Assembly: GCF_003841465.1 (NCBI RefSeq)
Contig: NZ_REFZ01000001.1
Span: 496,001-560,000 of the forward strand
DNA length: 64,000 bases
Direction: 5' to 3'
DNA from: Natrarchaeobius oligotrophus
GTDB taxonomy: Archaea; Halobacteriota; Halobacteria; Halobacteriales; Natrialbaceae
In this document: piece after piece, positions 1 through 64,000 of the stretch
Numbering within the stretch: the stretch's first letter is position 1
Layout of the letters: the number at the start of each line of letters is the position of its first letter
The notes under the pieces: generated by a model
What the model was told of the DNA's origin: nothing
Database searches by the model: none
The model's input: the letters and a program-made list of their open reading frames with translations, nothing else
Position numbers and translations under genes: made by a program

Positions 1-974
1 ACGCGACCGACGAGAGCGCCTGGGAGGAGGTCTGGACCCGGCTGTCACAGTACGAACGCGTGTTCGAGGAACTGCTCGCCGTCCCGGTGATGCGCGGCAA
101 GAAACCCGAACACGACAAGTTCCCCGGCGCGAAGACGACGACGACCGTCGAGGCGCTGATGCCCGACGGCAAGTCGGTCCAGAGCGCGACCAGCCACCAC
201 CTCGGTCGGAGCTTCGCCGAGGCGTTCGACATCACGTACGCCGACGAGGACGAAGCGGAGCAGACCGCCTACACGACCTCGTGGGGGCTCTCCTGGCGCG
301 CGCTCGGGGCGCTCATCATGACCCACTCCGACGACCAGGGGCTCGTGCTCCCGCCGACGATCGCGCCCACGCAGGTCGTCGTCGTCCCGATCTGGCAAGA
401 AGACACCAAAGCTGACGTCCTCGAGTACGCCGAAGCGCTCACGGCGGACCTCGAGGAGGCCGGCTTCCGGGTCGAACTCGACGACCGCGACGAGCGTAAT
501 CCCGGCTTCAAGTTCAACGAACACGAACTCAACGGCGTCCCGCTCAGACTCGAGATCGGACCGAACGAGGTCGAAGACGGCGAGGCGACGTTCGTCCACC
601 GACCGGACAACGAGAAGGTCGTCGAGGACCGCGACGGACTCGTCGACGCCGTCGACGACCACCTCGAGACGATCTTCGAGAAGCTGTACGACGCCGCAGC
701 CGAGAACCTCGAGGAGAACGTCCGCGAGGCCCACAGCCCGGAGGAGATCCTCGGAACGATCGGTAAACACGGCGGCTACGTGAAGACGCCGTGGTGTGGT
801 GACGAGGCCTGCGAGGAGGCCATCAAGGAGAAGATCGCCGCCGAAATCGTGATGCAGCCGCTCGAAGACCAGGGCGGAACGACGGCGGGCGACGTCGTCG
901 AGCCCGACCGCGACGAGTGCGGCGTCTGCGGCGACCCCGCCGACGAGGTCGCCTACTTCGCGAAGAGCTACTGA
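1..974 (+). CDS. proS: Prolyl-tRNA synthetase, C-terminal part (5' end outside window)
   Basis: Charges tRNA-Pro with proline in the cytoplasm. The frame is open from base 3, so the gene starts upstream of the window. Class II motif 3 is visible as GLSWRALGALIMTHSDD followed by GLVLPP. After it come an anticodon-binding region and the archaeal/eukaryotic-type C-terminal zinc domain, with Cys pairs in TPWCGDEAC and ECGVCG, ending in the AYFAKSY tail typical of this ProRS type. This end places it in the archaeal-like rather than the bacterial ProRS class. It stands alone: about 480 bases separate it from nac. Identification is confident; only the catalytic N-terminus is missing. Confidence 0.97.
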   Translation, partial: ATDESAWEEVWTRLSQYERVFEELLAVPVMRGKKPEHDKFPGAKTTTTVEALMPDGKSVQSATSHHLGRSFAEAFDITYADEDEAEQTAYTTSWGLSWRALGALIMTHSDDQGLVLPPTIAPTQVVVVPIWQEDTKADVLEYAEALTADLEEAGFRVELDDRDERNPGFKFNEHELNGVPLRLEIGPNEVEDGEATFVHRPDNEKVVEDRDGLVDAVDDHLETIFEKLYDAAAENLEENVREAHSPEEILGTIGKHGGYVKTPWCGDEACEEAIKEKIAAEIVMQPLEDQGGTTAGDVVEPDRDECGVCGDPADEVAYFAKSY

Positions 975-1120
975 GACGGACTGGCGTCCGCCGGTTCCGA
1001 GAGGGCCGCGCCGGGTCTGGTCGCTCTCGAGCGACTCGGGCGACGGATCCCGATTCGACCCATCGACCCCGTGATTCGTCCCCGTTTGTCGTGAATGGGT
1101 ATAACTGTCGTACCTAATCG

Positions 1121-1205
1121 TTTAACCAAAGAGTGCTTACGGATGCGCTGAGAAGGAGTTGGTGGTGTTCACTCCGGTGGTGAACACTATGTGTCTCTGA
1201 CAACT
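1121..1205 (+). ncRNA. Possible small structured RNA between proS and nac
   Basis: The 482-base gap between proS and nac (975-1456) contains no convincing gene. It does hold a TATA-like TTTAAC at 1121-1126. About 26-30 bases downstream lies a perfect 8-bp inverted repeat, GTGTTCAC (1165-1172) with GTGAACAC (1180-1187), inside an outer AGTTG/CAACT pair (1157-1161 with 1201-1205). The spacing fits a short transcript starting near 1150. It could equally be a terminator for proS or a regulatory palindrome. I do not recognise a known RNA family; no C/D box pair is evident. The rest of the gap looks empty. Confidence 0.25.
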
Positions 1206-1425
1206 ACTGTCCTCGCTGGGCCAGCCCGAAGCCGAGCGAGGGCGGGTCGTTCTCTATCGCAGCTCGCAGACGACGCGAACAGACGACGAGAGCGTCGGCT
1301 CCGAGTTCCCCGACCGCGACCGATCGTCCCGGTCGCCCGGCGGGATCGGCACGCGAGCGGATCGCGTCTCGCCCCGGCGTCCCAGCGTCGCGGCGCTCGA
1401 GGCGAAACCGGTGACAGACCGCAGC

Positions 1426-1432
1426 ATAAAAG
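1426..1432 (+). promoter_or_regulatory. TATA box of nac
   Basis: ATAAAAG lies about 28 bases before the ATG at 1457, the spacing expected for a leaderless haloarchaeal transcript. This supports 1457 as the nac start over the upstream GTG codons at 1448 and 1451. Confidence 0.55.
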
Positions 1433-1456
1433 GTCGCTGGTAGCGACGTGGTGAGT

Positions 1457-1837
1457 ATGTTCGGAGGAGGCGGCGGACTCAACCCGCGCAAGATGGAACA
1501 GATGATGAAACAGATGGGGATCGACGTCGACGAGATCGACGCCGAGGAGGTCATCATCCGGACCGACGAGTACGACCTCGTCTTCGGCGACCCCGACGTG
1601 ACCAAGATGGACGCCCGGGGCCAGGAGACCTACCAGATCATCGGCTCCCCCGAGGAAGTCGAGGCGGGTAGCGCCGGAAGCGCCGGCGAGGCTGCGGCCG
1701 ACGACGCCGGCTCGGCGATCCCCGACGACGACATCGAACTCGTCGCCGAGCGCGCCGGTGTCAGCGAGGACGAGGCCCGCGAGGCGCTCGAGGCGGCCGA
1801 CGGCGATCTCGCCGCGGCGATCGGCGAACTCGAATAA
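1457..1837 (+). CDS. nac: Nascent polypeptide-associated complex protein
   Basis: Archaeal NAC is a homodimeric ribosome-associated chaperone that contacts emerging nascent chains. The protein (126 residues) starts [21 protein letters not shown], the usual archaeal NAC N-terminus. A NAC beta-barrel domain follows (about residues 30-70, [20 protein letters not shown]), then an acidic Ala-rich linker and a C-terminal UBA domain (about 85-126, [19 protein letters not shown]). GTG codons at 1448 and 1451 would add only MVS; the ATG fits both the family and the TATA spacing. Only five bases separate its stop from trmI, so the two are very probably co-transcribed. Confidence 0.95.
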
Positions 1838-1842
1838 CTCGC

Positions 1843-2640
1843 GTGAGCGACGATACCGATCCGGCGGAAACCGAATCGACCGGCGAGGGAGACGGCGGAC
1901 GAGCCGGTCGCGTGCCGGTGCTGGTCGTCCGCGACGACCGCGAGTTTCTCGTCCAGCCCGGCGAGGAGATGGGAACCGACCTGGGCGTCCTCGCGGTCCC
2001 CGATGACGTCGAGCCGGGCGACGACCTCGAGACGCACCTGGGTGAGGCGTTTACGGTCCGGAGACTCCGAGGCCCGGACCTGTTTCACCACTTCGAGCGG
2101 ACGGGCGCGCCGATGGTCCCGCGCGATATCGGCCTGGTGATCGGGGAGACGGGGATCGCCCGCGGCGACCGCGTCCTCGACGCCGGCACCGGAACGGGAG
2201 TGCTCGCGGCGTCGATGGCCCGCGCCGGCGCGTCGGTCGTCAGCTACGAGCGCGACCCCGAGTTCGCCGAGGTCGCCCGCGAGAACATGGAACTGGGCGG
2301 CGTCGCCGACGCCGTCGACGTTCGGACGGGCGACCTGCGCGAGGCCGTCGACGACCTCGAGCCGTCGTCGTTCGACGTCCTCACCCTCGACACCGGCGAC
2401 GCGGCGGACGTGGTAACTCACGCCCCCGACCTGCTGGTCGACGGCGGTTTCGTCGCGGTCTACAGTCCGTTCATCGAGTCGACGCGCGCGGTCGTCGAAG
2501 CGGCCCGCGAGGCCGACCTGTCGAACGTCCGCACCCGCGAGACGATCCAGCGCGAGATGCAGTTCGACGACCGCGGCTCGAGACCCTCGACGGCCCCCGT
2601 CGGTCACACGGGCTATCTGACGATCGCCCGGAACGTGTGA
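1843..2640 (+). CDS. trmI: tRNA (adenine-58-N1)-methyltransferase TrmI family
   Basis: SAM-dependent methyltransferase expected to make m1A (possibly at 57/58) in the tRNA T-loop. The GTG start lies five bases after nac. The protein has 265 residues. It shows an N-terminal TrmI-type beta domain, PRDIGLVIGETGIARGDRV before the SAM pocket, motif I as VLDAGTGTGVLAASMARAG (about residues 110-128), the acidic SYERDPEF after strand 2, and LDTGDAADV. The C-terminus ends GHTGYLTIARNV. Length and motif order match archaeal TrmI. The last 282 bases have a decayed copy at 4993-5184. Confidence 0.93.
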   Translation: MSDDTDPAETESTGEGDGGRAGRVPVLVVRDDREFLVQPGEEMGTDLGVLAVPDDVEPGDDLETHLGEAFTVRRLRGPDLFHHFERTGAPMVPRDIGLVIGETGIARGDRVLDAGTGTGVLAASMARAGASVVSYERDPEFAEVARENMELGGVADAVDVRTGDLREAVDDLEPSSFDVLTLDTGDAADVVTHAPDLLVDGGFVAVYSPFIESTRAVVEAAREADLSNVRTRETIQREMQFDDRGSRPSTAPVGHTGYLTIARNV

Positions 2641-2682
2641 GACCGACGAGAGTCGTCGGTTACGTCGAATCGATGGGAACCG

Positions 2683-3135
2683 TTACTCCTCCCGATTCTC
2701 GTTCAGAACTCGTTCTTCGGGAGTAGGCCGTCCCGGATGTATGCCGTACGTCGCGAACCAGTAGAGCACCGTCACCGAGACTGCAGCGAGCACTGCCGCT
2801 CCGGCGACCGCCTCGAGCGCGGCGGTGGCGACTGGACCGGAGAGCACGTCGCCGACGGCGTCGGCCCGTTCGCTCGACGGTGCAGTCGCGAGGGCGTACG
2901 GGAGAAATGCGACGAAAGCGAGCGCCCACCACCGCCTCGCGGCCGACCGGAGCGCGTCGATCGGTCGATCGCGCACGGAACTGGTCACGCCGAAGAGACC
3001 CACGGCGATCAGCAAGAGAGCCGGAACCGTTCTGGCGGACGGAACGAAACCGTCGTTAACTGCGATACCGAGCGCCACGAATCCGGCGAAAACTGCGAGG
3101 GAAAGCGGTGACGATGTGAGACGGGTGTGACGCAT
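2683..3135 (-). CDS. Small membrane protein of unknown function
   Basis: The 150-residue product begins MRHTRLTSSPLSLAVFAG and has about four hydrophobic helices: roughly residues 10-28, 35-55, 70-90 and 105-135. It ends in a soluble Pro/Glu-rich tail. A much longer open frame extends upstream, but its extra residues are Arg-rich with no coding character, and the ATG at 3135 directly precedes the first helix. I do not recognise a named family. It converges on trmI, with only 42 bases between the two stops. Role unknown; probably an integral membrane protein. Confidence 0.7.
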   Translation of the reverse strand: MRHTRLTSSPLSLAVFAGFVALGIAVNDGFVPSARTVPALLLIAVGLFGVTSSVRDRPIDALRSAARRWWALAFVAFLPYALATAPSSERADAVGDVLSGPVATAALEAVAGAAVLAAVSVTVLYWFATYGIHPGRPTPEERVLNENREE

Positions 3136-3363
3136 ACTGATTCCTGGTTCCGGGTGATCGTACAAAGCTCTCGCGAACGACGAACGGTCGCTGACGGTGA
3201 CGAAACAGATCGTTGACCTCTGTCGGCGGACAACAAAGAACGTATTACCCACCTCGCCAAGGGTAGCGTAAGAACGTATGCGGCAGGTCACGACCCCGCT
3301 TTCGAACCAGGATACGGCGACCGACCGGTCGGATCGTCCCGCCTCGACGCGGGTGCGATAACG

Positions 3364-3771
3364 ATGTTGCGCCGCCTCTGGAAGCGCCACGTTACGGGCC
3401 GCCCCGACCAGTACCAGGCGTACGTTTCGTTTCCACCGACGACCGACGGAACGCCCGTCGCCAACGCCCACGACTGGATCGAAGAACTCGAGTACACCTT
3501 CGAGGGCCGTCTCGACGTCTACGCTCGATTCCAGGGTATCGCGGTCGTGACGGACCGCGTTCCGGCGGACGAGTTCGACGCGGCCACCTTCGAGACGATT
3601 CTCGATCGGCTCGAAGATGCGTACACGGGGACGCACCGACTCGTGCGCCTCGAGAAGTGGCGACCGATCGACGACAGCCTGGTGAGGTCGTACGTCGTCG
3701 TCCCGGTCAAACCGCTCTTTCCATCCGATTCGGCCGAACGGCCCGAAATGGCACCTTCGTCGACCGAGTGA
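3364..3771 (+). CDS. Conserved haloarchaeal hypothetical protein
   Basis: This 135-residue soluble protein has a compact alpha/beta look, with regular hydrophobic strands (YQAYVSFPP, IAVVTDRVP, VRSYVVVPV) and no membrane segment, signal or known motif. Its codon use and acidic composition match its neighbours, so it is probably real. A 27-codon open frame (3278-3361, starting MRQVTTPLSNQ) ends two bases before its ATG; this could be a leader peptide or chance. It converges on the mechanosensitive-channel-like gene, with 15 bases between stops. Function not recognised. Confidence 0.65.
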   Translation: MLRRLWKRHVTGRPDQYQAYVSFPPTTDGTPVANAHDWIEELEYTFEGRLDVYARFQGIAVVTDRVPADEFDAATFETILDRLEDAYTGTHRLVRLEKWRPIDDSLVRSYVVVPVKPLFPSDSAERPEMAPSSTE

Positions 3772-3786
3772 CCGATCGAACGACGT

Positions 3787-4587
3787 TCAGTCGTCCTCGG
3801 CACTCGGTCCGGGTTCGGAGCCCGTATCGCGACCGGAGCCACGCGACTCGCTGCCACGAGCCGGTTCGTTTCCTGCCCGACTCTCGGTCGGCGTGACGGA
3901 GCTGGTCCGCCCCATCCACCGATCGATGTTTTCGGCGACGTAGTCCTTTCCGCCCCAGCCGAAGGCGATTCCCGCACCGATCGCGACGGCGGCCGCCAGC
4001 CCCCACGCGAGCGCTCGAGCGAACACGTACAGAATTCCGACGTCGATTCCCATCGTGTCCAGGCCGATGACGATGGCGGTAAAGTAGAGGAACAGCCGAG
4101 CGCCGTTCGCGAACCACGATGCGTACGCCGTTTCCGCCGCCGCTCGCGTGCGCTCGATGACGTCACCGATGAAGTCGGCGACGACGAACCCGAGAACGAT
4201 GACGAGCAGCCCCGCGATGAACGCGGGCAGGTACGAGACGGCCGTCGAGACCCACTCCGAAAGCGTCGGGATCGCGAGCGCGTTCGCGGCCGCGAGGATG
4301 GCGAGACCGTAGACGAACCACTTTCCTAGCTTCCCGAACGCGCCCGAAACGGCACGTTCGGTTCCGCCGAGAATTCGTCCGAGCGGCGTCTCGAGAACCA
4401 TTCGGTCCAGTTCGACTCCGTCGGCGATCCGACGCACCACCCGCGCGGTAAACCGGCCGACGATCCAGCCGACGAAGAGGATCACGAGCGCTCCGACCAA
4501 TCGAGGTAGGAACGTGACCAGTTCGGCAATCGGATCTTGTAACCATTCGGGGACTTGTACTTGCTGGATCGGTTGGAATCGAACCAT
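3787..4587 (-). CDS. Mechanosensitive channel-type conserved TM-helix protein
   Basis: The 266-residue membrane protein carries conserved-TM-helix repeats (the MscS-related family with PF05552-type helices). Hydrophobic segments lie at about residues 25-47, 85-105, 115-140, 160-180 and 185-210. The characteristic ending FGWGGKDYVAENIDRW is present. The N-terminus runs VQVPEWLQDPIAELVTFLPRL. The last 40 residues are an acidic, disordered tail. It lacks the MscS beta domain, as usual for this subfamily, so gating by membrane tension is inferred only. It starts opposite a long intergenic region and probably forms its own transcript. Confidence 0.85.
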   Translation of the reverse strand: MVRFQPIQQVQVPEWLQDPIAELVTFLPRLVGALVILFVGWIVGRFTARVVRRIADGVELDRMVLETPLGRILGGTERAVSGAFGKLGKWFVYGLAILAAANALAIPTLSEWVSTAVSYLPAFIAGLLVIVLGFVVADFIGDVIERTRAAAETAYASWFANGARLFLYFTAIVIGLDTMGIDVGILYVFARALAWGLAAAVAIGAGIAFGWGGKDYVAENIDRWMGRTSSVTPTESRAGNEPARGSESRGSGRDTGSEPGPSAEDD

Positions 4588-4992
4588 GCCATCGAATCAC
4601 ATCCCATCGTTCTTCTCTATTATGCATGATATGGAAGAGAAGAAAGAAATTCGATTGGTCGAAGGATCGATACGACGTGTGAACTACACATTACCACTAA
4701 TTATCGGGCGGTCAAACAGTTCGATCTGAAATATCATTTTTAGAACTAGTCGCTCGCGATGGTCGTGAGCCACGACCGAGTGCCGCAGTCGGGTGTCGAT
4801 AACAAACGGTTGAGTGAGTTCGACAACTTCGGCGGAAATCACCCCACTCTACTCCGACGGTCCGTATCGACAGTGATCCCGGAAACGTGACGATTTCGGT
4901 TACCTATCCGAACACAGTTCTGTTGCTGTTCGTCGAAATCGGCACGTCTCCGCGTGCCTCACCGACAGGTGCTGAATCACGCTCGAACGGCC
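4588..4992. other. Intergenic region, no convincing gene
   Basis: About 400 bases upstream of the mechanosensitive-channel-like gene. It is more AT-rich than its surroundings, notably 4610-4750, with several short A/T runs that may serve as promoter elements. A 35-codon frame (4622-4729) has no recognisable content. The trmI remnant follows. After that, 5185-5445 also holds nothing I can support. Confidence 0.4.
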
Positions 4993-5184
4993 GAGCCGTC
5001 GTCGTCCACCGTCCCGACGCTCGAGGCCGGCGACGCGAACGATCGGATGGCAGACGCGGTCGTCGGTGCTGATCCGTCGACCGTCCGCATTCGCGAGCAG
5101 ACTCGTCGTGAGAGACGCGACTCGAGATCCTCGACGGCCCCCGTCGGTCACACGGGCAATCTGACGATCGCCCGGAACGTCTGA
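4993..5184 (+). pseudogene. Decayed partial duplicate of trmI 3' end
   Basis: The last 68 bases (5117-5184) match the trmI 3' end (2573-2640), stop codon included, with only four differences. Upstream, the protein fragment EPSSSTVPTLEAGDA aligns with EPSSFDVLTLDTGDA of TrmI. About 90 bases of the parent between these blocks are missing. No methyltransferase SAM motif is present, so the piece cannot encode an enzyme. It lies 2.4 kb downstream of the parent in the same orientation, consistent with an old tandem duplication followed by erosion. Confidence 0.8.
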
Positions 5185-5445
5185 CCGGCGGCCGAGAATC
5201 CACTCCGGTAACCTCTCGACTTTCGCGTCGACGACACCCGCCGCGTAGCGAGGCCGGTGGTCGAACGCGCGCATCTGCCGCGAAACCTCCGCGGCCACCG
5301 AACGAACGAGCGCGTTCGACCGACGTGAAAGGGAACTCCTCGAGCGCCTGACACGGAGCGAGGTGACTACCGATCGACTTTTCAGAGAGACGTTGCGCTT
5401 GGGAGCGCCGCCGCCGGGCGCGATAGATCGCAGCGTAAAACGTCG

Positions 5446-5754
5446 TTAGTTGTCGTCCTCCCGCCACTTGTACTCGCACTCGGTGCAGATGAAAAACCGC
5501 GTCTCGGACTCGTCGGCCGAGCGGATCTGTTGCATGTACCAGTAGGCGCGGTCGTTGCCGCACTCGGGACAGAGTGCGTCGGTCTCGGGGAGCGACGTCT
5601 CCTCGGAGGACTCGATGATCTCGCTAACCTCCTGTCCTTCCGTCACCGTGTACTGATCGGCGTCGCCTTTTGGTTTGGTGAATCCGCAGCTCCCACACTC
5701 CCAGACGCCGTCCTCGGCTTTCATCATCGAACCGCATTCGTCGCAGAACTCCAT
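5446..5754 (-). CDS. tfs: Transcription factor S (TFIIS/RPB9-like)
   Basis: Archaeal TFS rescues backtracked RNA polymerase by stimulating transcript cleavage. The 102-residue protein has an N-terminal zinc ribbon (MEFCDECGSMM...VWECGSCGF) and a C-terminal TFIIS-type ribbon (CPECGN...FFICTECEYKW). The catalytic acidic hairpin appears as QQIRSADESETRFF, with the Asp-Glu pair intact. This argues for a true cleavage factor rather than an inhibitory paralogue. It is transcribed away from the DUF5789-like gene with 170 bases between, and is probably monocistronic. Confidence 0.95.
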   Translation of the reverse strand: MEFCDECGSMMKAEDGVWECGSCGFTKPKGDADQYTVTEGQEVSEIIESSEETSLPETDALCPECGNDRAYWYMQQIRSADESETRFFICTECEYKWREDDN

Positions 5755-5924
5755 CGGTGTGCGGGTTACGTCGACCGAACGACTTAAGGGACGCGTTTGT
5801 CGACTGCCTCGCGGGCCGCCGCTCGAGGCCGCCGGAGCCCGAAAAATCCCGGATCGACCGCCGAAACACCCCCGGCTCGAGGTGGGCTATCCTCGTCTTC
5901 CGGCAGGGACGACTCGCCGTCGTA

Positions 5925-6182
5925 CTACCCCTCGCCTTCCGACTGGTACGGCTCACCGACGGCCTCGCGGGGCAACACGTTGTGCAGTTCCGCCTCGAGA
6001 TCTCCCGCCGACTCGAAGCGATCGCTGCCGCTCGATTCGACGAGCGAGCCGAGGTTTCGCTCGCCGTCGGCGAGCAACAGCGTCACGTCGTCGAACTCGC
6101 TCGCGGCCTCGTCGTTCGTCGCCGGGTACTCGAGGGACTCGAAGAGGTTCTCGACTTCGTTGAGTTTGATCTCCGACGCCAT
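5925..6182 (-). CDS. Small DUF5789-like haloarchaeal protein
   Basis: I chose the internal start MASEIKLNEVENLFESLEYPA (ATG at 6182), giving 85 residues. A GTG at 6236 would add 18 residues. The protein is acidic and begins with a helix followed by YPATNDEAASEFDDVTLLLADGE, which resembles small haloarchaeal proteins of the DUF5789 group as I remember them. Those are of unknown function and resemble small winged-helix folds. It is transcribed divergently from the MFS gene, with a shared short promoter region. Family assignment is from memory and tentative. Confidence 0.7.
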   Translation of the reverse strand: MASEIKLNEVENLFESLEYPATNDEAASEFDDVTLLLADGERNLGSLVESSGSDRFESAGDLEAELHNVLPREAVGEPYQSEGEG

Positions 6183-6299
6183 GTGGGGAGGAACGGCCAC
6201 CAGGTGCTTGTAGTTCGTGACGGGTTCGACTGACACTCACCACCACGTATCGTTTCGGTTCGAAACGCTAATCGGCCGGGCCGGTTCAGTTACGCACCG

Positions 6300-7589
6300 A
6301 TGCGGGAACTCGGCCGCCGGATCGTCGCGCAGTTCGTGGTCGATCGGCGAGTGCTCGCGCTCGCGTTCGCGCGGATGGCCGACGGCGTCGGCAACTCGTT
6401 TCTGATCATCGTCATCCCGCTGTACGTGGCGAGCGACGTCGTCGGCGGCGCGACGTTCGGGCTCGAGGAGGCGATGATCATCGGCATCATTCTCTCGCTG
6501 TTCGGCTTTCTCAACAGCAGCGTCCAGCCGTTCACCGGACGGCTGTCCGACCGGCTCGGCCGACGAAAGCCGTTCATCCTGGTCGGCCTCGGCGGTCTCG
6601 CCGCGACGAACGTGGCGTACGTTTTCGCGGAGTCGTACCTCTCGCTGGTGGTCATCCGCGGCCTGCAGGGCGTCAGCGTCGCGTTCATCGTTCCGGCGTC
6701 GATCGCGCTGGTGAACGAACTGGCGACCACGCGCGACCGCGGCGGAAACATGGGCGTCTACAACACGTTCCGCCTGATCGGTTTCGGGGCGGGGCCGGTC
6801 GCGGCCGGCGCGGTCGTCAATCTCGGCCCGTACGAACTCCCCGGTGGCGCGACGATCAGCGGATTCGAGGCGGCCTTCTACGTCGCCGCGATCACCGCGG
6901 CGATCAGCTACGCGATGGTGACCGTGCTGATCTCGGACCCCGACTCGACGGAGGCCAACGCCGGAGCCGACCTCTCGATCGCGGTTCGAGACCGGAACGG
7001 TCCCCACCTGCTCGATCCGATCTTCACCCTCGGGCTCGCGTCGCTGTTTATGGCGGCGGCGATCGCGCTGTTCGCGACGATCCAGCCCCAGGTCAACGCC
7101 CGCCTCGAGCAGGGCTCGACCTGGTTCGGCATCCAGTTCGCGGCGTTCATCGTCGCCCAGATCGTCCTGCAGACGCCGATCGGCCGGGCCTGCGATCGGT
7201 ACGGCCGGCGGCCGTTCATCGTCGGCGGAATGCTGTTGTTGATCCCCGCGACGCTCGTCCAGGGGTTCGTATCGAGTTCGGAGACGATGTTCCTGGCCCG
7301 ACTGATCCAGGGGATCGCAGGCGCGATGGTGTTCGCGCCGTCGCTGGCGCTGGCCGGCGACCTCGCGGGAGAAGGCGAATCCGGCTCCAAACTCTCCGTG
7401 CTCACGATGGCGTTCGGCTTCGGCATCGCCATCGGACCGTTCGCTTCCGGCGCGTTGATCGGCTACGGCTTCGAGGTGCCGTTCGTCTTCGGCACCGTCC
7501 TCGCCGCGTTCGGATCGATCCTCGTCTACACGCAGATCGAGGAGACGCTCGAGACCGCCGCTCCGGTGCCGATCGTCGGCGGGGATTGA
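6300..7589 (+). CDS. Major facilitator superfamily transporter
   Basis: The 429-residue protein has about twelve transmembrane helices in two halves. The MFS motif A appears between TM2 and TM3 (GRLSDRLGRRKPFILVG) and again in the second half (GRACDRYGRRPFIVGG). The fold favours a drug-H+ antiporter or sugar-type exporter of the cytoplasmic membrane; the substrate cannot be read from the sequence. The ATG at 6300 is followed quickly by Arg-rich cytoplasmic residues and then TM1. A DUF5797-like gene follows 84 bases downstream, perhaps with its own promoter. Confidence 0.92.
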   Translation: MRELGRRIVAQFVVDRRVLALAFARMADGVGNSFLIIVIPLYVASDVVGGATFGLEEAMIIGIILSLFGFLNSSVQPFTGRLSDRLGRRKPFILVGLGGLAATNVAYVFAESYLSLVVIRGLQGVSVAFIVPASIALVNELATTRDRGGNMGVYNTFRLIGFGAGPVAAGAVVNLGPYELPGGATISGFEAAFYVAAITAAISYAMVTVLISDPDSTEANAGADLSIAVRDRNGPHLLDPIFTLGLASLFMAAAIALFATIQPQVNARLEQGSTWFGIQFAAFIVAQIVLQTPIGRACDRYGRRPFIVGGMLLLIPATLVQGFVSSSETMFLARLIQGIAGAMVFAPSLALAGDLAGEGESGSKLSVLTMAFGFGIAIGPFASGALIGYGFEVPFVFGTVLAAFGSILVYTQIEETLETAAPVPIVGGD

Positions 7590-7673
7590 CGCCGCGTCCG
7601 GCCATACCGGCGTCGACTCCGGATCGGGGACGGGACGCAACGCAAAAGTAGCGGATCCGCATACGATTCGACG

Positions 7674-8177
7674 ATGACTCTCTCGGAGGAGGCCAGAGAA
7701 CGGCTGGCCGACGTGGTGGAGCTACAGCCGACGAAAAATTCCGAGCTGCAGGATCGGTGGGGGATGGAAAGCGGCAGTGAAGTCCACCAGTACCTGGAGG
7801 GGGAACTCGGCGACTACTACTTTCGCGACGACAACAGCCTGATCCGGGCGACCGCGGAGGCGGCGGACCTCGTGGACGTCGAACCCGGAATCGAAACCGA
7901 TCCGGACGAGGAGGGCGCACCCTCGAGAATCCGCGTTCCCGAACGTCAGGCGCAGATCGTCGAGGTGCTGGCCGGCCCCGACGAGCGCTCCGAAAGCGTC
8001 GTCTCCGTGTTGCACAAACTCCGGGATCGGTTCGACGTCGACCACGACGCCGAAGACGTCCGCTCGGACCTCCAGAGTCTGCGACGCAAGGACGTCGTCG
8101 AGGTCGAGTACCGGACCGTCCCGACGTTCCGACTCGCGGTCTCGCGGGACGACCTCGAGGTCAGCGTCTCGGACTGA
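7674..8177 (+). CDS. DUF5797 family protein
   Basis: The 167-residue soluble protein begins MTLSEEARERLADVVELQPTK. Its N-terminus resembles a winged helix (NSELQDRWGMESGSEVHQYLEGEL), followed by YYFRDDNSLIRAT. A second alpha-helical module follows from about residue 85 (RQAQIVEVLAGPDERSESVVSVLHKLRDRF). This matches my memory of the haloarchaeal DUF5797 family, whose function is unknown. Two winged-helix-like units suggest nucleic-acid binding, but that is inference. A TATA-like AAAAGT stretch about 25-30 bases before the ATG fits a leaderless start. Confidence 0.8.
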   Translation: MTLSEEARERLADVVELQPTKNSELQDRWGMESGSEVHQYLEGELGDYYFRDDNSLIRATAEAADLVDVEPGIETDPDEEGAPSRIRVPERQAQIVEVLAGPDERSESVVSVLHKLRDRFDVDHDAEDVRSDLQSLRRKDVVEVEYRTVPTFRLAVSRDDLEVSVSD

Positions 8178-8297
8178 GCGGGTCGACGCCGAGTTCGGGA
8201 CGTCCCGTGGTCACAGACCGACAGGCCGTTAGCGTCCGGATTTGCCGTCGCTTACAGATCGGATCGGTAGGCCGATACCGCCCGGATTAACCGTCGC

Positions 8298-9341
8298 CTA
8301 CAGCCCGGGACGGCGGTCGGATCGTCGGTCCTCGAGCAGCCGTCGGCAGCGTTTTCCGGGCCCGCCTTCGATCGGCCAGCCGCGGGTGCGCCAGGCGGGC
8401 GGCTCCGGCTCGAACTCCGGGCAGGAACCGGAGCACTCCGTCGCGGTCTGACGGCATCCCGTCGCGTCGCAGTGCGGCACGAGCTGATTTCCCGCGTGCG
8501 AACGTAACTGGAAGTGCCGACAGTCGGGGCGCATCGTCTCGACGAACGACCGCCAGCCGCGCTCGTAGGCGCGTTCCGCGATGGCGAGTCGCCGTTCGGT
8601 CTTCTCGGCCGGATCGACGTACTCGAACCGGGCCGCAGATCCGTCCCGCTCGCCGCCCGCCGGTTGCTCGAGGATGCGCGTCCCCGGATCGTCCACCGGC
8701 AGCGATCGGGGATACCACTCGACTTCGGCGATCAGCGAGTCGGGTTCGAGCGCGAGCACCCCGGCCTCGACCGGCAGGTCCTCGAAGAGAACGGGTTCGA
8801 CGCGCTCGCCGGTTTTCCTGGTGGCGACCCAGACCTCGTCGGCGAGCGCCATCGCGACGTCGTACTCGAGCTGTGAGGCCAGCGAGCGCGCGGCGCTCGC
8901 GTCGAGGTCGGGTTTGTTCTCGACGGCGACGATCCGCTCGAGCCAGTCAGGGTAAGGCCACCTGCGACGGATCTGGATGCGGTTTCCGTCTCGACGCGTC
9001 TCGAGGACGCCGCGATCGTCGGCGCGGTGGATCGCCTCGCGGACGTACCGCCAGGGGTAGCCCGGGTGGGGCAGGGCGTCGCGGTAGTACGTCCACTCGT
9101 CGGGCGCGTTCCGGACGACGTGTAACAGGTCGCCGTCGAGGCGCTTCGGGCCGAACTTCGAGCGGGCGCGAAGACCCTCGAGGTCGCACTCGAGGACGAG
9201 CGTGTCCCAGCGGCGGCGTTTCGTGCCGAGCTGTCGGGCGACGAGGACCGTCCGGTCGCCGTCACCGTCGGGTGGCCACTCGCGTTCGGCCCACCGACAC
9301 GCTCGCAGTTCGAAGTGGAACTCGGCCGAGTACCGGGTCAC
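8298..9341 (-). CDS. DUF5787 family protein
   Basis: The 347-residue soluble protein opens MTRYSAEFHFELRACRWAEREWPP, a signature I associate with DUF5787. A nuclease-like central part is suggested by IVAVENKPDLD and YDVAMALADEVWVAT (about residues 130-165). This looks like a PD-(D/E)xK-style Glu-x-Lys arrangement, as in proteins that handle DNA ends. The C-terminus carries a Cys/His cluster (HCDATGCRQTATECSGSCPEF), probably a metal site. The nuclease idea is inference; the family has no assigned function. It converges on the DUF5797 gene. Confidence 0.82.
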   Translation of the reverse strand: MTRYSAEFHFELRACRWAEREWPPDGDGDRTVLVARQLGTKRRRWDTLVLECDLEGLRARSKFGPKRLDGDLLHVVRNAPDEWTYYRDALPHPGYPWRYVREAIHRADDRGVLETRRDGNRIQIRRRWPYPDWLERIVAVENKPDLDASAARSLASQLEYDVAMALADEVWVATRKTGERVEPVLFEDLPVEAGVLALEPDSLIAEVEWYPRSLPVDDPGTRILEQPAGGERDGSAARFEYVDPAEKTERRLAIAERAYERGWRSFVETMRPDCRHFQLRSHAGNQLVPHCDATGCRQTATECSGSCPEFEPEPPAWRTRGWPIEGGPGKRCRRLLEDRRSDRRPGL

Positions 9342-9378
9342 GGCCGAGTTTGGACGTCGAGCGAAAAAACGCGTTCGA

Positions 9379-10068
9379 TCAGATCGGCTGCGCTGCGCCC
9401 GTCGAATCGGATCGCGTCGTCGGACTCGTTTTCGCGAAGGCGAGACCGAACATCCTGCAGATCGCCACGTACGAGTAGAAATACACCACCGGAACGAGCA
9501 CTATCCCGACGATAGTCATCGTGAGAAGCGCCATGACGACCCAGGCGATCACGGCGATGACGATCGGCAACAGCACCGCCAGAAGGTACTCGAAGCTCAG
9601 GACGACCGACTTGATGACGCCGAAGTCGAACGCGCCGTTGATCGAACCCGTGTGCGCGTAGTTCGTCAGCGCCGCGGGGACGACGTAGTAGATGACCAGC
9701 ATCAGCGGGATGAACGTCAGCATGGTCACGAATCCGAGCCCCGCGAGTACGCCGCCGCCGTCGCCACCGATCACGCCACCCGCGCCGACGAGGGTGAACA
9801 CGACGACCATGTAGATTACGAACGGGACGAACGAGTAGACGATACTGATGACGGTAGCGACGAGACCCTTGACGAAGAGATCTCCCCACTCTTCGAACTC
9901 CGGAGGTTCGTCCGCGCCGTCGACCGTCGTCTCGAGGACGCGGACGAGATAGCCCGCCACGAAGAACGCGGGTATCAACAGAAACGACAGGAGTCCGAGG
10001 ACCGATCCGATGATCATCCGCCCGATCCAATCGCCACGTACTGGGTAGGAAAGTCCATCTTCTAGCAT
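9379..10068 (-). CDS. DUF4013 membrane protein (paralogue 1)
   Basis: The 229-residue integral membrane protein begins MLEDGLSYPVRGDWIGRMIIG, the DUF4013 opening. It has about six hydrophobic segments, including the hallmark cytoplasmic turn YLVRVLETTVDG...PPEFEEWGDLFVKG near residues 45-70. Function is unknown. The family is common in haloarchaea and methanogens. A second copy lies immediately upstream at 10125-10823. A TATA-like TTTTAATAGT stretch lies about 30 bases before its ATG, so it probably has its own leaderless promoter. Confidence 0.9.
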   Translation of the reverse strand: MLEDGLSYPVRGDWIGRMIIGSVLGLLSFLLIPAFFVAGYLVRVLETTVDGADEPPEFEEWGDLFVKGLVATVISIVYSFVPFVIYMVVVFTLVGAGGVIGGDGGGVLAGLGFVTMLTFIPLMLVIYYVVPAALTNYAHTGSINGAFDFGVIKSVVLSFEYLLAVLLPIVIAVIAWVVMALLTMTIVGIVLVPVVYFYSYVAICRMFGLAFAKTSPTTRSDSTGAAQPI

Positions 10069-10124
10069 GAGTGTACGATCAACCGAGGATACTGTATACT
10101 ATTAAAACTATTTATGTTGGTAAC

Positions 10125-10823
10125 TTAACCCCCTGGAGAGGACGTCGAAACGGCGTTCCCGACGACTCGACAGCTGACGAGAGCGGTGACGAACGCGAGC
10201 GCCGGCACCGCGAGCGTTCCGACGACGGTCAACAGGCTGACCACCGCAACGGCGAGAAAGACGAGCGGAACGACCTGGAGAACCGCGAGCGCGAGGAAGT
10301 ACTCGCGGCCCACGACGGTCGAAACGAGCGCGCGACGGTCGAACGCCGCGCGGAACCGTCCGGTTTCGGCGTATCGCGCCAGCGCCGCGGGGAGTGCGTA
10401 GTAAAGCGCACACGCGAACGCGACGACGGCCAGCGAGACGAGCGCGGCGAACAGTGCGGCGACGATGCTCACCCCCCATATCAGCGTCTCGTGGCCGCCG
10501 ATCGCGGGGGCCAGTCCGGACAGCCCGTAGTACCCACCGACGCCGAACGCCACTGCCAGCGCGCCACCCGCGATCACCGGAGCGAGGAGGTAACACAGCG
10601 TGATCCCCAGCGCGACCAGCCCCGTCGTCGCGAGCCCCCGCCAGGTTCGAAACGCCGGGGGCTCCGATCGTCCCTCGAGCGTCGCTGCGAGCGTTCGAAC
10701 GCAGTATCCGGCGAGAATCAGTCCCGGGACGACGAGGATCGATCCGAGAACGAGGACGCTGCCAATTGCGGTCCGCTCGAGCCACGGGCCTCGAGTCGGA
10801 TACGAGAGCGGGTCGTCGAACAT
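10125..10823 (-). CDS. DUF4013 membrane protein (paralogue 2)
   Basis: The 232-residue protein is a clear paralogue of its downstream neighbour. It shares the MFDDPLSYPTRGPWLERTAIG start, the YCVRTLAATLEG...PPAFRTWRGLATTG loop and about six transmembrane segments. The copies have diverged substantially, so the duplication is old. No catalytic motif is visible. The 56-base gap between the two contains the promoter of copy 1, so they may be separately expressed. Confidence 0.9.
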   Translation of the reverse strand: MFDDPLSYPTRGPWLERTAIGSVLVLGSILVVPGLILAGYCVRTLAATLEGRSEPPAFRTWRGLATTGLVALGITLCYLLAPVIAGGALAVAFGVGGYYGLSGLAPAIGGHETLIWGVSIVAALFAALVSLAVVAFACALYYALPAALARYAETGRFRAAFDRRALVSTVVGREYFLALAVLQVVPLVFLAVAVVSLLTVVGTLAVPALAFVTALVSCRVVGNAVSTSSPGG

Positions 10824-11019
10824 CCGAACGTCTCGAACGTATGGTTACAGACGGCCCCGATAAACGCTTCGAGGTCCCGTCGCGATCGTTCTCCGGGCGG
10901 TCCGGAGCGGAAAGTCGCCGAACCGACTCGAGCGATCGACCGCCGCGATCGGTTCGAACCCGACAACCGCTCCGCTGTGAGAACGGCCGCCGTCGACGCC
11001 GCGCTACCCGCGAGAAGTG

Positions 11020-11454
11020 TTAGTCGTCTCCCTCCTCGCGTTCGTCGAGAAACTCGTGGGCCTGCTCTAAGATCTCTCGCGGGCCGTCCTGGGTGACGGT
11101 GTTCACCGCCTGTTCGTAATCGCGCCACTGCAGGTCGCGGTGTTCGTGGGAGAGTTCCGCGCTCGCCTCGAACGATTTCGCGATGAAGAGGTGAACGGTC
11201 TTGTGGATGGTCGTTCCGTTCGCCTCGAAGACGTAATCGTAGTCCTCGCGAAAGCCGTCGAGTAACCGAAACTCCTCGATTCCTGCCTCTTCCTTTACTT
11301 CGCGGATAGCCGTCTGCTGTAGTTCTTCGTCTCCTTCGACACCGCCCTTCGGAAACTCCCAGTCGCCCGGGCGGCTCTTGAGTAGAAGATACTCGCGCCG
11401 GCCCCGCGTGTCGCGGAAGAGGATCGCGCCTGCGCTCGTAGCTTCGACTGCCAT
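11020..11454 (-). CDS. Nudix hydrolase, Ap4A hydrolase type
   Basis: The 144-residue protein contains a complete Nudix box: GGVEGDEELQQTAIREVKEEAG (about residues 37-58), with the REVKEE metal-binding core. The context WEFPKGGVE and the following DYDYVFEANGTTIHKTVHLFIA match bis(5'-nucleosyl)-tetraphosphatases, which cut Ap4A to ATP and AMP. Substrate assignment is from family resemblance. It starts MAVEATSAGAILFRDTRG, the usual N-terminus. It is divergent from the S10-like gene across 243 bases with no other content. Confidence 0.9.
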   Translation of the reverse strand: MAVEATSAGAILFRDTRGRREYLLLKSRPGDWEFPKGGVEGDEELQQTAIREVKEEAGIEEFRLLDGFREDYDYVFEANGTTIHKTVHLFIAKSFEASAELSHEHRDLQWRDYEQAVNTVTQDGPREILEQAHEFLDEREEGDD

Positions 11455-11697
11455 TAACAGGACTAATAGATACGACGTTAAGAGAATATCGGACTGTTCG
11501 TCATCCGTATACTGCTTCCCGAGGAGAATTACACGAATTTATCAATTGGCGGCTCGAATCCGACCGTTGACGAACGGACGGCGACGGCTTCGGTCGCCGG
11601 CGGCTCGCGCGCCGGCAGAGTGGGGGGACTCGCCGTCACCGTCGCCCCATCTCAGCAACTTTTTACGCGCCGACCGTGGACGTTGGACAACGAATCC

Positions 11698-12033
11698 ATG
11701 ACCTTCGTCACCCGTCTCACGCTCCAGAGCGGCGATCGAGCCGCGCTCGACGGCATCGTCGACGACATCAAATCCACCGCGGAACGAAAGGGGGCGGCGC
11801 TGAAGGGACCCCACTCGCATCCACCCGAGACGATCTCGGTTCCCCAGCACTGCCGGCTTCACGGCGACGACGAGCGTCGGTTTTCCTCCTGGCAGTACAC
11901 CGTCTTCACCCGCGAACTCGAGATTCACGGCCACGACAACCTCGCGCGGAACATCGCCTCCCAGAACTTTCCCGACTCGGTCCACATCGAAGCCGAGGTC
12001 GAACAGATTCACGGCGCCGGCCGCAGCAACTGA
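11698..12033 (+). CDS. uS10-like ribosomal protein paralogue
   Basis: The 111-residue protein has the uS10 fold pattern: an N-terminal strand MTFVTRLTLQSGDRAALDGIVDDIKSTAERKG, the loop GPHSHPPETISVPQH, and a C-terminal strand VHIEAEVEQIHG. The canonical haloarchaeal RpsJ I know begins differently and lacks the HGDDERRFSSWQ insert, so this is a paralogue annotated in haloarchaea as an S10/mL48-family protein. ATG 11698 is preferred over an upstream in-frame start because it gives the standard fold and lies about 30 bases after a TTTTTACG promoter-like stretch. Whether it enters ribosomes is unknown. Confidence 0.85.
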   Translation: MTFVTRLTLQSGDRAALDGIVDDIKSTAERKGAALKGPHSHPPETISVPQHCRLHGDDERRFSSWQYTVFTRELEIHGHDNLARNIASQNFPDSVHIEAEVEQIHGAGRSN

Positions 12034-12151
12034 CGAACGTCCGTCGGATCGACTCCGGCGCGGGTTCGACGGTTGAGTCGGTTCTTGCGGCAGCGTCGAT
12101 CCGCGTTTCGCGTCGATGGCGTTACGTGTCAGGGCCGCGTCCGTCCCGACG

Positions 12152-13426
12152 ATGACGACCGACGATCTCGTCTCGTTTCGCCGCGATCTGCACCGACGAC
12201 CGGAACCCGCCTGGCGGGAGTTCTACACCACGGCACGGATCGTCGAGGAACTCGAGTCCAGACTCGACCTCGACGAACTCCACGTCGGGCCGGAGGCGAT
12301 CGCGACCGACCACCGGCTGGCCGTTCCCGACGACGTCGAACTCGACCGGTGGTACGAGCAGGCCCGCGAGACCGACGTCGACGAGGCGATCCTCGAGCGC
12401 CTCGAGGGGGGATATACGGGTGCCGTCGCCGTCCTCGAACGCGGCGACGGACCGACGGTGGGGCTGCGCGTCGACGTCGACGGACTGCCGCGCGAGGAGT
12501 CCGACGATCCGGACCACCTGCCCGCAGCGGAGGGGTTTCGATCGGAACACGAGGGGGCGATGCACGCCTGCGGACACGACGCCCACGCGACCATCGGCGT
12601 CGGCGTCCTCGAACGGATCGCCGACGGCGATTTCTCGGGCACGCTGAAAGTGTTCTTTCAGCCCGCAGAGGAGGTCATCGGCGGCGGCAAGGCGATGGCG
12701 AACCGCGAGCACGTCGCCGACGTCGACTACCTGCTCGCGGTTCACGTCGGCCTCGACCATCCGACCGGCACCGTCGTCGCGGGAATCGACGGCTTCCTCG
12801 CGGTCTGTCACCTCGAGGCGGAATTTTCCGGCGAGCCGGCTCACGCGGGCGGCCACCCCGAACAGGGGAGAAACGCGGTCCAGGCGATGGCGACGGCGGT
12901 CCAGAACCTCTACGGCATCCCGCGGCACAACGACGGCAAGACGCGAGTCAACGCGGGGGTCGTCGAGGGCGGCAGCGCGGCAAACATCGTTCCCGAGCAC
13001 GCTCGCATCGTCGCCGAAGTGCGCGGCGAGACGACCGACCTCATGGAGTACGTCCGCACCCACGCCAAGCGGATCGTCCGAAGCGCGGCCGAGATGCACG
13101 ACTGCGAGGTCTCCTTCGAGACGGGTGCGGAGGCTCCGAGCGCGACGAGCGACGAGGAACTGGTCTCGCTCGTCGCCGACGTCGCGGGCGAGACGACCGG
13201 CGTCGAGACCGTTCTCGAGCGCGACGAACTCGGCGGCAGCGAGGACGCGACGTTCCTGATGCGCGAAGTACAGCAAAACGGCGGTCACGCGGCCTACGTC
13301 GGCGTCGGCACCGACCACCCCGGCGGCCACCACACCTCGACGTTCGACGTCGACGAGGAGAGCATCGGTCAGGCGGTCGACGTCCTCTCGAAGACGATCG
13401 AACGGATCGATCGGGAACGACCCTGA
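12152..13426 (+). CDS. M20D amidohydrolase, AbgA-like
   Basis: Metal-dependent amidohydrolase of the M20 family. It resembles the A subunit of p-aminobenzoyl-glutamate hydrolase over its whole length (424 residues from ATG 12152; an ATG at 12116 adds 12). The metal and catalytic regions are present: MHACGHDAHATIG (about residues 136-148), FQPAEEVIGGG, AHAGGHPEQGRNA and SEDATFLM. The final metal His lies in GGHHTSTFDVDE. An AbgA-type insertion (VPDDVELDRWYEQARE...GGYTG) distinguishes it from ordinary hippurate hydrolases. The substrate is probably an N-acyl amino acid or folate breakdown product; no AbgB or AbgT partner is adjacent. Confidence 0.88.
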   Translation: MTTDDLVSFRRDLHRRPEPAWREFYTTARIVEELESRLDLDELHVGPEAIATDHRLAVPDDVELDRWYEQARETDVDEAILERLEGGYTGAVAVLERGDGPTVGLRVDVDGLPREESDDPDHLPAAEGFRSEHEGAMHACGHDAHATIGVGVLERIADGDFSGTLKVFFQPAEEVIGGGKAMANREHVADVDYLLAVHVGLDHPTGTVVAGIDGFLAVCHLEAEFSGEPAHAGGHPEQGRNAVQAMATAVQNLYGIPRHNDGKTRVNAGVVEGGSAANIVPEHARIVAEVRGETTDLMEYVRTHAKRIVRSAAEMHDCEVSFETGAEAPSATSDEELVSLVADVAGETTGVETVLERDELGGSEDATFLMREVQQNGGHAAYVGVGTDHPGGHHTSTFDVDEESIGQAVDVLSKTIERIDRERP

Positions 13427-13600
13427 CGGTCGTCCCGTTTCAGCGGGTCGGAACCGAACCGGCGGACGAACGCTGCGGTCCGGAGTCGTCGTTCGATCGG
13501 ATACTTATTTTTCCATCGAGACGAGTCGTTCGAACGACATGCGTTCCCCGCAGCCTCCCTCCACCCCGTACGAGCCGCGGCGACTCGAGGTGGGGTCGCC

Positions 13601-15316
13601 GTGACGTCGATCCGCACCCGCGCCGGCCTCCTCGCCCGCACCGCCATCGCCGCCGGCTGCTGTCTCGTCCTCTCGAGCGCCGTCGTCGGCGCGGCCCTGC
13701 TGCTCGTCGCCGTCCCCGTCTACGCGGGAACTCGGTACGGCGTGGAGACCCTTTCGTCGCCGGCGTTCCGGCCCGACACCGACGCCGGCCTCCTCGCCGA
13801 ACCGCTCGCCGGGGCGTTCGTGGTCGCGATCGCGGTCACCTGCCTGGTCGCCGTCGAACTGTCGCTTCGAACCGTCCGCACCGCCCGCGAGCGCGGAGCG
13901 CCGGCCGGCGCGCTCGCACAGGGGGCCGTCGAACTCGCGTCGTACGTGCTGTTGCTCTCGTCGCTGCTGCTCGCGCTGGCCGTCCTGCCGTTTTTGCGGT
14001 CGACGCTGCCCGAGCCCGCGTTCGCACTCCTGGTCCTGTTCGGCTCGTTCTACCTGCTGACGGTCGGTTACGCCTGGGCCGCCCACGAGTGGCTCCGCTC
14101 GCGCGACGCGGACGACGAGCGAACGACCGGCGGCGGCTACCTCGTCATCGGCGTCTTCGCCGTCGGCTACCTCAGCGCGGCCTACTGGTCCGGGTTCGGC
14201 TGGCTCGTCGTCGTCGCGCTCGGCTGGCTCGTCCTCGGCTCGGTCCTCGCTCCCGACCACGTCGACCGGGTTCGAGACGCCGTCGAGCGCCGCGCCGCCG
14301 AGAGCGCCGAGGAGGAACCCGTCGATCCCGACGACGTCTACGGCTTCACGGACGAAGTCGAACGGATTCGCGCTCGGCTCCGGCGGGCGCGGGGTCCGCG
14401 ACCGGCGGTCCTCGCGGCGGTCGGTGCGCTCGTCGTACTGGGCGGGGGCTACTGGGCGGCGACCCGCGTTTCGACCGGGGCGCTCGCCGCCTCGCTGGCC
14501 GCCGTGAGCGCCGTTTCGCTCGTCGGCGTCCACGCCGGCGGCGCGATCCGCGCGGAGTTCGCCGGCGACACCGCCGTTCTCCGCGAACTCGAGGGTCGAT
14601 TCGACCTCGAGGCGCTCGCGGCGGGCGAGCCTGCGGATCGGACCGTCGGCGCGAGCGGGCCAGCCGATGCCGAACCGACTCGCTCGTCGCTGGCGTCCGT
14701 CGTGACTCGACTCGCCGGGCAAGCCGATCTGCCGGCCCCCGAGATTCGGGTGCTCGAGCGCGACACGCCGGTCGCGCTGACGGTGGGCTACCGACCGGCC
14801 GCGTCGACACTGGTCCTCTCCCGGGGGCTGATCGAGACGCTCGAGAGGCGCGAACTCGAGGCCGTCGTCGCCCACGAACTCGCCCACGTCGCCAACCGGG
14901 ACGCCGCGGTGCTCACCGCGCTGTCGGCACCCGGAGCCGTCGCGCGGCTCTCGCGCAGCCGGTACGGCTACAACCCCGTCGTCGCGCCGCTCGCCGCGTC
15001 GGTTCGGCTGGCGAGTCGCTGGTACGTCGCCCTCGTCGCCCGCGGGCGGGAGTACGCCGCCGACGACGGCGCGGTCGCGATCACCGGCGATCCGGCCGCC
15101 CTCGCCGGCGCACTCGAGACGCTGGACGACGACCTCGAGCGTCGTCCGACGACGGATCTCCGCGAGCGGGATACGGCCGCCGCGTTCGCCATCGTCCCGC
15201 CGCCGTGGGAGGAACACCCCTTTTTCGACCGGACGCGACGGTTCGTCGCGCGAACGATCTTCGGGACCCATCCGCCGACGAAAACGCGCGTCGACCGGCT
15301 GCGGACTCGAGTGTGA
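13601..15316 (+). CDS. M48 family zinc metalloprotease
   Basis: The 571-residue membrane protease starts at GTG 13601. Several transmembrane segments (about 15-40, 65-85, 105-150, 180-205, 270-310) surround the catalytic domain. The HExxH motif is intact in VVAHELAHVANRD (about residues 422-434), and the third zinc ligand is in GREYAADDGAV. The closing HPPTKTRVDRLR is typical of HtpX/M48B proteases, which degrade misfolded membrane proteins. It is longer than bacterial HtpX because of an extended N-terminal membrane region. It follows the amidohydrolase by 174 bases. Confidence 0.9.
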   Translation: MTSIRTRAGLLARTAIAAGCCLVLSSAVVGAALLLVAVPVYAGTRYGVETLSSPAFRPDTDAGLLAEPLAGAFVVAIAVTCLVAVELSLRTVRTARERGAPAGALAQGAVELASYVLLLSSLLLALAVLPFLRSTLPEPAFALLVLFGSFYLLTVGYAWAAHEWLRSRDADDERTTGGGYLVIGVFAVGYLSAAYWSGFGWLVVVALGWLVLGSVLAPDHVDRVRDAVERRAAESAEEEPVDPDDVYGFTDEVERIRARLRRARGPRPAVLAAVGALVVLGGGYWAATRVSTGALAASLAAVSAVSLVGVHAGGAIRAEFAGDTAVLRELEGRFDLEALAAGEPADRTVGASGPADAEPTRSSLASVVTRLAGQADLPAPEIRVLERDTPVALTVGYRPAASTLVLSRGLIETLERRELEAVVAHELAHVANRDAAVLTALSAPGAVARLSRSRYGYNPVVAPLAASVRLASRWYVALVARGREYAADDGAVAITGDPAALAGALETLDDDLERRPTTDLRERDTAAAFAIVPPPWEEHPFFDRTRRFVARTIFGTHPPTKTRVDRLRTRV

Positions 15317-15581
15317 TTCGGGCGTCCCGATACACTCGAAACAGGTGGCCAGGAGGGGCGGTCGCCGCAACTCGCGGCGACCGTCGTGACTCGGGGGAGG
15401 GCAGGCGGTCGGCCGATAACGACCGCGAGCGAGTAAAACGAGCGAGCGGGCCGACGACCGATGTGGAGGACGCTACGCGTCCGGAACGGAGGGAGGAGTG
15501 CTTTTGATCGACATTTTGCCGAGGGACGGCGCGTGCGATGCGTTCGTCGCTCGCGCCAGACCGCAGCGCAAAAGGTCGGTT

Positions 15582-16988
15582 CTAGTACTTCGGATCGGCA
15601 CCGGTCGTCTCGTAGACGGCCTCCATCAACTCGTCGCGTCGGTCCTGCCAGGCGGCGAATCCGTCGGGACTCGAGGGGTAGTCCTCGTAGTGTTCGAGCA
15701 GGTCGTCCGCGCAGCGTTTCGTCTTGTAGAGGTTCCAGATGGTTCCCCAGTGACCGCGGCTTTTGAGCAAGGCCTCGAGTTTGAGCTTCAACCCGACGTC
15801 CGTACTCCCCGAGTAGAGCGCCTCGGCGAGTTTGTCGCCGGGCATCGCCGCGAGCAGCCCCATCAGGTCGTCGACGTCGACCGCGGTCGAGAGGATGTTG
15901 TAGACGTCGAGTGCGGCGTAGCGCGCCCCGAAGTGGTCCATCACGCGCTCGTTGTACTCCCAGAGAACGTCTTCGCTCGGATCGCCGGACTCGATCGCCT
16001 CGACGACGCGTTCGGCGGCGTACTTGCCGGCGTAGGCCGCACCGGCGATGCCGCCGCCGGTGGTCGGATTGACGTGGCCCGCGGCGTCGCCGACGGCCAC
16101 GTACCCGGGGTGGACGGCCGAGTCGTACGGTCGTCGCGTGGGGAGCGCGGCGCCGAGTTTGTCGTCAACTTCGGCTCCCTCGAACTCCGGCCGGTTCTCG
16201 AGGTCGCGTTTGAGGTCGTCGACGAGTTTCATCGGCTCCTCGGTCATCTGAAAGCCGAGTCCGGCGTTGATCTCGGTCTCGGTCCGCGGGAAATACCAGA
16301 GGTAGCCCGCCGCGCGCTCGGTCGGCTTGAACACGAGGGCGTCGTGCCACTCGACCGGCTCTTTTACGTGAACGATCTCGCGGTAAGCCGAACAGAAGTG
16401 GGAGTAGGTGACGTTCGTGTCGAACGTGGAGTGCTCGAAGTCGACGTGGTCCTGAAGCACCGACAGCGAACCTGCGGCGTCGATCACGACCTCGGCCTCG
16501 TACGCGATCGGATCGCCCTTGCGGATCGCCTCGACGCCGGTCACGCGGCCGTCTTCGGTCTGGCGGACGTCGGTGACGACCGTGTCGTAGTGAATCTCCG
16601 CGCCGGCGTCGGCCGCGCCGTCGATGATGCGGCGGCCGTACTCCCAGCGATCGATGACCGCGAGTTCGCCGGGGACCGGAATCTCGAGGACGGTGTCCTC
16701 CTGGGGAATCTCGAACCGGCCGTGGTCGACGTCGGTGTTGGTGAACGCCGGTTCGATCCGCGATTTGGGGATCGACTCGGGGAAGGCGTCGGCTCCTTTG
16801 AGCGCGTCCCCGCAGGCGATGTGGCCCGCCTGCTCCTCGGACTTGCGTTCGACGACGACGACGTCGTACCCCTCGCGTGCGACGGTCGCCGCGGCGTAAC
16901 AGCCGGCGGTTCCGGCACCGACGACGACCGCGTCGACCGATCGGGTTCCGGTCGAAGCGGCGGACCCCGACTGCTCCTGTGTACTCAT
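15582..16988 (-). CDS. Geranylgeranyl reductase family flavoprotein
   Basis: FAD-dependent reductase of the digeranylgeranylglycerophospholipid reductase family, which saturates isoprenoid chains of archaeal membrane lipids. It has 468 residues from the ATG at 16988. The N-terminal dinucleotide-binding motif is VVVGAGTAGCYAA (about residues 21-33), followed by VVVVERK and GHIACGDALKG. The second FAD motif is PGYVAVGDAAGHVNPTTGGGI (about 305-325). An upstream extension of the frame has no coding character. The exact substrate (core lipid, menaquinone or carotenoid chain) cannot be told. It converges on the M48 gene across 265 bases with nothing recognisable. Confidence 0.9.
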   Translation of the reverse strand: MSTQEQSGSAASTGTRSVDAVVVGAGTAGCYAAATVAREGYDVVVVERKSEEQAGHIACGDALKGADAFPESIPKSRIEPAFTNTDVDHGRFEIPQEDTVLEIPVPGELAVIDRWEYGRRIIDGAADAGAEIHYDTVVTDVRQTEDGRVTGVEAIRKGDPIAYEAEVVIDAAGSLSVLQDHVDFEHSTFDTNVTYSHFCSAYREIVHVKEPVEWHDALVFKPTERAAGYLWYFPRTETEINAGLGFQMTEEPMKLVDDLKRDLENRPEFEGAEVDDKLGAALPTRRPYDSAVHPGYVAVGDAAGHVNPTTGGGIAGAAYAGKYAAERVVEAIESGDPSEDVLWEYNERVMDHFGARYAALDVYNILSTAVDVDDLMGLLAAMPGDKLAEALYSGSTDVGLKLKLEALLKSRGHWGTIWNLYKTKRCADDLLEHYEDYPSSPDGFAAWQDRRDELMEAVYETTGADPKY

Positions 16989-17218
16989 ACCCACACTGTC
17001 TATACCCCGGGGAGAAAACGTTTTATGGTCGATTCGAACCGTCCGGCCGAGCGGAAACGTCGAATCGCGGTCACGACGTCCCGCGGGTGTGCTCCGTCCG
17101 CGTTCGAATCTCGCCGCCCTGCGGATCCGCACTCTCCCCCGAGCGACGCTCGGTTTTCCTCGAGTCTCGGTCACCGCTTTGTTCGGGCCTCGAGGAACGC
17201 CGGTCCGTCAGGTTTCAA

Positions 17219-17299
17219 ACGGTTTACTGTACGTCATTTCCGGCGCACCCGCGACACGGGCGCGGGTGCACCGGTACATCGGTACAGTAATCCGTATCA
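17219..17299. repeat. Palindromic repeat element, copy A
   Basis: This nested palindrome fills the end of the 308-base gap 16989-17296. The outer arms ACGGTTTACTGTAC (17219-17232) and GTACAGTAATCCGT (17282-17295) differ at one base. The inner arms CCGGCGCACCCGCG (17240-17253) and CGCGGGTGCACCGG (17261-17274) also differ at one base. The core is nearly identical to copy D (61245-61326), 44 kb away. Its right end runs into the stop codon of the aldose dehydrogenase gene, so it may act as a transcription terminator or be a small non-autonomous element. The rest of the gap (16989-17218) shows no gene. Confidence 0.8.
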
Positions 17300-18490
17300 G
17301 TCCGCCGGCGGGACGAGCCGAACGACGGGCGCGTCGTCGGCGTCCACCGCGACGTAGAGCGCGCCGGTGTCGGGGGCGGCCGCGACGTCGCGAACGCGCC
17401 ACCCGCGGTCGGCGAGCAGCGGATCGAGTTCCTCGACGTCCCCGCCGTCGACGTTGAATCTGCCGAGGTACTGGCCGGCCAGATTTCCCACGAAGAGGTC
17501 GCCCCGCCAGTCGGGGAACGCGTCGCCGTCGTAGAACGTCGCGCCGGCGGGCGGGAAGCCACCGGAGGTGCACTCCCAGTAGTAGACGGGGTCGACGACG
17601 TCCTCGCGCTCGTGGGGTTCGTCGCCGATCGGGTCGGCGGTCCCGTACTCGCAGTCGTACCCCGCGATCGGCCAGCCGTAGTTGCCCCCCGCCTCGAGGA
17701 CGTTGATCTCGTCGCCGTCCTGCTCGCCGTGTTCGCTCTGCCAGATCTCGCCGGTTTCGGGGTGGACGGTCATCCCCTGGGCGTTGCGGTGGCCGTAGCT
17801 GAAGATCGCGTCGCCGGCCTCCGCGTCGTCGTCGAACGGATTGTCCTCGGGGACCGAACCGTCGGCTTCGAGTCGGAGCGTGGTGCCGAGGTCGTTCGTC
17901 GGGTCCTGTGAGACGTGATCCGGGCCGAAGTCGTCGAGCTGGCGATCGCCGACGGTCGCATAGAGCGTCCCATCGTCGTCGAAGACGACGCGGGAACCGT
18001 AGTGGCCGTCCGAATCGACGAACGGCTCGGCGACGTACAGCACCTCGAACTCCTCGAGGACGCCTTCCTCGCGATCGAGTTCGCCCCGGCCGAGGTGCGT
18101 GGTCGACTCGCCGTCGTCGTTCGACGCGGCGTACGTCAGGTAGATCCACGGTTCGTCGGGAAACTCGGGATGGACGGCGACGTCGAGCAACCCGCCCTGG
18201 CCGGCGTCGTGGACGGTCGGCACGCCGTCGACGGCCGCGCTCGAGCCGCCCTCTCGATCGACGACGGTCAGTCGTCCCTCGAGTTCGGTGACGAGCAGCC
18301 GGGCGTCGTCCGGGAGAAACGCGAGCCCCCACGGCTGGCTCAGTCCGTCGACGACGGTCTCGAGGTCGAATTCGTCGGGATCTGATGGACCCGAAAGGGG
18401 AGTGACGCAGCCGGCGGGCACGAGGGAACCGACCGCGACGCCACTTTGCAGGAACGCTCGACGCGTCGGACCGCGGTTCGAGCCGGTCAC
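17297..18490 (-). CDS. PQQ-dependent aldose sugar dehydrogenase, Tat lipoprotein
   Basis: Secreted beta-propeller of the soluble-aldose-dehydrogenase (Asd/YliI-type) family that would oxidise sugars using PQQ. The 397-residue protein starts with a twin-Arg signal (TRRAFLQSG) ending in a lipobox-like LVPAGC, so it is probably Tat-exported and lipid-anchored. Family motifs include LSQPWGLAFLPD, GGLLDVAVHPEF, FSYGHRNAQGM, GGNYGWP and FVGNLAGQYLGR. No PQQ synthesis gene is in the window, so cofactor supply is open. Its stop overlaps palindromic copy A. Related copy B lies upstream of its start. Confidence 0.88.
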   Translation of the reverse strand: MTGSNRGPTRRAFLQSGVAVGSLVPAGCVTPLSGPSDPDEFDLETVVDGLSQPWGLAFLPDDARLLVTELEGRLTVVDREGGSSAAVDGVPTVHDAGQGGLLDVAVHPEFPDEPWIYLTYAASNDDGESTTHLGRGELDREEGVLEEFEVLYVAEPFVDSDGHYGSRVVFDDDGTLYATVGDRQLDDFGPDHVSQDPTNDLGTTLRLEADGSVPEDNPFDDDAEAGDAIFSYGHRNAQGMTVHPETGEIWQSEHGEQDGDEINVLEAGGNYGWPIAGYDCEYGTADPIGDEPHEREDVVDPVYYWECTSGGFPPAGATFYDGDAFPDWRGDLFVGNLAGQYLGRFNVDGGDVEELDPLLADRGWRVRDVAAAPDTGALYVAVDADDAPVVRLVPPAD

Positions 18491-18572
18491 AGGGGATCAC
18501 CCGTCACCACTCTTTCGGCGGTGTGGCGCTTGACGGTTGGGGTGGACCGGGGTGAACGATCGCTCTCGAGTC

Positions 18573-18652
18573 ATACGGTCTGCTATGAGTCTGTACCGGC
18601 CGATCGCAGAACGGTGGACGATCGACCGGTAATCAGTCATAGCAAACCGTAT
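18573..18652. repeat. Palindromic repeat element, copy B
   Basis: Terminal inverted repeats ATACGGTCTGCTATGA (18573-18588) and TCATAGCAAACCGTAT (18637-18652) match at 15 of 16 positions. They enclose a core with further CCGG-containing symmetry (GTACCGG and CCGGTAAT). The ATACGG ends resemble the ends of copies A and D, but the core differs. It lies in the 296-base gap between two minus-strand genes; together with copy C it accounts for most of that gap. Confidence 0.7.
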
Positions 18653-18728
18653 CAGTGTGTACTCGGCCTCCCCGGCCTCGAGGATGTGCGTTTCGTGAGA
18701 TGCCGTGATGCGGATCGCTGTAACGAGT

Positions 18729-18789
18729 TACCGGTGAGGCCGCAGACGAACCGCGGCCCACCGGTACTGACTTCCAGCAGTCAGTATCA
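18729..18789. repeat. Palindromic repeat element, copy C
   Basis: Arms TACCGGTGAGGCCGC (18729-18743) and GCGGCCCACCGGTA (18753-18766) pair with a single bulged base around a nine-base loop. The flanking CAGTATCAG again overlaps the stop codon of a minus-strand gene (the zinc-finger gene ending at 18787), just as copy A overlaps the dehydrogenase stop. This position fits a 3'-end or terminator role. The core is unrelated to copies A and D at sequence level. Confidence 0.6.
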
Positions 18790-19041
18790 GTCGGTACGAC
18801 GGCCAGATTCGATCGGCGCTGACCGCCGCGGTTCGCCCGCGAACTCGAGCATCCCGCCGGCGGCGACGCAGTCGGGACAGTACGTCCGACCGACGGGCCG
18901 GTATCGGCCGGCGAGTTCGGCACACGGCTCGACGACGAGGTGGATCACTCGAGCCTCCGGGATCGACTCGTCACACCGATCACAGATCGTCGTCGGACGA
19001 TCGGTGTCCGTCGCGTCGCCCGGATCGTGCCGGGAACTCAT
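18787..19041 (-). CDS. Small zinc-ribbon protein
   Basis: The 84-residue protein has two CxxC knuckles, ICDRCDESIPEA (about residues 19-30) and TYCPDCVAAGG (about 55-65), which should bind one zinc. No enzyme motif is present; the family is unknown to me. Such small haloarchaeal zinc ribbons are usually nucleic-acid or protein adaptors, which is inference. I chose ATG 19041 (MSSRHDPGDATDTD); an upstream extension to 19203 is low-complexity and overlaps the candidate RNA region. It is transcribed downstream of that candidate RNA on the same strand. Confidence 0.7.
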   Translation of the reverse strand: MSSRHDPGDATDTDRPTTICDRCDESIPEARVIHLVVEPCAELAGRYRPVGRTYCPDCVAAGGMLEFAGEPRRSAPIESGRRTD

Positions 19042-19139
19042 CGGCGAATCCTCTCGAGGCGCGTGCTGAGGACTGCAGCGGGAGGATGGCCGTTCTCGAG
19101 GATCGGTCGGTGGTCGATGGCGATACGACGCTGTCGTGC

Positions 19140-19282
19140 GAGACCTTTTTGTCTCGGTGGCAGGAACGTAAGCATGGCAACCGGGTGAGAGCTTGGAAGC
19201 CACACGCTTCGGGTGTCACGACCACCCGGGGCATTTCGTACGCATGCCCCCGCGTCCGCTTTTGGAGTCGCGCGGCTTCCAT
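19140..19282 (-). ncRNA. Candidate structured non-coding RNA with four-way junction
   Basis: The 453-base gap 19042-19494 has no convincing gene but shows dense pairing. Read on the minus strand, GGAAGCC (19280-19274) pairs with GGCTTCC (19201-19195) to close a domain. Inside are three hairpins: a bulged stem over 19252-19273, a perfect 7-bp stem GGGGCAT/ATGCCCC (19228-19234 with 19244-19250), and an ACAC/GTGT stem capped by C-TTCG-G (19202-19216). A minus-strand TATA-like TTATATTA (19304-19311) lies about 26 bases before the first base of the closing helix. A GAGAC/GTCTC hairpin (19140-19155) follows. It could be an independent RNA or a leader of the zinc-ribbon gene. I do not recognise the family. 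Confidence 0.4.
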
Positions 19283-19494
19283 CGTGACAGTCGTTCTGAA
19301 GGATAATATAATTAGTGGATGTGGTCGGAAGAACACCAATCAAAGAGGGAGACAACGGATAGTAGAGCCGAGCGACGGGGTTCAACGCCGAGATGGTGAA
19401 TCAACCGTAGACATTTTTCGTCCGAATTTTCGTCCTATCCAACGGGACAGATCCGTAATAAAGAGTTTTAGTCCGCTCTTTCGTACCGACACCC

Positions 19495-19827
19495 ATGACG
19501 GAGTACACGATCGAGTTCGTCGGGACGGGCGAAACGATCACGTGTTCGGAAAAGGAGACGATTCTCAGCCGGTGTCTCGAGGAGGGGATCGCCCAGGAAT
19601 ACTCGTGTCGGGTCGGGATGTGTCTGGCGTGTTCGGCCGAAATCCTCGAGGGCGAGGTCACCCAGCCCGCCGCGCGAGCGTTCACGGACGAGGAAGCCGA
19701 ACACTACGCCCTCACCTGCATGGCTCGCCCGCAGTCGGATCTCAAGCTCGAGCGCGGCGTCTACCCGCCGAGCATCGAGGGGAACCTCGAGGCCGAAGGC
19801 GGCGAGACTGCGGCGGCCGACGACTGA
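19495..19827 (+). CDS. 2Fe-2S plant-type ferredoxin
   Basis: Small electron carrier of 110 residues. The cluster ligands follow the plant-type pattern CX4CX2C, seen in SCRVGMCLACSAEIL (about residues 37-51). The fourth Cys is in YALTCMARP (about residue 81). It lacks the long N-terminal insertion of the classical halobacterial ferredoxin, so it is a secondary ferredoxin. An AATAAAGAGTTTTAG stretch about 25-40 bases upstream is the likely promoter. The last codons and stop lie inside a short tandem duplication. Confidence 0.93.
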   Translation: MTEYTIEFVGTGETITCSEKETILSRCLEEGIAQEYSCRVGMCLACSAEILEGEVTQPAARAFTDEEAEHYALTCMARPQSDLKLERGVYPPSIEGNLEAEGGETAAADD

Positions 19828-19852
19828 GGCGGCGAGACTGCGGCGGCCGACG
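19798..19852. repeat. 25-bp direct repeat spanning the ferredoxin stop
   Basis: Identical 25-base copies at 19798-19822 and 19828-19852 (period 30) encode the tail GGETAAAD and then repeat it just after the TGA. It looks like a local slippage duplication. It has no evident function. Confidence 0.8.
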
Positions 19853-19940
19853 GCGTCGATCTCGACTTCCGACGGCCGGGTCGTGCGTGAGCGACGCACG
19901 ACCGCGGTATTCGCTTCTTTGCCGTCGTCGACGACCGCGT

Positions 19941-21074
19941 ATGGACCGACGGCTCTCGAGACGTGGCGCGCTGGCGATCGCGGCGGCCGGAATCGCCGGC
20001 TGTCTCGACGGCTCCGACGCGGGTACCGGCGTCTACGACGGAAACGGCGAGGGAAACGCCTCGGCGGCCGAGGAGATGACGGCGACTCCGGACGAGGATT
20101 CGATCGCGAACTCGCCGGTACCGATCCGCGACGAGCAGTTGCCCGTCGAGTACGGACTCGAGTCGCTCCGAGAGGCGGTCGTCAGGGGCGTCGTCCCGCG
20201 GGACGCCATCCCGTCGATCGACGATCCCGAGTTCGAACCCATCGACGACGTGGGCGACCGGATCCGAGACGACGATCCCGTCTTCGGCGTCCGAAGGGGA
20301 ACCGATGCGAAGGCGTACCCACAGGCGATCCTCGTCCACCACGAGATCGTCAACGACGAGGTCGGCGGCGATCCGGTCGCCGTGACCTACTGTCCGCTCA
20401 CCGGAACGGCGATGGGGTTCGACCGCGGTGAGACGACGTTCGGCGTCTCCGGTCACCTGCTCAACAGCAACCTCGTGATGTACGACCGCGCGAGCGAGAC
20501 CTACTGGCCACAGATGCTCGCCACCGCGATCGAGGGCGACCTCGAGGCGGCGTCGCTCGTCGAGTTCCCGGTCGTCTGGACGACCTGGGAGCGATGGCGG
20601 AGTGCGCACCCCGACTCCGTCGTTCTCACCGAGGAGACGGGCTACGCCAGGGATTACGACGCCGATCCCTACGGATCGTACAACCCCGTGACGGGGTACT
20701 ACGGGGAGGACAGCGACTGGATGTTCGATCCGCTCGAGGCGGACGACGGCCGTCCGCCGAAGGAGGTGCTCCTCTGTTCGCGGCCCGCGGACGGTCCGCT
20801 CGCCGTCTCGCTCGAAGCGCTTCGCGAACGCGGCGTCTACGGAATCGATCGCGGCGATCGTGACTACCTCGCGGCGTACGATTCCGAACTCGACGTCGGG
20901 TACCTCTACCGAACGGACGACGCCGAAGCCTTCGGCGCGGACGACGGGACGGTGATCGGACCGGACGGCGAGCGTCACGACCCCGGTGAGCTGCTGCTCG
21001 AGGCGGTGTACGCTTACGACGCCATGTGGTTCGCCTGGAGGGGGTTCTATCCGTCGACGAGCGTCCATGACTGA
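19941..21074 (+). CDS. DUF3179 lipoprotein
   Basis: The 377-residue exported protein has a short signal MDRRLSRRGALAIAAAGIAGC; the final Cys fits a haloarchaeal lipobox, and the paired Arg suggest Tat export. The DUF3179 core follows with YPQAILVHHEIVND, VTYCPLTGTAMGFDR (a conserved Cys in a YCPLTG loop) and VSGHLLNSNLVMYDR, then Trp/Tyr-rich segments. The family function is unknown; the conserved Cys and resemblance to SCO-type proteins hint at redox or metal handling. Its stop overlaps the start of the next membrane protein by eight bases, so the two form an operon. Confidence 0.88.
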   Translation: MDRRLSRRGALAIAAAGIAGCLDGSDAGTGVYDGNGEGNASAAEEMTATPDEDSIANSPVPIRDEQLPVEYGLESLREAVVRGVVPRDAIPSIDDPEFEPIDDVGDRIRDDDPVFGVRRGTDAKAYPQAILVHHEIVNDEVGGDPVAVTYCPLTGTAMGFDRGETTFGVSGHLLNSNLVMYDRASETYWPQMLATAIEGDLEAASLVEFPVVWTTWERWRSAHPDSVVLTEETGYARDYDADPYGSYNPVTGYYGEDSDWMFDPLEADDGRPPKEVLLCSRPADGPLAVSLEALRERGVYGIDRGDRDYLAAYDSELDVGYLYRTDDAEAFGADDGTVIGPDGERHDPGELLLEAVYAYDAMWFAWRGFYPSTSVHD

Positions 21075-21663
21075 GTCCGGGCTCCGGAACGCGACGTGGA
21101 GACGCCTCCACGAGACCGCGGCGGCGAGTCTGTTCGCGCTGGGCCGAACCGACGGACTCGTCGTCGCGATCGTGACCGGGACGGGCTACCTGCTGGGATT
21201 TCTCTGGGCGACGAACTCGTTGTCCGCCCGCTTCGGAGCCGGCTTCGGCTGGCGTCTCGTCGACGATCCGTTCGCCCGCGCGCTCGAGCGACGGGGGCCG
21301 ACCTCGTTCGAGCCGGTCGCGGTCGTCGACGCCGGAATCGCGACGGTGCTTCTCGGGCCGGTCGACCTCGCGATCGGGTTCGGACTCTCCGCGCTCGTCG
21401 CGCTCAACGTTTCGCTGGCGTATCTCGCGCTCGTCCAGCCCTCGTCGTGCGGAGTCGGTGCCGGAATGGGAATGGCGGCCGCGGTGCCGGCGTTGCTGTC
21501 GGGAAGCGTCTGCTGTGTGCCGGTCGTCCTGCTCGTGCTCGGAATTCAGGCCAGCGCCGCGTTGTTGACGGTGCTTCCGTGGCTCTTGCCGCTGGGTGCG
21601 GCGCTGTTGGTGGCCAGTCTCGTGTTCGTCGCCGGAAAAGTCGATCCAGGTAATGGACTCTGA
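21067..21663 (+). CDS. Small integral membrane protein
   Basis: The 198-residue protein is translationally coupled to the DUF3179 lipoprotein (eight-base overlap). It has about five hydrophobic helices: near residues 30-50, 85-100, 105-125, 130-150 and 155-190. It contains a Cys pair in LVQPSSCGVG and another in SGSVCCVPVVLL. The Cys-rich membrane region and the partner's conserved Cys suggest a shared redox or copper-related job, which is only inference. No family name is recognised. It converges on ftsZ1, leaving nine bases between the stops. Confidence 0.78.
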   Translation: MTESGLRNATWRRLHETAAASLFALGRTDGLVVAIVTGTGYLLGFLWATNSLSARFGAGFGWRLVDDPFARALERRGPTSFEPVAVVDAGIATVLLGPVDLAIGFGLSALVALNVSLAYLALVQPSSCGVGAGMGMAAAVPALLSGSVCCVPVVLLVLGIQASAALLTVLPWLLPLGAALLVASLVFVAGKVDPGNGL

Positions 21664-21672
21664 ACCGAACCA

Positions 21673-22830
21673 CTAGTCGACGAAGTCGATGTCGTCGCCC
21701 ATCTCGGGCTGGACGGCCTCGCCCTCACCGTCGGGGCGTCCGTAGATCTGGGGCGACTGGACGCCGGTGACGACGATCATCGTGCGCATGCTCCCCTCGA
21801 GCGTCTCGTCGATCGAGGTGCCCCAGATGATGCGCGCGTCGGGGTCGATGCGGTCGTAGATCTCCTCGACGACGCCCTCGGCTTCTTCGATCGACATGTC
21901 GTTGCCGCCGGTGACGTTGACGAGCGCGGAACTCGCCCCGGAGATATCGACGTCGAGCAGCGGCGACCGCAACGCGGTCTTGACGGAATCCTCGGCTTTG
22001 GCTTCCGAGTCGGACTCGCCGAGGCCGATCATGGCGACGCCACCGCGTTCCATCACGGTGCGGACGTCGGCGAAGTCCAGGTTGACGAGGCCGGGTTTCG
22101 TAATGAGTTCGGTGATTCCCTTCACCGAGCGCATCAGCACCTCGTCGCTGACTTTGAACGCCTGGCGGACGGGGAGCTTTCCGACCGAATCGAGCAGCCG
22201 GTCGTTGGGGACGACGATCACCGTATCCGAGACGTCGCGCAGACGCTCGAGGCCGGCTTCGGCGTTCGTCCGGCGTACCTCGCCTTCGGCGGTGAACGGC
22301 GTCGTGACGATCGAGATTGTCAGCGCGCCGGCCTCGCGGGCGGCCTTGGCGACGACCGGTGCGGAGCCGGTTCCCGTGCCGCCGCCGAGTCCCGCCGTGA
22401 CGAACACCATATCGGAGCCGTCGATGGCCTCGTAGATGTCCTGCTGGCTCTCGAGGGCGGCTTCCTCGCCGACCTGCGGGAGCGAGCCGGCGCCCCGGCC
22501 GCCGGTCTTCTCTTCGCCCATCAGAATCTTCGTGTCGGCTTCGATCTCCACGAGGTGCTGGACGTCGGTGTTGGCCGCGACGAGTTTCGCGCCGTGGATA
22601 CCCTCGTCGTGCATGCGGTTGATCGTGTTCCCGCCCGCGCCGCCGCAGCCGACAACGGTGATGTCGGTCTGGAGATCCTGCAGGACGTCCTCGAGTTCCT
22701 CGTCGGTCATCGTCCCCGTCTGTCGGTTCCCGTCGCCAGAAGAACCGTCCGCCGACTGGCCGTCGTCGGGGGCGGCCGTCGGTTCCCCGTCCTCGGCCTC
22801 GTCGATGGCGTCGTCGATGAGTGAGTCCAT
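21673..22830 (-). CDS. ftsZ1: Cell division protein FtsZ, FtsZ1 type
   Basis: Tubulin-like GTPase that assembles the division ring. The 385-residue protein has the nucleotide-binding [13 protein letters not shown] (about residues 61-73), the tubulin signature [16 protein letters not shown] (about 148-163) and the T7 catalytic loop [11 protein letters not shown]. The N-terminal [14 protein letters not shown] and the acidic disordered linker match haloarchaeal FtsZ1, the paralogue that organises the division site, rather than FtsZ2. The C-terminus ends [10 protein letters not shown]. The upstream 158 bases contain A/T-rich promoter candidates. Confidence 0.96.
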
Positions 22831-22988
22831 TCTTGCGAGCCTCTAACGGGCGGAGCATAATTACCTTTCCCCTACACGTCAGCCGCGCGTCTGACGTATT
22901 ATTGAAATATTACCTATCAGATACCATATATCAGTCGAGCGAGCGCACGATGGAGGTATTACGTAATTACCATTCCAACGCAGACAAG

Positions 22989-24320
22989 TCAGATGGGAAA
23001 CCGACGCGTTCGGCGCGTGAAAACGCTCCGCGGAGTGATAGTTTCTCCGTCGACGGTGACCGACTCTCCCTCGGCGAGCGCGCCGAACTTCGGCCCCTCC
23101 GGGACGCCGGCTTCGCGGGCCAGTTTGGGATCGAACGCGAGATCGTCGACGACGACGGCCCCGTCCTCGCGCGTCACGGTTTCGTACTTTCGCTCGAGGA
23201 CGGCGGCGAGCCCGTCGACGATCGCCTCCCGCGCCGCTCGAGCGGCCGCAGCCGGGACTGCGGCCCGCGCGCCGACGCGGCTGCCGCCGTTTTCGGTCGC
23301 GAACGCGACGCTCTCGCGCTCGACGAGCGATCGAACGCGGTCCGGATCGACGCTCTCGGCCGCGTCGACGAGCTCCGTAGGCAGGTCGACGAGGGCGATC
23401 GATTCCTCGCGTCGGTCGCCGAATCGAACGCCGTCGTCGACGGTGCCGAGGTCGGCCTCGACCGCGTCGGCGAGCGAACGCGACCGATCACCGACCTCGC
23501 GCACCCAGGTTTCGCTCACGACGCGGTAACCCAGTTCCTCGATAACCCCCTCGAGTCGCGGTCGGTCGCCGTCGAGTAGCGCGATCTCGGCGTCGCTCGT
23601 CTCGAACGCCGACTCGATCACCGAGCGGCGCGTTTCGGGATCGCCCATCGCCTCGAGCGACCAGTCGGCCGCGACGTGGCCCACCGCCCACGGCGTCTCG
23701 CGGACGACCCGCTCGAACCGCGGAACGTAGTGGTTGCCGCCGAAGCCGACGAGCCGCTCGCGGTGGTGGGAGTCGACGTCGCGGAGTTCGAGGATCGCGC
23801 GAGCGACGGCCGCCGCACCGGCCGGATCGTCCCACTGTTCGTCGCCGCTTCCCAGTTCCGCGAACAGCGACGGACAGCCCACGTCGGTCGGCCCGTGGTG
23901 GGTACACTCCAGTCCGACATCGTAGCCGTCGGGCGCGTGCCGGTCGAAGGCCTCGAACAACCGGGCGAGCGCGTTCGGGGAGGCGTCCGCGAGGTCGTAG
24001 TCGTCCCCGCCGTACTCGGCCGGTCCGAAGTTACCCGTGAAGTGGCCCGTCAGCAGCGGTCCCGTCTCCCCGGAGTGTCGGGACGCGAAGACGAGCAGGT
24101 CGGGATCGTCGAACGCTTCCGCGGGACGCTCGAGTTCGAGGTGGAGGTCGGCGAACGAACGGAGTTCGATCCCTTCGGTTCGGTAGTAGGTCCCGCCGCC
24201 ATCGGCGTCGGCGCGGGCGTCGTCGGTACGCGCCTCCCAGGAGACGAGGTCGCGGAGGTGATCGCAGACGTGGACCGAGGCGCGGTCGGCACGGCTCTCG
24301 ACGATCGCGAGGTCGCCCAT
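22989..24320 (-). CDS. dtdA: D-aminoacyl-tRNA deacylase DtdA
   Basis: Hydrolyses D-aminoacyl-tRNAs to prevent D-amino acids entering protein. The 443-residue protein shows the DtdA features LLVFASRHSGETGPLLTGHFTGNFG (positions about 77-101, quoted in part as ASRHSGETGPLLTGH), CTHHGPTDVGCPSLFAELGS and VGFGGNHYVPRF, with conserved His residues for zinc. A haloarchaeal C-terminal extension (about residues 270-443) follows the catalytic part. It is divergent from the PAS-Bat regulator with 151 bases between. Confidence 0.93.
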   Translation of the reverse strand: MGDLAIVESRADRASVHVCDHLRDLVSWEARTDDARADADGGGTYYRTEGIELRSFADLHLELERPAEAFDDPDLLVFASRHSGETGPLLTGHFTGNFGPAEYGGDDYDLADASPNALARLFEAFDRHAPDGYDVGLECTHHGPTDVGCPSLFAELGSGDEQWDDPAGAAAVARAILELRDVDSHHRERLVGFGGNHYVPRFERVVRETPWAVGHVAADWSLEAMGDPETRRSVIESAFETSDAEIALLDGDRPRLEGVIEELGYRVVSETWVREVGDRSRSLADAVEADLGTVDDGVRFGDRREESIALVDLPTELVDAAESVDPDRVRSLVERESVAFATENGGSRVGARAAVPAAAARAAREAIVDGLAAVLERKYETVTREDGAVVVDDLAFDPKLAREAGVPEGPKFGALAEGESVTVDGETITPRSVFTRRTRRFPI

Positions 24321-24471
24321 ACCCCTGGTCGGACGCCGGGAACCGTGAGGCTATCGACTTCGAGTCCCGGCCCGTCGCCGAGACTTCGAGAAGTGGTTTC
24401 GATCCCATAAACACGTGGCGAGAGCTACGGCCGACTATTCCCTCCCCCGGAGCCATACATAATGATAGATA

Positions 24472-26601
24472 ATGGTGGTATTGATGGCCGGATCGCCGTC
24501 GGACGGTAACGGGCCGGACGGGGGGTGTACCAACGCGGGGGAAAACGGGCCGCTGGCCGACGTCACGTTCGACGTTCGAAATCTGGTCGGGCTGTTACCC
24601 GAGTACGCCGTCGCCGTGCTCGATTCGGACGGCCGCGTCGCGGCGTGGAACGAGAGCGCAAACCGGCTTACCGGATACGACGAGAGCGAAATCGTCGGCG
24701 AGCACTACCGGACGTTCTTTCCCAAACACGTTCGGGCGTCGGATCGTCCCGAACGGCTGCTCGAGCGCGCGCGAGCGGACGGTCGGGCCGAAGACGAGGG
24801 GTGGCGCGTCCGTCGCGATGGTCGTCGGCTGTGGGTCGTCGAGGTGATCGTTCCCATTCGGAACGAAGACGTGCAGGACGATTCGGACGGTTCAGACGGC
24901 GAGATACGGGGGTACGGGTGGTTCGTCCACGACCGCACCGAACAGCGAGAGCGCCGACGCGAACTTCGCGCCGAGAAGGCGTTCGCCGAGAGCGTCTTCG
25001 AAGCGCAGCCGGACATCGTCTACGCGTTCGACGCGAACGGGAACTTCCTCGAGTGGAACGACCGCGTCGCCGAGGTGACGGGGTACTCGGACGGGAAACT
25101 GGCCGAGATGAACCCCCTCGAGTTCATCGCACCCGATCACCGCGGTCGGTTCGCCGCGAGCGTACAGCGGTTGCTGGGCGACGACGAGTTCGTCACCGCG
25201 GAAGCGGACCTGCTCACCGCGGAGGGGGATCGAATCCCCTACGAGTTCAACAGCGCACGGATCGTCGATCCGAACGGCGACGTGCTCGGATTTACCGGGG
25301 TCGGACGCGACGTCAGCGATCGAAAGGCGCGCGAACGCGAACTCGAGCGGCTCGAGCGACTCAACGCGGTCGTCCGAACCATCGACGAGACGATGGTGAC
25401 GGCCGAGACGCGCGCGGAGGTCGAAACCGCAGTCGTCGACGCGTTCGTCGCATCGGACGCCTACCGGTTCGCGGTCATCGGGCGGACGGACGCGAGCGTC
25501 GCCGACGGTCGAACGGAGACCGCAACGGCGGTGGATCGATCGATCTGGACGCCGAGGGCGTGGGCGGGGATCGACTCGAGCGCCCTCGACGAACTCGCGT
25601 CCTTCGTCGACCCGCCCGACGACGGTCCGGATCCGCCGCCGATCGAAACGGGCGCGGTTCGGCGGTACCGATCGCTTCACGACAGCCCCGTCGATCGGTG
25701 GCGGACCGACGCCCGCGAACGCGGGTACGGATCCGTCGCCGTGGTTCCGATCGCCGCCAGCGACCGGACGTTCGGCGTGCTCCTGATCGCCGCCGTCGAG
25801 TCCGCGGCTTTCGCCGATCGAGAGCGGGAAGTGTTGCGGGAGTTCGGCGGTACGGTCGGCCACGCCATCAACGCGATGGAGGTCCGCAGACTGCTCTACA
25901 CCGACACGGTGGTCGAACTCGAGTTCGAATCGACCGACAGAAGCGACGTCTGCATCGATCTCTCGAGCCGAGCGAACTGTCGGCTGACGGTCGACAACGT
26001 GCTTTCGCTGACCGACGAGGAGTTCGTCTACTACGTCACCGCCTCGGGGTGCGATCCGGAGCGCGTCGACGAGCTCGCCCGCGAACACGAGGCGATTCGG
26101 GAGTTCCGTTCGATCGAAGTGGTGGACGACGAGAGTCACCTGGAACTCGTCGTCTCCGGACCGACCATCCCCGGATTACTCGCGGATCACGGCGCGCGAC
26201 TGCACTCGCACGTCGTCGACCGCGGCGACTCGGAAATCGTCGTCCAGCTCAGTCCCGGCGGGGAGGTTCGCGGCCTCGTCGACGCGATCACGGAAACGTA
26301 CCCGGAGACGGCGCTGCGGTCGAAGCGATCGGTCGATCGACCGGTCGAGACGTCCGGCGACTTCCGACGGTCCGTCGAAAAGCGACTGACGACCAAACAG
26401 CGACAGGCGCTCGCCGCGGCCTACTACGCCGGCTACTTCGAGTGGCCGACGAGAAACACCGACGCCGGCGACCTCGCGGATCGCCTCGGCATCGCGCGAC
26501 AGACGTTCCACCAGCACCTCCGGGTCGCCCAGGCGAAGCTCTTTACGGCGTTTTTCGACGCGGAACCGAACTCGAGCGTGTCGCCGCCGGACGGCGGCTA
26601 A
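24472..26601 (+). CDS. PAS-PAS-GAF-HTH10 regulator (Bat family)
   Basis: The 709-residue cytoplasmic sensor-regulator is of the bacterio-opsin-activator type. Domain order: PAS (about 30-155, YAVAVLDSDGRVAAWNESAN), PAS (about 165-285, DIVYAFDANGNFLEWNDR), GAF (about 300-470), Bat-type sensor region (about 475-620), and a C-terminal HTH-10 (about 635-695, LTTKQRQALAAAYYAGYFEWP and LADRLGIARQTFHQHLR). There is no kinase domain; ligand sensing probably drives DNA binding directly. An in-frame ATG at 24484 is an alternative start. Targets are unknown. The DUF7344 regulator follows after a palindromic spacer. Confidence 0.9.
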   Translation: MVVLMAGSPSDGNGPDGGCTNAGENGPLADVTFDVRNLVGLLPEYAVAVLDSDGRVAAWNESANRLTGYDESEIVGEHYRTFFPKHVRASDRPERLLERARADGRAEDEGWRVRRDGRRLWVVEVIVPIRNEDVQDDSDGSDGEIRGYGWFVHDRTEQRERRRELRAEKAFAESVFEAQPDIVYAFDANGNFLEWNDRVAEVTGYSDGKLAEMNPLEFIAPDHRGRFAASVQRLLGDDEFVTAEADLLTAEGDRIPYEFNSARIVDPNGDVLGFTGVGRDVSDRKARERELERLERLNAVVRTIDETMVTAETRAEVETAVVDAFVASDAYRFAVIGRTDASVADGRTETATAVDRSIWTPRAWAGIDSSALDELASFVDPPDDGPDPPPIETGAVRRYRSLHDSPVDRWRTDARERGYGSVAVVPIAASDRTFGVLLIAAVESAAFADREREVLREFGGTVGHAINAMEVRRLLYTDTVVELEFESTDRSDVCIDLSSRANCRLTVDNVLSLTDEEFVYYVTASGCDPERVDELAREHEAIREFRSIEVVDDESHLELVVSGPTIPGLLADHGARLHSHVVDRGDSEIVVQLSPGGEVRGLVDAITETYPETALRSKRSVDRPVETSGDFRRSVEKRLTTKQRQALAAAYYAGYFEWPTRNTDAGDLADRLGIARQTFHQHLRVAQAKLFTAFFDAEPNSSVSPPDGG

Positions 26602-26606
26602 CTCCG

Positions 26607-26640
26607 GGTACCACCGGCTGGTACCAGACAGCGCTGGTAC
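26607..26640. promoter_or_regulatory. Overlapping GGTACC palindromes between two regulators
   Basis: GGTACCA (26607-26613) pairs with TGGTACC (26619-26625). The overlapping GTACCAG (26621-26627) pairs with CTGGTAC (26634-26640). The arms compete, so two alternative hairpins or a pair of operator half-sites are possible. They lie just after the Bat-type stop and 35 bases before the DUF7344 gene, fitting a terminator or an autoregulatory operator. Confidence 0.4.
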
Positions 26641-26674
26641 AGTTCTTACACCGCGCGATCATCTCTAACGTGTA

Positions 26675-27967
26675 ATGAGTTCTCCCCCCGGCGACGAATC
26701 GAGTACGACCGTCGCGTTCGACGTCCTCTCATCACCCGTCCGGAGACAGTTGGTGAGCGCGTTGCTCGAGCGGGCGGAGTCGACCGACTCGCGAACGGAC
26801 GTCGAGTCGACGTCGATCGACGAACTCACGACCGACGTCGCGAGCGCCCACCACGGCCATCCGATCGTCACCGACGATCAGTGGAGCCAAACGCGCGTCT
26901 CGCTCGTTCACGCACACCTTCCCCGGCTCGAAGAGCGGGGACTCCTCGCGTGTGAACCCGGCGGCGACGGGATCACGGTCGCGCTCGAGGATCACCCGCT
27001 GCTCGAAATCGGGTGGGTTCGGACGCTTCTCGCGGATCCGACGGGGGGATCGATTCGCGAAGAGGGGGTGCTGAACCGGACGCTCGATTCGCTCCGACCG
27101 CCTCGCGGCCGAACCACGTGCGCCGCGCTCGCGAAGCGACGCGACGCCGTTCCCGTCGTGGACCTGGCTGCGATGGTGGCTGCGACCGAAGCCGACGCGG
27201 ACACGCGACTCGTCGACGTCTCCGAGACGGACTGTCGCGCCGTGGCGACGACGCTCGCACATCGGCACCTGCCGGCGCTCGCGAACGCCGGCGTCCTCGA
27301 GTACGACCGCGACGACGAAACGGCGGCGATCGACCCCGCCGCGCCACAGTGGCGAGCCGACTGGCTGCTCGATAGCCCGCTCGGTTCGGTCGCCAAGCAG
27401 CTTCGACCGGCGCTCGACGAGTCCGGCGACCGATCCGCCGGCGGCGGCGTCGGCCGGAGGACGAACGGCGTTCCCCCGAGCGTCGGCGAGACCGAATGCC
27501 GCACGATCGACGGTGCGGTGAACGTCGTCGCACACAGCCAGGAGATCGTCGACGACGCCGACGAGGAACTGTTCGTCATGGCCCCCGACGACGACGTGTT
27601 CCAGCCCGGCTGTCTCGAGCGGTGGCGCGCGGCCGCCGAGCGGGGCGTCGACATCTACGTTGGATCGCACTCGCCACGACTCCGGGACACCGTTCGAGCG
27701 ACCGTTCCGGACGCGACCGTCTGCAAGCCCCAGTTCGACTGGATCAACGTTCCCGTCGAGAACATCCACCACGGTCGGGTCGTCTTCGCCGACCGCCAGC
27801 GCGCGATGGTCGTGACGATCGACGAGTCGCGCGGCGACCGACGCGTGACAGCCATCACCGGAACCGGTGAGGAGAACGCGCTCGTCCGGCTCGTGCGAGA
27901 GCACGTCGGGCCGCGACTCGATCGGTTACACGGCGGCGGCGAGCAGACGTCGCTGCTACCGATGTAA
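26675..27967 (+). CDS. DUF7344-type winged-helix regulator with TrmB-like sensor
   Basis: The 430-residue protein appears to contain two copies of the haloarchaeal DUF7344 winged-helix module: about residues 8-110 (FDVLSSPVRRQLVSALLERAE...RVSLVHAHLPRLEERGLL) and about 125-215 (VDLAAMVAAT...TTLAHRHLPALANAGVLEYD). The C-terminal third (about 280-420, VVAHSQEIVDDADEELFVMAPDDDV) resembles the PLD-like sensor domain of TrmB regulators. It probably binds DNA and a small effector. Domain naming is from memory. It converges on the antiporter gene. Confidence 0.82.
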   Translation: MSSPPGDESSTTVAFDVLSSPVRRQLVSALLERAESTDSRTDVESTSIDELTTDVASAHHGHPIVTDDQWSQTRVSLVHAHLPRLEERGLLACEPGGDGITVALEDHPLLEIGWVRTLLADPTGGSIREEGVLNRTLDSLRPPRGRTTCAALAKRRDAVPVVDLAAMVAATEADADTRLVDVSETDCRAVATTLAHRHLPALANAGVLEYDRDDETAAIDPAAPQWRADWLLDSPLGSVAKQLRPALDESGDRSAGGGVGRRTNGVPPSVGETECRTIDGAVNVVAHSQEIVDDADEELFVMAPDDDVFQPGCLERWRAAAERGVDIYVGSHSPRLRDTVRATVPDATVCKPQFDWINVPVENIHHGRVVFADRQRAMVVTIDESRGDRRVTAITGTGEENALVRLVREHVGPRLDRLHGGGEQTSLLPM

Positions 27968-28006
27968 ACGAGGTCGGACTCGAGCGCGTCGCGTTACGGG
28001 AATACG

Positions 28007-28029
28007 GGCGAAAGCCCACGGCTTTCGCC
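28007..28029. terminator. Perfect 10-bp hairpin between convergent genes
   Basis: GGCGAAAGCC (28007-28016) and GGCTTTCGCC (28020-28029) are perfectly complementary around a CAC loop, midway between two converging stop codons. A bidirectional terminator is the simplest reading. The GAAAGCCCACGGCTTTCGCCGTG-type sequence also resembles the right end of haloarchaeal IS200/IS605-type elements, but no transposase or TnpB remnant is adjacent. Confidence 0.6.
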
Positions 28030-28041
28030 GTGTGGAAGACA

Positions 28042-28986
28042 TCAGGGAAACAGCAGATAGACGAAGACGACGTAGCCGACGATCAGCACCGCCCCGTCGA
28101 GTTTCGAGAGCCGTCGTCCGTGGGCCATCATTCCCACCAGCACCAGGGTGAACGCGAGCAGAACCGGGAACTCGAACCGGAGCGTCTCGGGGGAGACCGA
28201 AATCGGCGTGATCAGCGACACGATGCCCAGCACGGCGAGAACGTTGTAGATGTTCGAGCCGACGACGTTTCCGATCGCGAACGCGGTCTCGTCGCGAAGC
28301 GCGCCGACGACCGACGCGGCCAGCTCCGGCAGCGAGGTGCCAAGCGCCAGGACCGTGAGGCCGACGAACAGATCCGAAAAGCCGAGCGCCGACAGCAGCG
28401 TCGTGCCCCCGGAGACGAGCCACCGCGACCCGACGACCAGCGTGACCAGTCCCCCGAGAACGAGGGCGATATCGCGGGCGTCGACCCCCTCGTCCGCCTC
28501 CGGTTCGTCGACCGCCGGTGCCGGATCCGCACCGACGTAGTACAGCAGATACGCCGTGAAGCCGGCCAGCACCAGTAGAAAGATCGTCCCCTCGAGTCGA
28601 CCGATCGTTCCGTCGGCACCGAGAACGACGAGCAGGATGGCCGCGAACACCATGAACGGAACGTGCCGGCGCATGACCGTCTCGCTCACCGAGAGCGGCC
28701 TGATGAGCGCGGCCAGACCGAGCACCAGCCCGATGTTCGCGACGTTCGAGCCGAGAACGGCTCCCAGGCCGATGTCCGTCGACACGTCGAGCGCACCGAT
28801 CGTCGCGACGAAGAGTTCCGGCGCGGTCGTCGCGAACGCGATCACCGTGACGCCGACGGTCGCCGCCCGAAGTCCGATTCCGACCGCGAGCCGGCCGGCG
28901 CCGGCGACCAGCAACTCGGCACCGGCGTAGAGGGCAACGACGCCGGCGGCCAGCAGGAACAGCGCGAAACCGACCCCGGCGGACAT
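28042..28986 (-). CDS. Calcium/sodium antiporter, CaCA family
   Basis: The 314-residue membrane exchanger is of the YrbG type. The two inverted alpha repeats are clear: ATTAPELFVATIGALD with LGSNVANIGLVLG (about residues 52-85), and LGTSLPELAASVVGAL with GNVVGSNIYNVLAVLG (about 215-255). These carry the acidic and Asn/Ser cation ligands. About ten transmembrane helices are split by an acidic loop (PAPAVDEPEADEG) after TM5. It probably exports Ca2+ in exchange for Na+, which is abundant in this habitat. Confidence 0.92.
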   Translation of the reverse strand: MSAGVGFALFLLAAGVVALYAGAELLVAGAGRLAVGIGLRAATVGVTVIAFATTAPELFVATIGALDVSTDIGLGAVLGSNVANIGLVLGLAALIRPLSVSETVMRRHVPFMVFAAILLVVLGADGTIGRLEGTIFLLVLAGFTAYLLYYVGADPAPAVDEPEADEGVDARDIALVLGGLVTLVVGSRWLVSGGTTLLSALGFSDLFVGLTVLALGTSLPELAASVVGALRDETAFAIGNVVGSNIYNVLAVLGIVSLITPISVSPETLRFEFPVLLAFTLVLVGMMAHGRRLSKLDGAVLIVGYVVFVYLLFP

Positions 28987-29289
28987 ACGCCCGTCTACTC
29001 GAGAGCGTCGTAAATACGGTTCGCTGTCCGACCGCCGGTGGATCGACGCGTCCTCGACCCGCGACCGCTACTCGAAGGTCGCAAACCGGTCGTCGTATTC
29101 GAACTCGATGCGACGGCCGCTCGTCGAAGCGCACCGCTCACGGCGAGAGTCGACGACCGCGAGAACTCGCACGATCCCGTCGTATCTACACCTTGTGACC
29201 AGAGGCACGTAAACGAACGACGATCGACCCGCTCGTGCAGGGGAAGAATAACGCGTATAATTATATAGTTTTATTTCCGACAACTGAAG
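28987..29289. other. Intergenic region with AT-rich promoter end
   Basis: No convincing gene lies in these 303 bases. The final 40 bases (about 29250-29280) contain TATAATTATATAG, a strong TATA-type element before the M20 peptidase start at 29290. A short minus-strand frame ending near 29068 lacks coding character. Confidence 0.4.
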
Positions 29290-30609
29290 GTGAACGACGA
29301 GATCGAAACGTGGATCGACGAACACGAGGAGGAACTGATCGACTTCCTCGTCGAGTACATCGGCTACCGGTCGCCGACGGGGGACGAACGCGCGGTGCAG
29401 CGAACTCACGTCGAACCGTTTTTCAGAGACGAGATGGCGTGGGACGACGTCTCGATCGTCGACGTCTCGCCCGATTCCGATCGGCCGAACGTCAACGGTT
29501 ACCTCGCCGGGAGCGGGGAGGGTCCGGCATTGCTCTTCAACGGCCACTCCGACGTGGTCGACGTCAGCGATGAGGCCGAACGCCGGTGGACGACCGATCC
29601 GTGGGACGCAGTCGTCGACGACGGTCTCGTCTACGGCCGTGGCGCGAACGACATGAAGGGGCCGAACACCGCGATGATATGGGCGATCAAGGCCGTCATG
29701 GAGTCGGACGTCGAGCTTCGCGGCGACCTCACGCTGAGCATCGTCGTCGGCGAGGAGCTCAACGAACAGCAGTACGGTTCGATCCCCGCGACCAACGCGT
29801 TGCTCGAGATGGGCCTCGAGGATCCGTTTTGTATAAACGGCGAGCCGACGAGCAACGAAGTCCACGTCGAGAGCGCCGGTACGTTCGACTTCCGGATCGA
29901 GATACCCGGCAAGGAGATCCACACCTCCCAGAAGAACCTCACCAGGTATCCACAGCGCCGCGGTCTCCCACAGGGATCGGCCGTCGGCGTCGACGCGTCG
30001 ATCCACCTGACCGAGGTGCTCGAGAAACTCCGGAAGCTCGAACACCAGTGGAACATGCGCTACGACGCCGGCGTGTACGGCGGCGGCGGAACGCCCGTTC
30101 CGACCGACCGGCAGGGGCTCGGGCCGATCGGCATCAACTGCAGCATTATTCGGGCGGGCGAGTACGTCGCGTCGCTTCCCGGATCGGCGACGATCGAGGG
30201 ACACGTGTTCTATCCGCCGGGCGCCGACGTCGATCGCCTGTGGGGCGAGATCAACGACGCGGTCGAGAGCGTCGCGACGACGAGTGACTGGCTGCGGGAC
30301 CATCCGATCGAAACGTCCTGGAAAGAACACGTCGACTGGCCGCCGTTCGAAACGCCCCGCGATCACCCGGCCTGTCGGACGCTGGGTAACGCGATTACGT
30401 CGGTGACCGGTTCGGAACCGATCTACTCCGGATTCAAGGCGGTCTGTGACAACGCGTACGTTCAGCGCGAGTGTGGCGTCGACGCCGTCAGCTTCGGACC
30501 GGGGAACGTCCTGATGGGTGCTCACGGCCCCGACGAACGCGTTCCGATCGATCAGTTGCTCGAGGCGACGAAGGTGTACGCGTCGACGATCGTCGACTAC
30601 TGCGGCTGA
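29290..30609 (+). CDS. M20 family metallopeptidase (ArgE/DapE-like)
   Basis: The 439-residue cytoplasmic metallopeptidase or deacylase has a GTG start. It contains [15 protein letters not shown] (first metal His/Asp, about residues 77-91), [15 protein letters not shown] (bridging Asp), [13 protein letters not shown] (catalytic Glu pair) and the dimerisation lid [17 protein letters not shown]. The last metal His is in [13 protein letters not shown]. Substrates in this family are N-acyl amino acids or peptides. The pattern resembles acetylornithine deacetylase and succinyl-diaminopimelate desuccinylase without matching either. It stands alone before mptA. Confidence 0.88.
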
Positions 30610-30700
30610 CCCCACGACGCGACGGATCGGGGCGTCGTCGCGAACCGCCGGAGCCACCGTTTCCGAAAGGCATAATCGGGCGCTGGCCTCAGTACTGGCA

Positions 30701-31633
30701 ATGAGTCACCAGCTTCCGGACGTGCAGGCGACGTCGCCCGACGTCACCGTCGGCCTGAGCCAAGTCGGCGTCACCGGCGTCGAGAAACTCGTCAAGATCG
30801 CCCGCGACGGCAAGCGCCCGCTCGTGTTCACCGCCGAGTTCGAGGTGTTCGTCGACCTCCCGGCCTGGCGCAAAGGCGCCGACATGAGCCGAAATATGGA
30901 GGTCATCGACGAAATCCTCGAGGACGCGACCCGCGAGGAGGCCTACCGCGTCGAGGAGGTCTGCGGCGAGGCCGCCGAGCGGCTGCTCGGCAAACACGAG
31001 TACACCTCGAGAGCCGAGGTCTCGATGGCCGCCGAGTTCATGCGCCGCGAGGAGACGCCGGCGACCGACCGCGAGACCCAACACACCGTCGACATCGTCG
31101 CCTCTGCGACGGCGACCGACGAGGGTACCCGCGAGGAGATCGGCGCGACCGTCACGGGGATGACGGTCTGTCCGTGCTCACAGGGGATGTCGGCCGCGCG
31201 GGCAAAGCAGACGCTCGAGGAACTGGGCGTCGAGGAAGAAACAATCACCGAGTTTCTGGATGAGGTCCCACAGCCGGGCCACTCCCAGCGCGGTCACGCC
31301 ACGCTCACGGTCGAAGCCAGCGGCGACCCGGACGTCGACCTCAACGACGTCATCGACGTCGCCCGCGACGCGATGAGCGCGCGAATCTACAATCTCGCCA
31401 AGCGCCCCGACGAGGACCACATGACCTACGAGGCCCACGCCGACGCCAAGTTCGTCGAAGACTGCGTGCGCTCGATGGCTGAGGACGTCGTCTCGGAGTT
31501 CGATCACCTGCCCGACGACGCCGTGATCACGATGAAACAGTCGAACGACGAGTCGATCCACCAGCACAACGCCCACGCCGAACGCGTCGTCGAGATGGAG
31601 ACGCTGCGCGAAGAAGTCGACGGCGAGCAGTAA
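30701..31633 (+). CDS. mptA: GTP cyclohydrolase MptA (type IV)
   Basis: Fe(II)-dependent enzyme that converts GTP to a 7,8-dihydroneopterin cyclic phosphate, the first pterin step for archaeal folate or methanopterin. The 310-residue protein starts [23 protein letters not shown]. It has the COG1469/FolE2-type core with [23 protein letters not shown] (in part [14 protein letters not shown]) and the signature [15 protein letters not shown] (Cys metal ligand). The end is [19 protein letters not shown]-like CATAATC lies about 28 bases upstream of ATG 30701, favouring this start over an upstream extension. Confidence 0.95.
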
Positions 31634-31654
31634 TACGCACCCCCAGAGCGTATT
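31632..31654 (+). terminator. Hairpin at the mptA stop
   Basis: AATACGC (31632-31638) and GCGTATT (31648-31654) form a perfect 7-bp stem that begins inside the TAA stop codon, with TTCC downstream. This fits transcript termination of mptA and marks the left edge of the AT-rich island. Confidence 0.45.
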
Positions 31655-31689
31655 TCCCTGTGAAATAGTCGCTTCCATCTGAAAGCGAT

Positions 31690-31880
31690 CGTGGCGAAGC
31701 CGAACTCGGTCTTGCAACTGCAGACGACCACGGCTCTGAGACCGTGTTCAACCCGACGGAGACTGGAACGATCGAAGGAGAATCACGGATACCGTCTCTG
31801 GCACCCACATCAACAACGTAACGGTCCACCTCGACAGCGATGACGTCGCCGGACTCGAGTACAGTGAACCCATAGTATAA
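31690..31880 (+). pseudogene. Possible frameshifted gene remnant
   Basis: Between mptA and the orphan lipoprotein, one frame reads ADDHGSETVFNPTETGTIEGES. A neighbouring frame continues as DTVSGTHINNVTVHLDSDDVAGLEYSEP up to a TAA at 31878. Both pieces have the acidic, Thr-rich look of a haloarchaeal exported protein. A single frameshift near 31780-31790 would join them. I cannot name a parent family, and the stretch has no start, so it is at best the scar of a deleted gene. Confidence 0.3.
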
Positions 31881-31911
31881 AGTATTTAACGTGTGACCAA
31901 CACGCTATTTT

Positions 31912-32460
31912 ATGCACAGAAGAGCCTACTTAAAATCGATCCCTCTTGCAGGTGGCGCATTTGGAGCCGGTTGTTCAATGTCAGATGATTCTGAAATAGA
32001 CGTTTCAGAAGTCGATTTGAATGAACTAGCCGAATCACGGCTAGGTGATCCATCAACGATCGGAGAGCCACCTTACACCGAGACAGATCTCGAACCCCCA
32101 AGTAGTACCACTCCTGCAGTTGCGACCAAAGTGGGTACCGGAAATCTGATTCATAATGTATATATCATTTCAGAAGACTCATCATCAAAATCAGTTGAAA
32201 GTGAACTTCTGGTCGATTCTGAATCCATCCACTCGAAATCAGCTGATATTGATATATCCACTTTTATTTTTTACACATTCACACAATCGTCTGATTTTAA
32301 AATAGAAGTGAGTTCAAATGACAGTGTGGACACCTTGGATGTGAGAAGAGACTTTGTCGAATCAAGGCTGGCTGGTAATGGCGATCCAACGAACTCATTC
32401 CAGTTTTTTGTTATCACGGACAATGGAGAGCCACTAGAAAGCTATTTTGTAGATACCTGA
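31912..32460 (+). CDS. AT-rich orphan lipoprotein-like protein
   Basis: The 182-residue protein begins MHRRAYLKSIPLAGGAFGAGC: a twin-Arg-like start and a Cys in lipobox position, suggesting export and lipid anchoring. The mature part is Ser/Asp/Glu-rich with strand-like stretches (ATKVGTGNLIHNVYIIS, STFIFYTFTQSSDFKIEVS) and no known motif. Its base composition is far more AT-rich than the chromosome around it, pointing to recent acquisition. A TATA-like AGTATTTAA about 30 bases upstream supports the start. Function unknown. Confidence 0.65.
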   Translation: MHRRAYLKSIPLAGGAFGAGCSMSDDSEIDVSEVDLNELAESRLGDPSTIGEPPYTETDLEPPSSTTPAVATKVGTGNLIHNVYIISEDSSSKSVESELLVDSESIHSKSADIDISTFIFYTFTQSSDFKIEVSSNDSVDTLDVRRDFVESRLAGNGDPTNSFQFFVITDNGEPLESYFVDT

Positions 32461-32650
32461 TACTGTATCGATTATCGTACTATTGTTCATTCTATTAGAT
32501 CAATACATATTCTTGATATAATCTTTATCAGATTGTTAGCCAGTTGTTTCGATATGACTACAGGAATCGCTGCCATCACGATCGCTTAGTACTGAACGGT
32601 CGGAAAATAAACGTACACTAATCCCACCGGCTAAAGTAATTGATGCGATA

Positions 32651-33148
32651 TTACCATTCACAGGAACATTCTCTGGACAAGGATGCAAAATCCAGAACGT
32701 ATTGGTGAATGTCAGCTGCAACGGTGAGCATTGCTTCTGCTTGTTCTTCACTGGCAGGAGCTTCCCGGTAGTACACGTCTGCTCAATTTTGAGCCCAGTG
32801 CTCGGCTAACCGGTCCCCGAATTCAGGACTGAATAAGTTGACCGCTGCAGCCCTCTTGTATACTTCTGTGTGGCCATATCGAAGATCTTCGGGCTCTGCA
32901 TATCCTCGCTCCAATAGGAACGCCTGAATGCTTCTTTCAATGGCGACAAACGATGCTTCAATGACAACGGTGTAGTAGCCATTCTGTTCCTGCAGTGTTC
33001 GAGCCGCTGTGAGCAATCGGCAGGCCTTTCGAAGCTGAACTGTAGTTTCATCTCGCGTATCAAGCCCAGCTTCTACGTTTTGCCCACGTGTATCTCGAAA
33101 TGCGTCTTCAGCGGCCGATAATGATTCGTCGACGTAACTATTGTCCAT
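32651..33148 (-). pseudogene. HEPN domain protein, truncated by in-frame TGA
   Basis: Predicted RNase-toxin partner of the nucleotidyltransferase gene just upstream; the reading frames overlap by 11 bases. The first 121 codons give a helical HEPN protein (MDNSYVDESLSAAEDAFRD, ACRLLTAARTLQEQNGYYT, VAIERSIQAFLLERGYAEP, DLRYGHTEVYKRA). Translation stops at TGA 32785-32783, but the same frame continues for 43 codons with typical HEPN tail sequence (ADVYYREAPASEEQAEAML, AADIHQYVLDFA) to TAA at 32651. The TGA occupies what looks like an Arg codon (CGA to TGA). Either the toxin is disabled, the shorter form works, or this is a sequencing error. Confidence 0.75.
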
Positions 33149-33815
33149 CGGTTAATACCTCATCTTTGATCTCTCGAAGCTTCGGAGAGTCCTGAAGCGT
33201 AATCCCCTCAGCAAAGATTTCGTGAAGTCGGTCCCCGTACTGATAGGCGGTGTCGACCGACTCAACGAGTACCTGGAAACTATACCGATCCCCATCGTAG
33301 CGCTGATCACGAAGATCATCGACAGTCTCGTGAGCAATTTTTTGTGCCGTCGCTTGGTTTCCCTCAACGAGCACAAAACAATCGATGTCGCTTTTCCGAT
33401 CAGCCACTCCACGAGCGACACTCCCGAAGATAACGATGCCACAGATATCGTCTATTGCCGCAGTGAGCTCAGCCATCAACTCCCGGACAGGTACATGAAA
33501 ATCTGGTTGAGGGATAGAAAGAACGGGATCCTCGGGTTTATTGAGCCGATCAGTATTAACACTCACAACTCGTTTTGGGCCTTCGTAAGCAGTCTCGACG
33601 AGGTCTAGACCCTCCAAGTCCTCTACTGCTGCAGAGACGTTTTTGTGGGAAGTGTCGATAATCCGGCCTAGCTCCCGAATACCGTAGGCCGCCCACGGTG
33701 AATCAGCCAACACAGCGAGAACATCTGCTGTCGCTTTTCGATTAAATGCCTCTGGACGTCTGACCGGAACTGAAATCGATACTGTGGCCCCAGAGTGGGA
33801 ATTCTTACTATCCAT
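33138..33815 (-). CDS. MNT-type nucleotidyltransferase with HTH (antitoxin)
   Basis: The 225-residue protein has an N-terminal winged-helix domain (about residues 25-95, TADVLAVLADSPWAAYGIRELG) and a minimal nucleotidyltransferase domain. The catalytic motif is intact: GSVARGVADRKSDIDCFV (GSxxRG...DxD, about residues 131-148). In MNT/HEPN modules the MNT protein neutralises the HEPN RNase, in known cases by adding AMP to it. The HTH may give autoregulation. The gene overlaps the HEPN frame by 11 bases and shares the AT-rich composition of this island. The 294 bases upstream (33816-34109) hold no gene. Confidence 0.85.
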   Translation of the reverse strand: MDSKNSHSGATVSISVPVRRPEAFNRKATADVLAVLADSPWAAYGIRELGRIIDTSHKNVSAAVEDLEGLDLVETAYEGPKRVVSVNTDRLNKPEDPVLSIPQPDFHVPVRELMAELTAAIDDICGIVIFGSVARGVADRKSDIDCFVLVEGNQATAQKIAHETVDDLRDQRYDGDRYSFQVLVESVDTAYQYGDRLHEIFAEGITLQDSPKLREIKDEVLTDGQ

Positions 33816-34109
33816 GGGAACTCATAATACCCACGAATAAATAATGCTGCTGATTAAAGGGTTTGCGAGGGAGAATTTACAAGCTCACTAGAAAATCGAT
33901 ATTCTCAACACTCGATCGAAAGACGGAGTGCTCTAGTCGCAGCCACGGGTGAATAAAAGCCATACCGAGGTCCGATCAACGTAAAACAGCGGCTTCTCAG
34001 AAACATAGAATCGACTACCAATCGGTTTATAATAGAAATTCAGAAAGCAGTTCTCAGTCTATCCAGAGACTTTTAGAAGAATAGCAATGGTAAATAACTA
34101 CTGGACGTA

Positions 34110-34913
34110 TTAAAATTCCAACGACTCCGCATCCTCCCACCGGGGAACGAACTCCTCGTGAACGCTCGCGGCGAACTCCGGATCCTTGAGGTCGATCATG
34201 CCGAACGCGTCGCCCGACGAGAGCGGGTTCGGTACCTGGATACACACTTCCGCGTCGTCGATGAGGTTGAACGAGCCAGTCACGTCGTCGTTCGTCCGGA
34301 CGTCGAAGTCGTCGCGCGCCTGGAGCACCGCCCGGTAGCGCTCGCCGACCTTCTCCGAGAGGGACGCCACCATGTCCCGGGTCATCAACACGTCGACCGA
34401 GACGCCGCGGTCGAGCGCGTCCTCGAGTTGAGCGGTGACGGCCTCGCTTACGGTCTGCATGTCCCGTTCGGGAACCGGATCCGCGGCGACCATTACGATG
34501 TGGTCGTCGGCGGCCGCGAGTCGCTCTAACAGGAGGTCGACCGTCTCCTCGGGACCGACGGCGGCGGTCCAGAACTGCTCTTCGATCGGATCGGCCGCGT
34601 CGAGTTCGTCCGAGAGGTCGTCGACGATCGCCTCGTACTGTTCGGCCTTCTCCTCGAGCTCGCGTCGCTTGTCGTCGAGGAGGCGATCCAGCGCGGTCGC
34701 GGGCTCGACGGCGACGTACTTCTTCGGTCGACTCGCGGTCTGGCTCCGGACGAGGTTGTACTGTTCGATGCTGTTGAGCACGTCGTAGATCCGTCCCATC
34801 GGAACGTCGCTCGCGCGGGACAACTCCTTGGCCGTTGTGGGCCCGGTGTTCAGCAGCGCTCGATACGCTCGAGCTTCGTACTCCGAGAGCCCGAGGTCCC
34901 TGAGACTGGCCAT
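34110..34913 (-). CDS. TrmB family transcriptional regulator
   Basis: The 267-residue regulator has an N-terminal winged helix starting MASLRDLGLSEYEARAYRALL, with GPTTAKELSRASDVPMGRIYDVLNSI as the recognition unit (in part AKELSRASDVPMGRIYD). A coiled-coil linker follows (about residues 75-110), then a C-terminal TrmB sensor domain with VDVLMTRDMVASL and the late strand CIQVPNPLSSGDAFGMIDL. These regulators usually respond to sugars; the target here is unknown. A much longer open frame reads upstream into the neighbouring gene's antisense and is not real. Confidence 0.9.
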   Translation of the reverse strand: MASLRDLGLSEYEARAYRALLNTGPTTAKELSRASDVPMGRIYDVLNSIEQYNLVRSQTASRPKKYVAVEPATALDRLLDDKRRELEEKAEQYEAIVDDLSDELDAADPIEEQFWTAAVGPEETVDLLLERLAAADDHIVMVAADPVPERDMQTVSEAVTAQLEDALDRGVSVDVLMTRDMVASLSEKVGERYRAVLQARDDFDVRTNDDVTGSFNLIDDAEVCIQVPNPLSSGDAFGMIDLKDPEFAASVHEEFVPRWEDAESLEF

Positions 34914-34993
34914 ACGCGAACGAAGCGACCGGAGAAACATAAACGCTGTGGTAGTTTGATCGTCCGTACAGTTGTCACGGAAGAGGGCCGAAA

Positions 34994-36697
34994 TCACTCG
35001 AGAACGGACTGAAGTCGCTGGCTCAACTGCTCCGGAGTTTTGGCCGGGTCCGAGCGCCGGTCGCCGCGCTCGATCAGGGCCGTTCCCGGCTCGACGTCGT
35101 CGATCGCCTCGGGTACGACGACCTTCTCGTGATCCGCGATCCGTAGCGCGCCGCGGTGGAGATCCGACCCCGGCTCGTCGCCGACGCGAACCACGAGCGG
35201 TCCCCCGAGCAGTCTGGCGGTCGCCGTCGCGTACCGCGCGACCTGAACGCCGAGACGGTCGCTCGCTCCGGCGAAGTCCGCGAGCGTCTCGCGCGCGACG
35301 ATTCGATAACGGTCGGTTCCCGTGAGCGCCGCCAGATCGATCAGCGCGTCCGCGAACGCGACGTTCGAGTCCAGCGGTCGCAGGGGGCGCTCGAGGAGGC
35401 CAACGCCGCGTTCCGGTCCGTCGACGAACGAGTCGCCGTCTCGAAGGCGCTCGATCGTCGCGTCGGCGACCGAAGTCGCGTCCGCGAGCGGTTCGCGCCC
35501 GAGCGTGCTCGCGGCGGCGGTCAGGGCGGCGAGAACCCGCGCCTGGTTCGCGAGCAGACAGGGCGGCTCCGACGAATCCGAGCCGTCGGCGTCGGCATCT
35601 CTGCGATCGTCCCCGTTCGACGAGCCGACGTCGCCCTCGAGCGTTCCGTCGTGTGCGTGGGCAACCACTCCACCTTCGAGGAGGTCGGTGCGCAGCGTCT
35701 CGAGCGCGCGTTCGGCGTACCGACGGGCGCGTTCGTCGTCGGTGTAGGCGTAGTAGGTACACAGCCCCTCGATCGCGAGCGCGTTCGGCCCGGCGAGGAC
35801 GACGTCGTCGACCGGCGGCTGCGCGGCGGCCGCCCGGTCGGTCGCGTCGAGGCCGTGGGCCGCGTCCTCCCCCGGTGCCTGGCTGTTCGCGAACGCGTCG
35901 ACTTCGTCGTTCCAGAGCGTCGTCGTCAGGTACTCGATCGTCCGCTCGGCGGGTTCGCGGTACGCGTCGCGACCGGTGTGGAGGTAGGCGTTCGCGAACG
36001 CCCGCACGAGCGCCGCGTTCGAGTCGAGCAGCTTCTCGTGCTGGAGTCCGGCCCAGTCGCGCTCGGTCGCAAAGCGATAGAAGCCGCCGTCGTACTCGTC
36101 CAGCAGGTTCGCGCCGACGGCGTCGAACGACCGCAGTGCCATCTCTCGATCCCGCTTGAGCGCGAACTCGAGCGCGTCTGGAAGCGGGAACTTCGGACTC
36201 CCGCCCCAGCCACCGGCGACCTCGTCGTACGTCTCGGTCAGCTGTCCCAGCATCGCCGCCTCGACGTCGGCCGTCAGCTCGCCGGCGGGCGGATCGTCCT
36301 CCCGAAGCGATCGGGGAACCCTGGCTGCGCCGGGTCCCTTCGTCTGCCACATGGTCCGCACGCTGTCGAGCACCTGGCGCATGCCGTCAGGACCGAGATA
36401 GCCCGCTCCGGTGAGAACGCGCCCGTTCGGCGCGAGAAAGACCGTCGACGGAAATCCGCCCATGTTGTACCGGTCGCGAACGCGAGGGTGGCGGTCGACG
36501 TCGACGCGCACCGGAACGAAGCTGTCGTTGACGTTCGCCGCGATCCGCGGCTCCGCGTAGGTTTCGTCGTCCATCGCGTGACAGTGTTCACACCACGTCG
36601 CCGTGAGCGAGAGCAAGACGGGAACGTCGGCCACCGACGCCTCGTCGAAGGCGTCCTGACCCCACTCGCGCCACTCGACGCGCGTTCGATCGGTCAT
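34994..36697 (-). CDS. DUF255 thioredoxin-fold protein (YyaL/SPATA20-like)
   Basis: The 567-residue protein has an N-terminal thioredoxin-like domain with the redox motif TATWCEHCHAMDDETY (CxxC at about residues 36-39), and SFVPVRVDVDRHPRVRDRYN. A long alpha-toroid resembling N-acylglucosamine epimerases follows (from about 120: GGWGGSPKFPLPDALEF, YDGGFYRFATERDWAGLQHEKLLDSNA). The domain order matches the YyaL/SPATA20 family, whose reaction is unsettled. It is shorter than many homologues (about 650-700), mainly in the C-terminal half. It is divergent from fxsA. Confidence 0.9.
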   Translation of the reverse strand: MTDRTRVEWREWGQDAFDEASVADVPVLLSLTATWCEHCHAMDDETYAEPRIAANVNDSFVPVRVDVDRHPRVRDRYNMGGFPSTVFLAPNGRVLTGAGYLGPDGMRQVLDSVRTMWQTKGPGAARVPRSLREDDPPAGELTADVEAAMLGQLTETYDEVAGGWGGSPKFPLPDALEFALKRDREMALRSFDAVGANLLDEYDGGFYRFATERDWAGLQHEKLLDSNAALVRAFANAYLHTGRDAYREPAERTIEYLTTTLWNDEVDAFANSQAPGEDAAHGLDATDRAAAAQPPVDDVVLAGPNALAIEGLCTYYAYTDDERARRYAERALETLRTDLLEGGVVAHAHDGTLEGDVGSSNGDDRRDADADGSDSSEPPCLLANQARVLAALTAAASTLGREPLADATSVADATIERLRDGDSFVDGPERGVGLLERPLRPLDSNVAFADALIDLAALTGTDRYRIVARETLADFAGASDRLGVQVARYATATARLLGGPLVVRVGDEPGSDLHRGALRIADHEKVVVPEAIDDVEPGTALIERGDRRSDPAKTPEQLSQRLQSVLE

Positions 36698-36799
36698 AGT
36701 CGGATCGTGGTGAGTGGGGAGCGTAAGCCCTTCGCTCGCGGCCGTCGGCTCGAGCGACGAGAGTAAAGGGTTTTCACCATCGGTCGGCTATATCCTGCC

Positions 36800-37411
36800 A
36801 TGCTCCGGTGGATCTTCGCGCTGTTGCTCATCCCGTTTCTCGACGCGGTGATCCTCGCGATCGTCGTGAGCCAGACCGACGTGATCGGCTGGGTCGGGAT
36901 GGTCTTGCTCGTCGTGCTGACCGGACTGGTCGGCATGTTGCTCGTCCGCGCCGAGGGGAGACGAACGCTCAGGAAGATACAGCGATCGCTCGCGGAGGGG
37001 ACGCCGCCGACGAACCAGCTCGTCGACGGCGCGCTTTTGATCGCCGCCGGAGCGTTCCTGCTCACGCCCGGGCTGGTCACCGACGTCATCGGTTTTCTGC
37101 TCGTGGTTCCGCTCACCCGAATTCCCATCCGCGCCGGCCTCAAACGCTACGTGATCGTCCCCTACGCGGACAAAAAGACAAACGGGCTCGCGAGCGGTGT
37201 CGTCTGGACCTACGGCTTCCCCGACGAGGGACAGCCGGCCGGGACGTCCGCTGGTTCCGGATCGAGCAGCGGAGAGACGTACGATCTCGGCGACGACGCC
37301 TACACCGTCGACGGCGACAGCGACTCCTACACGATCGATTTCGGTACCGACGGCGACTCGAGTCGGTCGGGAGATTCCGACGAAACCGACGACGATCGGT
37401 TCGCTCGGTAG
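36800..37411 (+). CDS. fxsA: FxsA family membrane protein
   Basis: The 203-residue protein shows FxsA features: two opening helices (MLRWIFALLLIPFLDAVIL, VGMVLLVVLTGLVGMLLVR), then LVDGALLIAAGAFLLTPGLVTDVIGF as a third membrane stretch and IPIRAGLKRY. A Gly/Ser/Asp-rich, acidic cytoplasmic tail covers about residues 145-203. In bacteria FxsA affects sensitivity to phage exclusion, but its molecular role is unclear. It starts about 30 bases after a short TATA-like stretch and lies upstream of tRNA-Ile. Confidence 0.88.
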   Translation: MLRWIFALLLIPFLDAVILAIVVSQTDVIGWVGMVLLVVLTGLVGMLLVRAEGRRTLRKIQRSLAEGTPPTNQLVDGALLIAAGAFLLTPGLVTDVIGFLLVVPLTRIPIRAGLKRYVIVPYADKKTNGLASGVVWTYGFPDEGQPAGTSAGSGSSSGETYDLGDDAYTVDGDSDSYTIDFGTDGDSSRSGDSDETDDDRFAR

Positions 37412-37478
37412 CGGTTCGCACGCCATCGTCGGAAAGAAACGCTTAAACCTACCACCCGGCAACTGGAGGATGCGAAGC

Positions 37479-37552
37479 GGGCCGATAGCTCAATCAGGTT
37501 GAGCGCCACTCTGATAAGGTGGAGGCTCTCGGTTCAAATCCGAGTCGGCCCA
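37479..37552 (+). tRNA. tRNA-Ile (anticodon GAT)
   Basis: A 74-base cloverleaf. The acceptor arms GGGCCGA (37479-37485) and TCGGCCC (37545-37551) pair fully, with discriminator A at 37552. The D arm contains GCTC/GAGC. The anticodon stem CCACT/GGTGG encloses loop CTGATAA, with GAT at 37513-37515. The T arm is CTCGG TTCAAAT CCGAG. No intron and no encoded CCA are present. A TTAAACC element about 35 bases upstream may be its promoter. No integrase is adjacent. Confidence 0.97.
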
Positions 37553-37725
37553 TACTTCTGGGGGAGCAAACTCGCGAGCCCCGAATGTGGAATCCGATCG
37601 AATTTGAACGACGGGAGACGCACGATCACGAGCGAAGCGGATGAGACCGTCTTCGGTGGCTCAGATCCGGGTCGGGCGGCTCTTGCGATTCGTAGGCGGC
37701 CGACACCGCTTGCAAGACGACTTCG

Positions 37726-38868
37726 TCAGTCGGAAACGGCGTCCGCGCGGACGAGCGTGACTCTCGTTCGCGTTCCGTTCGGGTAGTTGCCTTCGACCTT
37801 GAGGGTGGCGTCGAACGACTCGAGCAGGATCGTCACCAGGTACAGTTCGACGCCCATCCCCGACCGGCCGTCGAAGCAGGCGCTCGGTTGGACGAGCGAT
37901 CGCTTCTGGGCGTCGGGGACGTCGACGCCGTCGTCCGCGATTTCGACGATCACGTCTTCGGCAGTCGCATCGACGACCACCACGTGCGGCGTTGATCGGT
38001 CGGAGTGGTCGACGGCGTTCGCGAGGAGGTGTTCGAACACCAGCCCGAGCATGGGAGAGGCGTGTACGATCACCGGACCCTCCACGTCGTCGCGTCGATC
38101 GACGGCGATCTCGACGTCGCGTTCGCGGCGGAGTTCCCTCACTTTCGCGTCGAGGACGGCGTACAGGTCGACGGGCTCTCGTTCGACGTCGGAAGCCGAG
38201 ATGACGTCGATCACCGCTGCCGCCGTGTCGGTGAGATCGACGGCGTGCTGGGCCGCGTCCAGGAGCATCTCGACAGCGCGTTCGTCGTGTGGATCGACGC
38301 GACCTCGAAGCTGATCGGCCAACCCGACGATCATGCTCACGTCGTTTCTGATGTCCTGTCTGACGATGCGGTTCAACAGCGCGAGTCGATGATTGCGATC
38401 GACGAGTGTGCGCTGGTTTCGCGACCGCTCGAGAGCGTATCGGAGCGTGCGCAAAATCGTCTCGCCGGTGACCGTCCCTTTAGAGAGGTAATCCTGCGCG
38501 CCGCGTTGAATAGCGTCCACACCGGTGTCCGTCTCGTTTTGGCCGGTCAACACGACGATCGGAACGTCCGGTGCGTGCTCGACGAGGCGTTCGACCGTCT
38601 CGAGTCCGCGGCTGTCCGGGAGCATGAGATCGAGGAGAATGACGTCCGGCGGAGCCGTCTCCACCCGCTCGAGTGCGGCGACGAGCCGGTCGACGTGATG
38701 GATCTCTCGGATCTCGATGGGCTCCGAAGTTCCCTCTCGGGCGAGATCGGACTGTCGTTCGCGTATCAGTCGCTCGACGAACCGCGCGTCGTCGTGGTGA
38801 TCCTCGACGAGCAGTAGTTCGACGTCGGTCTCGACGACAGGCCTTCCACTTTCGCCTCGTGTCGGCAC
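37726..38868 (-). CDS. Receiver-histidine kinase hybrid
   Basis: The 380-residue cytoplasmic signalling protein has an N-terminal receiver domain (about residues 15-140, LLLVEDHHDDARF, phospho-acceptor in VILLDLMLPDSRG, Lys in YLSKGTVTG), joined to a kinase half. The kinase region starts about residue 160 with a degenerate H-box region (LLNRIVRQDIRNDVSMI, no clear His). The ATPase domain has HLLANAVDHSD (N box) and VEIADDGVDVPD (G1). The missing H-box His suggests altered or lost autophosphorylation. It faces the HxlR-REC-HalX gene across a divergent promoter region, so the pair may act together. Confidence 0.85.
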   Translation of the reverse strand: MPTRGESGRPVVETDVELLLVEDHHDDARFVERLIRERQSDLAREGTSEPIEIREIHHVDRLVAALERVETAPPDVILLDLMLPDSRGLETVERLVEHAPDVPIVVLTGQNETDTGVDAIQRGAQDYLSKGTVTGETILRTLRYALERSRNQRTLVDRNHRLALLNRIVRQDIRNDVSMIVGLADQLRGRVDPHDERAVEMLLDAAQHAVDLTDTAAAVIDVISASDVEREPVDLYAVLDAKVRELRRERDVEIAVDRRDDVEGPVIVHASPMLGLVFEHLLANAVDHSDRSTPHVVVVDATAEDVIVEIADDGVDVPDAQKRSLVQPSACFDGRSGMGVELYLVTILLESFDATLKVEGNYPNGTRTRVTLVRADAVSD

Positions 38869-39020
38869 GTGGTGGACGACGAGCTCAGTTCGTGTAACCG
38901 ATTCGGTTTCGTTCGACGCGAAGTACTGATCGATCTCCCGCCGACCGCGGTCGTGACGTGAACGGGGACAACGGTCGGTGTTACCGACGCGCCGTCAATA
39001 GTTATGTGAATTCACCGAAA

Positions 39021-39839
39021 ATGATCGCCATGATCCGCCACGACGACGCCCTCTCGCCGGACGACCACGTTGCGCTCGACGTTCTCTCGTTGCTCTCGAA
39101 GAAGTGGCACCCCGTCGTTATCGTCGTCCTCACCCGCCACGGTCCGATGGGCTTCAACGACCTTCTGGAGGCGATTCCCGACGTCTCCGGAAAGGTGCTC
39201 ACGGATTCACTCGAGGCGCTCTCCGACGCTGGACTCGTCGAACGGCACGTCGTCAGCGAGTCACCGCTTCGAGTGGAGTACGAACTGACGAACGCTGGAG
39301 ACGACATGCGACCGATCTTCACGTCGCTCACGACGTGGGGGAGGCGACACCTCGGATCGGCGACGCCAACGGTCTTGGTCGCGGACGCAGACCGGCGACT
39401 CACCGAGCTGTACGGCGACTGGATAGCCGACCGGTACGCCGTCTTGCGTGCGCACGACGGTGACGAACTCGAGACGCACCTCGCGGGCGACGTCGACGTC
39501 GTCCTCTTGGACGATGGGGTCCCCGGCGTCGACACCGGTGCAATCCTCGAGGCGGTGGGGGAAACGGCCCGGACGATCCTCCTCGTCGGCGACCGTCCCG
39601 GCGTGGACCTGCTCGAGCTGGGCTGCGATGACGTCCTCCGGAAACCGATCGTCCGCGAGACGGTCCTCGAGACGATCGACGGCCAGCTTGATCGACGGGG
39701 TGGGACCGCCGATCAGCGCGAACGCGCGGCCCTGGCTGCAAAACTCTCGTTTCTCGAGACGATTTACCCGCCCGAGCGCCTGGCAAGGGCCGACGCCTAT
39801 CTCCGGGCGGAGGATCGACTCACCGAGCTCGAGGGGTAG
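39021..39839 (+). CDS. HxlR winged-helix/receiver/HalX fusion regulator
   Basis: The protein has 272 residues from ATG 39021, placed about 25 bases after a TATA-like AATAGTTATG. The N-terminal HxlR domain (about residues 10-100) reads LDVLSLLSKKWHPVVIVVL, PMGFNDLLEAIPDVSGKVL and GLVERHVVSESPLRVEYEL. A receiver-like domain follows (about 118-230, VLVADADRRLTELYGDW; acceptor Asp in VVLLDDGVPGVD; Lys in DDVLRKPIV). It ends in a HalX helix pair (about 235-270, ALAAKLSFLETIYPPERLA). One of the acidic pair is Ala (VADAD), so phosphorylation may be weakened. The order winged helix-REC-HalX is unusual. Confidence 0.85.
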   Translation: MIAMIRHDDALSPDDHVALDVLSLLSKKWHPVVIVVLTRHGPMGFNDLLEAIPDVSGKVLTDSLEALSDAGLVERHVVSESPLRVEYELTNAGDDMRPIFTSLTTWGRRHLGSATPTVLVADADRRLTELYGDWIADRYAVLRAHDGDELETHLAGDVDVVLLDDGVPGVDTGAILEAVGETARTILLVGDRPGVDLLELGCDDVLRKPIVRETVLETIDGQLDRRGGTADQRERAALAAKLSFLETIYPPERLARADAYLRAEDRLTELEG

Positions 39840-39914
39840 GTTACCCCGCAGTTACCTGCCCAGTGACCGTTCGGTTAGCGCGACTTTATCGACGCCAACT
39901 GTATTTAGCGGATT

Positions 39915-42900
39915 ATGTATACGCGGGGCCAAAACGTACAAGTACGAATACAGCTCTTTGCAGTCCTTTTTTCGCTCCTGCTGGTCGGATCAGTGCTGAT
40001 CCCGTTCGCTGCGGTGGGACAAGCCACAGGGGAAATAACCGACGAACCCGAGTCTCCGATACTCGAGATCGGAACCTTCGAAGAGCAGTTCCCGGATGGA
40101 GAGGTCGGCCACGAGTACGGCCAAATTACAGTCACGGTCGAAGAGGTGGCCGGCGTCGAAACCGACGGTCTCGAGGTCCAGTTGACGCTGGTGGTGTACG
40201 CGCTCGGGGACGGAGCGGTGCTTTTCGACGAGACGATCGACGACAGAGAGCTTCAGGGAGAGTCGGACACCTTCGCCTTCGACGTTGGCTCGCTCGACGT
40301 ACCCGGTAGTTACGAGGCGTACGTAACGGTTCGCGACGACACGGACGACGACACGGACGACGTCTATCGCTCGGTCACGTTCGAGGTCGAAGCCGACGTC
40401 GAGGCGCAACCATCGGGAACGATCGAACTCGAGGATCCGATCGTCGAGGATCAGACGGAGTTTACGGTCGCCTACGCGTTCGAGAACACCACCGACGAAA
40501 ACGCGACGATTCTCGCCGGCAGGGAGGACGCACAGCTCGAGGACGTCGTGGTCGCGACCGTCGAAACGGGCGGATCACTCGCGATCGACGTCGAAGACGT
40601 GGGCGGAATAAGCGCGAACGACGAGATCGTGGCTATGATCTGGGACTCGAATCCGCTGGAAGGCGACGGAAGTGTGCGGTCGTCCGTCGATGGAACCGCG
40701 GAATCCGAGTACGAAGAGCCACGCGTCGAGTTTGAACCGCTCGATACGGATACCGTCACGGTAAGCGCACGTGACGGGACGAATCTGAACGTCACCGAGG
40801 TGACTCTCGATCGCAACGAGGTCCAAACCGGTGAGAGCGTAACGGTGACAGCCGTGGTCGAAACGGGCGAGGTCGGTCACCACGTCGTTGGCCTCGAGGT
40901 CGACGGTGACGTCGTGGACACGGAGACGGTCGGAAGCGACGACGTGCCAGAGGTGGAGACGGAAGTCGAGTTCACGCACGCGTTCGAAAAAGCGGGAACG
41001 TTCGCGGTGTCTATCGACGGCGTCGACGCCGGAACCGTCACCGTTCTCGAGAGCGCCGACGTCACGATCTTCGGAGCCAGCGTGAACCAGTCCCGACTGC
41101 TGGTCGACGAGCCGGCCGCGATTAGCGCCAACCTGTACAACAGCGGCGACGTCAGCGGCGACGTAACGGTCGAGTTGCGCATCGAGGGCGAACGCGTCGG
41201 TGACGTCCCCCTCGAGAACGAGACGATCGCGGCCGATCCTGGAATCAGCCGCGATGCAGTGGCGTTCGAGTGGACGCCGACCGCATCCCAGCTCCCCGAG
41301 GGGGAAAACAGCGACAACGTCACGATCAGGCTCAACGATCTGATCGTCGAGACGTTGCCGCTCGAGAACCAGTACTCCGACGTCCAGGTGATCGCCGCCT
41401 CGGCTTCGAAAGTCGAGGTCGTCCAGGGCGAGTCGTTCCACGTCGTCGGCAGCATCTATCAGGCTGGCACCATCGACGGTCCCGAAGACGTCTCGCTCAA
41501 CGCGACTCACCAGGACGGCGGTGAGACGCACCGGCTCAACGTCTCGGAAGACGTCGGGCTCGCGCCCGGCTTCTACCACCTCGGCGCGATCAACCTCTCG
41601 GCGAGCTTCGACGAGGAACTCGGGCCGGGCACCTACGATCTCGAGCTCGGCGATCGATCCGCCGGCGAGATCGAGGTGATCGAAGCCTACTCGGACGTTC
41701 AGGTGATCGCCGCCTCCGCATCGCAAGACGAGATCGTCCAGGGCGAGACGTTCCACGTCGTCGGCAGCATCTACCAGGCTGGCACCATCGACGGTCCCGA
41801 AGACGTCTCGCTCAACGCGACTCACCAGGACGGCGGTGAGACGCACCGGCTCAACGTCTCGGAAGACGTCGAGCTCGCACCCGGCTTCTACTACCTCGGC
41901 GCGATCAACCTCTCGGCGAGCTTCGACGAGAAACTCGAGTCGGGAACCTACGATCTCGAGCTCGGCGATCGATCCGCCGGCGAGATCGAGGTGATCGAAG
42001 CCTACTCGGACGTTCAGGTGATCGCCGCCTCCGCATCGCAAAGCGAGGTCGTCCAGGGCGAGTCGTTCCACGTCGTCGGCAGCATCTACCAGGCCGGCAC
42101 CGTCGACGGTCCCGAAGACGTCTCGCTCAACGCGACCCACCAGGACGACGGTGAGACGCACCGGCTCAACGTCTCGGAAGGCGTCGAGCTCTCACCCGGC
42201 TTCTACCACCTCGGCGCGATCAACCTCTCGGCGAGCTTCGACGACACCCTCGAGCCCGGCGCGTACGACCTCACCCTCGGCGATCACGACGTCGGCGAGA
42301 TCGAGGTGATCGCCGCCGAGTCGGACATCCAGGTGGTCGCCGCCTCCGCATCGCAAAGCGAGATCGTTCAGGGCGAGCCGTTCCACGTCGTCGGCAGCAT
42401 TTATCAGGCCGGAACCATCGACGGCCCCGAAGACGTCTCGCTCAACGCGACTCACCAGGACGGCGGTGAGACGCACCGGCTCAACGTCTCGGAAGACGTC
42501 GAGCTCGCACCCGGCTTCTACCACCTCGGCGCGATCAACCTCTCGGCGAGCTTCGACGACACCCTCGAGCCCGGCACGTACGATCTCGAGCTCGGCGATC
42601 GAACCGCCGGCGAGATCGAGGTGATCGAGGCCTACTCGGACGTTCAGGTGATCGCCGCCTCCGCATCGCAAAGCGAGGTCGTCCAGGACGAGTCGTTCCA
42701 CGTCGTCGGCAGCATCTTCCAGGCCGGCACCATCGACGGTCCCGAAGACGTCTCGCTCAACGCGACCCACCAGGACGGCGAAGAGGTCGTTCTTACCACG
42801 AGCGACGAGGTCTCGCTGCAACCGGGGTTCTATCACCTCGGTGCGATCAACCTCTCGGCCTCGTTCGATCCCGCCGAAGTCGAATCCGGTGATCCGAAGC

Positions 42901-45900
42901 CTGGTACGTACGACCTCTCGCTCGGCGATCGCGGCGTCGGCGAGATCGAGGTGGTCGAAGCCTACTCGGACGTTCAGGTGATCGCCGGGTCCCTCTCGGA
43001 GATGAACGTCACGCGGGGAGAGTCGATCTACGTGACCGGCAGCATCTATCAGGCCGGGACCGTCGCCGGACCGGAGGACATCGCACTGAACGTCTCACCG
43101 ACCGATAGCGAGGAGGTGCACACGCTCAACGTCTCGACGGGCGTCGAGCTCGAGCCCGGCTTCTACCACCTCGGCGCGGTCAACCTCTCCGCCGAATTCG
43201 ACTCGGATCGGTTCGACGCCGGAACGTACGACGTCACGCTCGGCGACCACGAGATCGGAACGATCGGCGTCGAAGAGTCGCCGTCCGACATTCGGGTGAT
43301 CGCGGCCTCGGTCTCGGAGATCGAGGTGCTCGAAGGCGAGGAGTTGTACGTCACCGGCAGCATCTACCAGAACGGGACGGCCAACGGCGGCGGCTCGTTC
43401 AGCGAGGACATCCCGTTGACCGCGACGCTCGAAAACGGGGACGGCGAGCCGATCGAACTCGGCGTTGCGGAAGACGTCGAGCTCGCACCCGGCTTCTACC
43501 ACCTCGGCGCGATCAACATCTCGTTCGTGATCGACGATCCGGGTACCTACACGCTCACGCTGGGCGATCACGACGTCGGCGAGATCGAGGTGGTCGCCGC
43601 CGAGTCGGACATTCGGGTGATCGCCGCCTCCGCATCGCAAAGCGAGGTCGTCCAGGGCGAGTCGTTCCACGTCGTCGGCAGCATCTACCAGGCCGGCACC
43701 ATCGACGGTCCCGAAGACGTCTCGCTCGACGCGACCCGACAGGGGACTAACGAGACCGTCACGCTCAACGTCTCGGAAGACGTCGAACTCGCACCCGGCT
43801 TCTACCACCTCGGCGCGATCAACCTCTCGGCGAGCTTCGACGAGGAACTCGGGCCGGGCACCTACGATCTCGAGCTCGGCGATCGATCCGCCGGCGAGAT
43901 CGAGGTGATCGAAGCCTACTCGGACGTTCAGGTGATCGCCGCCTCCGCATCGCAAGACGAGGTCGTCCAGGGCGAGTCGTTCCACGTCGTCGGCAGCATC
44001 TACCAGGCCGGGACTATCGACGGACCCGAGGACGTCGCGTTGACCGCGACGCTCGAAAACGGGGACGGCGAGCCGATCGAACTCGGCGTTGCGGAAGACG
44101 TCGAGCTCGCACCCGGCTTCTACCACCTCGGCGCGATCAACATCTCGTTCGCGATCGACGATCCGGGTACCTACACGCTCACGCTGGGCGATCACGACGT
44201 CGGCGAGATCGAGGTGGTCGCCGCCGAGTCGGACATTCGGGTGATCGCCGCCTCCGCATCGCAAAGCGAGGTCGTCCAGGGCGAGTCGTTCCACGTCGTC
44301 GGCAGCATCTACCAGGCTGGAACCGTCGACGGTCCCGAAGACGTCTCGCTCAACGCGACCCACCAGGACGGCGGTGAGACGCACCGGCTCAACGTCTCGG
44401 AAGGCGTCGAGCTCTCACCCGGATTCTACCACCTCGGCGCGATCAACCTCTCGGCGAGCTTCGACGACATCCTCGAGCCCGGCACGTACGACCTCATCCT
44501 CGGCGATCGCGACGCCGGCGAGATCGAGGTGGTCGCCGCGGAATCGGACATTCGGGTGATCGCCGCCTCCGTATCGCAAGACGAGGTCGTCGAAGGCGAG
44601 CCCTTCCACGTCGTCGGCAGCATCTATCAGGCCGGGACTATCGACGGACCCGAGGACGTCGCGTTGACCGCGACCCGACAGGGGTCCGACGAGACCGTCA
44701 CGCTCAACGCGAGCGAGGACCGTACGCTGCGTCCGAACGTCTACCACCTCGGCGCGATCAACCTCTCTGCGACGTTCGAGACGGGTCAGGCTGGTTCGTA
44801 CGACCTCTTTCTCGGAGAGACGCCCGCCGGAACGCTCACCGTTGGCGAACCGAGCGTCGAGATCACCGCCGTCGACGTCCGGGGACGCTCGAGCGGTCTC
44901 GATTCCGGCCTGGAATACGCGAACGAAACCGCCGCCGTCGAGGTGGCGGTCGAGTCCGACCTCCCGGTGCAGGACGTGAGCGTGTTCGTCGACTCCCTCG
45001 AGACGAACTATCTCGTCGAGGTCGATGCGGGCCGCGAGGCCGGGGACGCGTGGTCGGCGTCGGTCCCGCTCGAGGAGCTGCCCGACGACGGCGCGTACGC
45101 CATCTCCGCACTCGCTCTCGACGAATCCGATACGGCGGGATCGCTCGAGGCGGACCGAACGCTCGTGATCGACCGCGAGGAGCCGTCGCTGGCGGTCAGC
45201 ATCGAGGACGTCACCGGTGACGACGCGACGGTCGTCGTCGAAAGCGACGAGCCACTCGCCGGCGTTCCCGAGGTGAAAGCGACGTTTACGGGCGACGGCG
45301 GTTCGTCCGAGTCCGCAGCGGTGACGATGGATCCCGCCGGAGCGGGTGCGACGACGTACACCGGAACGATCGAGTTCGACGAGTCGGGGAACTACAGCGT
45401 CACGGCCACCGCCACGGATCTGGCCGGGAACGTCGGTGAGGACGACGCGTCGGCGGTCGTCTACACCGGATTCTCGCTCGCGGACGAGACGATCACGATC
45501 GAGGAAACCGGAACGACGATCGACTTCCACGTCGCCGACCAGGCGGTGACGTCCGACGATCTGTTCCTCGCGTTCTCCGAGAGCGCGGTCAACGCGAATC
45601 TGGACAGCGGGGAACTCGGCGTCGGGTTCCTGTCGGCGGAACTCGACGATCTCGTCGACTCGTGGTTCGAGGACGGAACGGTCGAGGGGGCGACGATCTC
45701 GATGCCGATCGACGAGGGCGAACTCGCCGACGGATACGCGGCGGACGACGTCGGCTTCTACCACTACGACGAGCAGGACGCTAGCTGGGACCCCGTCGAG
45801 TCGACCGTCACGGGTCCGGCCACCGATCCGACGCTCGTCGCCGACGTGTACGGCTTCTCGACGTACGGAGCGATCGTGATCGACGACGAACCGCCGACGA

Positions 45901-46529
45901 TCACGGCAGACGCACCCGTCGACGGGCAGACGTTCGACGCCGGCACCGAAACCGTCCAGCTCCGCCTCGAGTACGACGATCCACGCTCGGGCATCGACGT
46001 GGGCTCCGTTCGCCTCGAGGTCGACGGTGACGATCGGACGCACCACGAGAACACGTCGATCACTTCGTCGGCCGTCGAACACGCGTTCGCCGTCGAGGAC
46101 GGGAGCGACTACGACGTCCGACTGTGGGTCTCCGACGAGGCGGGCAACGAAGCGACGCACGCCGTGGCGTTCGAGATCGACGAGGACGCGACCGGCTCGT
46201 CCGGCGGCTCGCCGTCCGGTTCGGCGGGCGGTCAGACGCCGCCAACCGACGACGAGACCGCCACCGGCGGTGGAGAGACGCCGGAGAGCGACGACGGGAC
46301 AGGGATCGTCGACGGCGGCGAAACGTCCCCGACCGACGACGGAGGGGCGTCCGGGTCCGTCGACGAGACGGTCACCGACGACGGCGGCGAAGCGACCGCT
46401 AGCGACGAAGCGACGACTGAAACCGTCGGCGAATCGGACACGGTTCCGGGCTTCGGGGCCGGAATGGCCGCGCTCGCGGTACTCTTCGGCGTCGTCGTCC
46501 TGACGCGTCGGTCCGGTATTCGGCGATAA
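39915..46529 (+). CDS. Giant PGF-CTERM surface protein with tandem repeats
   Basis: The 2204-residue secreted protein has a signal peptide (about residues 1-36, IQLFAVLFSLLLVGSVLIP ending near AVGQA). Next come two CARDB-like beta domains (about 290-480). Eleven tandem units of about 105 residues follow (about 487-1644). Ig/cadherin-like domains are next (about 1645-2080, NYSVTATATDLAGNVGED and PTITADAPVDGQTFD), then an acidic Ser/Thr/Gly linker. The end is PGFGAGMAALAVL plus a basic tail, the PGF-CTERM signal for archaeosortase A processing and lipid attachment. Many N-x-S/T sequons in the repeats could be N-glycosylated. An adhesin or S-layer-associated role is inferred. Confidence 0.9.
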   Translation: MYTRGQNVQVRIQLFAVLFSLLLVGSVLIPFAAVGQATGEITDEPESPILEIGTFEEQFPDGEVGHEYGQITVTVEEVAGVETDGLEVQLTLVVYALGDGAVLFDETIDDRELQGESDTFAFDVGSLDVPGSYEAYVTVRDDTDDDTDDVYRSVTFEVEADVEAQPSGTIELEDPIVEDQTEFTVAYAFENTTDENATILAGREDAQLEDVVVATVETGGSLAIDVEDVGGISANDEIVAMIWDSNPLEGDGSVRSSVDGTAESEYEEPRVEFEPLDTDTVTVSARDGTNLNVTEVTLDRNEVQTGESVTVTAVVETGEVGHHVVGLEVDGDVVDTETVGSDDVPEVETEVEFTHAFEKAGTFAVSIDGVDAGTVTVLESADVTIFGASVNQSRLLVDEPAAISANLYNSGDVSGDVTVELRIEGERVGDVPLENETIAADPGISRDAVAFEWTPTASQLPEGENSDNVTIRLNDLIVETLPLENQYSDVQVIAASASKVEVVQGESFHVVGSIYQAGTIDGPEDVSLNATHQDGGETHRLNVSEDVGLAPGFYHLGAINLSASFDEELGPGTYDLELGDRSAGEIEVIEAYSDVQVIAASASQDEIVQGETFHVVGSIYQAGTIDGPEDVSLNATHQDGGETHRLNVSEDVELAPGFYYLGAINLSASFDEKLESGTYDLELGDRSAGEIEVIEAYSDVQVIAASASQSEVVQGESFHVVGSIYQAGTVDGPEDVSLNATHQDDGETHRLNVSEGVELSPGFYHLGAINLSASFDDTLEPGAYDLTLGDHDVGEIEVIAAESDIQVVAASASQSEIVQGEPFHVVGSIYQAGTIDGPEDVSLNATHQDGGETHRLNVSEDVELAPGFYHLGAINLSASFDDTLEPGTYDLELGDRTAGEIEVIEAYSDVQVIAASASQSEVVQDESFHVVGSIFQAGTIDGPEDVSLNATHQDGEEVVLTTSDEVSLQPGFYHLGAINLSASFDPAEVESGDPKPGTYDLSLGDRGVGEIEVVEAYSDVQVIAGSLSEMNVTRGESIYVTGSIYQAGTVAGPEDIALNVSPTDSEEVHTLNVSTGVELEPGFYHLGAVNLSAEFDSDRFDAGTYDVTLGDHEIGTIGVEESPSDIRVIAASVSEIEVLEGEELYVTGSIYQNGTANGGGSFSEDIPLTATLENGDGEPIELGVAEDVELAPGFYHLGAINISFVIDDPGTYTLTLGDHDVGEIEVVAAESDIRVIAASASQSEVVQGESFHVVGSIYQAGTIDGPEDVSLDATRQGTNETVTLNVSEDVELAPGFYHLGAINLSASFDEELGPGTYDLELGDRSAGEIEVIEAYSDVQVIAASASQDEVVQGESFHVVGSIYQAGTIDGPEDVALTATLENGDGEPIELGVAEDVELAPGFYHLGAINISFAIDDPGTYTLTLGDHDVGEIEVVAAESDIRVIAASASQSEVVQGESFHVVGSIYQAGTVDGPEDVSLNATHQDGGETHRLNVSEGVELSPGFYHLGAINLSASFDDILEPGTYDLILGDRDAGEIEVVAAESDIRVIAASVSQDEVVEGEPFHVVGSIYQAGTIDGPEDVALTATRQGSDETVTLNASEDRTLRPNVYHLGAINLSATFETGQAGSYDLFLGETPAGTLTVGEPSVEITAVDVRGRSSGLDSGLEYANETAAVEVAVESDLPVQDVSVFVDSLETNYLVEVDAGREAGDAWSASVPLEELPDDGAYAISALALDESDTAGSLEADRTLVIDREEPSLAVSIEDVTGDDATVVVESDEPLAGVPEVKATFTGDGGSSESAAVTMDPAGAGATTYTGTIEFDESGNYSVTATATDLAGNVGEDDASAVVYTGFSLADETITIEETGTTIDFHVADQAVTSDDLFLAFSESAVNANLDSGELGVGFLSAELDDLVDSWFEDGTVEGATISMPIDEGELADGYAADDVGFYHYDEQDASWDPVESTVTGPATDPTLVADVYGFSTYGAIVIDDEPPTITADAPVDGQTFDAGTETVQLRLEYDDPRSGIDVGSVRLEVDGDDRTHHENTSITSSAVEHAFAVEDGSDYDVRLWVSDEAGNEATHAVAFEIDEDATGSSGGSPSGSAGGQTPPTDDETATGGGETPESDDGTGIVDGGETSPTDDGGASGSVDETVTDDGGEATASDEATTETVGESDTVPGFGAGMAALAVLFGVVVLTRRSGIRR
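41373..44846 (+). repeat. Tandem repeat array, 11 units of ~315 bp
   Basis: Unit starts lie near 41373, 41688, 42003, 42318, 42633, 42963, 43281, 43602, 43917, 44226 and 44541, with lengths of 309-330 bp and most exactly 315. Each unit begins (Y/E)SD(V/I)(Q/R)VIAAS and contains HVVGSIYQAGT, APGFYHLGAINLS and an LELGD-type end. Units 6 and 7 are the most diverged. Several units are nearly identical at DNA level, so copy number could change by recombination. Confidence 0.93.
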
Positions 46530-46568
46530 TCGGTCGCGTCGATACGTCCACACGGAATATATTTTACG

Positions 46569-48683
46569 GTGCTCTTCATTCAGAGAGACGTGACTTCGGA
46601 GTTCGCGACGGTACACGCGGTGAGCCTCGTACTCATCGGGCTCCTGAATCTCTCGCTTGCCGCGTTGGTCCTCCGGACGCGAACGAAAGCCGACGTCCTG
46701 CCGTTGAGCGCCTTCCTCGGGGGGATCACTCTGTGGACGATTCCGCAGGGCATCCTCCTCGTCGAAACGAATCCGACGGTCGGACTGGCGCTGTCGGTCG
46801 TGATCAACTCGGGCGCGGTCATCATGGCGACCGGGCTCTTTCACTTTGCACTCGCGTACACGAGACGAACCGACTGGCTCCGGCCGGGGCGACTCGGCCT
46901 CGTGTACCTCTGCACCTGCGCGTGGCTCGCGATCATCTGGACGGACCCGCTTCACAACTGGATGCACCAGCCGATGGAGTACACGCGGATGCTGTTGCCG
47001 GTCGTCGAGTACCAGAACGTCGGCTACTGGCTCTACGTCTTCTGGAACTGGTCGCTTTCTGCCGGCGGCATCTTCCTGTTTTTCCTCGAGTACGTCGACG
47101 CCCGCGGCAGCGGCGTCTACCACAGACAGGCGAGGCTGGTCGTCCTGGCCCCGTTGATTCCGGGGACAGCGAACGTCCTCGCGTTCAGCGGAGTGACCGA
47201 GATCAACTACTCGGTCTGGGGGTTCGGCGCGACGGGGATCCTCATCGCCGTCGCCCTCTACCGGTATCGGTGGCTCGACCTCGTCCCGATCGCCCGCGAC
47301 ACCGTCGTCGACGAGATGCGCGACGGTTACGTCGTCGTCGACGACGAACGACGGATCGTCGACCGCAATCCTGCGGCCCGGTCGTTGCTCGAGGACGAGC
47401 AAGCGGTCGGAAAACCGATCGGCGACGTCCTGCCGGAGTGCGTCGCGCTCTTCGAGGGAACGACGCGGGAGTTGACGTTCGACAGAAACGGTGCGATCGT
47501 CGACGCGAGCGTCTCGGCCGTCGGCGACGAACGAACCGACGGAGCCGTCTTGATGCTCCGAGACGTGACCGACCAGCGCCGAGCGGAAATGCGCTTTCAG
47601 GCGCTCATCGAGAACGTCTCCGACGTGGTCACGGTAGTCGACGAAGGCGGGATCGTCTCCTACGCGAGCCCTTCGATCGAGGGCGTTCTGGGATACCGTC
47701 CCGACGAACTCGTCGACGGATCGCTGTTCGAACTCGTCCACGCCGACGATCGATCCGACGCGACCGACGAGTTCGCCGACCTGTGCGATGAGCCACACGC
47801 AGAGGCGAGATTCGAGTACCGACTCCGCCACCGCGACGGCTCCTGGGTCGTCCTCGAGGGAGTCGCGGTCGACCTGCTCGACAACGACGTCGTCGGCGGC
47901 GTCGTGATCAACTCCCGCGACGTCACCGAACGAAACGCCCGGGAGCGGGAACTCGAACGGACGAACCGCCGGCTGGAGGAGTTCGCCGGCGTGATCAGCC
48001 ACGACCTTCGAACGCCGCTCGGCATCGCCCGGAGGTACGTGCGGTTCGCCGAGTCCTCCGGGGACCGGGAAGACTTCCAGGCGATCCGCGACGCTCACGA
48101 GCGGATGGATCGGATGATCACGAACCTGCTGACGATGGCGCGCGCCGGAACGACGCTGACGGAGCCGTCGCCGGTCGAGATCGAGTCGGTCGCCGCCGAC
48201 GCGTGGGACGTGACGAGAACCGAGAACGCGGCACTCGAGTGCGATCTCGCGGACGGCTGGACGGTCGTCGGGGACCGCGAGCAGCTGATTCACGCCTTCG
48301 AAAACCTCTTTCGCAACAGCGTGGAACACGGTCCGACCGACGACCGAAGCAGGATCCGCGCTGGGAACGCAGCCGCCCGGGCCACTCCACGCGGCTCCCG
48401 CGACACTCCGGGAGACGCCTGCCGGCGCGATGGGCCCGCCGTGACCGTTCGGATCGGTCACCTCGAGGAGGATCCCGACGGGGGGTTCGTCGTCGAAGAC
48501 GACGGCGTCGGTATCCCGCCGGAGCAACGCGATCTGGTGTTCGAACGCGGACACACGACGAGTCCGGACGGAACCGGTTTCGGACTCGCGATCGTGCGCG
48601 ACGTGATCGAGGCCCACGACTGGCAGATCGAGATCGTCGACGGCGTCGACGGCGGCGCCCGGTTCGAAATCCGCACCGCCTAG
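46569..48683 (+). CDS. 7TM-PAS-PAS histidine kinase
   Basis: The 704-residue membrane kinase has an N-terminal seven-helix domain (about residues 12-220, including HFALAYTRRTDWLRPGR and WTDPLHNWMHQP) of the his-kinase-N-7TM type. A PAS-like segment (about 235-330) and a clear PAS domain (about 335-455, DVVTVVDEGGIVSYASPS) follow. HisKA has an intact H box (VISHDLRTPLGIARRY, about 475-490). HATPase has N box ENLFRNSVEHG and G boxes VEDDGVGIPPEQ and GTGFGLAIV. An Arg-rich insert separates the N and G1 boxes. It lies 39 bases after the surface-protein gene, but no adjacent response regulator follows. Confidence 0.9.
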   Translation: MLFIQRDVTSEFATVHAVSLVLIGLLNLSLAALVLRTRTKADVLPLSAFLGGITLWTIPQGILLVETNPTVGLALSVVINSGAVIMATGLFHFALAYTRRTDWLRPGRLGLVYLCTCAWLAIIWTDPLHNWMHQPMEYTRMLLPVVEYQNVGYWLYVFWNWSLSAGGIFLFFLEYVDARGSGVYHRQARLVVLAPLIPGTANVLAFSGVTEINYSVWGFGATGILIAVALYRYRWLDLVPIARDTVVDEMRDGYVVVDDERRIVDRNPAARSLLEDEQAVGKPIGDVLPECVALFEGTTRELTFDRNGAIVDASVSAVGDERTDGAVLMLRDVTDQRRAEMRFQALIENVSDVVTVVDEGGIVSYASPSIEGVLGYRPDELVDGSLFELVHADDRSDATDEFADLCDEPHAEARFEYRLRHRDGSWVVLEGVAVDLLDNDVVGGVVINSRDVTERNARERELERTNRRLEEFAGVISHDLRTPLGIARRYVRFAESSGDREDFQAIRDAHERMDRMITNLLTMARAGTTLTEPSPVEIESVAADAWDVTRTENAALECDLADGWTVVGDREQLIHAFENLFRNSVEHGPTDDRSRIRAGNAAARATPRGSRDTPGDACRRDGPAVTVRIGHLEEDPDGGFVVEDDGVGIPPEQRDLVFERGHTTSPDGTGFGLAIVRDVIEAHDWQIEIVDGVDGGARFEIRTA

Positions 48684-48824
48684 CGACCGCCGACGTTCCC
48701 GCGGGTCGCCGACGGCCGACGCGGTTTCGAGGACGAACGCGTGGCGGCCGCAGTCATCGACGAGTCCCGAACCGATAGAACGCACCGGAAACGGTTTCGC
48801 CGAGCGGACGCATCGTCCGAGGCG

Positions 48825-49685
48825 ATGGTCGAACTCGAAGAGCGGGTGATCGAGGCCGTTCGCGACGAGATCACGACCGATATCGAGCGCCGGGAGCCGC
48901 CGCTCGAGCCGGTGTTCTACGCGATCACGGGGAGTCACTGTTACGGAACGTCCGGCCCGGACAGCGACCTCGACGTCCGGGGATTCCACTGCGCCGAGGG
49001 GATCCGGTACGCGCTGTCGGAGCCGCCGGCGGAGCAACTCGAGTTCGTTCGACGGATGCGCGTCGACGGCGTCGGCGAGTTCGATCTGGATCTCGTGAGC
49101 TTCGAGCTTCGGAAGTTCGCTGCGCTCGTTCGCGCGGGAAATTTCACCGTCGTCGAGTTCGTCTGCGAGGGGCCCGTCGTGCTCGATTGGGCCCCCGGTC
49201 GCGTCGCCGCGCTCCGATCGCTGATCCGGTCGCAATCGACCCCGGCAGTCGCGCGGAGCTACCTGGGAATGGCTCGAGGGACGTACGAACGCGACGTGCG
49301 CGGCGACGAAACGCGGCCGACGGTCGATCGCTTCCTGTACGTCCTTCGGGGCGCTCTGGGTGCGAAACACGTTCGAGAGCACGGCTCCGTCGAGCCGCGT
49401 CTGGATCGCCTCGCCGAGACGGTCTCGTCGGACCCGGACCTGATCGGCGACCTCGTCGCGCTCAAACGAGCGCACGGCGACGTCGCGCCGTCGCCCGATC
49501 TCGAGCGGCGGGCGACCGACGCGATTCGACGGGAACTGGCCGACCTGGACGACGAGCGGCGCTCGACCGGGCCGGAACCCGAGTTGCGAGCCGACGTAGA
49601 CGAGTGGATGATCGCGACGCGTCGCGAGACGGGAACGCTTCTCGGGGCCGTCGGTCGGAAATCCGGTGCCGACGACCGGCGGTGA
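48825..49685 (+). CDS. YcgL-type predicted nucleotidyltransferase
   Basis: The 286-residue protein begins MVELEERVIEAVRDEIT (ATG 48825); the longer upstream frame is Arg-rich and unlikely. The nucleotidyltransferase signature is GSHCYGTSGPDSDLDVRGF (about residues 38-56), with GS and the DxD metal motif intact. ELRKFAALVRAGNFTVVEF and a helical C-terminal part follow, as in YcgL/DUF-type nucleotidyltransferases. The substrate is unknown. It converges on the end of the cox operon, with 105 bases between stops. Confidence 0.85.
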   Translation: MVELEERVIEAVRDEITTDIERREPPLEPVFYAITGSHCYGTSGPDSDLDVRGFHCAEGIRYALSEPPAEQLEFVRRMRVDGVGEFDLDLVSFELRKFAALVRAGNFTVVEFVCEGPVVLDWAPGRVAALRSLIRSQSTPAVARSYLGMARGTYERDVRGDETRPTVDRFLYVLRGALGAKHVREHGSVEPRLDRLAETVSSDPDLIGDLVALKRAHGDVAPSPDLERRATDAIRRELADLDDERRSTGPEPELRADVDEWMIATRRETGTLLGAVGRKSGADDRR

Positions 49686-49790
49686 CCGACGTTGCCGCGA
49701 CGTCGCGGTTCGTTCGGGTCGATCCCGGCGCAGTCGTGGAGGTACGTCGTCCGACGTCGGTTTCGCGCCCGCTCCGGTCCGGCGCGTCCG

Positions 49791-50687
49791 TCACGGATCC
49801 GTCGAAGAGGTGGTCGGATCGAGTTGGAGCCCGGACGGACGGTCGGCCGCGACGTAGACTTTCCTGACGCCGGCATCGTGGAGGTCGGTCCCGCACGCGC
49901 CGTCGCGGATCGCGCGGCGAACCCCCGGCGGATCGTCCACGGTCGCCCCGGCGACGACGTCGACGCCCGCCTCGAACAGCGGTCCGGGGAGGAACGACGC
50001 CGTCGCGCCGACGACGACGACCGTCGCCGACGCCGGCGCGGCCTCGAGGTATCGGCGAACGCCGCCGTAGACGAACGCGGAACCGGTCAGGAAGACGACT
50101 TCCGCGCCGTCCATCGCCCGCCCGGCCGCCGACGGCTCGAACGTCGACGCGCGGACCCCCTCGGGCGTCTCGAGGTCGTCGACGGGAACGCGCTCGACGA
50201 CGCGAACGTCGACGTCGTCGAACTTCCGAAACGCCGGTCGAAAGAGCCCGACGGTCGCGATCGTCCCGACGGATGGATCGAGCAGCGCCATCGGATCGCC
50301 GGTCCGCCACTCGAGAAAGGGAGCCGAAGCGGCGTTCAGCGTCGCGATCGCGACCGCGCGATCGAAGCGGTCGGCGGGGTCGACGTGGACCCACGGATCG
50401 CGACCGTCGGACGCGCGATCGGAGCCGAACGCGTCGATGGTCTCGAAGACGCTCTCGAGCGTTCGGGCGGTCGGTTCGCCGGCCGCGCGGCGTCGGTCCG
50501 GCGACTCGTCGTCTCGAGGCTCGCGAGGACGGTGTGCCAGCCCGGCGAGTCGCCCGTCGGTCTCGTCGCCGGCGAGTTCGACCAGGATCGACGACGCGCC
50601 GACGGTGACGTCCGCGAGCGAGACGTCGGCGAACGCGTTCGCTTCCCGCAGTCGATCGCGGACCGCCGCGAGCAGCTCGTCAGTCAT
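49791..50687 (-). CDS. DUF364/DUF4213 putative metal-chelation protein
   Basis: The 298-residue protein, last gene of the cox operon, overlaps coxE by eight bases. Its N-terminus fits DUF4213 (LLAAVRDRLREANAFADVSL, VAIATLNAASAPFLEWRTGDP) and its C-terminus fits DUF364 (IATVGLFRPAFRKFDDVDV, EVVFLTGSAFVYGG, VVVGATASFLPGPLFEAGVDVVAG). DUF364 proteins are described as putative heavy-metal chelators and are often found near molybdoenzyme genes. A role in Mo or Cu handling for CO dehydrogenase is inferred from position. It has no membrane segment. Confidence 0.85.
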   Translation of the reverse strand: MTDELLAAVRDRLREANAFADVSLADVTVGASSILVELAGDETDGRLAGLAHRPREPRDDESPDRRRAAGEPTARTLESVFETIDAFGSDRASDGRDPWVHVDPADRFDRAVAIATLNAASAPFLEWRTGDPMALLDPSVGTIATVGLFRPAFRKFDDVDVRVVERVPVDDLETPEGVRASTFEPSAAGRAMDGAEVVFLTGSAFVYGGVRRYLEAAPASATVVVVGATASFLPGPLFEAGVDVVAGATVDDPPGVRRAIRDGACGTDLHDAGVRKVYVAADRPSGLQLDPTTSSTDP

Positions 50688-52164
50688 CCGCGGTCGCCCC
50701 CGTTCGTTCGCGCCGACGGCGGTCGTACTCGTAGCCGACCGGACCGTCGAGGCCGCGTCGTTCGATCTGTCGGGCCGCGGCGGCGAGGTCCTCCGGACCG
50801 ACGAAGCCGAACAGGGCGTCGACGTACGGAACGCTCGCGGCCATCCCTCGCGAACTGGGTTCGAACGCGGGTGACGTCGCGAGCGGATTCAACCAGACGA
50901 TCGAGTCTGCCCGATCGGCCAACCAGGTGATACCGTCTTCGAGCAGCTCCGGCTCGCCCACGTCGAGTCCGTCGCTGACGACGACCACGACGGTCCGGCG
51001 GTCGACGGCGTCCGGGTGGCGACGACGGAGCGTCTCGAGCGCCGCGCCGATCTTCGTGCCGCCGCCCCACTCGACCCGTGCGTCACGGAGTGCCGCGGCG
51101 GGATTTCCCCCCGATCGTTCGAACTCGGCCGTCGCGTCCACGAGATCGGTGTCAAACAGGAACACGCGAGCGTACCTCGCGCGACGTTGTACGTGTTCGG
51201 CGAAGTGTAACAGCACGCTCCGGTCGATCGTATCGAGGACGGAGCCGCTGACGTCGACGAGAACGCAACAGCGAAGCTCCGTGGGCGTCGGTTCCCGCGC
51301 CGGCAACTCGAGCGGCGCGCCGCCGGTCGCGAGACTCGCCCGAAGCGCGCGTCGTGCGTCGACGGCCGCGCCCGAGGACGCGGGACGACGCCGTCGGCCC
51401 GGGATCGTCGCGAGGGCGTCGACGAACCGGTGGATCGACGCTCGCTCGCCGCTCGAGAGCCGGTCGAGTTCGGCGTCGACGAGTCGGCTCCCGCCGACGG
51501 GACTGTAGCGGCGGGCGCTCGACTCCTCCGCGTCGGGACGGTCCCCGGTCGCGCGCCGGCGGTCAGTGGCGATCCGGACCTGGGGAGCGGGACCGGGCCC
51601 ATCCTGGCCGTCTACGGTCGACGGCGTCTCGGCCTCGGGAAGGAGCTGTGGCTCCTCCTCGCGACCCGAACCCGCGTCCGCGGGGTCGCCGTCGGCGTCG
51701 TCGGTTCCAGTCGTCCGGTCACGCCCGTGGGCGGTGGCGATCCGTTCGAGACCGGTCCTGAGACGGTGCCAGAACTGCGGAAACGCGTCGTCGAACGCGT
51801 CTCGGTCGGCCGCCTCGGTGACCAGCGTCGCGCGAAGCGCGGCGTCGACGCGCGACTGCTCCGAGAGGCCGACGACCGAGAGCGTTCGAGCCGCCTCGAG
51901 CGGCCCGGTCGTCGGCACCGAAACGCCGTTTCTCCGGAGGACGGTCGCGAGCCACAGGAGTTCCGTGAGGACGTGCCGTCGGGCAGCGACGAAATCGGGG
52001 ACGCCGTGATCGGATCCGGTCGCGGCGTCCCCGAACCGGTTCGAGGCGGCGGTCGCCGTCCGAGGATCGTCACCGCCTCCGGCGCTCGAGCGGTCGCTGT
52101 CGGTCGAACCGCGAGCGGTCGTCTCGGCGGAGTCACCGGAGTCGGCGTCGTGAGGGGAAACCAT
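50680..52164 (-). CDS. coxE: CoxE-like von Willebrand factor A protein
   Basis: The 494-residue protein has a C-terminal VWA domain. The MIDAS motif is VLVDVSGSVLDTIDRSVLLHF (DxSxS, about residues 313-333, quoted in part as VDVSGSVLDTID), with the later Asp in VVVSDGLDVGEP. The N-terminal half has a CoxE-type helical region (RRHVLTELLWLATVLRRNGVS) and a long acidic disordered insert. In Oligotropha, CoxE works with the AAA+ ATPase CoxD in maturation of the CO dehydrogenase active site. It is followed closely by the DUF364 gene and preceded 20 bases upstream by coxD. Confidence 0.9.
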   Translation of the reverse strand: MVSPHDADSGDSAETTARGSTDSDRSSAGGGDDPRTATAASNRFGDAATGSDHGVPDFVAARRHVLTELLWLATVLRRNGVSVPTTGPLEAARTLSVVGLSEQSRVDAALRATLVTEAADRDAFDDAFPQFWHRLRTGLERIATAHGRDRTTGTDDADGDPADAGSGREEEPQLLPEAETPSTVDGQDGPGPAPQVRIATDRRRATGDRPDAEESSARRYSPVGGSRLVDAELDRLSSGERASIHRFVDALATIPGRRRRPASSGAAVDARRALRASLATGGAPLELPAREPTPTELRCCVLVDVSGSVLDTIDRSVLLHFAEHVQRRARYARVFLFDTDLVDATAEFERSGGNPAAALRDARVEWGGGTKIGAALETLRRRHPDAVDRRTVVVVVSDGLDVGEPELLEDGITWLADRADSIVWLNPLATSPAFEPSSRGMAASVPYVDALFGFVGPEDLAAAARQIERRGLDGPVGYEYDRRRRERTGATADD

Positions 52165-52184
52165 CGTGAGATCGTCGGAGTTCG

Positions 52185-53222
52185 TCAGTCCTCGAGGCGA
52201 TCGCGGGCCGCCGCCGCGGCGTCCCGAAGCTGCTCGAGGAGTTCGGTGTCTACCCGGTCTACGTCCTCGGCCTCCTTAAGCAGACAGCCGATCGTCCGCT
52301 CGATCTCCCCGGCCGAGATCGAAGCGGCGGCGCTGGACTCGCCACCGGCGTCCGCCGACTCCGCATCGGCCGAATTGCTCTCGCGCAGCCGGGCGACCGC
52401 CCGCGCCCAGTCGAGCGTCTCCGCGACGCCCGGCTGTTTGAGAAACGCCTCTTCGCGAAAGCGCTCGACGATCGCACACACCTCGGCGGCGACGACCGCG
52501 TCGAGTTCGGGAACCTTCCGTCGGACGATCTCGTACTCGGTCTCGAACGAGGGTGGTTCGACGTAGAGATACAGACAGCGTCGTTTCAGCGCGTCGCTGA
52601 GCCCTCGGGTTCGGTTCGAGGTCAGAATGACGATCGGCGGATGCGACGCGGTGACCGTGCCGAGTTCCGGAATCGAGACCTGAAAGTCCGAGAGTACCTC
52701 GAGCAAGAACGCCTCGAACTCCTCGTCGGCCCGATCGATCTCGTCGATGAGCAACACCGGCGGCCGATCCGTTCCCGGCCTGAGCGCCCGCAACAGCGGA
52801 CGCTCGAGCAGGAACTCCTCGTCGAACACCGTCCCCGGTTCCTCGCTCGCCTCGGCGCGATCTGCCGAGTCGACGTCCGCGGTAGCGGTGGGACCGTCAC
52901 CGCCCGCGACCGTCCCCTCGTTCGCCTGGATCGCGAGCAGCTGTTTCGTGTAGTTCCACTCGTACAGCGCGTTCTCGGCGGTCAACCCCTCGTAACACTG
53001 CAGCCGGATCAACTCGGTGTCGAACGCGGCCGCGAGCACCTTTCCGAGTTCGGTCTTGCCGCTGCCGGGCGGCCCCTCGACCAGCAGCGGGCGCTCGAGT
53101 TGCAACGCGAGGGAGACCGTCGTCACGGTCGCGGCGTCGGCGACGTAATCTCGCCGTTCGAAGCGCTCGCGGAGGTCGTCTTCCGAAAGCGACGCGGGCG
53201 CGGTCGGGTCGGAACCGGTCAT
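52185..53222 (-). CDS. coxD: CoxD-like MoxR AAA+ ATPase
   Basis: The 345-residue AAA+ ATPase of the MoxR family has Walker A LVEGPPGSGKTELGKVLA (about residues 48-65), Walker B VLLIDEIDRADEEFEAFLLE (about 158-177, in part LLIDEIDRADEEF), sensor 1 IVILTSNRTRGL and an Arg finger in ALKRRCLYLYVEPP. An acidic insert (about 105-135) interrupts the N-terminal half. CoxD-type chaperones use ATP to help insert sulfur and copper into the Mo-Cu site. It overlaps the XdhC-YHS gene by four bases, a translational coupling arrangement. Confidence 0.92.
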   Translation of the reverse strand: MTGSDPTAPASLSEDDLRERFERRDYVADAATVTTVSLALQLERPLLVEGPPGSGKTELGKVLAAAFDTELIRLQCYEGLTAENALYEWNYTKQLLAIQANEGTVAGGDGPTATADVDSADRAEASEEPGTVFDEEFLLERPLLRALRPGTDRPPVLLIDEIDRADEEFEAFLLEVLSDFQVSIPELGTVTASHPPIVILTSNRTRGLSDALKRRCLYLYVEPPSFETEYEIVRRKVPELDAVVAAEVCAIVERFREEAFLKQPGVAETLDWARAVARLRESNSADAESADAGGESSAAASISAGEIERTIGCLLKEAEDVDRVDTELLEQLRDAAAAARDRLED

Positions 53223-54349
53223 GGCGTCGAGGCGGCCCCGTTGGGGACGTCGAGGTGTGATTCGGGATCGCTGTCGAACGAGTCGACACAGCCGGGACAG
53301 CAGAAGTGGTACGTTCGCCCGTCGTGTTCGCGACTCGCCGGGGCGTCGGCCGGATCGACCGTCGCGCCACAGACCGGATCGACGGCCGGGTCGTGACTCG
53401 AGACGTCCGCTACCCCGTCACTCCCCTCGCGCTCCGACTCCTCGGGCGCGTCGTGGGCGTCGCACGTCGGCGGCGTGTAGTTCCCGGACGTGCCGCCGAC
53501 CGTCGCACGAACGTCGACCACCTCGGCGAGGACGCTCGCGGCGATCTCGGCGGGAGTGTACGCGGACACGTCGACGCCCGCCGGATTCGTCACGACCTCA
53601 CGGACCGTCGTCGGATCGCACTCGAGCAGGGACGCCGCGCGCTCGATCACCTCGGTCGCCCGCGTCCCGCTGGCGACGAGGCCGACGTACAGCGCATCCG
53701 CGAGCACCGCCGCCGCGACGCCGCGGGCGTCGAAGCCGCCCATCGACGCGACGACGACGATCGGCTCCCCGTCGACGGCGTCGGCGATCGCGTCCGGATC
53801 GGTCGAAAAGCGAACGGCCGTTCCCGCCGGCAGGTTCCCCTCGAGGCCCTCGTCGCCGTCGGCGGCGACGATCGTCACGTCGAAGGTTAGCTCGCCGGCG
53901 AGCCGGGCGAGCGACCGCGAGACCGGCGAATCGCCCACGATCAGGAGGTCGGGGGCGGTGTTGACCGGCTCGACGAACACCTCGAGAACGCCCTCGCTGT
54001 GACAGCGCATGGGAAACGTCTCGAGGCCGGCGCGGTCGATCCGGTCCGGATCGGGCGCGATCCCCAGTAGTCGAGGTTCGCCGCGTTCGAGCGCCGCCTG
54101 AGCCTCCGCGGAGACGACGGACTGGGCACAGGAGACGCCGCCGATCCAGCCGTGAAGCTCGCCGTCGGCGGTGATCACGGCCCGGTCGCCGACGTTGGCG
54201 GAGACAGGCGGCTCCCGACGGACGATCGTCGCCCGCGCGTACGGTTCGCGCCGGTTCGTCAGTCGTCGCTCGAGCGTTTCGACGTCGGCGGTTCGGCCGT
54301 CGTCGGATTCGTCGCTCGGTTCGTCGCGTGGTGTCGTGTCGTGTGTCAT
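53219..54349 (-). CDS. XdhC/CoxF-like maturation protein fused to a YHS domain
   Basis: The 376-residue protein has an XdhC N-terminal domain (about residues 25-110, VITADGELHGWIGGVSCAQSVV), the C-terminal Rossmann domain (about 130-270, DLLIVGDSPVSRSLARLAG, IVVVASMGGFDARGV) and a YHS-type metal-binding tail (about 325-365, DPVCGATVDPADAP, YHFCCPGCVDSF). XdhC/CoxF proteins help load modified molybdopterin cofactor. YHS domains occur in copper-handling proteins. The fusion therefore suggests metal delivery to CO dehydrogenase, which is inference. It follows coxL after 128 bases. Confidence 0.88.
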   Translation of the reverse strand: MTHDTTPRDEPSDESDDGRTADVETLERRLTNRREPYARATIVRREPPVSANVGDRAVITADGELHGWIGGVSCAQSVVSAEAQAALERGEPRLLGIAPDPDRIDRAGLETFPMRCHSEGVLEVFVEPVNTAPDLLIVGDSPVSRSLARLAGELTFDVTIVAADGDEGLEGNLPAGTAVRFSTDPDAIADAVDGEPIVVVASMGGFDARGVAAAVLADALYVGLVASGTRATEVIERAASLLECDPTTVREVVTNPAGVDVSAYTPAEIAASVLAEVVDVRATVGGTSGNYTPPTCDAHDAPEESEREGSDGVADVSSHDPAVDPVCGATVDPADAPASREHDGRTYHFCCPGCVDSFDSDPESHLDVPNGAASTP

Positions 54350-54477
54350 TCGTCGGTGGGCGGTGTGTCGTCGATCGTGAACGTGCGGTGTCGGTTCGCG
54401 AGCGGGCGAGGCGTCGGTCGGCGGCGGCCCCGTCGGATCGGCGACGACCGATCGCGGCCGCGGAGGTCGACCGACGA

Positions 54478-57018
54478 TCAGTCGTCGTCGGTCACGCTCT
54501 CACCCGCGTCGCCGGCGAGTTCGAACTCGAGGTTCTGGGCGGGACGTCGTTCGAGTCCCGCCTCCTCGAGGTGTTTCCAGACGACGTCGGGCGTCATGGG
54601 CATCTCGACGTGGCTGACGCCGGCGTGGGCCATCGCGTCGACGACCGCGTTGACGATCGCCGGCGGCGAGCCGACGGTCGGCGACTCGCCGACGCCTTTC
54701 GCGCCGATCGGGTGGTGGGGCGACGGCGTGACGGTGTGGCCCGTCTCGAACTCGGGGATCTCCATCGCCGTCGGCAGCAGGTAGTTCATGAAGTCCCCGC
54801 CGGTGACGTTGCCGTTGTCGTCGAACGTGATCTGCTCCATCATGGCGGTTCCGATCCCCTGTGCGAGCCCGCCGTGAATCTGCCCTTCGATGATCATGGG
54901 GTTGATCCGGTTGCCGCAGTCGTCGACGGCGACGAACTTCTCGAATTCGACCTCGCCGGTTTCGCGGTCGACCTCCACGATCACGACGTACGAGCCGAAC
55001 GGATACGTCATTTCCGGTGGGTCGTAGTAGTTGACCGCCTCGAGTCCCGGCTCCTCGCCTCCCGGGTGGTTCATGTACGCGCCGGCGGCGATCTCCGTGA
55101 CCGTGACCGAGCGCTCGGGCGCGCCGGCGACGTGGAACTCGCCGGACTCGCGGTCCCACTCGACGTCTTCTTCGGCGGCCTCGAGTTCGTTCGCGGCGAT
55201 CGACTTCGCTTTGTCGCGGATCTTGCGCGCGGCGATAGCGGTCGCCGCGCCCGCGACGGGCGTGCTCCGGGAGCCGTAGGTACCGAGCCCGTACGGATCG
55301 GTGTCGGTGTCGCCGTGTTCGACGACGACGTCGTCGACGTCGATCCCCAGTTCCTCCGCGACGATCTGGGCGAACGTCGTCTCGTGGCCCTGGCCTTGGG
55401 TCTGCACGCCGACCCGGAGCGTCGCCTTCCCGGTCGGGTGGACGCGGATGTCGGCGGAGTCGAACATCTCGACGCCCGCGATGTCGCAGGACTTGCCGGG
55501 GCCGGCGCCGACGACCTCCGTGAACGAGGAGATGCCGATACCGAGCAGTTTGTCGGCGTCCTCGTCGATTCGGCGTTGCTGTTCGTCGCGATAGGCCTCG
55601 TAGTCGGCCATCTCGAGGGCCTCGTCGAGCGCCGTCTCGTAGTCGCCGGAGTCGTAGTTCCAGCCGGTCGGGCTCTCGTAGGGGAACTGGTCGGGCTGGA
55701 TGAAGTTCCGCCGTCGAACGTCCGCCGGGTCCATCCCGAGTTCGTCCGCGAGCACCTTCACCATTCGCTCGACGAGGTAGACCGCCTCGGTGACCCGGAA
55801 CGAACAGCGGTAGGCGATGCCGCCCGGCGCGGTGTTGGTGTAGGCCGCCGACAGCGAACCGTAGGCCGTCTCGACGTCGTACGAGCCGGTGAAGATGTTG
55901 AAAAAGCCCGCCGGAAACTTCGAGGGTTGGGCCGCCGCGTTGTACGCGCCGTGGTTGGCGAGCACGTCGACTCTGATCGCCCGGATCTCGCCGTCCTCGG
56001 TGGCGGCGATTTCGCCGTTCATGTCGTAGTCGCGGGCGAAGCCGGTCGACTGGATGTTCTCGGAGCGCTCTTCGATCCACTTCACCGGCCGCTCGAGGAC
56101 GTACGACGCCGCCGCGGCGACGACGTAGCCGGGGTAGATCGGCACCTTGTTACCGAAGCCGCCGCCGACGTCCGGGCTGACGATTCGGATCTTGTGTTCC
56201 GGGATGCCCGACACCTGCGCGAACAGCGTCCGGTGGATGTGGGGTGCCTGCGAGGTCATGTGGACCGTCAGCTTGTCTTTCCCCGGATCGTAGTCGCCAA
56301 CGGCGCCGCAGGTTTCGATCGGAGCCGGGTGGAGACGCTGGTAGAACATCTCCTCTTCGACCGTCACCGCCGCGTTCTCGAACGCTTCGTCCGTCGCCTC
56401 CTCGTCGCCCGTCTCCCAGTCGAAACAGTGGTTGTCCTCTTTGCCCTCGATGTCGTCTCTGATGAGCGGCGCGTCGTCTTCGAGTGCCGTCTCGGCGTCG
56501 ACGACCGGCTCGAGCACGTCGTAGCTGACGTCGACCTTCTCGGCCCCGTCTTTGGCCGCGTACCGGTCCTCGGCGATGACCGCCGCGACCTCCTGTGACT
56601 GGAACTTCACCTTGTCGTTGACGAGCACGTCCTGGGTGTCGTCCATCAGCGTCGGCATCGTCGCCAGGTCGTACTCCAGGAGGTCGTCCGCGGTCAACAC
56701 GGCGACGACGCCGTCGAGCGCCATCGCACGGGAGCCGTCGATCTCCTCGATTCGGGCGTGGGCGTGGGGGCTCCGGACGAGTTCGCAGTGGAGCATCCCC
56801 GGCTTTTTCACGTCGTCGACGTAGTTGCCGCGGCCGGTGATGAACCGGCGGTCTTCCTTGCGGGAGACCTCCTCGCCCATGCCGCCGCGACCGTGACCGC
56901 AGTGTTTCTCCGGCTGCGGACCGCCGTCCTCGGAGTGGTGGTACTCTCCGCCCGCCGAGTTCTCGGGATCGCTACTCACGGGACTCACCTCCGTCAGCTC
57001 CGGCCGCCGGTCCGCCAC
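54478..57018 (-). CDS. coxL: Form I CO dehydrogenase large subunit
   Basis: Molybdenum-copper catalytic subunit that oxidises CO to CO2. The 846-residue protein carries the form I active-site loop AYRCSFR (residues 402-408; Cys405 is the expected copper ligand), unlike the AYRGAGR loop of form II homologues. [10 protein letters not shown] (about 255-264), [24 protein letters not shown] and the catalytic Glu in GAKGVGES (about 772-779) all match bacterial CoxL closely. The N-terminus has an extra His/Cys-rich stretch ([19 protein letters not shown]). An alternative ATG at 56880 would remove it and the 47-base overlap with coxS, so the start is uncertain. Confidence 0.95.
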
Positions 57019-57607
57019 AGCAGTTCTCGAGGCCGCAGTCGAACGCGGCGTCCGACCCGTCGGTCGCGCTCGCGTTCGAGGCGCGATCGGGAATCGAGGT
57101 GCCGCCGTCGGCGGCCGCCCGCGCCTCGAGTTCGTCGGCCGCGTACTCGATCGAGCGGACGATGTTCTGGTACCCCGTACAGCGACAGAGGTTGCCGCTG
57201 ATCGCCTCGCGAATCTCGTCCTCGTCGGGGTCGGGGTTCTCGTCGAGCAGCGCCTTGCCCGCCAGGATCATCCCGGGGGTACAGTAGCCACACTGCAGGC
57301 CGTGTTCCTCGTGGAAGCCCTCCTGCAGCGGGTGCAGGTCGCCCGCCGACTCGGGGAGTTCCTCCATCCCCTCGACGGTGAGCACCTCGCTGCCGTCGGC
57401 CTGGACGGCGAAGGTGAGACAGGACTTGATCGGTTCGTCGTCGACCAGGACCGTACAGGCCCCGCAGTTTCCGGTGTCGCAGCCGATGTGCGTGCCGGTC
57501 AGGTCGAGGTCCTCTCGGATCGCGTGGACGAGCAGCCGCCGCGGCTCGACCTCGATCGTGCGTTTCGTTCCGTTGACCGTCAGCGTGATCTCGCGTTCGT
57601 CGGTCAT
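56972..57607 (-). CDS. coxS: CO dehydrogenase small (2x 2Fe-2S) subunit
   Basis: The 211-residue electron-transfer subunit has an N-terminal plant-type cluster ([22 protein letters not shown], in part [15 protein letters not shown]; about residues 43-64) and the helical C-terminal cluster ([11 protein letters not shown] and [12 protein letters not shown]). These match xanthine-oxidase-family small subunits. It is about 45 residues longer than usual because of a C-terminal tail ending [14 protein letters not shown]. This tail holds three extra Cys (CX4CC) that may bind metal. It overlaps coxM by four bases and coxL by up to 47. Confidence 0.95.
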
Positions 57608-58488
57608 GGTGTCACCGTCCGGACGACGCCGGCGCGCTCGGCCGCGTCGCCGAGCGCCCGTTGGGTCAGTACGTCGACCATGCGTTCTTTGTACAATGCG
57701 TCGCCGTGTTCGTCCGACTCGGGGTTCGACTCGTCGGCCGCCAGCTCGCCCGCGCTCTCGAACAGCTCCGGACTCGGACGCTCGCCCTCGAGGCAGTCTT
57801 CGGCCTCGCGCGCTCGAGCGTTCGTGATGTCGACCGCGGTCAGTCCGATCCCCGCGGTCTCGATCCGGCCCTCGTCGTCGAAGACGAGCCGCGTCGCGAC
57901 GCCGGCCATCGCGTAGTCGCCGGTCTTGCGTTTCAGCTTGTGGTAGGCGCTGCCCTCGCGGGTCGCGGGCGTCGGCACCCGGACTTCGGTGACGAGTTCG
58001 CCATCCTCGAGCGTCGTGTCGTAGGGCAACAGGAAGAACTCGTCCGCGGGGATCACCCGTTCGCCGTCGGGGCCGCGTGCGACGACCTCGCCGTCGTGAG
58101 CCAGCAGGACGCTCCCCCAGTCGCCTTTCGGATCGGCCTGGGTGATCGAGCCGACGACGGTCCCTCGGTTGCGGATCTGCGGGTCCGCGACCAGCGGCGC
58201 GGCGTCGGCGAAGCTGCCGTAGCGGTCGGCGACGACGTCCGCCTCCTCGACGTCGGCGTGGCGCGCGAGCGCGCCGAGTCGAAGGGAGTCGTCGTCTTCT
58301 TCGAGGTAGTCGAGTTCGTCGATGCCGTTGATGTCGACGATCGTCTCGGGACGCGCCAGCCGGAACCGGAGCATCGGGACGAGGCTCTGTCCGCCCGCGA
58401 GGATCGTCGGCCGCTCGAGGCTCTCGAGTAAGCTGACCGCCTCGTCGATCGTCGACGGTTCGTGGTGTTCGAACGGTGCGGCTTTCAT
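57604..58488 (-). CDS. coxM: CO dehydrogenase medium (FAD) subunit
   Basis: The 294-residue FAD-binding subunit has family motifs [19 protein letters not shown] (about residues 29-47) and [19 protein letters not shown] (about 104-122), which contact the flavin. [17 protein letters not shown] follows in the C-terminal domain. It starts [21 protein letters not shown] at ATG 58488; the frame stays open far upstream through coxG, but that part is only a shadow. It overlaps coxG and coxS by four bases each. It would pass electrons from CoxS to the quinone pool. Confidence 0.94.
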
Positions 58489-59081
58489 AACAGGTTGCGG
58501 AGTCGGTCGGTGACGCCGGCGTCCGCTCGCTCGTCGACGTCGGTCATCTGCTGCTCGATGCTGCTGAAGAAGTCGTTGACGATCTTGTCGGCAACGGGTT
58601 TGATCACCCGCGAACCCAGCTGGGCGATCCGTCCCGAGATGTCGGCTTCGGTCCACCACTCGATGCGCGAGCCGTTGCCGGTTTCGTGTTCGCGGATTCG
58701 CATGCCCGAGGTCATGCTGAAGCTGCTCGAACTCGCGTTGCCGCCGCCGGAGGCGATCATCTCGAAGTTCTCGTCGTCGCGTTCGTCGATCGTGACCGTC
58801 GTCTCGAAGCGGGGCTTGACGCTGCCGACGCCGATCTGCATCAACGCCGCGTACCGTTTGCCCTCCTCGAACGCGCGGTCGGCGACCACCTCCGGGTCGG
58901 CATCGGGAAGCGTCTCGAGATTCTCCTCCGGCTCGTACTCGTCGAAGTTGAACTCCTCGTCCATCGGGACGATGTACCGACACCCCTTCAGGGAATCCCG
59001 TACCGCGACCGGATCCGACAGCACGATCCACGCCTGCTCCGGCGGGACGTCCTCGAGTTCGAACTCGCCCTCGAACTCCAT
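58485..59081 (-). CDS. coxG: CoxG (SRPBCC family)
   Basis: First gene of the cox operon. The 198-residue SRPBCC-fold protein begins [21 protein letters not shown] and has [13 protein letters not shown] (the CoxG/SRPBCC helix), then the strand-rich core and a C-terminal helix [23 protein letters not shown]. CoxG docks CO dehydrogenase at the membrane in Oligotropha; work in mycobacteria suggests it also carries menaquinone. A GGGAGGG ribosome-binding site (59095-59089) precedes the ATG, unusual in this largely leaderless genome. Confidence 0.92.
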
Positions 59082-59133
59082 CAGCGAGCCCTCCCGTTCG
59101 GCCGCTCGAATCGCGTGCGTCTCGCCGTCATCT

Positions 59134-59140
59134 TTTATAA
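59134..59140 (-). promoter_or_regulatory. Likely TATA box of the cox operon
   Basis: On the minus strand TTATAAA (59140-59134) lies about 55 bases before the coxG ATG. That implies a transcript start near 59110 and a roughly 30-base leader. The leader contains a good Shine-Dalgarno sequence at 59089-59095. The 315-base gap 59082-59396 holds no gene; an AGCATGCT palindrome at 59153-59160 is a possible operator. Confidence 0.5.
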
Positions 59141-59396
59141 CCCCTTACTATGAGCATGCTATTACCACGATCAATCATTTCGGATAGCACCGTGATAAAG
59201 GTTCCCCTGCCACACACTCGCACGGGAGTGGGCGACGGGGGCTCGGCTCGTGATTCGAGGGACCGTCGGAATCGATGCCGAGAAACGGCGCGCACGTCCT
59301 CGTCTCGAGGCCGCGACTCGAGCGATTCGGGACGAGGATACCGCTCGGAGCGGTCCCGTCTCGAGGAAAACGACCGACCGCACCCGACGGTATCCG

Positions 59397-59558
59397 TTAC
59401 GCCGGGCCGTCGGACGCCTGCTTTCGAACGACGATGTGACCGTCCTCGACGTGCCACTCGACCCGGTCGCCTTCGCCGACGTCGAGGAAGTTACGAACCG
59501 GCTTCGGAACGGTCGTCAGGTTCTTCTCGGAGATTTTCGTATCGGTGAGACGTCCCAT
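59397..59558 (-). CDS. Small AbrB/SpoVT-like DNA-binding protein
   Basis: A 53-residue protein, easy to miss because of its size, reads MGRLTDTKISEKNLTTVPKP, then VRNFLDVGEGDRVEWHV and EDGHIVVRKQ. This is a swapped-hairpin AbrB domain: a KISEKNLTTVPKPVR DNA-contacting loop and a GDRVEW strand. Such proteins are transition-state-type regulators or antitoxins of VapB type, but no toxin is adjacent. It lies upstream of the cox operon on the same strand and is a candidate local regulator. A perfect palindrome precedes its start. Confidence 0.85.
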   Translation of the reverse strand: MGRLTDTKISEKNLTTVPKPVRNFLDVGEGDRVEWHVEDGHIVVRKQASDGPA

Positions 59559-59561
59559 CGC

Positions 59562-59581
59562 CGCTACGTTGGTTCGTAGCG
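59562..59581. promoter_or_regulatory. Palindrome upstream of the AbrB-like gene
   Basis: CGCTACG (59562-59568) and CGTAGCG (59575-59581) are perfectly complementary around six bases, three bases before the AbrB-like ATG. A CCTATGTAGG segment just upstream is the likely promoter region. Position and symmetry suggest an autoregulatory operator. Confidence 0.4.
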
Positions 59582-59613
59582 CCTACATAGGTTTCGCTAT
59601 ACGTCGGTCGCGG

Positions 59614-59904
59614 TCATCCCGACGACCGCCAGCGGTGTGCGCCGCCGTCGGACGCCCGATCGAAGTCGAGATCGTACCGGTCGGACTCGATCAACACCGG
59701 GCCGGGAACGTAGCAGTCCCGCCCGTCGAGTTCCTCGAGCAGGCCGCGGTCGGCCATCGTCGAGAGCACGTCCCGGACCGTCCGCTCCTTGCCGGGGATC
59801 AGGTTCGCCTCCTCGACGACGCTCTCAACGTCGACCCGCCCCTGTAAAAATGCCAGCCGAATAGCCGCAACCCACGACGGCTCTCGCCGCAACTCCCGAC
59901 ACAT
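59614..59904 (-). CDS. Small winged-helix-like haloarchaeal protein
   Basis: The 96-residue protein starts MCRELRREPSWVAAIRLAFLQ. VESVVEEANLIPGKERTVRDVLSTMADRGLLEEL reads as a helix-turn-helix with a small wing (in part VRDVLSTMADRGLLEEL). It ends in a basic tail. A TATTATAAT element (59928-59936) lies about 28 bases before the ATG, supporting a leaderless start and excluding the longer upstream frame. It is probably a DNA-binding regulator of unknown target, one gene upstream of the AbrB-like gene. Confidence 0.75.
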   Translation of the reverse strand: MCRELRREPSWVAAIRLAFLQGRVDVESVVEEANLIPGKERTVRDVLSTMADRGLLEELDGRDCYVPGPVLIESDRYDLDFDRASDGGAHRWRSSG

Positions 59905-60037
59905 GGGCCAACGAATGGGTGAGACGGTATTATAATTTCTGGTAGGTACGGTGCGGATTCTGTGAGATCGGTGGTGTTTACCGTCGTCGAAGCCGTCCCG
60001 GGGGAGTGCAGGTCCGACCGCCGGACCCGCTTCCCCG

Positions 60038-61126
60038 TCAAAACGCGCACAGGTCCTCGAGAACGGCCTCGGCGCTTCCGTCGTCGACGAACTGGCGGGC
60101 GCGCTCGAGGCCGTCCTCGAGCGTGTCGACGTCTCGGCGGGCGTACATCCGCAACGCGCCGTTGAGTGCGATGGCGTCCGCGAAGTGATCGTCGCGCTCG
60201 CCGGCCAGCACTTCCTCGGTAATCGTCGCGGAGTCGCCCGTGACGTCGTCGACCGCGAGGTCCTCGCTTTCCATCTCCATTCCGTACTCTCCGGTTTCGA
60301 TCTCGTAGTCCTCGAACGACTCGTCGTCACCGCTCGAGGCGTCCGGACGCGCCCACTCGGCGACTTTCGTGTAGCCCGGACGGATGTCGTCGTACCCTTC
60401 CATCCCCTGGAAGAAGATCGCCCGCGAGTAGTCGAGTTCGTCGCTCGCCTTGATCAGGTCGGTCAGTTTCTTCGCGAACGCGAGGTGATAGAACGACCCC
60501 AGGTGGACGTCGGCGTTCGCGGGGTTGGCGACCGTCTCGATGGTGTTGACGAACGTCCGCACGCCCATCTGATCGCGGCGGTCGTAGAGGTCCTGAATCC
60601 CGGGGTTGAACGCAGGCTGGTAGTAGAAACCGAAGCCGGTCTCGTCGACCATCTCGGCGCTTTCTGCGGGCTCGAGTTCCGTCCGCACGCCGAGTTCGTC
60701 GAGCACGTGTTTGTACGCCGTCGCCTTCTGGGTCGGGACGCGGTCGCCGGAGTGGACCACGATCGGCGTTCCGGCCGCGGCGGCGACGATCCCGGCACCG
60801 ACGCCGAGAACGGCGGAGGTGTGCTTTCCGTCGTAGTTCGCCCCGCAGTCGACGGGGTCGCAGTCGGGTTCGGCAGTGACGACCGACTCCTCGCGCATGA
60901 CGTCGGTGTAAGCCGCGAGTTCCTCCGGCGTGTTGCGCTTCCAGCGATTGGCGAGCCAGAACGCGCCAAGCGTCGTCGCGTCGGGTTCGCCCGCGAGAAT
61001 CCGCTGGAACGCCTCCCGGGCCTGCCCGCGGGTCATGTCGTCGGCCGACTTGTGTCCCGAGCCGACGACCTCCGTCATCAGCCGTTTGAGCGGCCACTCA
61101 CCGAACTCCTGGGTTGCCTGAGCCAT
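60038..61126 (-). CDS. TrpD2-like anthranilate phosphoribosyltransferase family protein
   Basis: The 362-residue protein has the type III phosphoribosyltransferase fold. The N-terminal helical domain is EWPLKRLMTEVVGSGHKSADDMTRGQAREAFQRIL (in part LMTEVVGSGHKSADDMTRG). The Gly-rich PRPP loop region reads DCGANYDGKHTSAVLGVGAGIVAAAAG (in part CGANYDGKHTSAVLG). VHSGDRVPTQKATAYKHVLDELG follows. It lacks a trp operon context, and the loop differs from true TrpD, so the TrpD2 (YbiB-like) group fits better. Its substrate is unknown. Start at ATG 61126. Confidence 0.85.
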   Translation of the reverse strand: MAQATQEFGEWPLKRLMTEVVGSGHKSADDMTRGQAREAFQRILAGEPDATTLGAFWLANRWKRNTPEELAAYTDVMREESVVTAEPDCDPVDCGANYDGKHTSAVLGVGAGIVAAAAGTPIVVHSGDRVPTQKATAYKHVLDELGVRTELEPAESAEMVDETGFGFYYQPAFNPGIQDLYDRRDQMGVRTFVNTIETVANPANADVHLGSFYHLAFAKKLTDLIKASDELDYSRAIFFQGMEGYDDIRPGYTKVAEWARPDASSGDDESFEDYEIETGEYGMEMESEDLAVDDVTGDSATITEEVLAGERDDHFADAIALNGALRMYARRDVDTLEDGLERARQFVDDGSAEAVLEDLCAF

Positions 61127-61244
61127 ACCCGACAGTTGGGATGGACGGCGCAAAAACGTCCCGCTTCCGGCGTCGATCGATCCCGGCAACCGGCGGCTCC
61201 GCCGGAACCGAATCGGCGGTGGACGCGACCGACGGGGTGAACTG

Positions 61245-61326
61245 ATACGGTTTCCTGTCCGTCAGTTCCGGCGCACCCGCGACCCGGGCGGCGGGTGCAC
61301 CGGTACATCGGCACGGCAATCCGTAT
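61245..61326. repeat. Palindromic repeat element, copy D
   Basis: This copy matches copy A (17219-17299) over most of its length, with an almost identical central block GTTCCGGCGCACCCGCGAC...GGGTGCACCGGTACATCGG (positions 61265-61307). The inner stem CCGGCGCACCCGC / GCGGGTGCACCGG is well kept; the outer ATACGG...CCGTAT arms are more diverged. It ends three bases before the stop codon of the GNAT gene, the same 3'-end placement as copy A. Confidence 0.8.
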
Positions 61327-61329
61327 GAC

Positions 61330-62091
61330 TCACAGCTCGATCGCCATCATCACCTCGTCGATGTACTCGTCGTCCAGCTTGTAGTGGTTCTCGCGGCTCG
61401 CCTCGATCGTCCAGCCGCGGTCCTCGAAGAACGCGATCGCCCCCTCGTTGGTCGAGGGAACGCTCTGGTACACCTTCTCCTGGCCGCTCGAACGGGCCCA
61501 CTCGAGGGCCCGCTCGAGCAGTTCGGTTCCGATTCCCACTCCGCGGTAGACCTCGAGGACGCCGACGGTGAGTTCGGTCGTGTGGCTCAGCTTCTCGAGT
61601 TTCGGGACGTGAAGGTGGGCCCAGCCGACGACGTCGCCGTCGACCGTCGCCACGAAGAACATCCGCGACTCGAGGTCGTTGTGGCGCAACAGCACGTCCT
61701 CGTGGTCGAGTGCGTCCGCGACGGACTCGGCTTCGATGTACGTCATCTCCTCGACCACTCGCCGGATCGCGCCCACGATTCCCGTAAGGTCCTCCTGTCT
61801 TGCGGGCCTGATCGTCACCTCGACCTCGTCGGCCGAGAACCGCCGACGGTCGTCCTCGAGGTCGACGGCGATCCGCAGGGTGCCGTCCGCTCCCTCCTCG
61901 AGGTAGCCGTCCCGCTTCAAAATTGCGACGCCGTGGCGGAACGCGCGGGCGTACTGCGGATCGCCGGGCGGGTCGTCCGGAAACAGCTCCCGGCGCGCTC
62001 GCTCGGCGTCGACGGCTCCGTGTGCCTCGACGTACTCGTAGATCCGCTCGCGTTCGTCCCCGTCGATCGAGATCGGCTCGGTCAACACCAT
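61330..62091 (-). CDS. GNAT N-acetyltransferase with N-terminal helical domain
   Basis: The 253-residue protein has an N-terminal helical/winged region (about residues 1-80, RIYEYVEAHGAVDAERARREL and YARAFRHGVAILKRDGYLEEG) and a GNAT domain (about 90-253, TIRPARQEDLTGIVG). The acetyl-CoA loop reads VYRGVGIGTELLERALEWARS (in part YRGVGIGTELL), followed by VPSTNEGAIAFFEDRGW. It probably acetylates a small molecule or protein amine. The ATG at 62091 matches a TATA element about 28 bases upstream; an earlier in-frame ATG at 62118 is less likely. Confidence 0.88.
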   Translation of the reverse strand: MVLTEPISIDGDERERIYEYVEAHGAVDAERARRELFPDDPPGDPQYARAFRHGVAILKRDGYLEEGADGTLRIAVDLEDDRRRFSADEVEVTIRPARQEDLTGIVGAIRRVVEEMTYIEAESVADALDHEDVLLRHNDLESRMFFVATVDGDVVGWAHLHVPKLEKLSHTTELTVGVLEVYRGVGIGTELLERALEWARSSGQEKVYQSVPSTNEGAIAFFEDRGWTIEASRENHYKLDDEYIDEVMMAIEL

Positions 62092-62093
62092 GT

Positions 62094-62107
62094 GTTGTGA
62101 TAACAAC
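62094..62107. promoter_or_regulatory. Palindrome at the GNAT start
   Basis: GTTGT (62094-62098) and ACAAC (62103-62107) flank GATA, between the AATAATTG promoter element (about 62117-62124) and the ATG at 62091. It is a plausible repressor site that would cover the transcript start. Confidence 0.3.
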
Positions 62108-62275
62108 ATCCACAGCAATAATTGTTTTCGTACCGAGGGGTCGTCGAGGATACCCGGGAACGCAGTCGGGAGCAGTTCGGGATTCAGGTCGTGGGTCGCC
62201 GGGACGTCTCGTCGCGACCGGTCTTCGGTCCGGCGACCCGAAAACGATACCTACCGAACCTCCCTAGGGCCGGCA

Positions 62276-63316
62276 ATGAGCAGCCTGTCGGGGGACTGGC
62301 GCGAGGCCATCGACGACGTGGACGCGGCGATAATCGACGGCTACCAGAGCGGTCTGGCGATCGAACGCCGGCCGTTCGAGCGGCTCGGACGGGAACTGGG
62401 AATCGACGAATCCGAAGCCCTCGAGCGCGTCGAGCGACTCGTCGACCTGGGAATCGTCCGTCGGTTCGGTGCCGTCCTCAATCCGCCTGTGATCGGCTCG
62501 TCGACGCTGGCGGCCGTACGAGCGCCCGAAGAGCGGTTCGACGAGATCGCGGCGGTCGTCAACGAGTACCGTCAGGTCAACCACAACTACGCCCGCGACC
62601 ACGAGTGGAACATGTGGTTCGTCGTCACCGCCGGTTCGCGGGAGGTCCGCGACGACATTCTGGCGGAGATCGAACGGCGGACCGGCTGTGACGTGCTCGC
62701 TCTCCCGATGCGCACCGACTACTACATCGATCTCGAGTTTCCGGTCGTCAACGCCGACCGGTTCGCCCGCGAGTCGCTCGCGGACCGAACCGACTCGTCC
62801 GCGACGCGGATCAGCGAGGACGCCACCGGCGATCTCTCCGATTTCGACGCCAATTTGCTGCTTTCGATCCAGGACGGCTTTCCGCTGTCCGCGACGCCGT
62901 ACCGGGAGATCGCCGACGACCTCGAGACGGACGTCGAGTCCGTGCTCGAGACGCTCGATCGCCTGCGGGAAAACGGCTGTATCAAGCGCATCGGTTGCGT
63001 CGTCAACCACGTCGTCACCGGCTTCGACTCGAACTGCATGGTCGTCTGGGACGTCCCCGACGACGAACTCGACGCCCGCGGCGAACGCGTCGGCGCGCTT
63101 CCGTACGTCACGCTCTGTTATCACCGTCCCCGACGACCGGGACAGGGGTGGCCGTACAACCTGTTCACCATGATTCACGGCCGCGACGCCGACGCCGTCG
63201 ACGGGAAGATCGACGAACTGGCGACGGAGCACCTCCCGGTCGACCACGCCCGACTCTACTCGACGGAGACGCTGAAGCAGACGGGCGCGCGCTACGACGA
63301 CATTCTGACGGGCTGA
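62276..63316 (+). CDS. Fused siroheme decarboxylase (AhbA-AhbB type)
   Basis: Acts in the alternative siroheme-dependent heme pathway, decarboxylating siroheme to 12,18-didecarboxysiroheme. The 346-residue protein contains two consecutive AsnC/Lrp-like units, each a winged helix plus RAM-like domain: about residues 1-165 (DAAIIDGYQSGLAIERRPF, NHNYARDHEWNMWFVVTAG) and about 180-346 (DANLLLSIQDGFPLSATPY, GFDSNCMVVWDVPDD, YVTLCYHRPRRPG, YNLFTMIHG). The His-rich and Tyr motifs match AhbA/AhbB and NirDLGH proteins rather than Lrp regulators. ATG 62276 follows an AAAACGATAC promoter-like stretch. Confidence 0.9.
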   Translation: MSSLSGDWREAIDDVDAAIIDGYQSGLAIERRPFERLGRELGIDESEALERVERLVDLGIVRRFGAVLNPPVIGSSTLAAVRAPEERFDEIAAVVNEYRQVNHNYARDHEWNMWFVVTAGSREVRDDILAEIERRTGCDVLALPMRTDYYIDLEFPVVNADRFARESLADRTDSSATRISEDATGDLSDFDANLLLSIQDGFPLSATPYREIADDLETDVESVLETLDRLRENGCIKRIGCVVNHVVTGFDSNCMVVWDVPDDELDARGERVGALPYVTLCYHRPRRPGQGWPYNLFTMIHGRDADAVDGKIDELATEHLPVDHARLYSTETLKQTGARYDDILTG

Positions 63317-63386
63317 TCGGAGCGGAGATCCGCCACGACGCACCGACGGTCCCGATCGAGAACGAATCGAGACGACCGCTCGCGCG

Positions 63387-64000
63387 CTACTCGCCGCGGA
63401 CCGACACCGACTCGAGGAGGATCTCCTCCTGCGGCCGGTCGTCCTCGTCCGTGTCGACGCTTGCGATGTCGCGGACCACGTCCATTCCGTCGGTCACCTG
63501 CCCGAAGACGGCGTGGTTGTCGTCGAGGTGGGGCTGGGCGTCGAGCGTGACGAAAAACTGCGAGCCGTTCGTGTCCGGCCCCGAGTTGGCCATGCTCAGG
63601 ACGCCGGCGTCGTCGTGGCGCAACTCGTCGTGGAACTCGTCGTCGAACTGGTAGCCGGGGCCGCCGCGACCGGTTCCCGTCGGATCGCCGGTCTGGATCA
63701 TGAAGTCCTCGATGACGCGGTGAAAGAGCACGTCGTCGTACAGTGGTTCGCCCTCGATCTCTTCGCCCGTCTCCGGGTCCGTCCACTCGCGTTCGCCCGT
63801 CGCGAGGCCGACGAAGTTGTCGACTGTTCGCGGCGCGCGCTCTGCGTACAGTTCCACCGCGACGTCACCCGCGCTCGTGTGGAGCGTCGCGGTCAGGTCG
63901 TCGCTGCTGTCCGGGCCGGAATCGGCAGCGGCGTCGTCCGTTCCGCCGCGCGACTCGTCGCCATCGTCGGCTCCGTCCGTCGATCCATCGCCGCCGCTCG
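63387..64000 (-). CDS. Cyclophilin-type peptidylprolyl isomerase (5' end outside window)
   Basis: Catalyses cis-trans isomerisation of Xaa-Pro bonds. The cyclophilin domain is complete: ERAPRTVDNFVGLATGEREW, LYDDVLFHRVIEDFMIQTGDPTG (in part VLFHRVIEDFMIQTG), SMANSGPDTNGSQFFVTLDAQPHLD (in part NSGPDTNGSQFFVT) and HAVFGQVTDGMDVV. The frame stays open to the window edge through an acidic Gly/Ser/Asp linker, so a Val-Glu-Leu start at 63857 is internal. The linker suggests a secreted lipoprotein form. The N-terminal signal is not visible. Confidence 0.94.
   Translation of the reverse strand, partial: SGGDGSTDGADDGDESRGGTDDAAADSGPDSSDDLTATLHTSAGDVAVELYAERAPRTVDNFVGLATGEREWTDPETGEEIEGEPLYDDVLFHRVIEDFMIQTGDPTGTGRGGPGYQFDDEFHDELRHDDAGVLSMANSGPDTNGSQFFVTLDAQPHLDDNHAVFGQVTDGMDVVRDIASVDTDEDDRPQEEILLESVSVRGE

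Follow-up and report, generated by a model that had tools for sequence, protein, structure and literature searches.

The window, i.e., the whole stretch of 64,000 nucleotides of Natrarchaeobius oligotrophus that was analysed (contig NZ_REFZ01000001.1, positions 496,001 to 560,000), contains on its minus strand the 5′ leader of an operon, made up of a promoter, a structured 5′UTR, a leader ORF (ORF1) and a zinc-ribbon ORF (ORF2), in which the stop codon of ORF1 overlaps the start codon of ORF2 (ATGA). The promoter lies at the 5′ edge of the RNA and an ORF is continuous with its 3′ part, as expected for a leader RNA at the head of an operon that encodes proteins. The parts of the locus are given below in window positions; the RNA start at about 19282 is a prediction from the TATA distance.

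19304..19317, minus strand: TATA box and adjoining conserved promoter bases (CACTAATTATATTA); alignment of 41 copies, position-specific peak in close and remote copies
19176..19282, minus strand: structured leader RNA (5′UTR, about 107 nt); covariance model match of 159.8 bits, covariation
19274..19281, minus strand: P1 5′ strand (TGGAAGCC); covariation
19228..19251, minus strand: P2 hairpin (GGGGCAT/ATGCCCC); covariation
19239..19256, minus strand: short pseudoknot of ACGC (19255-19252) with GCGT (19243-19240), across a P2 strand; double changes in the close family
19211..19227, minus strand: P3 hairpin (GGGTG/CACCC); covariation
19194..19201, minus strand: P1 3′ strand (GGCTTCCA), doubling as the anti-P1 5′ strand; covariation with both partners
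19176..19185, minus strand: pre-AUG segment (CCCGGTTGCC), the anti-P1 3′ strand; weak in the window copy (−5.4 kcal/mol)
19038..19175, minus strand: ORF1, 45-aa leader ORF (MLTFLPPRQKGLAR...); frame and stop/start overlap kept in most copies
19139..19156, minus strand: P5 hairpin (CGAGAC-AAAAAG-GTCTCG), inside ORF1; arms covary
18787..19041, minus strand: ORF2, 84-aa C4 zinc-ribbon protein (class 1); weak eS26-like resemblance

An earlier note on this DNA had proposed a candidate new structured RNA preceded by a TATA-like element, and that element (19304-19317, minus strand), the pairing of GGAAGCC (19280-19274) with GGCTTCC (19201-19195) about 73 nt away, the further hairpins inside it and the second hairpin downstream (CGAGAC-AAAAAG-GTCTCG, 19156-19139) were all confirmed. 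The four-way junction of that note was revised to a three-way junction, conservation backing P1, P2, P3 and a short pseudoknot and the third inner hairpin not being conserved. The reported TTCG tetraloop had been read from the wrong strand, the minus-strand RNA carrying only the complement CGAA. The statement that no coding frame explains the region fails for its 3′ part, where ORF1 starts at 19175 and holds the second hairpin. The proposal of a new structured RNA itself stands, on strong covariation, an aligned promoter and the lack of an Rfam family; the stand-alone non-coding RNA that it implied gives way to an operon leader whose structure continues into ORF1.

Folding of the single RNA sequence from the window was only moderately better than that of shuffled sequences (z = −1.8), and the case for the RNA rests on the family. 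A BLAST search with the 183-bp region showed many copies in the genus Natrarchaeobius and its relatives, and 41 copies entered the close-family alignment. In the genome that holds the window, 20 copies were found with covariance model R1, which also reached other families, and 23 with the broader model R2, the last three being weaker. Matches to R2 at E ≤ 1e-5 were present in 178 of the 292 haloarchaeal genomes of a class-level sample, these E-values being rough owing to a short calibration of the covariance models. When the phylum was sampled, 15 genomes matched, all of them members of the same order, and the covariance model gave no match in 164 genomes of other classes. At orthologous sites located through the ferredoxin neighbour in other genera, no convincing copy was found. 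Outside the Natrialbaceae, unusually many weak R1 matches (17 and 7) were obtained in the genomes G207 (family f4) and G045 (family f10), perhaps reflecting separate expansions.

The compensatory changes in relatives, which the earlier note had named as a check, are present. P1, P2, P3 and P5 covary strongly across 53 distinct copies, statistics that lean towards the model because the copies were found partly by structure. In alignment A4 (89 distinct remote sequences), which was fitted to the model so that its figures lean the same way, 91.5% of cells pair, double-change cells number 545 against 172 in shuffles, and the covariation score is 0.581, as compared with 0.168 for shuffled alignments, slid controls reaching no more than 0.09. 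Neither the anti-P1 and P5 tests described below nor the lack of matches in the control genomes depends on this fitting in the same way. In the close family, double changes occur at all four pairs of the pseudoknot in the P2 loop, for instance in copies L096 and L116. The TATA motif peaks 22-25 nt before model position 1 in 28 remote copies, whose TATA region lay outside the search model, as it does in 60 close copies, which places the RNA start at the edge of P1; the agreement of promoter and helix edge was thus correctly judged in the earlier note to exceed chance.

Again and again among the copies, the segment immediately preceding the AUG is similar to the P1 5′ strand, and the P1 3′ strand can therefore pair with either of them. 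This second pairing (anti-P1) was absent from every covariance model used. When matched and swapped partners were compared in the 53 distinct copies, the P1 3′ strand covaried with the 12 nt before the AUG with z = −11.5 (0 of 2000 permutations), the three controls giving z = −2.8, 0.4 and 0.9, of which the first, a matched control, is mildly negative. When each distinct P1 core was represented by a single copy (38 copies), the covariation held (z = −9.9). The anti-P1 helix terminates exactly at the AUG in 50 of the 53 copies. By constrained folding the P1 and anti-P1 states are nearly equal in energy, with a median difference of 2.4 kcal/mol, which rose to 6.4 kcal/mol when the segment was taken from another copy (p = 1.5e-6). 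The anti-P1 hairpin forms in the close family too and is weak in the window copy, a point that speaks against the switch.

Covariation is seen in the P5 arms too, with z = −10.1 against −0.5 for a control window. The N-terminus encoded there (PRQKGLAR or PRHKRLAR) is likewise conserved in the classes of the Natrialbaceae; a purely peptide-coding role for this stretch was nevertheless rejected, since the stems covary across proteins with unrelated N-termini, which argues that P5 is conserved as RNA and not through the peptide alone.

Operons of the Natrialbaceae combine the leader ORF with a small zinc protein of class 1 (CDRCG...YCPDC) or class 2 (CPRCG...PCGC). In the genome of the window, ORF1 and an overlapping CxxC ORF2 are kept in 16 of the 23 copies, and all 12 full-length class-1 genes follow an RNA copy. 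The ORF1 frame and the stop-start overlap with ORF2 are preserved in most copies despite a varied linker length. In the G001 copy of the window locus (L109), a CA-repeat (HTHTHT...) joins ORF1 in frame to the zinc-protein frame, and in place of the ATGA overlap there is an apparent fusion of 208 aa. Genomes with at least 20 class-1 zinc-protein paralogues occur in one related genus.

The AlphaFold model of the window ORF2 (mean pLDDT 77.8, core above 90) had eS26 as its top Foldseek matches (best E = 0.019, TM 0.46), and a profile search of PDB sequences placed two archaeal eS26 chains first (E = 1.7e-4 and 2.6e-3). The Pfam family Ribosomal_S26e matched none of the 23 ORF2 members, no Pfam S26e match was found in the own genome, and several zinc-ribbon families scored similarly for ORF2 in Pfam. 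The resemblance of ORF2 to eS26, a weak one drawn from the sequence and the structural model, may serve as a lead and does not amount to membership.

Outside the Natrialbaceae, the leader precedes genes for SWIM zinc proteins, tyrosine integrases, PadR and other regulators and small Cys-rich proteins, in operons that belong to viruses, proviruses and plasmids. Such a variety of downstream genes points to no trigger. In L373 and L388, the ORF2 behind the leader is about 300 aa long with a weak Csm3 match (L388: PADLOC E = 0.0012) and is possibly RAMP-like. Covariance model matches were obtained in the viruses SNJ2, Halfgib1, Harhisp1 and HHPV4, and before the first operon genes of Humcor1 and the ACAM34 viruses, with a weak match in BJ1; a pattern scan of viral contigs gave mostly chance palindromes and two convincing matches. 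The match in SNJ2, a pleolipovirus of Natrinema (E = 6.5e-9), lies directly before the integrase operon. A review (PMC8371274) describes two start sites for this operon, with a proposed role in lysogeny control, in an account that does not mention the RNA structure. In HHPV4 (L395, KY264020) the annotated minus-strand ORF2 (3153-3518) overlaps the plus-strand leader match (3215-3343) that precedes the integrase, and its annotation may be wrong.

A search of Rfam 15 gave no family for the window at the gathering threshold, for the region of the element at E ≤ 5, for 20 related loci at E ≤ 1 or for 17 related loci at E ≤ 0.5, and returned only tRNA and a chance match. The 'xerDC' RNA motif, considered as a candidate, was set aside when no Rfam match appeared; Rfam would include this motif if it were curated. 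No earlier description of the leader was found in the open-licence literature, which, given that scope, is weak evidence of novelty. The leader is a predicted RNA structure absent from Rfam, with hundreds of copies, that heads certain mRNAs of haloarchaea and their viruses.

The family, its promoter alignment, the alternative helices, the in-ORF hairpin and the coupling of the ORFs are evident from the sequences, and we consider that the leader is probably a bistable, cis-acting 5′ element that controls translation of mobile-element and regulatory operons. Transcription would begin at the base of P1, which would close a three-way junction with P2 and P3. Alternatively, the P1 3′ strand would pair with the pre-AUG segment, giving the anti-P1 hairpin, whose end coincides with the AUG. 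The region before the AUG would be free in the P1-closed form (probably the ON state) and sequestered in the anti-P1 form (probably OFF). P5, with its A-rich loop about 25 nt into the ORF, would be placed just past the end of an initiating ribosome, and in the Natrialbaceae a short leader peptide would be coupled to the small zinc protein via the ATGA overlap. The action on translation, the ON/OFF assignment and the existence of a trans-acting trigger (protein, ligand or antisense RNA) are inferred from this arrangement. As in translational riboswitches and their expression platforms, the helices are mutually exclusive and one of them sequesters the start region, so that on sequence evidence access to that region would be controlled; unlike them, the haloarchaeal leader has no known aptamer or ligand and no Shine-Dalgarno sequence, carries an extra hairpin in the ORF and precedes many unrelated genes.

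A constitutive element for ribosome positioning, IRES-like or downstream-hairpin-like, would account for several of these features. Two hairpins bracketing the start codon would mark the right AUG on leadered mRNAs devoid of a Shine-Dalgarno sequence, with nothing being switched. The exact ending of anti-P1 at the AUG agrees with such a role, as do the many unrelated downstream genes and the P5 loop, fixed at about +25 to +31 in most copies. In the 26S mRNA of alphaviruses the spacing between the AUG and a downstream hairpin (DLP) is likewise fixed, at about +25; P5 is alike in this spacing, with sequence and host unrelated. This explanation appears unlikely as the whole account, as it leaves unexplained why the P1 3′ strand is complementary to two partners at near-equal energy.

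Another alternative is that an antisense RNA starting near the start codon targets the leader, and that their pairing leads to cleavage or block. The model would be transcript T1 of the virus phiH, which has a mapped start and whose leader is covered by the antisense RNA T(ant) (PMC4284463). In phiH1 (L400 2646-2850, MK002701) the 5′ end of T1, AGAGC, is repeated directly before the AUG, to which the start of T(ant) is adjacent. The T1 leader is like the family in its length of about 150 nt, its mapped start and the repetition of the 5′ motif before the AUG, and, by eye, in a GTAAC-AAAG-GTTAC hairpin at a similar distance inside the ORF; it differs in being regulated by antisense RNA and in giving no covariance model match, and as the resemblance is at eye level alone phiH1 was not accepted as a member. 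The P5 loop could act as an opposite-strand TATA box in the close family, an assignment that is weakly supported, and the opposite-strand TATA score is mostly low in remote copies. With phiH unmatched by the model as well, antisense targeting is improbable as the main function, and both it and constitutive positioning could coexist with the switch.

A trans-acting small RNA, its gene merely lying upstream of small ORFs, would fit the compact structure, the own promoter and the many dispersed copies; it is rendered quite improbable by a structure that takes in the start codon and the P5 hairpin in the ORF, and by an ORF1 that reaches the overlapping start of ORF2. A mobile DNA repeat (MITE-like) devoid of RNA function, suggested by a dispersed, multi-copy element, is made very improbable by the gene-like divergence of copies that retain promoter, structure and ORFs, by compensatory pairing bridging about 70-80 nt, and by the copy beside a dehydrogenase gene that is common to three species of the genus. 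In most paralogues the flanks outside the unit of promoter, RNA and ORFs cannot be aligned with one another.

If the bistable reading is extended, the leader might serve the mobile elements of haloarchaea in general as a regulatory device, governing access to the start codon where a Shine-Dalgarno sequence is lacking and so gating integrase and regulator synthesis as a lysogeny switch. The Natrialbaceae would have taken it over and amplified it as a control for a family of eS26-like zinc proteins, with the mRNA exit channel of the ribosome as a possible binding site. This wider proposal is tentative. The SNJ2 integrase operon leader resembles the family in its model match directly before the operon. 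The leaders of ribosomal-protein genes are similar in being structured 5′UTRs before a gene whose product, in the family of the window, may resemble eS26; the present family differs in that most downstream genes are mobile-element genes.

To our knowledge, regulatory leader RNAs of natural origin have been described in only a few archaeal cases. The family touches the question of how the start codon is chosen on leadered haloarchaeal mRNAs without a Shine-Dalgarno sequence. Many small ORFs that lack annotation are also flagged by the leader, which offers an entry point to the control of lysogeny in archaeal viruses. Since it occurs in the majority of the sampled haloarchaeal genomes and in tractable viruses (SNJ2, HHPV4 and Humcor1), both leader-based regulation in archaea and start-codon choice could be addressed in laboratory strains.
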